Shown here piece after piece: positions 1-21,042 of a stretch of 21,042 bases of DNA. Made by a program: the position numbers and the translations under genes. Where the stretch lies: the IMG/VR virus record IMGVR_UViG_3300007960_000256, positions 1 through 21,042 of that record, one strand, 5' to 3'. Positions within the stretch are counted from its first letter, which is position 1, and each line of letters opens with the position of its first letter. Origin of the DNA: a virus. The notes under the pieces are model-generated. The model did not search any database and had not been told where the DNA came from. It was given only the letters and a program-made list of their open reading frames with translations.

Positions 1-390
1 ATCAAAGCCCAACCACTTCAGCCACTTAAGGTGAAGCTGGTTGTCCTTATGTGCATAGTTATACACAAAGTCGTAGTCTTTCATAAGGTCGATTAAGTAC
101 GGCTTAGACTCACGGATAAACGAGAAGGTGACCTTCTCAATGTCAGGAGTTCCAAGCAGCCACACGCACCCCTCGCCCTCCTGGGCGGGGACAACACCAA
201 ACATGGCGGCTGGCTTGCCGTCAACATGAAGAGTCATGGGCTGGACGCTGTAGTAGAAGCCCTCAATCAAGGACTCCTTATAGTCATCGCTCCCCACCAT
301 TGCTTCGATTTCCTTAGCATCCGCAGGGCGCAGATTGTCCGCGATATACAACGCGTCTTCCAGCACCGACGCCAGCACTTGAATCCTCAT
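1..390 (-). CDS. gp13-like internal virion / GNAT-fold protein, 3'-truncated by window edge
   Basis: The first 130 codons of a gene that runs off the left edge. Reading back from ATG at 388-390 gives an uninterrupted frame starting MRIQVLASVL. It contains RPADAKEIEAM near residue 21, a WLLGTPDIEK segment near residue 78 and NYAHKDNQLHLKWLKWLGF at the end of the visible part. These patterns are typical of the T7 gp13 family, which has a GNAT acetyltransferase-like fold and is needed for virion assembly. Position directly after tail tubular protein B also matches T7 gene 13. The start overlaps the stop of the preceding gene by one base (TGATG), which suggests translational coupling. Whether it has enzymatic activity cannot be judged; the family is usually treated as structural or assembly-related. 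Confidence 0.85.
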   Translation of the reverse strand, partial: MRIQVLASVLEDALYIADNLRPADAKEIEAMVGSDDYKESLIEGFYYSVQPMTLHVDGKPAAMFGVVPAQEGEGCVWLLGTPDIEKVTFSFIRESKPYLIDLMKDYDFVYNYAHKDNQLHLKWLKWLGFD

Positions 391-2846
391 CAGATGCGTG
401 AAGTGGTGGGGGTGTACGCCCGTGAAGTTCGGGAGGTATACGCACCCTCAAAGTGAATGCTTGAGATAGTGCTGGGAAGGGGGGAGTCGTTGATGACTTT
501 AATCGTGGCATCATCCGCACGACACCTGATTGGGAAGTTGAATGTCCCCGAACTGACGGGGTTATCACCAATCACCAGAACCGCAGCGCCCAACACTCGT
601 CCCGTAAAGTCATACTCATAGGCATCACGGTTGACGGGGGTGACCTCAATGCGGAAGAAACCCGAATCTGCGTATTCAATCGTGCCTCGACGCAACTGAA
701 GGCGACCTTCGTAGATGATTTGGCCTTGGCTGTCGCGCATCCTGGGCGGAGACATCTGGTAGGTCAGGGTGTATTTCTCTCCAATCCACACAGCGGTCGT
801 GCGGTGGTCGCCTTGAACCTTAAGTTCGGCCTGACCAGCGGCGTTATGCCCAGGGGTGGTAGACAGGGTAAGCAGTTTACCTCCAGTCACGGAAGTCGTA
901 GAGCGGGTCACCACCTGCATCGTTACGCCTGACCCAATGTTATAGGGCAGAGTGTAGGTTGTCAGGTCGGTAGTCGAATCGTAGGCAATGGTGGTATCGG
1001 AGTCCTTCAGTCGGCGGTCCAGATGCGTCAGGTAGTCCGCATCGGTGTCCACTTGCTTCGCTTGGAAAGTAATCCTCTCCAGGAACCACCCCTCACCAGC
1101 ACGACGGTTCACCATATACAGCGAGTTGTTGGCAAAGCCCATGCCTCGGATGTTGCTGTTGGCAAAGGTGAACTTGCTCCAGCTAGTTTGAACATCCTCC
1201 TCGCGTCCAGCGTAATACTTGTAGATGAACAGGCTTCCCGTCTCAGAGGAAGACCTAGCGCACATCAGGTTCTCCGTACCAAACGCGGCCATCTCCTTGA
1301 TGTTGCCAGGGATGTACCTAGGGATGTGGAAGGTAATCTCCGTATCGCTGTACTGGCCCTCCACAGTACCCGAAGGGATTAGCTGATACACCCCACTATA
1401 GTCCCCCCGTCCGAACGAGAAGAAAATGCGGTTAGCGTTGACAACAGGACGAGCTTCGCCGCTTGAACGGTAACTGGAAAGCAGCATCGCCTGGACCGTA
1501 TCGTTGCTGAGAACGGGCGTTCCCGTGACGCGGAACTGGTCGTTGTCACCAAACATGATAAGGTCATCCTGGAAGGACGCTGCGCTGTGGAAGTTGACCG
1601 CATCATTGTGGTTGATGGTCAGGTTGATGCGGTCAGTCGCCAGAGAGTCGGACACGGACACCGTGTAGAAGTTAAAGAACTCCCCGCCCTCTGAGAAGGT
1701 GATGTTATCGTTCGTCAGGAACCCGAGACGGTTCTTATGGAACACCATGTCTCGGATTTTTGCGCCAACGAACAGGGGATTCTTGTTCGTTAGGGCATCC
1801 CCAGCTTCACGGTCAGCCCAGGCAAAGGTGCTAGGGCCAGCGGGGGTAAAGTCACCATCTGCTTTAGCAAAGGTAAAGGAGCCGTCCGTGTTCTTGAACA
1901 GGACATGGGGCATCGTTGCGGGGTCCAGCTTGTACTCAATGCCTGGAGCCACCGTTTCAACCCACTGACCTTCCCCCATCGTCGCAAGGACATCAGAGTC
2001 CCGCATATCAAACTTAACATAGTAGTCATCAATGGCCGACTCTGGAGCGCCCGTAATCTTGACGATAAAGCCTTCGGGGGCGTAGACGGGGAGGTCTGAT
2101 AGCTCTCTAACCTCGTCCTTAATCGTCCCTATGTAATCCTCATTCCTTGTGTGGAGGGAAGACACAACGATGTCATCCGAGTCTGCATCGTTGTACAGCC
2201 AAATGGTAGGACCAGCCGAAGTAGCGGTGATTCCTGAGATAGCGTTTAGGTCAGAAGCCAAGTTGGACGCAGCGCTTTCTATATCCCCGCTGTCATTCTC
2301 TGTCACGGTCACGCCATCAACAGTCACCTTATATGAGCCGTGGCTGCCGCTACCCTTAAGAAAAATAAGGGCTTGGCCCCCCGTCATCGACCCCAGCGCG
2401 TTGTTGGTGGGACTCAGGGAAGAGTCCATCGCCACCGTCTGTGACGGGTTCAGGACAAAGGTGACATCAGCCAGGGTCAGAAACCTGTACTCTGGGTCAT
2501 CTGCGGCCACAGAAAGGTAACTGGTTCCATCCGGCGTGTGGACAGTCTTTGCAGTGCCGTCCAGGTCATACACAGTCAGCGTCTCATCCTCAATGAGAAC
2601 TAGATGCTGGTCAGAACTACCACGGTCGATAATGTGGACGCTGTTGAGGTCCGTATCGGAACCCGTGTCTGCCTTTAGTTTCTTAATATGCTCAGTCGGA
2701 GGGCGCTTGCGCAGACCTTCAATGATGGAGGAGTAGCCGTTCTCCTGAGATTCGGCAAAGCCCTCACGGCGAATAACCGTGGGCTGCTGGCTGACACCAT
2801 TGAAGATTCCCCTGACAGGGAACGATAAGAAACGCTCTTGTACCAT
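390..2846 (-). CDS. Tail tubular protein B (T7 gp12-like nozzle protein)
   Basis: This 818-residue protein should form the tail nozzle under the gp11 ring, as T7 gp12 does (794 residues, so similar length). The N-terminus carries the family hallmark GVSQQP near residue 18, followed by QENGYSSIIEGLRKRPP, which matches the T7 pattern of GISQQP and then a glycine-rich EGLxKRPP stretch. The rest is beta-rich and tryptophan-poor, as expected. The start overlaps the stop of tail tubular protein A by one base (TAATG), and the stop overlaps the next start by one base. No good Shine-Dalgarno precedes the ATG, so re-initiation after gp11 is likely. No frameshift or truncation is seen. Confidence 0.95.
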   Translation of the reverse strand: MVQERFLSFPVRGIFNGVSQQPTVIRREGFAESQENGYSSIIEGLRKRPPTEHIKKLKADTGSDTDLNSVHIIDRGSSDQHLVLIEDETLTVYDLDGTAKTVHTPDGTSYLSVAADDPEYRFLTLADVTFVLNPSQTVAMDSSLSPTNNALGSMTGGQALIFLKGSGSHGSYKVTVDGVTVTENDSGDIESAASNLASDLNAISGITATSAGPTIWLYNDADSDDIVVSSLHTRNEDYIGTIKDEVRELSDLPVYAPEGFIVKITGAPESAIDDYYVKFDMRDSDVLATMGEGQWVETVAPGIEYKLDPATMPHVLFKNTDGSFTFAKADGDFTPAGPSTFAWADREAGDALTNKNPLFVGAKIRDMVFHKNRLGFLTNDNITFSEGGEFFNFYTVSVSDSLATDRINLTINHNDAVNFHSAASFQDDLIMFGDNDQFRVTGTPVLSNDTVQAMLLSSYRSSGEARPVVNANRIFFSFGRGDYSGVYQLIPSGTVEGQYSDTEITFHIPRYIPGNIKEMAAFGTENLMCARSSSETGSLFIYKYYAGREEDVQTSWSKFTFANSNIRGMGFANNSLYMVNRRAGEGWFLERITFQAKQVDTDADYLTHLDRRLKDSDTTIAYDSTTDLTTYTLPYNIGSGVTMQVVTRSTTSVTGGKLLTLSTTPGHNAAGQAELKVQGDHRTTAVWIGEKYTLTYQMSPPRMRDSQGQIIYEGRLQLRRGTIEYADSGFFRIEVTPVNRDAYEYDFTGRVLGAAVLVIGDNPVSSGTFNFPIRCRADDATIKVINDSPLPSTISSIHFEGAYTSRTSRAYTPTTSRI

Positions 2847-3448
2847 TAGCTGACGCGGTCAATCGGGGAACCACGGCGAACAGCGTTAAAGGTGTCCGCA
2901 TTATCGAAGATGCTGTGGTCCGCCGTCCAGCCTTCGTACTCTATCAGGCTAGTCCAGGCGTAGCTCTCGTCATTCCGCGTGAACTGGTGGTGAGTGGTAG
3001 AACCAACCACACGGTCCTGAAGAATACGAGCGGCACGGATGGTGATGTATTGTTTCGCGGAGTGGGGCAGGTCTTCAAAGTCCAGCCCGTAGACGACCGT
3101 GGCCTTGACCTCGTCGTCAAACTCAAAGGTGTGTTCCTTACGGTCGTACAGCTTCGTGCCGCGAACCACCACATCCAAATCCCCCGCATTGTGGGCCTCA
3201 AGGTCTACGCGGAGATAACCCGAGGGGAACGAAATTAACTTGGTGTTCACATCGGGAGTCAGCACCACATCAAACTCAGTGTTGAAGTGCCAGCCCTTAG
3301 CTTGGACATCGCGGTTCACTTCGTCCAAGACATTAAGAGCAATCTGCGTATCAGCAGATACAGCGCCAACCAGAGTGTTGACAGGCGACTCTCCAATCAC
3401 GGAGAGCATCGTATTGATGGCTTCTAGTTTTGAGAGGTTGGAGAGCAT
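2846..3448 (-). CDS. Tail tubular protein A (T7 gp11-like gatekeeper)
   Basis: A 200-residue protein of the T7 gp11 family (T7: 196 residues), which forms the ring joining the portal to the tail nozzle. The N-terminal half shows the classic pattern LSKLEAINTMLSVIGESPVN, then DTQIALNVLDEVNRDVQAKGWHFNTE, which in all relatives ends in a WxFNTE-like motif. It starts just after the compound terminator that follows the capsid gene, so its expression depends on read-through or on a promoter not seen here. A weak purine-rich stretch (GAAAAG) lies about ten bases before the ATG. It is coupled to the downstream gp12-like gene by TAATG. Confidence 0.95.
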   Translation of the reverse strand: MLSNLSKLEAINTMLSVIGESPVNTLVGAVSADTQIALNVLDEVNRDVQAKGWHFNTEFDVVLTPDVNTKLISFPSGYLRVDLEAHNAGDLDVVVRGTKLYDRKEHTFEFDDEVKATVVYGLDFEDLPHSAKQYITIRAARILQDRVVGSTTHHQFTRNDESYAWTSLIEYEGWTADHSIFDNADTFNAVRRGSPIDRVS

Positions 3449-3462
3449 TGCTTTTACTTTTC

Positions 3463-3497
3463 AAGAAAAGGGGGAAGCAGCCGAAGCCACCTCCCCC
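3463..3497 (-). terminator. Rho-independent terminator after the capsid gene (T-phi position)
   Basis: On the minus strand a 12-base stem (3470-3481 with 3486-3497, three G-U pairs, no unpaired base) is closed by a TTCG tetraloop at 3482-3485 and followed by TTTTCTT at 3463-3469. It lies between the capsid and tail tubular A genes, the same place as the T-phi terminator of T7. Termination efficiency cannot be judged from sequence; T7 T-phi is leaky and allows tail gene expression. Confidence 0.85.
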
Positions 3498-3500
3498 AAA

Positions 3501-3514
3501 CACACACACACACA
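3501..3514. repeat. Dinucleotide repeat (CA)7 on plus, (TG)7 in the transcript
   Basis: Seven perfect CA units on the plus strand lie between the post-capsid hairpin and the TTCG terminator. In the minus-strand transcript they form a UG spacer. It is the opposite orientation to the CA-rich leaders of the early genes. It could be a slippage-prone spacer without function. Confidence 0.9.
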
Positions 3515-3538
3515 GCAAGGAGGATAAACCTCCCGCTG
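3513..3538 (-). other. Second hairpin directly after the capsid stop codon
   Basis: On the minus strand GGAGG (3529-3533) pairs with CCTCC (3519-3523) around a TTTAT loop. An outer CAGC/GCTG stem (3535-3538 with 3513-3516) is separated by a small internal loop. It begins one base after the capsid TAA and has no T-tract, so it is not itself a terminator. It may protect the capsid mRNA 3' end or be an RNase III site; both are inference. Confidence 0.55.
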
Positions 3539-3539
3539 G

Positions 3540-4553
3540 TTAGACAGCCAGCTTGAAGTAGCCAGCCGCGTCCTGGCGCAGGGGAGCAGTACCCAGAGCC
3601 ATCTTAGCGACGAACAGAGTACCCTGACGCTCAACCATGTAATCGCTTTCCAGAGCAATGTCCTTCAGCTTCACGGTGGCGACAGCCTCTTCGTGACCAA
3701 ACACACCGGCGTAGAGGGAATAATCCACGCTAGCTTGGTTCTGGTTACCCGCAGCGACAGTGTAGTTCACACCAACATCATCGACATGGTTCGACTTGTA
3801 GACCTTGATGCCAGCCACTTCCATGACCTTACCAGTGGCGACAGAGCCGCTACCGCTGTAGTCAAGGTTGATGGCGTTGCCAAGGGTTCCAGCCTTCTGA
3901 ATCAGGCGGTAGTACAGTTCAGGGCCAACGACCGCAAAGCGCCCCTCTTCGGGGAGGTCGTTCGCGTCCATCTTCTCAGCCGCCTCAAAGAAAGCACCAA
4001 TCATGCCAGCACTGGTCACATCGGCCTTGGTGGCAGCACCGAGGTCCACATTGCCCATACCAGAAAGAATCGGGTCGGAGGCGCTGCCGCCAGCCGACTG
4101 ATACATGGCGCGGATGATGTTCTTATCAAGCTCGTAGGACAGAGCGCGACCAAGCTCTTGCGAGAAGGGGCCACGGTAGTCGTAGTGCGACTTGGCCTCG
4201 TCCAGGGAGTCGATAAAGCACGAAGCCGTGAGCAGGTCGTCAATCTTGACGAGCTTCTCGTTGGTCTTCATCGTGCTGAGGTAATCAGTAGTGCCAGCGT
4301 CCTTGTCAAGAATCAGGGACTCACCAGGAGTGTGATACTTGGCAACAGCCTTGCCAGTGATGGGGAACTGTGCCGAACGACCCGAGGAGATAGTGCGGAC
4401 ACGGGTAAGCGGGAGCATGACATTCGCTTCAGCGAAGGCGGTAGACACTTCGCCAGCAAACACCTTGAGGAACATGGCGTTGTCGGTAGCCCAAGTTCCA
4501 GTATGAGCGCCGGAACCGCTAGCCTGACCGCCAAGAGAGACTTTCATAGCCAT
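3540..4553 (-). CDS. Major capsid protein (T7 gp10-like)
   Basis: A 337-residue HK97-fold capsid protein close in size to T7 gp10A (345 residues). Family patterns are plain: FAGEVSTAFAEANVMLPLTR near residue 32, then SGRSAQFPITGKAVAKYHTPGE, and near the C-terminus GVFGHEEAVATVKLKD. The start is ATG at 4553; a second in-frame ATG lies two codons later. An AGGA about eight bases upstream serves as ribosome binding site. It is preceded by the longest untranslated leader of the late region (110 bases) and followed by two hairpins, consistent with separately boosted capsid expression. I see no slippery site that would clearly give a gp10B-like frameshift product. Confidence 0.97.
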   Translation of the reverse strand: MAMKVSLGGQASGSGAHTGTWATDNAMFLKVFAGEVSTAFAEANVMLPLTRVRTISSGRSAQFPITGKAVAKYHTPGESLILDKDAGTTDYLSTMKTNEKLVKIDDLLTASCFIDSLDEAKSHYDYRGPFSQELGRALSYELDKNIIRAMYQSAGGSASDPILSGMGNVDLGAATKADVTSAGMIGAFFEAAEKMDANDLPEEGRFAVVGPELYYRLIQKAGTLGNAINLDYSGSGSVATGKVMEVAGIKVYKSNHVDDVGVNYTVAAGNQNQASVDYSLYAGVFGHEEAVATVKLKDIALESDYMVERQGTLFVAKMALGTAPLRQDAAGYFKLAV

Positions 4554-4663
4554 AGTTTTTTCCTATTTTAGTAGGTCAAAGAGAAAGAGTAAGAAGTGCG
4601 TTTGGCTTTCGTGAAAGTTATCCCTCGCAAGGGGCAGACACTAGATTCCTACGCGGGGTTCGC
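4554..4663 (-). promoter_or_regulatory. Capsid leader, candidate site of a phage promoter or RNA processing
   Basis: This 110-base stretch between scaffold and capsid is the longest gap in the otherwise tightly packed late genes, and T7 has a strong promoter (phi10) upstream of its capsid gene. The transcript strand contains two short hairpins: CCCT/AGGG around TGCG (about 4622-4633) and CTTT/AAAG around CACG (about 4607-4618). The promoter consensus of this phage polymerase is unknown, and I could not find a clearly repeated element elsewhere, so the call rests mainly on position. Confidence 0.35.
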
Positions 4664-5383
4664 TTAGATGTTGGATGCGGCAATCCGATTCGCCACCGAC
4701 TGACGGTACGCAGCGTCAGTCTTGTAGCGCGGGTCGCTCATTGCAGCCCTAACCTCAGCGATAGAGTGAAACACCTCAGACCCTGGTTGGGCCTGAGTAC
4801 CTTGGACTAGATTTGGAGCCTTGCCGACAGCTTTGATGTACTGGGCATACATACCCTGTACCGCCATCTTTGCAGTCTCTTTATCTAGCTCAATAGCTTT
4901 GTCATAGGCGTTAATCTCCGCCTCAGACAAAGTAGATTGCGCCCATTCTGCCATAGCTTTGTAGTTCTCCTCGCCACCAATCGTGGACACAAGTTCCTTG
5001 GCTTGGAACTGGACGAGAGCTAGCTGGCCTTCAGCATACAGGTCTACGATTTCGCGGGGCAGGCCCATTTTCTCAAGCTCACCGTATTGCTCATCGGTGA
5101 ACTTGTAATCCTGCTGCTGCCAAGCGTTTGAGTACTCTTGCAGGACTTCCTGCGTTAGAGCGGGAGCTTGAACTTGGTCAGCCTGTTCGCCAGCCTCATC
5201 AGGAGCATCGCTACTTTGCTTACGCTCCAGTTCAGCATACGCTTGAGCCATCGCTTCAGGAGAGCCAAACTTTTCCGGCAGCCACTCTGGACGGGCTTCA
5301 GGAGTTTCTTCAGTGACTGGCTCAGTCGCGGGGGCAGAGTCGGGAGTCTCAGTTTCATCGGTAAGTTCAACGCGTTCGTGCAT
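4664..5383 (-). CDS. Capsid assembly scaffolding protein (T7 gp9-like)
   Basis: A 239-residue acidic protein between portal and capsid genes, the fixed place of the scaffold in T7-like phages. The first 35 residues are rich in Glu, Thr, Pro and Ala (ETETPDSAPATEPVTEETPE), followed by the family-typical PEWLPEKFGSPEAMAQAYAELE near residue 33. The remainder is helical and charged, with YKAMAEWAQSTLSEAEINAYDKA in the middle, also a common scaffold pattern. The ATG lies four bases after the portal stop, with GGAATAA as a weak ribosome binding site that includes the portal stop. Scaffold is expected to be lost from mature capsids. Confidence 0.93.
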   Translation of the reverse strand: MHERVELTDETETPDSAPATEPVTEETPEARPEWLPEKFGSPEAMAQAYAELERKQSSDAPDEAGEQADQVQAPALTQEVLQEYSNAWQQQDYKFTDEQYGELEKMGLPREIVDLYAEGQLALVQFQAKELVSTIGGEENYKAMAEWAQSTLSEAEINAYDKAIELDKETAKMAVQGMYAQYIKAVGKAPNLVQGTQAQPGSEVFHSIAEVRAAMSDPRYKTDAAYRQSVANRIAASNI

Positions 5384-5386
5384 GGG

Positions 5387-6934
5387 TTATTCCTGTGGCG
5401 GTTGTTGGGGTGCGGCCATCATGCCCCTTACGCCCTCTTGGATGACTCCAGGAGCGGCGTTCTGAACCATCTGCATCATCTGAGCTTGCTGGGACTCAGC
5501 CATCACTTCATCTGGTTTACGGACCAGCCCTTCAGGGTTGATACCAAGAGAAGCAGCGCGGCGAGTCAGGTACTCTCCGATGTTGATGTAGTTCTGGACA
5601 GCTTCAGGCCCAAAGACTTGACCGATGCCAGCGATGAAGCCGTCAAGACGAGACAAGTCCATGCCCCGACCCATAGCGTCAACGCCAGTAATAATCATCG
5701 GCGTAATGTATTCCTTTGGCAGCTTCGGCAGCTTGCCCGTCTTGGACATCTGCTCAATCAAGCGGGTTACCAAAGGCAACTGGAGGGTAGTCGCCAGTTG
5801 CGAGTAGACCGAGGAGTGCTGACGCTCAATGCTTTGCTGCACCAAACGAACCTCCTCTGCGGTCACACGCTCCGCGTTGCGGATGGTGTCCGTGGTCAGG
5901 AGGAAGGCGTAGTTCAGCCGCTCCTGAATCTTGTTGACCGTCTCAAAGGCAATGCGGAAGTCCGCAAACTTACCTAGCTGAAGGACGGAGACATCACCTG
6001 CATTGCCCTCACGGATAGCCCCATTGGGAGCTTCCGCAATCGTCCGCGCACGGGTCGTACCGTTGGGGGACACCAGGAACAGGCAACGAGCAGCAGCGGC
6101 TGACCCCTCGACCAGCGCCTTTTGCAGCGCCTCCATCGACATCAGGTCGCCGTAGTATTCCTCCACCAGGGAGCGGCCATAGTCCTGCCCATCAACGATG
6201 TGCATACGCAGGGCCATGAAGGGGGACTTCTCCATCGGGTACTCGCCCTCGGAGCCAGGGATAACCTCCCCGTAAATCTCCTGATGGATGTAGTAAGTAC
6301 GGTCCTCCAGGTACGCACAGGTGTACAGGTCGCAGGAAGTCTCGTTCTTGTCACCCTTCACCTGAAGGATTTCAGCGGCACTTTCAGGCAACGCAGAGTG
6401 AGCGATTTCCTCCTTCGTGATGACCTTCAGGACATTGCCGGAAGGGTCACGCTTGACTGCGTAGTTGTTCAGGTTAAACATCCGCAAGCTGTTATCCTCA
6501 CGGAGGAACAGCAAGCAGTTACCCGCGACAATCAAGTGCTTGAGAGCCTCTGCCAGGGATGGGCGGAAGTTAGAGATTTCTACTTCCTTCATCACCGCCC
6601 GTTCCATACGGGCTAGGCTGGAATCAATCTCCGACTTGACATCGTCAAGACCATCCAGGTCTTTCAGAGCCGCCTCATCCAAGGCGAGACGAAAGAACGG
6701 CTGGTCTTGGGGAGGCAAGAGCGCCAGCAGCAGAGCCGCAGAGAGGTTGTTTACACCCCTTGCACCGATGCTGTTATACGGCGTGTCAATCCGAGACGAA
6801 GCGTTAAACCCCTCGTCTACGAACAGAGAGGGGATAGTCAGACGGGCGCAATCCCTAGCGCGTTGGAGGTAGGGAAGGCGGCTCGCTGACAGCTTCTCGT
6901 ACTGAGACGCAACCGTTCCGTGGGTGTATTCCAA
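5387..6934 (-). CDS. Portal / head-tail connector protein (T7 gp8-like), TTG start
   Basis: A 515-residue portal protein, close to T7 gp8 (536 residues), which forms the dodecameric ring for DNA packaging and tail attachment. Diagnostic parts are YNSIGARGVNNLSAALLLALLPP near residue 53 and the long C-terminal helical region ERVTAEEVRLVQQSIERQHS typical of the family, ending in a Gln/Pro/Met-rich tail. The start is TTG at 6932-6934, two bases after the stop of the preceding gene. No ATG or GTG lies upstream in frame before a stop, and none follows in the conserved N-terminal part, so TTG is the only reasonable start. A TTAGG sequence about eight bases upstream may bind ribosomes. Confidence 0.95.
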   Translation of the reverse strand: MEYTHGTVASQYEKLSASRLPYLQRARDCARLTIPSLFVDEGFNASSRIDTPYNSIGARGVNNLSAALLLALLPPQDQPFFRLALDEAALKDLDGLDDVKSEIDSSLARMERAVMKEVEISNFRPSLAEALKHLIVAGNCLLFLREDNSLRMFNLNNYAVKRDPSGNVLKVITKEEIAHSALPESAAEILQVKGDKNETSCDLYTCAYLEDRTYYIHQEIYGEVIPGSEGEYPMEKSPFMALRMHIVDGQDYGRSLVEEYYGDLMSMEALQKALVEGSAAAARCLFLVSPNGTTRARTIAEAPNGAIREGNAGDVSVLQLGKFADFRIAFETVNKIQERLNYAFLLTTDTIRNAERVTAEEVRLVQQSIERQHSSVYSQLATTLQLPLVTRLIEQMSKTGKLPKLPKEYITPMIITGVDAMGRGMDLSRLDGFIAGIGQVFGPEAVQNYINIGEYLTRRAASLGINPEGLVRKPDEVMAESQQAQMMQMVQNAAPGVIQEGVRGMMAAPQQPPQE

Positions 6935-6936
6935 CC

Positions 6937-7140
6937 TTAGTACCTAACATTCATGCCGCTGTAGTTCCTCAGACGCAGCGCAGACAGGCCGCGACCACGA
7001 ACCTGCTCTTGACCGCCAACATCTTTGACGCCAGCCTTCTTAATGTTCCCGACCCGACCAGCGGTTTTCGAGAACACTTCCTTGGGAGGCTCAGGAACAG
7101 GGTCGCTTCGAGGAGGCGTTTTGGGCCGTCCGATGCACAT
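6937..7140 (-). CDS. gp7.3-like small virion protein
   Basis: A 67-residue basic protein placed directly before the portal gene, where T7 carries gene 7.3. The N-terminus is proline-rich (PKTPPRSDPVPEPP), and the C-terminus RGRGLSALRLRNYSGMNVRY resembles the T7 gp7.3 ending, where a basic Gly/Lys segment leads to a Leu-Arg patch and a final glycine-Asn motif. T7 gp7.3 is a minor virion protein involved in adsorption and tail assembly. The ATG begins one base after the stop of the preceding gene. The assignment rests on position and a short C-terminal pattern rather than full-length similarity. Confidence 0.65.
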   Translation of the reverse strand: MCIGRPKTPPRSDPVPEPPKEVFSKTAGRVGNIKKAGVKDVGGQEQVRGRGLSALRLRNYSGMNVRY

Positions 7141-7141
7141 T

Positions 7142-7336
7142 TTATTTCAACTCGTCTGGAGGGAATACAGTGTTTTCCTGTTCAGCCTTGACCGCTACCA
7201 GGAAGTCAATAACGCTACGCTGCCCTGCCTTAAACCAGACCTCTTTCTCGTCTAAAGTTAACTCAGGGCAGCGGTGGGGGTACAGCTTATCCAGCGCATC
7301 AAGCAGATTGCTAGGGATTAGTGGGATTTCTTCCAT
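7142..7336 (-). CDS. Small conserved phage protein of unknown function
   Basis: A 64-residue acidic protein starting MEEIPLIPSNLLDALDKLYP, with EVWFKAGQRSVIDFL in the middle. This layout (EEIPLIP, then YPxRCP, then WFKAGQRSVxxFL) is one I associate with small proteins found repeatedly in T7-like phages of aquatic bacteria, always without known function. It overlaps the DUF1599 gene upstream by 26 bases and nearly touches the gp7.3-like gene downstream, so it belongs to the same operon. No catalytic motif, membrane segment or metal site is visible. Confidence 0.8.
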   Translation of the reverse strand: MEEIPLIPSNLLDALDKLYPHRCPELTLDEKEVWFKAGQRSVIDFLVAVKAEQENTVFPPDELK

Positions 7337-7643
7337 GAGACTGTAGGTATGCGTAAAGCAAGACCGAGTAGTTAATCAGGTCAATCAGAGTATCTTCGAC
7401 CTTTTCGTCGGGGACCAAGAGGTCGGCCCCCGTCGCCATAGTACTGAGCCTGGACATCTTATCCGTCATCCGCACAAGAAAGCCCTTCTCGGTAGAGGTG
7501 ATTCCCATCGACTCGACCCGCTGGAAGTTGGCAAATGGGGTGTCCCCCTTGTGACCAGCGTAATCGTTGTTCTTCTTACGCATCAGTTCCAACGCCTGAC
7601 CACACAGGCTGCGATGGAGTTCAAACAGTTCGGTCGTATTCAT
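7311..7643 (-). CDS. DUF1599 / nucleotide-modification-associated domain protein
   Basis: A 110-residue all-helical protein with the pattern KKNNDYAG near residue 24, FANFQRVESMGI near 37, then RMTDKMSRLSTM and VEDTLIDLINYSVLLYAYL near the C-terminus. This is the DUF1599 (Nmad1) family, common in phages and proposed to act in nucleotide or DNA base metabolism; its helices and acidic residues recall MazG-like NTP pyrophosphatases. The exact reaction is not established. It overlaps the exonuclease gene by 23 bases and the next gene by 26, so expression with the replication genes is likely. A role in recycling host nucleotides after exonuclease digestion is an inference from the position. Confidence 0.8.
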   Translation of the reverse strand: MNTTELFELHRSLCGQALELMRKKNNDYAGHKGDTPFANFQRVESMGITSTEKGFLVRMTDKMSRLSTMATGADLLVPDEKVEDTLIDLINYSVLLYAYLQSHGRNPTNP

Positions 7644-8400
7644 TGTAAGTCTCGGGGGTCCAGTGGTTAATGTTGCCAGTGCGGAAGTCGTAATCGTCGC
7701 CTCTGAGAATGTAGGTCAGTCGGGCCTGAGTGATTGCGTATTCCTCATTCATCCCCGATTCTTCAAATATCCCCACGACTTGGCTCCACATATCTGAAGG
7801 CGGGGCAGCGCGGAGCTTCTTCCGTGCGGTCACAGGGCCAACCTTGGGGCAGCCCTTGATGTTGTCCGTTGAGTCACCCGTCAGAGTCTGAATCAGGTGG
7901 TGGTAGATGGCCTCATGGGGCTTGATTTGGTAGACCCCACTCTCGCCCTTCTTGGCTTCGCTTCTGGGGTCGTAATGCAGCCCAGGGACAGTCTGCAAGT
8001 CCTTGTCGGAGGTGACCATGATGTCGCCCTCCTGGGCCAGAATACCCAGCAGGTCATCAGCCTCTAGGTGAGGGACAGCCATGCTTCGGTACTTCTCCAT
8101 GATGTACTCCCGAAGCGGGACCAGGACCACAGGCTTGCGCTTCCCAGAGCGGTTGGCCTTGTACTCAGGGTCGAGCTTCTTGCGGAAGATGTCCTTCCCA
8201 GAGAAGCAGATGATGAAGTCATCCACGCCAACCGTGGACACCACCTTGTCTACCTGTTCCGAGAAGGCCCGTTGAGCAGGGCCAAGCTCCCCGTAAAGGG
8301 TGTAGAAGTTCTTCCCAGCGTCCCAGCAGACCTCTGTCTCACTGGCAAAAGCACACTGGTAAAGGAAGATGTCCCCGTCGATGATTATTTTTGAACTCAT
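7621..8400 (-). CDS. 5'-3' exonuclease (T7 gp6-like, FEN/PIN fold)
   Basis: A 259-residue protein of the flap/5' exonuclease superfamily. The metal-binding acidic sites are visible in order: IIIDGDIFLYQCAF at residues 5-18, CFSGKDIFRKKLDPEYKANR near 65, HLEADDLLGI near 111, VTSDKDLQ near 128, and the helix-hairpin-helix GDSTDNIKGCPKVGPVTARK near 170. In T7, gp6 degrades host DNA and removes RNA primers. The gene follows DNA polymerase after only five bases (CACAC) that contain no Shine-Dalgarno. Length is slightly below T7 gp6 (300 residues). All key acidic residues seem to be present. Confidence 0.93.
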   Translation of the reverse strand: MSSKIIIDGDIFLYQCAFASETEVCWDAGKNFYTLYGELGPAQRAFSEQVDKVVSTVGVDDFIICFSGKDIFRKKLDPEYKANRSGKRKPVVLVPLREYIMEKYRSMAVPHLEADDLLGILAQEGDIMVTSDKDLQTVPGLHYDPRSEAKKGESGVYQIKPHEAIYHHLIQTLTGDSTDNIKGCPKVGPVTARKKLRAAPPSDMWSQVVGIFEESGMNEEYAITQARLTYILRGDDYDFRTGNINHWTPETYNEYDRTV

Positions 8401-8405
8401 GTGTG

Positions 8406-10223
8406 TTAGTGGGTTTCCGCCCAGTTGTTTCCAATCTTGTAATCGCCATCCAAAGGGCAGCGAAGGTTAAAGAACCGCCCCGCTTCACGGAACGACTCCA
8501 CCAGAATCTCTCCAACCTGTTCGGCCAGCGGTTCGCGGACCTGTACTTGAAGTTCATCGTGGATGTGTGCGACTTGGGCTACATCTTCGGTAGTCCATCC
8601 CGCTGCGGCAAACTTCTCATTTGCCAGGACCGTTGCCTTCTTCATGGCGACGGCTGCGCCACTCTGGAGAAGAGTGTTAAGCGCCGAGTGTTCCGAGCGG
8701 CAGGTCAATGGTCTACCGTCCAGGCCCGTAAGGTTGCCTTTGTCTCGGACAACGGCCTTGACCTGCTCAATCAGGGTCTTCAGGGCTGGCATCCCATCAA
8801 GGAAAGCCTTCTGAAGTTTCTTCCCCGCCGCAGGGCTGACGCCAATCGTCTCACCAATCTTAGCTGGACCGCCACCGTACAGGGTGCAGTAGATTAAAGT
8901 CTTAGCCTTGCTCCGTCCGTTGGGGTCATCGCCAAGTCCAGCGGCGTGTTGGTTTACCGAGTGAATGTCGCCCTCAAGGATAGCCTTAGTGTAATCGTCT
9001 GACCACCGCCCCGTGTAGTGGGCGAGAATCCGAAGCTCCACCTGAGCAAGGTCAGCGCCAACTAGCTTGTAGCCTGGGGGAACCGTAAACAGTTCCCGAC
9101 ACTCCTTGCCATAGGCTGCGCCAAGGCCAGTTGTCTGCCCAATGTTGGGTCGGCTGTGAGTACAGCGACCACTGACCGCGCCGTTGTGGTTGATGCGCCC
9201 GTAAATGCGGCCTTGCTTCTCCAGCTTCAGCCACGCCGAGTCACCATCACCCAACATACCGAGACGCTTGGTAATCATCAGGAACTCATTAAGCAGCCTT
9301 GCTTCAGGGAAGTGCAGCTTGGATAGAACCTTTTCGTCTACCTTTGGTCGGCCATCGGGAGTGAACTCTTTAGGCTTCCACCCGTAGTGATTGGTCAGGG
9401 CTTCGGCAATCTGAAGTCGGCTGTTCGGGTTGAACTCCTCGCGCTTCACCTTGTACGGCCCAGGCTCCAGCAGCTTTCGCTCCTTGGCGGGACAGTCACC
9501 CTTAAGGGCGTACCGCTCCTGAGTCTCTGGGTGAACCCAGTACTGGCGAGTCTTCATCGGAGTCTCCTTCGCAGGGAACACCGATATCAACTCTTCCTCA
9601 ATCTCGGCTCTCCGCTTGACCAGCTTCCCATACAGGACTTGGGCCTTGGCGACATCGAACTCAAACCCCACCTCCATCTGACTGTCGAGTACCTTTGCAA
9701 ATCCCTGCTCCAACTCGACACAGGAGTCAGGGAGCTTTAGGTGGTGGTACAGTCTCCGAGTTAGCTCGCAGTCCTGAAGACAGTACTCCCCCATCTCCTC
9801 GGTGTACTTCTCCCAGGCGTTCTCCTGCTTACCGTAGTCTCCCTTGTAGAAGTTTAAACGGTGTCCCCAGGATTCCAGGGAGTGACGGCCAATCAGCTTC
9901 GGGGGGAAGTCTTCCCTGGTGAAGTCCTGGTTCTTCATGTCCGCAAACTTGATGCGAGACATAATCACCGTGTCACGGATGTCCCCCCCAAAGGTCCACT
10001 CAGGGTGCAGCTTTTGGAGAACAGGAAGGTCGTACCCCTGGATGTTGTGACCAATCAATCGGTCGGCAGCGGCCAACACATCCAGCCCCTCAATAATCTC
10101 ATCGGGGCCGAACAGTCGCTTGTAGCTGCCATCTTCGCTGACCACACCAATGCAGTGAATCACGGAAACGGAGTCAAGCAGACCGTCCGTCTCCAGGTCA
10201 AAAATCAAAGTGCTTTGGTTCAT
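8406..10223 (-). CDS. DNA polymerase (T7 gp5-like, family A with 3'-5' exonuclease)
   Basis: A 605-residue family A polymerase. The proofreading domain shows IFDLETDG (D9, E11), HNIQGYDLPVL and YCLQDCELTRRL. The polymerase domain shows the GRCTHSRPNI region, motif A VGADLAQVELRIL with D391, the fingers helix GRSKAKTLIYCTLYGGG, and motif C HIHDELQV with D556. It is about 100 residues shorter than T7 gp5 (704). Part of the difference lies between VFPAKET and EFNPNSR (about 46 residues), where T7 has its roughly 76-residue thioredoxin-binding loop. The start overlaps the primase/helicase gene by 26 bases, and no clear Shine-Dalgarno is seen, suggesting coupled translation. Confidence 0.97.
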   Translation of the reverse strand: MNQSTLIFDLETDGLLDSVSVIHCIGVVSEDGSYKRLFGPDEIIEGLDVLAAADRLIGHNIQGYDLPVLQKLHPEWTFGGDIRDTVIMSRIKFADMKNQDFTREDFPPKLIGRHSLESWGHRLNFYKGDYGKQENAWEKYTEEMGEYCLQDCELTRRLYHHLKLPDSCVELEQGFAKVLDSQMEVGFEFDVAKAQVLYGKLVKRRAEIEEELISVFPAKETPMKTRQYWVHPETQERYALKGDCPAKERKLLEPGPYKVKREEFNPNSRLQIAEALTNHYGWKPKEFTPDGRPKVDEKVLSKLHFPEARLLNEFLMITKRLGMLGDGDSAWLKLEKQGRIYGRINHNGAVSGRCTHSRPNIGQTTGLGAAYGKECRELFTVPPGYKLVGADLAQVELRILAHYTGRWSDDYTKAILEGDIHSVNQHAAGLGDDPNGRSKAKTLIYCTLYGGGPAKIGETIGVSPAAGKKLQKAFLDGMPALKTLIEQVKAVVRDKGNLTGLDGRPLTCRSEHSALNTLLQSGAAVAMKKATVLANEKFAAAGWTTEDVAQVAHIHDELQVQVREPLAEQVGEILVESFREAGRFFNLRCPLDGDYKIGNNWAETH

Positions 10224-11640
10224 CGGGCTGTTTGGGGCTGACGATGGAGAAGCGCATCTTCTTCTTGTCGAACACCAGCGTTTCCATCGGGCCAGTGTCG
10301 CCAGAGAATCGGTTCTTCAGGCAACGGCAAAGGACATGGTTAGGGTTCTCCTCATCCTGCTGGTCACGCTCCAGGCCAATGCACATATCGGCAAGGCCAG
10401 CGATTTGAGTCGAGCCACGGAGCAGAGACAGAGAGGTCTGACCACCTTCCTCCATCGGTCTACCTTCGGTGCGCTTGAGGTGACTGACAACAACCAGACC
10501 GATGTTCAGGTTCTCCACCGTCTGCCGCAGCTTGGTCATCACCGCGTCAATCCGCCGGCGCTCGTCGCCTTGGTCAGCACCGCCTGACAGCATCAGGGTC
10601 AGGTGGTCAAGGAAGACATACTTGTACCCAGCGTGAGCCAGGAACTGAATCTTCTTCATCAGGTTATCGGGGTCGATGGAACCGAAGTGGTCGTAGAGGA
10701 CGATGTGTTCCGTGCCGAACACTTCCTCAAACGCCTTGTCACGCTCGTCTTCCGAGATGTCGTAGTTCAAGTGCAGGGCTTTCCCCGTGTGGATACCGAG
10801 GAACTGAAGCGCAGACTGGCGGACATTCTCTTCCAAGGCGATGTAGGCCACCTTGGTTTGTCGGCTCAGGTGGTAAGCAATCTCACGGCATACCGTGGAC
10901 TTGCCGATACCAGTTCCCGCCGTGACAACGACCAGTTCCCCACGGCGTAAGCCATAGGTCTTCTGGTTCCATCCAGGCCAGGGGTAATCGTAAGCCTCCA
11001 CCTCGGTCATGTCCGTCACGGCAGCGTAGATTTCATCCTTAAACGCTAGGCCATCAGGGCGGTGGGGCTTGGCCGACCACATACAAGACACAAGCTCCTG
11101 CACCTTGTTGGCTTGGAGCATCTCGTTGATGTCCTTGAAACCTTCAGGTAGCTGGGCGATGTGCGCCTTGCCTGGACTGAGCAGTGCCGCGCACTCAACC
11201 GCAGCTTCCTGCCCTGGCTTGTCCATGTCGAACATGAACACAACCTTTTCAAAGCTCTCGACAAACTCAATGTTGTCGCGGATGCTTTTGGAAGCCGACT
11301 GTGCGCCGTTCGGTACGCCGACAACGGGCCACTTCAGGCTTTGGACCTGACCCATAGAGCAGGTATCAACCTCCCCTTCGCAGATAACAAGCTGCTTGCC
11401 GCCAGACCACAGGTGCTGACCAAACAGTTGCATCCGCCGTGCGTCGCCGACAATGCGGAAGTTCTTCTCAGAGTCACGGAGCTTCTGCGCCACGACCCGT
11501 CCATCTTTATCTCGGTAGCTGGCAACTTGGTACTTGCCGCTAATCCCGTAGCCAAACTTACGGCAGGTATCCTCCCGCAGTTTGCGCTTAGGGATGTCAC
11601 CGTACTCAACATTAAGGAATCGTTGAGTCAGCGTTTCCAT
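10198..11640 (-). CDS. Internal in-frame helicase-only product (T7 gp4B-like)
   Basis: An ATG at Met62 of the primase/helicase, starting METLTQRFLN, is preceded on the minus strand by AAAGGAGG with four bases between AGGAGG (11645-11650) and ATG. This is a far better ribosome site than the one for the full protein. The product, 480 residues, would lack the zinc domain (C25-C46). T7 makes exactly such a short form, gp4B, from Met64. The short form should be an active helicase lacking template-directed primase activity, and would mix with the long form in hexamers. The start is predicted from sequence only. Confidence 0.85.
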   Translation of the reverse strand: METLTQRFLNVEYGDIPKRKLREDTCRKFGYGISGKYQVASYRDKDGRVVAQKLRDSEKNFRIVGDARRMQLFGQHLWSGGKQLVICEGEVDTCSMGQVQSLKWPVVGVPNGAQSASKSIRDNIEFVESFEKVVFMFDMDKPGQEAAVECAALLSPGKAHIAQLPEGFKDINEMLQANKVQELVSCMWSAKPHRPDGLAFKDEIYAAVTDMTEVEAYDYPWPGWNQKTYGLRRGELVVVTAGTGIGKSTVCREIAYHLSRQTKVAYIALEENVRQSALQFLGIHTGKALHLNYDISEDERDKAFEEVFGTEHIVLYDHFGSIDPDNLMKKIQFLAHAGYKYVFLDHLTLMLSGGADQGDERRRIDAVMTKLRQTVENLNIGLVVVSHLKRTEGRPMEEGGQTSLSLLRGSTQIAGLADMCIGLERDQQDEENPNHVLCRCLKNRFSGDTGPMETLVFDKKKMRFSIVSPKQPDEPKHFDF

Positions 11641-11823
11641 GTTTCCTCCTTTGCTAAGTGTTTCATGTGTCTGTGTATGTGAACGACAGCTAAAGCAGTA
11701 TTCGTGGTCAGAGTAGATAGCTCTAGCATCACTGCTGCCGCACTCGTCGCACGGGCCGTGCCTTAGGAATCGACTATCCGTAGCTTCATCTCGATGAAAC
11801 CCTCTTGGCCCGTCTCCGCCCAT
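10198..11823 (-). CDS. Primase/helicase (T7 gp4-like)
   Basis: A 541-residue bifunctional replication protein. The N-terminal zinc-binding domain has C25, C28, C43 and C46. The TOPRIM primase part includes QLVICEGEVDTCS and FMFDMDKPGQEA. The DnaB-type helicase part has Walker A VVTAGTGIGKSTVCRE with K308 (T7 K318), Walker B YVFLDHLTLML, and SHLKRTEGRP. It ends in PDEPKHFDF; a terminal Phe behind acidic residues is what T7 gp4 uses to bind its polymerase. The ATG at 11823 overlaps the upstream nuclease gene by 61 bases but is preceded by AAGGGAG seven bases away, and no later start precedes the zinc domain. Confidence 0.97.
   Translation of the reverse strand: MGGDGPRGFHRDEATDSRFLRHGPCDECGSSDARAIYSDHEYCFSCRSHTQTHETLSKGGNMETLTQRFLNVEYGDIPKRKLREDTCRKFGYGISGKYQVASYRDKDGRVVAQKLRDSEKNFRIVGDARRMQLFGQHLWSGGKQLVICEGEVDTCSMGQVQSLKWPVVGVPNGAQSASKSIRDNIEFVESFEKVVFMFDMDKPGQEAAVECAALLSPGKAHIAQLPEGFKDINEMLQANKVQELVSCMWSAKPHRPDGLAFKDEIYAAVTDMTEVEAYDYPWPGWNQKTYGLRRGELVVVTAGTGIGKSTVCREIAYHLSRQTKVAYIALEENVRQSALQFLGIHTGKALHLNYDISEDERDKAFEEVFGTEHIVLYDHFGSIDPDNLMKKIQFLAHAGYKYVFLDHLTLMLSGGADQGDERRRIDAVMTKLRQTVENLNIGLVVVSHLKRTEGRPMEEGGQTSLSLLRGSTQIAGLADMCIGLERDQQDEENPNHVLCRCLKNRFSGDTGPMETLVFDKKKMRFSIVSPKQPDEPKHFDF
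11641..11653 (-). promoter_or_regulatory. Strong ribosome binding site for the gp4B-like start
   Basis: The minus strand reads GCAAAGGAGGAAAC directly before ATG 11638-11640. AGGAGG occupies 11645-11650. It is one of only two full AGGAGG sites I noticed in front of a start codon in this window, the other being at the integrase. Confidence 0.85.
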
Positions 11824-12173
11824 CGCTTCTCTCCCTTGACTATGGTGATTTGGTTATCGTCTACGAGGATGATGTCCTGGATGCTATCTTGAATCGCCTT
11901 AAGGCAGTTGTCAACATCAGCCCTGGGGTACTCCAGCTTCGTAGACTTGGGTTGCTTGAAGTTGAATACGAACTCGCACTCAACTGTTTGGGACAAGGGT
12001 AGGTCACCCCGACCTACCCCTGAGTTTCGTACCGCTTCTTCGATTGCTTCTGGTGCAGCCTTCCGAAACGCGGTGTATGTCTTGCTGTAATAGCATCCCC
12101 ACTTTGAAACCCTTGGCCTACTAGCTGGCACAGGGTTGATGGGGATAGTGAACTTGAGGTAACTCCTCGCCAC
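11763..12173 (-). CDS. RusA-family Holliday junction resolvase at the T7 gene 3 position
   Basis: A 136-residue protein with the RusA layout: INPVPASRPRV near residue 12, then PRADVDNCLKAIQDSIQDI and LVDDNQI. The acidic residues D86, D88, D96 and D105/D106 line up with the DLDN...LDD pattern of E. coli RusA (catalytic D70, D72, D91). It therefore should cut branched DNA, resolving replication or recombination intermediates before packaging. T7 encodes the unrelated endonuclease I (gp3) between gp2.5 and gp4; here RusA fills that slot. The start is GTG and overlaps the SSB stop by one base (TAGTG). The 3' end overlaps the primase/helicase gene by 61 bases. Confidence 0.88.
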   Translation of the reverse strand: MARSYLKFTIPINPVPASRPRVSKWGCYYSKTYTAFRKAAPEAIEEAVRNSGVGRGDLPLSQTVECEFVFNFKQPKSTKLEYPRADVDNCLKAIQDSIQDIILVDDNQITIVKGEKRWAETGQEGFIEMKLRIVDS

Positions 12174-12811
12174 TAAAAGTCAGCGCCGCTATCGGTCGCT
12201 GGGCTGTCGCTGGAGTCCTCCACTCCAGGAAAGCCATCACCCTCTACATCGAACAGCTTATTGGCCAACTCGTCGGAGTTAGTCACATAAGTCTTGTGGT
12301 CGATGAGTTGAACAATCTTGATACGCAGCGTCAGGCCGAAGCCAATCGGTGCGTTCCAAGTGTACGGCTCAAAGGCAATGCGGATGACGCTGCCGCCACC
12401 GACACTTTCCATCGGGACTTCCATCGGCTGACGGCTTGCGTTCAGCCAAGCGATGCGGTTCTCCCAGGTCTTGCCAGTGCGACGGTTCTCGCCAGTCGCC
12501 TTCAGTTTGAACTTGAAGGCCGTCTCGCCAGTCGCCTCACCAGTATCGGGGTCTTCAAGGTCAACCCAAGGGAACTCGCTGTATTGCTTCAGCTTCTTCC
12601 CCTCTTCCTGGCAAGCGGTGTTGTACGCCTCCTGGTAAACCTTAGTCAACTGTGCCTTGAACGCCTCGCTGTCGGCCTTGTTCAGGACAAGCTGGCACTT
12701 GTACTCAGGAGCCGAGTTGTACTTCTCAGCAAAATCGTAGTCAGGCTGGGTCAGCCACGGATAGCGAGCAACCCCTTTGGGACTCGCCAGTACTTGCGGT
12801 TTGTTTGTCAT
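12173..12811 (-). CDS. Single-stranded DNA-binding protein (T7 gp2.5-like)
   Basis: A 212-residue protein between RNA polymerase and resolvase, matching T7 gp2.5 in position and nearly in length (232). The N-terminus shows PKGVARYPWLTQPDYDF and YKCQLVLNK, a pattern common to gp2.5-type OB-fold proteins, followed by WENRIAWLNASRQPM and RIAFEPYTWNAPIGFGLTLRI near 150-175. The last 25 residues are acidic and end in ADF, like the T7 gp2.5 tail whose terminal Phe contacts polymerase and helicase. Eleven bases separate it from the polymerase stop, with only a weak AGAAGAAA site. It protects single strands and helps annealing during replication and recombination. Confidence 0.9.
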   Translation of the reverse strand: MTNKPQVLASPKGVARYPWLTQPDYDFAEKYNSAPEYKCQLVLNKADSEAFKAQLTKVYQEAYNTACQEEGKKLKQYSEFPWVDLEDPDTGEATGETAFKFKLKATGENRRTGKTWENRIAWLNASRQPMEVPMESVGGGSVIRIAFEPYTWNAPIGFGLTLRIKIVQLIDHKTYVTNSDELANKLFDVEGDGFPGVEDSSDSPATDSGADF

Positions 12812-12822
12812 GCGTGTTTCTT

Positions 12823-15186
12823 CTAGTTAAAGAAGTAGGTGGAATGAAGTACCTCACTTGGATTCAAATCGCCAAGCTGAGGTGGTTGCGGGAAATCAAT
12901 ATCCGGCAACTGTTTACACAATTGGTCGCGGAAGTCCTGGAGGACATCGACGCTGAACAACTGAGAAGCGGCCTCGCGCACGGCATGGGCGAGGACAGGG
13001 AGGTCGGCAGCATGGCAGCCGTAACTATCGTGAACCATGCTGAAGTGCGTGACGGCTGTCGCCGCGCAGACGGTCTTCGTTAACAGTGCGCTGTCCATGC
13101 TGTGTGTGAAGTTCGCGGTAATGGTCTGCTTCTGCCGCTTACCGCTCAGTCCAAGCGTGGGTTCTTGGACATAACTAACATGGTAGCGTTGCCCCAGGTT
13201 TGTGCGGACTTTCCGCAGGGCTTTTTTCATGTACTTGTTGGTGACCTGTAGCCCCGTGGGCAGGGTCCAGGAGACACCCTCCTGTTGCTTGAACGCCAGC
13301 CCCACACAACTCTGGAGGTATTCCTTGCCTTGCAGCACAGCAGGGATGTGGTCAGGCAGAACCCTCCACACCTGTTTAGCTAGGTAGTTCGCCCCCTGGT
13401 AATCGCTGCGCCATGAAGGGTCGATGGTCCCCTCCACCCGCTTCTTCTGGAGCCAGTCATAAATAGTATGGGCTACCCCAGCAAGCGTAGCAGAGTAGGG
13501 GATAATCATGACCCCGTGCTTGACGGTGCTTCGGTCGATGCCGATGCGCCTCCACTCCCTAGCGAAGAAGTTCTCCTCCAGGGTGGCCGAGACATCAGCA
13601 GCGACATCGGCGTACAGGTCTTGCGGACTCCCCAGGTCGGTGCAGTTGGTGGCCTCGCCTGTCTTACGGTCACGCATAATCAGCGACCAGATTTGGCAGC
13701 CGTTGTTCGTGCCGTCGATTGAGCAAGGCAAAGAGCTAGGCGTCGAGGGGTCAGCCTCAATGGCCGCGTATTCGATGCACCACGCCATGAACTGAAAGGG
13801 GTCTTTGGCGCTCAACCAAAAGCTCATGTGGTTTAGCGGTTCGCGTCCAGCGTTGACAAGGTCTTCCGATGCGCTATCCACCCAGGCGATGCGGTCATCC
13901 AAGGTTTCCGAAGTCAACCCGTAGTGGTTTGCACCTTGAACCTTGTACGCTTTGCGCTGCTCGTCAGTAGTCAGGGGCTTACCCACCGAGAACTTCAGCA
14001 GGGAGCGGTTCAGGTCATCACCTTGGTTGTTCAGGCCAGTCGAGGTCGAGTACATACGGCCACGAAAGTCCAACTGCTGCACGAAGTAGAACTCAGGGTA
14101 CTGACTGTACTCCTCCGCTTGCTGCAACAGCCGCGCAACCGTTAGCTTCCTGTTCTTGCGCTTGTTGTTGGCGTTCAGTACCCATGCCTTAGCCGCTCCG
14201 TAGGCTTTGCGAGACTCAGGGTTGTCCTCAATGTCCGTGGGCTTGGTCGGCAAAGGGATTGGCTCCTTCGTCGGCAGTCCAGGAAGCTCGACCTGATTGT
14301 CGTACAGGTGGCGGACGACCTTCAAGACATCTTGGTTGACCGCCCAGCCAGTTGACTGCACACGGTTGACCGCTTCGTAGACTTCAGGTGCAGACTCAGG
14401 AGTTAGGTGACTGTAATCGGCTTGGCTCTTGACCAAGGTGGTAGGGATAGTCAGGAACCCGCCAGTATCGTGTGATGTCCAAGGCACAGGCTCGCTGACC
14501 ATCGGTGTAAACAGTGGCCGAAGCTCCTCACGAAAAGTGTGAGCATTCTCCAGCCACTCCATCATAGATGCAGTCGGAACAACCACACTTTTGTTCCTGT
14601 TGCGGCGGCTGTCGTAACGAGTTTGAATCTCAACGACACCAGTGGAAGCGACGAACAAGTCCAGGCCCACAACCCCAGCCCGTAACTTGTCCGCCGTTGT
14701 CCATGTGTTCTCTAGCTCACCCAAGCGTTTACGCAGGGTTTGAAACATCGCGTTCGTCTGTCGCTGAGTACCGCGATTCCTCCACACCGATTTCTGAATA
14801 ACAGCAAACCACTCAGGCGACTGGCGACGGTAGCAATCAAGTGCTTGCTCTTGGGCTATCGCCGAACCCACCGCCATGTGTAAAGCGGTGATGCTCTTGG
14901 CAGAAGACAGCGAGTTCAGGATGGCCCGACTAATCAGCAACGCCGTGGTTTCCAGAGGCAGCGCATCCAACAAAGGGAAAGCAGCGTGGCCTCTGCCAGC
15001 TTGGGTTGCCGCCTTGACCTTCCACTTATCTAACGCCTCCTCTACGAAGGGGGAAAGGTTTGCCAAGGCAAGGCGACCGACCGCCGTCTCGCATTCCTCA
15101 CGGTTCTCCTTGTAGTGGCTAACCGTAGCCCGATACCGCTGCTTGGCTTTGTCAACAGCCAGCTTCTCTAGCTTTACTTCGTCCAT
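12823..15186 (-). CDS. Single-subunit DNA-directed RNA polymerase (T7 gp1-like)
   Basis: A 787-residue T7-type polymerase (T7: 883). The catalytic set is complete: motif A CSIDGTNNGCQIWS with D491, motif B with R552, K556 and Y564 (same spacing as T7 R627, K631, Y639), and motif C MVHDSYG with D720. QLDFRGRMYS near residue 370 is the T7 DFRGR motif. It ends in YFFN, near the T7 FAFA carboxy end. The N-terminal promoter-binding part is about 45 residues shorter up to motif A. The gene begins inside the integrase gene (13-base overlap) with GGAG upstream. It should transcribe the middle and late genes to the left from its own promoters, which were not identified. Confidence 0.97.
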   Translation of the reverse strand: MDEVKLEKLAVDKAKQRYRATVSHYKENREECETAVGRLALANLSPFVEEALDKWKVKAATQAGRGHAAFPLLDALPLETTALLISRAILNSLSSAKSITALHMAVGSAIAQEQALDCYRRQSPEWFAVIQKSVWRNRGTQRQTNAMFQTLRKRLGELENTWTTADKLRAGVVGLDLFVASTGVVEIQTRYDSRRNRNKSVVVPTASMMEWLENAHTFREELRPLFTPMVSEPVPWTSHDTGGFLTIPTTLVKSQADYSHLTPESAPEVYEAVNRVQSTGWAVNQDVLKVVRHLYDNQVELPGLPTKEPIPLPTKPTDIEDNPESRKAYGAAKAWVLNANNKRKNRKLTVARLLQQAEEYSQYPEFYFVQQLDFRGRMYSTSTGLNNQGDDLNRSLLKFSVGKPLTTDEQRKAYKVQGANHYGLTSETLDDRIAWVDSASEDLVNAGREPLNHMSFWLSAKDPFQFMAWCIEYAAIEADPSTPSSLPCSIDGTNNGCQIWSLIMRDRKTGEATNCTDLGSPQDLYADVAADVSATLEENFFAREWRRIGIDRSTVKHGVMIIPYSATLAGVAHTIYDWLQKKRVEGTIDPSWRSDYQGANYLAKQVWRVLPDHIPAVLQGKEYLQSCVGLAFKQQEGVSWTLPTGLQVTNKYMKKALRKVRTNLGQRYHVSYVQEPTLGLSGKRQKQTITANFTHSMDSALLTKTVCAATAVTHFSMVHDSYGCHAADLPVLAHAVREAASQLFSVDVLQDFRDQLCKQLPDIDFPQPPQLGDLNPSEVLHSTYFFN

Positions 15187-16244
15187 GTCTCCAGCTTGTC
15201 GATGGCCGACAGCTTGTTCTGTGGGCTAAGGTGTGCGTAACGAAGCGTCGTGCTAATGTCCTTGTGTCCAGCCAACTCTTTGACCACCGCTAGGCTTTCA
15301 CCAGCTTGTACCAGCAGGGAACAGAAGGTGTGCCGACAGGTGTGCCAGATAAAGTCAGGCTGACCTTGTTTACATAGGGCTTTGCGGAGCCTGTCCCACG
15401 CACTGCGACAACTCCTCTTGGTCAGGCCGCTGAATGGGCCAGCCATCCCGTCAAGAAGACTGGGGGTTGACTCGCTTTGTGGGTACACCGCACGAAACGC
15501 ACGGTTGGTCAGGGGGATGGCACGAGGTGGGCTATCGCTGTGCTTACTTTCGTAGACATAGATAGCTGGCCGAGACTTATCGTCTCCCCCATCGATGGGC
15601 CGAATGTCCGAGTAGTGTAAACGCAGTGCCTCGGAGATGCGAAGCCCCGTGTCGCACAGGAAACCAAACAAGGCAGCATAGCGGTGCAGACCCATGCTGT
15701 TGAAACACTTGGTAATCTCCTGCTGCTCCGCCTTGGAGTAGTAACTGATTCGGGTCAGCTTCTCCTTGCGTCGGCCTATCTCAGGTCGAGTGGCAATCCA
15801 CCCTCTCTTGTACGCCGCTCGCAAGATGACCGAAAGGCAACTCAGTTTGCGGTTGATGGTTCCATCCGCCTTACCTTGCTCTCGCAGGTGAAGAGTGAAG
15901 TCTTCCACCTTATCCTCGGTGATGTCCTCCAGCTTGGCGGTGGCCCCGAAGAAGTCAATCAGCGCGTGAGTGTTCAGTAAGTGCGACTGCTCAGACTTTG
16001 TGCCAGACCAGCGGTGCTTGAGAACATGGGCGATGCCCTCCTCCAGGGTCTTCCCCCGTGCGGGAGCCTTGAGACGGCGAAGGTCAACAGGCTTCCCGTT
16101 CAGGACATCCGCGAGAGCTTGGGATGCCCAGGCTTCCGCCGTGTACTTGCATCGGAATGAGCGGCGAAGACGGCCAGAAGGCAGAGACTCATGTCGAACC
16201 GTCGCCTCCCAACTGTTACCTCTAGGTGTAATGGTTTTGTTCAC
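15174..16244 (-). CDS. int: Tyrosine recombinase (phage integrase)
   Basis: A 356-residue site-specific recombinase with all catalytic residues: R202 in CDTGLRISEAL, K234 in VYESKHSD, H301 and R304 in IWHTCRHTFCSLL, H327 in LAGHKDISTTLRYAH and the nucleophile Y336. An N-terminal arm-binding segment and a core-binding SAM-like domain (THALIDFFGATAKLEDITEDKVEDFTLHL) precede it. The start is GTG at 16242-16244, with AGGAGG three bases before it. It overlaps RNA polymerase by 13 bases. In marine T7-like phages an integrase in this place has been linked to lysogeny, but no repressor and no attachment site were recognised here. Confidence 0.95.
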   Translation of the reverse strand: MNKTITPRGNSWEATVRHESLPSGRLRRSFRCKYTAEAWASQALADVLNGKPVDLRRLKAPARGKTLEEGIAHVLKHRWSGTKSEQSHLLNTHALIDFFGATAKLEDITEDKVEDFTLHLREQGKADGTINRKLSCLSVILRAAYKRGWIATRPEIGRRKEKLTRISYYSKAEQQEITKCFNSMGLHRYAALFGFLCDTGLRISEALRLHYSDIRPIDGGDDKSRPAIYVYESKHSDSPPRAIPLTNRAFRAVYPQSESTPSLLDGMAGPFSGLTKRSCRSAWDRLRKALCKQGQPDFIWHTCRHTFCSLLVQAGESLAVVKELAGHKDISTTLRYAHLSPQNKLSAIDKLETWTK

Positions 16245-16256
16245 TTTCCTCCTAAG
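16245..16256 (-). promoter_or_regulatory. Ribosome binding site of the integrase
   Basis: The minus strand reads CTTAGGAGGAAA directly before the GTG start. AGGAGG is at 16248-16253, only three bases from the start, which is tight. The perfect match suggests well-translated integrase, and it supports GTG over any downstream start. Confidence 0.75.
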
Positions 16257-16270
16257 TGTGAGTGTGTTAG

Positions 16271-16627
16271 TTAGTCAGGGTTTTTGAACTTTCGGTATTG
16301 GAAGTTCGCGTTGTGAGTGTTGGCCTTCAAGGTAGAGCAAGACTGCGAGCAAGTCAAGATGTTCGCACGGTCGCGGTACGGTCCACCACAAATGTCGCAC
16401 TCTCGTTCAGGGTAAAGGTGGATGTCAGTTACTTCGCAGTCAGGACATGGCGAAGTTGGGGCAACCTGAAGACAGACATCGCAGCGGACCAGGGGAACTT
16501 CGACCCACTCACCTTTGCTCGGGTCATCCTTATCCTCAACAGGGATGCGACAAGTCTTGTCGCCCACTTGCCACACTGCGCCAGCTAAGGCCACCAGTCG
16601 TGGCGGCTTGTTATCGCTGTCCTTCAT
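16271..16627 (-). CDS. Double zinc-ribbon protein, function unknown
   Basis: A 118-residue protein with two clear Cys4 sites: C49, C52, C61, C64 and C77, C80, C93, C97. The second (CDICGGPYRDRANILTCSQSC) resembles treble-clef or ribbon modules that bind nucleic acid or protein. The C-terminus NANFQYRKFKNPD is basic. The start overlaps the upstream gene by 17 bases, and the integrase begins 26 bases downstream, so it is likely co-transcribed with integrase and polymerase. I do not recognise the family. A regulator of the integrase or of host transcription is possible but is only a guess. Confidence 0.8.
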   Translation of the reverse strand: MKDSDNKPPRLVALAGAVWQVGDKTCRIPVEDKDDPSKGEWVEVPLVRCDVCLQVAPTSPCPDCEVTDIHLYPERECDICGGPYRDRANILTCSQSCSTLKANTHNANFQYRKFKNPD

Positions 16628-16994
16628 CCTTGCGGTTTGGAAGAAAGGTCGTCATCGCCATGCTGTCATCCTTGGCGTACAGCACTTGGATTAATGCGCC
16701 GCCTCGCATTGCGGTGATGTGGAAGTAGAACTCCCCGACCACGGCCTTGAAGGAAGTATCGGAGCAATCGCTGCGATGGCCTTCGTCTTCCTCCGTCAGA
16801 TTGTCCTCTTCGTCCTCGTAGCGGTTCACTGCGCCTTGCAAGTCGGCCAGCGTGAACTCTTCCAAAGCGTAGACCTGACTTAGACCAATGTTGCCAGAAG
16901 TCAGCAGTTGGTATTCGCTTGGGTCAAGGGACAGGATTTTCGCACTGCGGTGGTAGCGTGTGCCTTGGTCCGTAACGACGATGAGCTTGCTCAT
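16611..16994 (-). CDS. Hypothetical early protein
   Basis: A 127-residue protein, not recognised. It begins MSKLIVVTDQGTRYHRSAK, has an acidic stretch in the centre (RYEDEEDNLTEEDEG, about residues 58-72) and ends basic (NRKDEGQR). No membrane segment, zinc site or nucleotide-binding motif is visible. Its ATG overlaps the stop of the upstream gene at ATGA (4 bases) and its own 3' end overlaps the double zinc-ribbon gene by 17 bases. The tight coupling argues for a real gene. Confidence 0.75.
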   Translation of the reverse strand: MSKLIVVTDQGTRYHRSAKILSLDPSEYQLLTSGNIGLSQVYALEEFTLADLQGAVNRYEDEEDNLTEEDEGHRSDCSDTSFKAVVGEFYFHITAMRGGALIQVLYAKDDSMAMTTFLPNRKDEGQR

Positions 16995-17353
16995 CTTTCG
17001 TCAGACTGAAGGCAGGTCAGGGAAGCCAGAAGAAAAGCAGCCATCTCTTTCTTGGTGAACGGAGGAGAGACGGCGATGCCCTCACGGAACAGAACAAGTT
17101 TGCTGTTCACCCATGACAACTCATAGGTGCGCTCGGTCAGGTCGCCTAGTTGGGCTGCCGCCTCCTCAAGGTTGCTCTTGGTGGGCCGTGTAAACAAGGG
17201 GTAATGGTTCATGTTTTTGAAGTTGGGTGGTAGTTTCGGGCGTCGGTTGCAGTGATAGCAACGCACCTCCATCAAGGTTTCTTCGTCGCGGAGTTCGGTT
17301 GCAATCCCAGTGTCGCCACAGGTTTGACAATCGACGCCGTAGAAAGTTTTCAT
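16991..17353 (-). CDS. Zinc-ribbon hypothetical protein
   Basis: A 120-residue protein with an N-terminal Cys4 site: C9 and C12 (CQTCGDTG), C32 and C35 (CYHC). The CxxCGxxG form with a later CxxC recalls DnaJ-type or nucleic-acid-binding ribbons. The C-terminal half (TKSNLEEAAAQLGDLTERTYELSWVN and so on) is a helical and beta mix of unknown type. Its ATG overlaps the stop of the DUF3846 gene by four bases (ATGA), and its stop overlaps the next gene in the same way. The family is not recognised. Confidence 0.78.
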   Translation of the reverse strand: MKTFYGVDCQTCGDTGIATELRDEETLMEVRCYHCNRRPKLPPNFKNMNHYPLFTRPTKSNLEEAAAQLGDLTERTYELSWVNSKLVLFREGIAVSPPFTKKEMAAFLLASLTCLQSDER

Positions 17354-17658
17354 TGGACGGTACTAGCTGGCACGACGGCAATGTTACCGACAACAGGAAA
17401 GCCGCACAAGGTTGAAGCTGCCAAGTTCAGGGGCAACCGTTTCTGAAGCCCCTCTTCGTTGCCAAGCACGACAGTCCCAGGCAGTTCGCTGACAGGGGTA
17501 AGGATTTCGATGTAGCCACCCACAGCTTCTTGCAGTTGCTGGAGGCTGTAGGTTCCATCGTCATTGGCTGGCTCAGGCATCTCGACTTGGTTGCCAGAGG
17601 AGGTCAACAGGTAGCCCTGTGTAAACGCAGCGTTGTCAGTGGTGGTGATTTCGGTCAT
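17350..17658 (-). CDS. DUF3846 domain protein
   Basis: A 102-residue protein with the DUF3846 layout: LQQLQEAVGGYIEIL near residue 43, then VVLGNEEGLQKRLPLNLAAS and VVGNIAVVP at the end. DUF3846 proteins are frequent in phages and plasmids, often near anti-restriction genes, with no proven activity. I start it at ATG 17656-17658 (MTEITTTDNAAF) rather than further upstream, because the upstream extension lies inside the 32-codon membrane protein gene and reads as a cysteine/serine-rich shadow. The leader is CA-rich without a Shine-Dalgarno. It is coupled to the next gene by ATGA. Confidence 0.8.
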   Translation of the reverse strand: MTEITTTDNAAFTQGYLLTSSGNQVEMPEPANDDGTYSLQQLQEAVGGYIEILTPVSELPGTVVLGNEEGLQKRLPLNLAASTLCGFPVVGNIAVVPASTVQ

Positions 17659-17671
17659 CTTTGGTTGGTGG

Positions 17672-17770
17672 TTAGGTGGAAGGAAAGAGGATGAGGATAG
17701 CCAGCAGCAGCACAGCGGTGGCGGCGCAGCACAATCCATCCTTGAGGTCAGAGGTGGTGGGTTTCTTCAT
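17672..17770 (-). CDS. Very small membrane protein (32 residues)
   Basis: Reading from ATG 17768-17770 gives MKKPTTSDLKDGLCCAATAV followed by LLLAILILFPST and TAA. The first 11 residues are polar and basic, and residues 13-29 form one strongly hydrophobic helix. The start overlaps the stop of the 44-residue membrane protein by four bases (ATGA), and the next gene starts 13 bases after its stop. Short coupled membrane proteins in phages can be holin-like, superinfection-related or toxin-like; the sequence does not decide. It is real mainly because of the coupling and the clear helix. Confidence 0.65.
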   Translation of the reverse strand: MKKPTTSDLKDGLCCAATAVLLLAILILFPST

Positions 17771-17901
17771 GGTTGGCGATTGTAGTAGAGCATGAAGCCC
17801 CAGCCAGCGAGCATGATTGTGATGCCGACATAGTTGAAGCAGTAGATGCTGAACTGGAAGGCTTGTCGGGTAGTGTTAGGGGTGAGCCAGCGCCAAGTCA
17901 T
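17767..17901 (-). CDS. Small membrane protein (44 residues)
   Basis: From ATG 17899-17901 the frame reads MTWRWLTPNTTRQAFQFSIY and then a hydrophobic segment CFNYVGITIMLAGWGFMLYY, with the tail NRQP. One transmembrane helix spans about residues 17-40. The upstream part of the same open frame (residues rich in Arg, Thr and His) falls in the 81-residue gene and the CA-rich gap, so it is not used. AGAAGAAGA before the ATG is a weak ribosome site. It ends in an ATGA overlap with a second small membrane protein gene, so the two are probably made in equal amounts. Function unknown. Confidence 0.7.
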   Translation of the reverse strand: MTWRWLTPNTTRQAFQFSIYCFNYVGITIMLAGWGFMLYYNRQP

Positions 17902-17945
17902 TCTTCTTCTGGTTCTGTCTGTGTGGTGGTGTGTGGTGGTGGTGG
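17902..17945 (-). promoter_or_regulatory. CA-rich leader, no strong Shine-Dalgarno
   Basis: The transcript strand is made almost entirely of ACC and CAC repeats followed by AGAAGAAGA before the start codon. It is likely unstructured. It belongs to the group of CA-rich gaps in the early region. Confidence 0.6.
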
Positions 17946-18191
17946 TTAGAATCGCTCGTGGACTTCGGTGACCCAGTGGTTCCAGCCGTCTTCGAAGGCG
18001 GCGAGGAGGTCGCCGCGGCCATCCCTGGCTAGGGGGGCGGCGTACCACGGGGAGAAGTTCGGGGTCAGGCGCGCCTGGGTCAGTTCCTCGGTCGCGGCCA
18101 TGAGGCCGTCTACCTCGTCGAGGTTGCCCTCGTATTCAGCGGCGGACTGCACGCCGATTTCAAATGCGTCAGCGGTGGTGATGGTGGTCAT
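17946..18191 (-). CDS. Hypothetical acidic early protein (81 residues)
   Basis: Starts at ATG 18189-18191 with MTTITTADAFEIGVQSAAEY, continues with NLDEVDGLMAATEELTQARL and ends FEDGWNHWVTEVHERF. The open frame extends 80 codons further upstream, but that part overlaps the 292-residue gene antisense in composition (Ser/Pro/Ala runs) and the CA-rich gap, so it is a shadow. The Thr-rich N-terminus resembles that of the DUF3846 and 292-residue proteins, probably because the CA-rich leader continues into the first codons. The family is not recognised. Tryptophan and acidic residues at the C-terminus may form a binding surface. Confidence 0.72.
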   Translation of the reverse strand: MTTITTADAFEIGVQSAAEYEGNLDEVDGLMAATEELTQARLTPNFSPWYAAPLARDGRGDLLAAFEDGWNHWVTEVHERF

Positions 18192-18222
18192 GTTTCTGAG
18201 GTGGTGGTGGTGGCGGTGTGGG
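18192..18222 (-). promoter_or_regulatory. CA-rich leader, no Shine-Dalgarno
   Basis: On the transcript strand the gap reads CCCACACCGCCACCACCACC and then TCAGAAAC before the ATG. No purine-rich anti-16S match is present. The ACC pattern continues into the coding sequence (ATGACCACCATCACC). Confidence 0.65.
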
Positions 18223-19101
18223 TTAGGAGCGGAGCTTGCGCAGGTCGGCGCGGGAGGGGAGTTCGGCGAGGCGCTCGGCGTTGACGCGGAAGCCGGCGAA
18301 GTACTGACGGACCCAGGTCTCGTAGCGCTTGATGATGGGCAGCGCCTTCTCCAGCAGGTTGAGGTTGGCGTCGCGGAGGTCGACGCCGAAGTCGTAATCA
18401 ATCGTCCTGTCAATCGCCCTCTCATCGTCACCGAATTGAATGGTGTCCTGGGAGCAGCGAAGGTAGCAGGTGCTGCGGCGCCAGACGAAGTCGATACCAG
18501 TGCTGTCCTTTAGCTCGCGGTCCATGCGCTGGCCGAGGCGGGTGACGGCTTTCTGCATCTTGATGCCCTCACGCTCCAGCCGGTAACGCTCGGTCTTGCG
18601 GAAGGCCTCGTCGACCTCGGCGGACTTACGCTTCGCGGCCTGCTTCTCGGTGAACTTTACTTGGGCCTGGATAAGGGCCTTCGTCAGGCGCTTGATGAAG
18701 CTCGCGTACTTCTTCTCATCCGAGGAGTCGCGGCAGTGGAACTTCTTCCAGGCGCCGTCGAGCCAGACCTCGGCTTTGAGAGAGGGCGTCCCCCAAGCGA
18801 TGACCGGCATGTAGAAGGCCTCCCTGCCGTCGAGGGTGAAAGTGAACCGCGTGGAGACGCCACACCAGTTGTTCGGGATGTCAAGCCGAGTCTTGGTGAT
18901 TTCCAGGTCGAAGGGCAGGAAGGAAGGCTCGGTGACGCTGAACTCCTGAAGGGAGGAGAAGAACTGACTGAGGTTGTTGAGGATGCCAGTCTGGTTAATC
19001 TCATGCAGCTGGTTAAAGCGCTCGATGGAGTCGCCGTGCCAGTCCTTCGCTTCGGGGTTGAACTTCAGGTCGGCGGCGGTCAGGGTGGTGGTGTCGTTCA
19101 T
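18223..19101 (-). CDS. Unrecognised 292-residue early protein
   Basis: The largest gene of the accessory early block. I start it at ATG 19099-19101 (MNDTTTLTAADLKFNPEAKD), because the upstream open frame lies in the previous gene and the CA-rich gap. The first half is mixed alpha/beta (FDLEITKTRLDIP, FTFTLDGREAFYMPVIAWG). Residues about 140-195 are highly charged and probably coiled coil (FTEKQAAKRKSAEVDEAFRK and RYRLEREGIKMQKAV). The C-terminal part has DFVWRRSTCYLRCSQD and ends basic (SRADLRKLRS). No known catalytic motif, zinc site or membrane segment is seen. GC content is clearly higher than in the replication genes. The function is unknown; the charge pattern would suit nucleic acid or host protein binding. 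Confidence 0.78.
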   Translation of the reverse strand: MNDTTTLTAADLKFNPEAKDWHGDSIERFNQLHEINQTGILNNLSQFFSSLQEFSVTEPSFLPFDLEITKTRLDIPNNWCGVSTRFTFTLDGREAFYMPVIAWGTPSLKAEVWLDGAWKKFHCRDSSDEKKYASFIKRLTKALIQAQVKFTEKQAAKRKSAEVDEAFRKTERYRLEREGIKMQKAVTRLGQRMDRELKDSTGIDFVWRRSTCYLRCSQDTIQFGDDERAIDRTIDYDFGVDLRDANLNLLEKALPIIKRYETWVRQYFAGFRVNAERLAELPSRADLRKLRS

Positions 19102-19150
19102 GGTTGTGTGTAAACGGTGTGGGTTGTGGGTGGTGGTGGTTGTGGTGTGG
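19102..19150 (-). promoter_or_regulatory. CA-rich leader carrying a CGTTTACAC motif
   Basis: Made of ACC, CAC and CAACC units on the transcript strand, with CACCGTTTACACACAACC just before the ATG. No Shine-Dalgarno is present. The 23 bases at 19107-19129 are identical to 20033-20055. Confidence 0.65.
19107..19129. repeat. 23-base direct repeat, copy 1
   Basis: Identical to 20033-20055. On the plus strand it begins TGTGTAAACGGTGTGGG and ends in TTGTGG. Both copies sit within ten bases upstream of a start codon on the minus strand, which suggests a regulatory role rather than chance. Confidence 0.85.
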
Positions 19151-19339
19151 TTAGTTAAGCAGTTCGTAGAGGGCTGCTTCGATTTCTTCCCGATAGGCGC
19201 GTTGCTCGCCTTCGTCGGCATCATGCTCGGGGGCGCTGATTTCGTCGAAGATGGCGGGGCCGTCAAGCTTGACAAAGAGTGCTTCCAAATCCTCGATGGG
19301 ACTGGTCTCGATGCTTCGGGGCAGGTCAGGATGGGACAT
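19151..19339 (-). CDS. Small acidic hypothetical protein (62 residues)
   Basis: Sequence starts MSHPDLPRSIETSPIEDLEA and ends QRAYREEIEAALYELLN. About one third of residues are acidic and the whole is probably helical. Small, very acidic early phage proteins often bind host enzymes or mimic DNA, but nothing here identifies a target. The ATG is preceded by a CA-rich gap ending CACACGCACACC, without a Shine-Dalgarno. The family is not recognised. Confidence 0.65.
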   Translation of the reverse strand: MSHPDLPRSIETSPIEDLEALFVKLDGPAIFDEISAPEHDADEGEQRAYREEIEAALYELLN

Positions 19340-19381
19340 GGTGTGCGTGTGGTTGTGTGTGGTTGGGTTGTGTGTGGTTGG
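19340..19381 (-). promoter_or_regulatory. CA-rich leader, no Shine-Dalgarno
   Basis: Composed of CAACC and CACACAACC units on the transcript strand directly before the ATG. It shares this unit with the gaps at 19715-19756 and 20024-20110. Confidence 0.7.
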
Positions 19382-19714
19382 TTAGGAGGAGGAGAGCGCA
19401 GCCTGGACGGCCCTGAAGCCGCGCCAGTAGTCGGCGGAGTAGAGATGGTCGGCGTCCATGGTCGGCTCGCTGTGTCCGACTAGGGCATCGGCCATCCCAC
19501 GGATGCTCCAGCACTCCTCCACGAGGTTATCGCGGTTGAGGGAATCGGACAGAGCTTCAAGGGCTTCTGCGGCCTTGGTGGATGCTTCGTCGGGGGTGGT
19601 GGCGGCAGTCTCCTGCCCCGTCCGGCAGCTAGGGCGGTCGCAGAACAGTTCCCCGCGTCGGATGAAGGTATCTCTGCCACAGTTGCAGCAAGGGTCAAAG
19701 GTGGGTTCAGTCAT
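19382..19714 (-). CDS. Hypothetical protein with N-terminal zinc ribbon
   Basis: A 110-residue protein whose first 31 residues carry a compact Cys cluster: C9, C10, C12, C25 and C30 (PCCNCGRDTFIRRGELFCDR then PSC). Four of them could bind one zinc ion. The remainder is Ala/Glu/Ser-rich and helical (TPDEASTKAAEALEALSDSL), ending in YWRGFRAVQAALSSS. It starts at ATG 19712-19714 behind a CA-rich gap without a Shine-Dalgarno. The family is not recognised. A nucleic-acid or protein adaptor role would be in line with a single ribbon. Confidence 0.7.
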   Translation of the reverse strand: MTEPTFDPCCNCGRDTFIRRGELFCDRPSCRTGQETAATTPDEASTKAAEALEALSDSLNRDNLVEECWSIRGMADALVGHSEPTMDADHLYSADYWRGFRAVQAALSSS

Positions 19715-19756
19715 GGTTGGGTGTGTGGTTGTGTGTGGTTGGGTGTGGTTGGTAGG
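19715..19756 (-). promoter_or_regulatory. CA-rich leader, no Shine-Dalgarno
   Basis: On the transcript strand the gap is built from CCAACCACAC and CACACAACC units and ends CACCCAACC before the ATG. No anti-16S match occurs. Confidence 0.7.
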
Positions 19757-20023
19757 TTATTCCGGCCAGGAGATGAACGCCTTCCGGCCAGCCTGGACGA
19801 GGTTGCCCCCGAGGAAGCAGCTAACGATGACATAATCGTCGCCTGCCGCGCCCGTAACGGCCAGCCTGCGCCCGTCCTGCGTCCGCAGCGAGACCCCGTT
19901 TACCAGGGTCGCCTGGAACCGTTCCCCAGGGAGCGCGCCCCCGAGCGCAGGCGGCATCTGGACGAGGACTTCGCGGTCCGGCATTCCTGGAACCAAATCT
20001 TCAACGGTGCGATTGATGTTCAT
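19757..20023 (-). CDS. Hypothetical protein (88 residues)
   Basis: Starts MNINRTVEDLVPGMPDREVL and ends NLVQAGRKAFISWPE. The pattern looks like a small beta-rich domain (FQATLVNGVSLRTQDGRRLAV, then DDYVIVSCFLGG). No metal site, catalytic motif or membrane helix is visible. It is flanked on both sides by CA-rich gaps, and the leader carries two CGTTTACAC motifs. GC content is high, as in its neighbours. The family is not recognised. Confidence 0.65.
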   Translation of the reverse strand: MNINRTVEDLVPGMPDREVLVQMPPALGGALPGERFQATLVNGVSLRTQDGRRLAVTGAAGDDYVIVSCFLGGNLVQAGRKAFISWPE

Positions 20024-20032
20024 GGTTGGTGC

Positions 20033-20055
20033 TGTGTAAACGGTGTGGGTTGTGG
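20033..20055. repeat. 23-base direct repeat, copy 2
   Basis: Identical to 19107-19129, and likewise next to a start codon (ATG 20021-20023 on the minus strand). The two copies are about 930 bases apart. Confidence 0.85.
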
Positions 20056-20085
20056 TTGTGTGTGGTTGTGTGTGGTTGGGTGTGG

Positions 20086-20107
20086 GGGTTGGGTGCGTGT
20101 AAACGCT
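20086..20107. repeat. 22-base direct repeat with GTGTAAACGCT, copy 1
   Basis: Identical to 20491-20512. On the transcript strand it comes straight after the stop codon of the 111-residue gene. It shares the core GTGTAAACG (CGTTTACAC) with the 23-base repeat pair. Confidence 0.85.
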
Positions 20108-20110
20108 GCG

Positions 20111-20446
20111 CTAGTGAATCATGTCCTCCAGGCCAAGGCGCACAAACTCGGCGCGGAGACTGTCGTCGAATCCAGGGTCGATTTTCGGTAGCTCTCGGTC
20201 GCCCTCTTTGTAGTAGTCTTCCAGTCGGCGGAGGTATGCGGTCAGGTCGGCCTTGGATTCCGCTTGAAGCACGGTGCTGTCGCCCTCGACATAGGTCAGG
20301 ACGCGCAGCCGGAAGGGGTTGACCCATACGCCGTAATAGCTGGCATCCTGCGGCGTGTCAAGCTGCGCCCATTGGGTAGACGACAGACTGAAGTCGTAGG
20401 TGTATCGGCTGCCGTTGGTGGTGTGTTCGGTGTGGATGGTTTTCAT
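20111..20446 (-). CDS. Hypothetical protein (111 residues)
   Basis: Starts MKTIHTEHTTNGSRYTYDFS and contains YYGVWVNPFRLRVLTYVEGD, ESKADLTAYLRRLEDYYKEG and the acidic end RAEFVRLGLEDMIH. The order of a beta-rich first half, a TYxEGD motif and a helical AYLxxLEDYY part recalls small uncharacterised phage proteins I have seen in other tailed phages, but I cannot name the family. It starts at ATG 20444-20446, preceded by a CA-rich gap ending CAACACACCGCACC. No zinc site or membrane segment is visible. Confidence 0.7.
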   Translation of the reverse strand: MKTIHTEHTTNGSRYTYDFSLSSTQWAQLDTPQDASYYGVWVNPFRLRVLTYVEGDSTVLQAESKADLTAYLRRLEDYYKEGDRELPKIDPGFDDSLRAEFVRLGLEDMIH

Positions 20447-20510
20447 GGTGCGGTGTGTTGGGTTGGGTGCGTGTGTGTGGTGTGGGGGTTGGGTTGGGTG
20501 CGTGTAAACG
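20447..20510 (-). promoter_or_regulatory. CA-rich leader with CGTTTACAC after the SprT-like gene
   Basis: The transcript strand has CGTTTACACGCACCCAACCC right behind the stop codon of the protease gene, then CACACC and CAACCC units to the ATG. There is no Shine-Dalgarno. Confidence 0.65.
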
Positions 20511-20512
20511 CT
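20491..20512. repeat. 22-base direct repeat with GTGTAAACGCT, copy 2
   Basis: Identical to 20086-20107 and, like it, right behind a stop codon in transcript direction. Here its last two bases fall inside the TAG stop of the SprT-like gene. Confidence 0.85.
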
Positions 20513-21042
20513 ATGCCAGTTCCATGGGGGTGCAGCCGTCCAGGCCGCAGTCGCAGTTCAGCGTTACCGTATCGGCCCACTTGCGGCTGATGCGAGCGAC
20601 CGCGCCGCAAGACGGACACTCCAGTTTCAGCATCCGCGTCGTCTGCTTCTTCCGGCCTGACCTCGGGTCGAGCTTGGCGTGTGGGTAGTCGCCGAGAGTC
20701 TCCGCGAGTTTCTCTAGCTTGGCCTGTAGCTCAGGTCCGGCAACCGTAGCGGTCATCTTTCCCTCCAGGCCGAGGGCCACAGCGACCTTTCGGAAGGGGG
20801 CCTTGTGTCCGTGTTCGACGCCCACGGAACTGTGGATTAGCTCATGCGCCAGGACATCGAGAACTCGCGTCGGGTTGTCAAGCGTCGGCGATACGAAGAT
20901 GTGGCTCCGCTCTTTATCGTCGGAGCAAGCAGCCGACCAGCATTGACCGATGGCTTGATTCTTCCCACCTCGGCCCGACGGAAGACCGACGGAGACAAGT
21001 GGCTGTTTAAACTCCGGCCCTCCTGCCTCCAGGATGAGCGGC
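20511..21042 (-). CDS. SprT-like zinc metalloprotease, 5'-truncated by window edge
   Basis: The open frame runs in from the right edge and ends at TAG 20511-20513, leaving 176 visible residues. The GTG at 20823-20825 is internal and not the start. The core reads SHIFVSPTLDNPTRVLDVLA followed by HELIHSSVGVEHGHKAPF: an HExxH zinc site (20832-20846) with a third ligand candidate in the following VEHGH stretch. GLEGKMTATVAGPEL follows, and a C-terminal ribbon holds CPSCG and CDCG. This is the layout of SprT/Spartan-like phage proteins. Family members cleave DNA-bound proteins in some organisms; in phages the substrate is unknown. The complete gene must begin beyond the window. Confidence 0.88.
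   Translation of the reverse strand, partial: PLILEAGGPEFKQPLVSVGLPSGRGGKNQAIGQCWSAACSDDKERSHIFVSPTLDNPTRVLDVLAHELIHSSVGVEHGHKAPFRKVAVALGLEGKMTATVAGPELQAKLEKLAETLGDYPHAKLDPRSGRKKQTTRMLKLECPSCGAVARISRKWADTVTLNCDCGLDGCTPMELA

Follow-up and report, generated by a model that had tools for sequence, protein, structure and literature searches.

CA-rich, unstructured sequences beside or inside the translation initiation region act as enhancers in E. coli and Salmonella (yifK, dppA, and gltI). ACA motifs stimulate initiation, and ACAA repeats function without a Shine-Dalgarno (SD) sequence (PMC3879156), and CA repeats 3' of the start codon raise translation of both leadered and leaderless mRNA (PMC9031893); the CA repeats of Martin-Farmer and Janssen (1999) are taken here as cited in these two papers. 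The known ACA enhancers have mostly been demonstrated together with an SD. In cluster K mycobacteriophages, a repeated leader element of unproven function, SAS/ESAS, stands directly before many genes; it is a fixed sequence around AGGAG, sometimes with an upstream inverted-repeat element (PMC3203893). Prophage type II hammerhead ribozymes, which lie between genes and have a pseudoknot between loop I and the 3' tail, have been suggested to process phage transcripts into mRNAs of one gene each (PMC3088659). GcvB is a host sRNA that exists as a free molecule and works with Hfq; its GU-rich unpaired tract faces many CA-rich ribosome binding sites (PMC3879156).

IMGVR_UViG_3300007960_000256 is a temperate, T7-like, environmental phage (Autographiviridae), in which a single-subunit RNA polymerase, T7-type helicase, capsid, tail, and portal proteins and an integrase are all present. 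The window, i.e. the whole stretch of DNA that was analysed, is 21,042 nt long, and near-identical overlapping contigs (G001/L006) extend beyond its end. No close DNA relative was found in the phage collection searched, and the phage was searched for a tRNA or attP remnant, of which none was found. In the integrase-bearing T7-like phage with the closest annotated integrase (34%), the integrase likewise lies beside the single-subunit RNA polymerase and there are small early genes, but none of these has a CA leader, and AGGAG-type sites precede several of them. Early genes 3-11 of our phage (17350..20446, minus strand; identified as ORFs) form a polycistronic block of small genes with weak family matches only, which is served by CA leaders.

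The initial annotation had described seven almost pure CA gaps at 17902-20510, and on the minus-strand transcript all seven are indeed 86-98% C+A. The leader of early gene 3 (20447..20510, minus strand as for all leaders below; 64 nt, C+A 0.89), which opens with CGTTTACACGCACCC and shows no anti-16S pairing, precedes a 111-aa protein (MKTIHTEH..., phrog_24512). Next come the leaders of gene 4 (20024..20110; 87 nt, C+A 0.86; MNINRTVED..., 88 aa), gene 5 (19715..19756; 42 nt, C+A 0.98; MTEPTFDPC..., 110 aa), and gene 6 (19340..19381; 42 nt, C+A 0.98; MSHPDLPRS..., 62 aa). The leader of gene 7 (19102..19150; 49 nt, C+A 0.92; MNDTTTLTAADLKF..., 292 aa) contains a 21-mer, CACAACCCACACCGTTTACAC, that also occurs in the gene 4 leader and in one leader of the related phage L004. 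Those of gene 8 (18192..18222; 31 nt, C+A 0.90; MTTITTADAF..., 81 aa) and gene 9 (17902..17945; 44 nt, C+A 0.89; MTWRWLTPN..., 44 aa) complete the seven. Gene 11 (MTEITTTDNAAF..., 102 aa, DUF3846) has a short CA leader (17659..17671; 13 nt, 92% C+A), and just outside the window, in G001/L006, genes 1 and 2 have leaders of 45 nt and of 99 nt (94% C+A), respectively. The gene 4 leader carries the motif CGTTTACAC twice. This motif is probably not a promoter: no sigma-70 site is visible by eye, it also occurs within coding sequence, and it is absent ahead of late genes; an operator-like motif is more likely.

This composition is restricted to gaps, and the CA stretches end at start codons. There are 278 30-nt segments with at least 27 C or A in G001, 271 of which lie inside gaps (7.5% of the sequence), far above first-order simulated genomes (mean 0.5, maximum 7). 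Early genes have a CA gap wherever the gap exceeds 10 nt, and genes 10 and 12-14, which overlap, are without one. Slippage junk was rejected as an origin of the tracts because the leaders are stable among near-identical contigs, with one substitution (in leader 2) among five such sequences.

The tracts are poor in G and T, and C-rich, G-poor RNA of this kind fits Rho loading too. They could accordingly be Rho-loading (rut) sites, formed by unstructured and untranslated RNA between the early genes, which would make the early operon polar or attenuate it at set times. Every leader is 43-58% C and 0-11% G, and the three longest (64, 87, and 99 nt) contain 15-19 YC dinucleotides. The usually quoted rut length of ~70-80 nt is, however, reached by about three leaders only, most being 31-49 nt. 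The leaders are also nearly U-free, the tract extends past the start codon into coding sequence, and, since each uncoupled early start keeps a tract, transcription of the operon would be cut off time after time. Published descriptions of rut sites (PMC9160355 and PMC6797219) give C-rich, G-poor stretches. On balance, we consider a Rho-loading role rather improbable. A role at the DNA level, in which the GT-rich template strand would fold into G-quadruplexes or be bound by a phage protein and thereby affect transcription or replication, appears very improbable. The template strands of the leaders have G4Hunter values of 0.64-1.20, and GGTTGGGTGTGGTTGG resembles the thrombin aptamer. Yet the G runs are mostly of two Gs, the ACACACAA units of relatives give few G runs on the other strand and would not form quadruplexes, and the association with start codons is left unexplained.

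Most of the CA gaps had been reported to lack an anti-16S match. When pairing was scored against 5'-UCACCUCCUUA, none of the seven leaders paired, the strongest value in each being -1.0 kcal/mol or weaker, and a 4-mer SD precedes 0/11 early genes (best pairing -1.0 kcal/mol, majority above 0). No AGGAG is found in the CA leaders. Whereas SAS is a fixed sequence, the phage element is defined by its composition and excludes an SD. The full AGGAGG annotated for the integrase and gp4B is present at 16248-16253 and at ~11645-11650 (before the internal gp4B start), respectively; the integrase leader (CTAACACACTCACACTTAGGAGGAAA; 16245..16270, minus strand) provides a contrast case, with a CA-like start followed by the full AGGAGG. 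The early genes are thus SD-free, but to say that CA leaders stand in place of SD sites overstates the contrast: the non-CA genes as a set show no SD excess (4-mer SD in 7/30, versus 30% of random positions). Since these genes also lack SD sites above chance, the host may do without an SD, and the CA composition might have another function.

As the initial annotation had noted, the CA pattern enters the first codons and gives Thr-rich starts. Thr accounts for 30% of codons 2-8 in genes 1-11, compared to 5.6% elsewhere in the same proteins and 8.6% in codons 2-8 of other genes. The predicted lack of structure was also borne out by folding: the minimum free energy of the start region is -5.2 kcal/mol for early genes versus -14.7 for other genes (Mann-Whitney p 7.6e-5), and early-gene interiors fold at -23.3 kcal/mol.

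We consider it probable that the CA leaders are unstructured leaders for SD-independent (ACA/CA-enhanced) initiation, common to exchangeable early-gene cassettes. The CA tracts would be the 5' leaders of early mRNAs, each early gene without translational coupling to the adjacent gene having its own 31-99 nt C/A leader. Because C and A alone cannot self-pair, the strip would stay open, and the 30S subunit would find an open strip running through the start codon into Thr/His/Asn/Pro codons. Initiation would proceed without SD pairing, aided by the ACA/CA content as in the E. coli and Salmonella enhancers, so that the CA strips may recruit ribosomes. The leaders resemble these enhancers in being CA-/ACA-rich, unstructured, and located at the initiation region; moreover, the enhancers are effective also downstream of the start codon, and the phage CA bias likewise extends over codons 2-8. 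The difference is one of scale and of SD usage, since the enhancers belong to single host genes, mostly with an SD, whereas in the phage a whole early module has SD-free, C/A-only leaders. Ribosomal protein S1 might play a role at the CA leaders; it is usually described as favouring U- or A-rich RNA, and the near absence of U from the leaders counts against such a role.

A type II hammerhead ribozyme is predicted directly upstream of the first CA leader, outside the window (G001:763-841, also given as L019:763-841). A structural finder identified the core (CUGANGA/GAAA/NUH) with stems I, II, and III, and there were 0/3000 matches in shuffles and none in reversed sequences; the Rfam Hammerhead_II model did not reach E<1 on this copy. 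An antisense match (G001:24143), with a lower score and inside coding sequence, was taken as chance. Rfam Hammerhead_II has two matches in the relative L251, directly before CA leaders, and L042 has a structural match to the type II hammerhead. Pairing between loop I (UUGGC) and the 3' tail (GCCAA) is seen, by eye only, in our phage, L042, and L251. In L035, the pseudoknot and stem I are kept, the latter with one compensatory pair, but A13 is changed to C and stem III is weaker. A hammerhead II precedes the first or several CA leaders in three or more phages of the group, ours among them. Unlike the prophage hammerheads, the present phage has one at its first leader only, and the 3' tail of the pseudoknot enters the CA leader. 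If the predicted fold cleaves, the 5' end of the mRNA would be a hairpin followed by the CA strip. The initial annotation had raised the concern that transcripts might start inside the gaps, leaving the tracts out of the mRNA; where this can be judged, the leaders lie inside the mRNA, either between genes of the operon or, for gene 1, downstream of the predicted cleavage site.

CA leaders with other repeat units and in front of other genes occur in L035, L041/L042, L251, and L069, and also in a sister clade (L067/L398, 83% terL). The proposal that in our phage they are shared by the early accessory module is likewise supported. On the terL tree, the trait needs at least three changes. Composition is conserved across relatives and units vary (CAACCACA, ACACACAA, CACCAAACAC, and CAACCCACAA), so a fixed sequence motif of the SAS type was rejected. 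Recurrence has its limits, however. CA leaders are absent from the T7-like phages LUZ100 and BB8 and from a Limnohabitans phage; in the more distant integrase-bearing T7-like phages LUZ100, BB8, and YIMV22061, the early genes have no CA gaps, and distant relatives use an ordinary AAGGAG. Related phages having the genes but no CA-rich gaps had been named in the initial annotation as a reason to discard its reading, and this is partly the case. The trait is thus a feature of certain lineages (or hosts), not of the group as a whole.

Homology between L004 and our phage begins exactly at the gene 8/leader 9 boundary, after the gene 8 stop codon, and L035 has gene 1 in common (45%) and none of genes 2-9. 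The best reading of these sequence comparisons is that early-gene cassettes are probably exchanged among relatives, the leader being conserved as a type and not as an exact sequence. The tracts might instead be mainly recombination modules, alike in their low complexity and placed at gene borders for cassette swaps, with no role in expression, as could be suspected from the swap breakpoints at leaders in L004 and L035 and from the 21-mer common to leaders of different genes. We give this little weight, because the units differ between phages and could not serve for recombination among them, every tract stops where the gene starts and skews the first codons, and the leaders are not hypervariable.

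In a search for the host across 84,980 genomes, a leader 16-mer followed by ATG gave scattered single matches only. Bacteria rarely have the pattern C-M24-ATG (17 sites in 241 Verrucomicrobiota, 6 in 99 Bacteroidota, and 6 in 150 Pseudomonadota genomes), at rates that are not directly comparable with the phage because G001 itself, owing to stray G/T, has no exact match. The phage RNA polymerase was not found in 388 Verrucomicrobiota genomes.

The gap after the major capsid gene (3449..3539, minus strand) contains a hairpin, an unpaired (UG)7 UUU, and an intrinsic-terminator hairpin with a U run. Its TG run (3501-3514) is the sole (GT)5+ run of G001 on either strand, and the (UG)7 tract has an unpaired probability of about 0.75-0.97. 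In layout only, this region is like GcvB: an open GU-rich stretch that can pair with several CA-rich starts and is closed off by a terminator. Conceivably, a GU-rich RNA at the 3' end of the capsid transcript would pair with the CA leaders and silence early genes late in infection, the open tract of a strongly transcribed late mRNA pairing with all CA strips at once and stopping early translation by RNA alone. Duplexes with seven of the leaders (genes 1-6 and 9) are strong (-20.6 to -24.2 versus a background of -12.4, sd 3.5 kcal/mol), the GcvB R1 region and its CA-rich targets offer a precedent (PMC3879156), and the tract is kept in a sister phage with CA leaders, G654, in the same layout with a different first hairpin. 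It is absent in the 28 other relatives examined. Moreover, the two phages are sisters (capsid 83%) and so represent one evolutionary case, any GU repeat can pair with any CA repeat, and pairing in G654 is weak (-7 to -15 versus a background of -8.4, sd 2.7). Such a switch thus seems unlikely; unlike GcvB, the candidate would be a 3' UTR of a capsid mRNA. If the tract acts, it would be a new way of timing phage genes.

If SD-independent initiation at the CA leaders is the right reading, an uncultured group of temperate T7-like phages uses a composition-coded, SD-free start signal that moves with cassettes. The leaders would then be compact and portable for expression work, would serve as a marker for small early (host-takeover) genes in metagenomes, and would allow a direct test of whether CA RNA without structure suffices for initiation.

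The 21,042-base virus record is transcribed on the minus strand and codes for a T7-type tail, capsid, portal, DNA polymerase, primase/helicase, SSB, and single-subunit RNA polymerase, together with a tyrosine integrase. Near-identical overlapping contigs (L002 in G001, L006, L009, and others) bring the map to ∼36.3 kb, with window = 22364 − G001 as the coordinate conversion, and an 82-base overlap in this extended set suggests that the map is circular. An 11-mer, GCCCTGGTCCT, occurs in tandem at L006:2824-2878, where the 36.3-kb contig both starts and ends, perhaps marking an end of the genome or a break in the assembly. Early gene 2 (window 20511-21042; L019:1266-1853) encodes a relative of SprT-like metalloproteases, with 51-56% identity to Arthrobacter and Microbacterium phage proteins.

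The initial annotation had described CA-rich gaps before early genes 3-9, mostly devoid of anti-16S matches and often running into Thr-rich starts. C+A indeed accounts for 86-98% of every one of these gaps, anti-16S pairing is absent in all of them, and the bias extends over codons 2-8 (30% Thr). Genes 1 and 2, past the window end, each have a further CA leader, and one of 13 nt lies before gene 11. In G001, the near-identical longer contig, 278 30-nt windows contain at least 27 C/A, 271 of them in gaps, versus a mean of 0.5 in first-order simulations. The reverse composition, GT-rich on the transcript strand, is found in 13 windows (10 in gaps). A CA gap is present at every early gene whose gap exceeds 10 nt, and absent from those overlapping a neighbor (10 and 12-14). 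Such a restriction to uncoupled starts is the pattern to be expected of a translation signal needed just there.

The leaders were also expected to be unstructured, in line with a mean predicted fold energy from −40 to +40 of genes 1-11 of −5.2 kcal/mol, versus −14.7 kcal/mol for genes 12-41 and −23.3 kcal/mol for early-gene interiors. The proposed contrast with Shine-Dalgarno (SD) sites held only in part: AGGAGG is present at the integrase and at the internal gp4B start, but the 30 genes without CA leaders show, as a set, no SD excess. Anti-16S pairing of these 30 genes averages −2.4 kcal/mol versus −3.3 kcal/mol at random coding positions, and a 4-mer SD precedes 7 of 30 versus 30% of random positions. 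The whole phage is therefore SD-poor, and "in place of Shine-Dalgarno" is better taken to mean SD-free and C/A-only.

A pattern search for one leader 18-mer across 2.9 million viral contigs identified L035, a close mosaic relative sharing gene 1 (45% identity) and none of genes 2-9, with five CA leaders that include perfect tandem CACACGCAAC units, and L041/L042 (terL 51% and integrase 31% identical, GC 0.46), whose early genes are preceded by CA leaders. Other scans added L251 (GC 0.43, terL 54%), with CA leaders, and L069 (terL 59%), with six. In the sister clade L067/L395/L398 (terL 83% for L067), CA..ACAACCCACAA leaders precede early genes. Most terL relatives have no such leaders. CA leaders are also absent in LUZ100, BB8, and Limnohabitans phage YIMV22061; in these three, ordinary purine-rich sites stand before many early genes. 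As read from these contigs, repeat units vary across relatives and CA composition is constant. Mapped onto a 93-row terL tree, the trait requires at least three changes, under a strict cut-off that scored L067 as "no" though its leaders are CA-like. The tracts might alternatively be recombination modules; in the relative L004, the border of a cassette swap falls exactly between the gene 8 stop codon and the start of leader 9, and the foreign cassette brings its own CA leader. Another viral contig with some CA leaders has a match to the Rfam abiF RNA (L252:7273-7308).

Several leaders lie next to predicted ribozymes. Rfam places two Hammerhead_II ribozymes in L251 (1040-1099 and 1299-1359, minus strand), each directly preceding a CA leader. 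A structural finder written for this analysis located type II hammerheads before a CA leader in L042 (about 553-609, minus strand) and 44 nt before gene 1 of the window's phage (G001:763-841; L019:763-841), with a CA leader occupying the interval. The finder gave no matches in reversed sequences or in 3000 shuffles of the G001:763-841 region. Type II hammerheads have a loop I/3′-tail pseudoknot (PMC3088659), for which UUGGC/GCCAA, seen by eye, is the candidate pairing here. Conservation is mixed: at the corresponding position L035 shows a compensatory change in stem I, but one of its core bases is broken. In phage contigs picked for their hammerhead II cores, an ORF begins no more than 150 nt downstream (median 23 nt) of 179 of the 184 distinct structures, whereas a CA leader follows only a minority of them. 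The ribozyme is therefore a device of phages in general, which in this case coincides with a CA leader. Hammerheads have been proposed to process transcripts in prophages (PMC3088659). In the window's phage, genes 2-9 lack such a ribozyme. At least seven type II cores lie in a single 38.5-kb viral contig (L298:8402-11317), most just upstream of a gene start.

Other elements adjoin the leaders. The ∼700-nt non-coding stretch upstream of gene 1 (L019:150-840) has strong structure (z −3.9), and most of it is conserved in L035 (∼83% within the blastn segment), with no Rfam match at curated thresholds. A repeated hairpin with constant loop CCGATAAGATAACCAAGGCCC and compensatorily varying arms directly precedes CA-type leaders (L067:4240-4300 and 5395-5460; L398 about 4045-4110; L395 near 10,318, minus strand). 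It matched no Rfam family in L067 and holds the position occupied by the hammerhead in other phages, so that a further ribozyme, or else a regulatory RNA, is possible. The motif GTTTACAC/GTGTAAAC (window 20502-20509, 20097-20104, 20034-20041, 19108-19115, and 17619-17626; others in G001) frequently heads a CA leader. With 14 genomic copies versus 0.85 expected, it is the most enriched 8-mer, CA units aside, and may serve as a repressor operator or as a stoperator-like site; it does not occur in the L035 contig.

The tracts might also be antisense targets. The gap that follows the major capsid gene (window 3449-3539, minus strand) holds a hairpin, UGUGUGUGUGUGUGUUU, and a terminator, and contains the sole (GT)5 or longer run of the genome. 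This GU tract is predicted to be unpaired, and its duplexes with leaders 1-6 and 9 reach −20.6 to −24.2 versus a background of −12.4 kcal/mol. The layout recurs, with a different first hairpin, in the sister phage G654 (L400, about 12,640-12,745), whose GU tract has weak complementarity to leaders. It is absent in 28 of 30 relatives with a readable capsid 3′ region, and the remaining two, the window's phage and G654, count as one evolutionary case. GcvB, which has CA-rich targets (PMC3879156), is the model for the idea that the GU tract may pair with CA leaders, a hypothesis worth one experiment.

Rival readings of the tracts are Rho loading, recombination modules, antisense targets, and G-quadruplexes at the DNA level. 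Within the literature searched, of partial coverage, we found no description of phage leaders of such a C/A-only kind. Initiation is known to be raised by ACA motifs and by CA repeats in the vicinity of start codons, and ACAA repeats are able to act without an SD (PMC3879156, PMC9031893). Taken together with the lack of structure and of SD sites, this published enhancement makes an SD-independent landing strip for ribosomes the best explanation of the CA leaders, one we consider somewhat probable.
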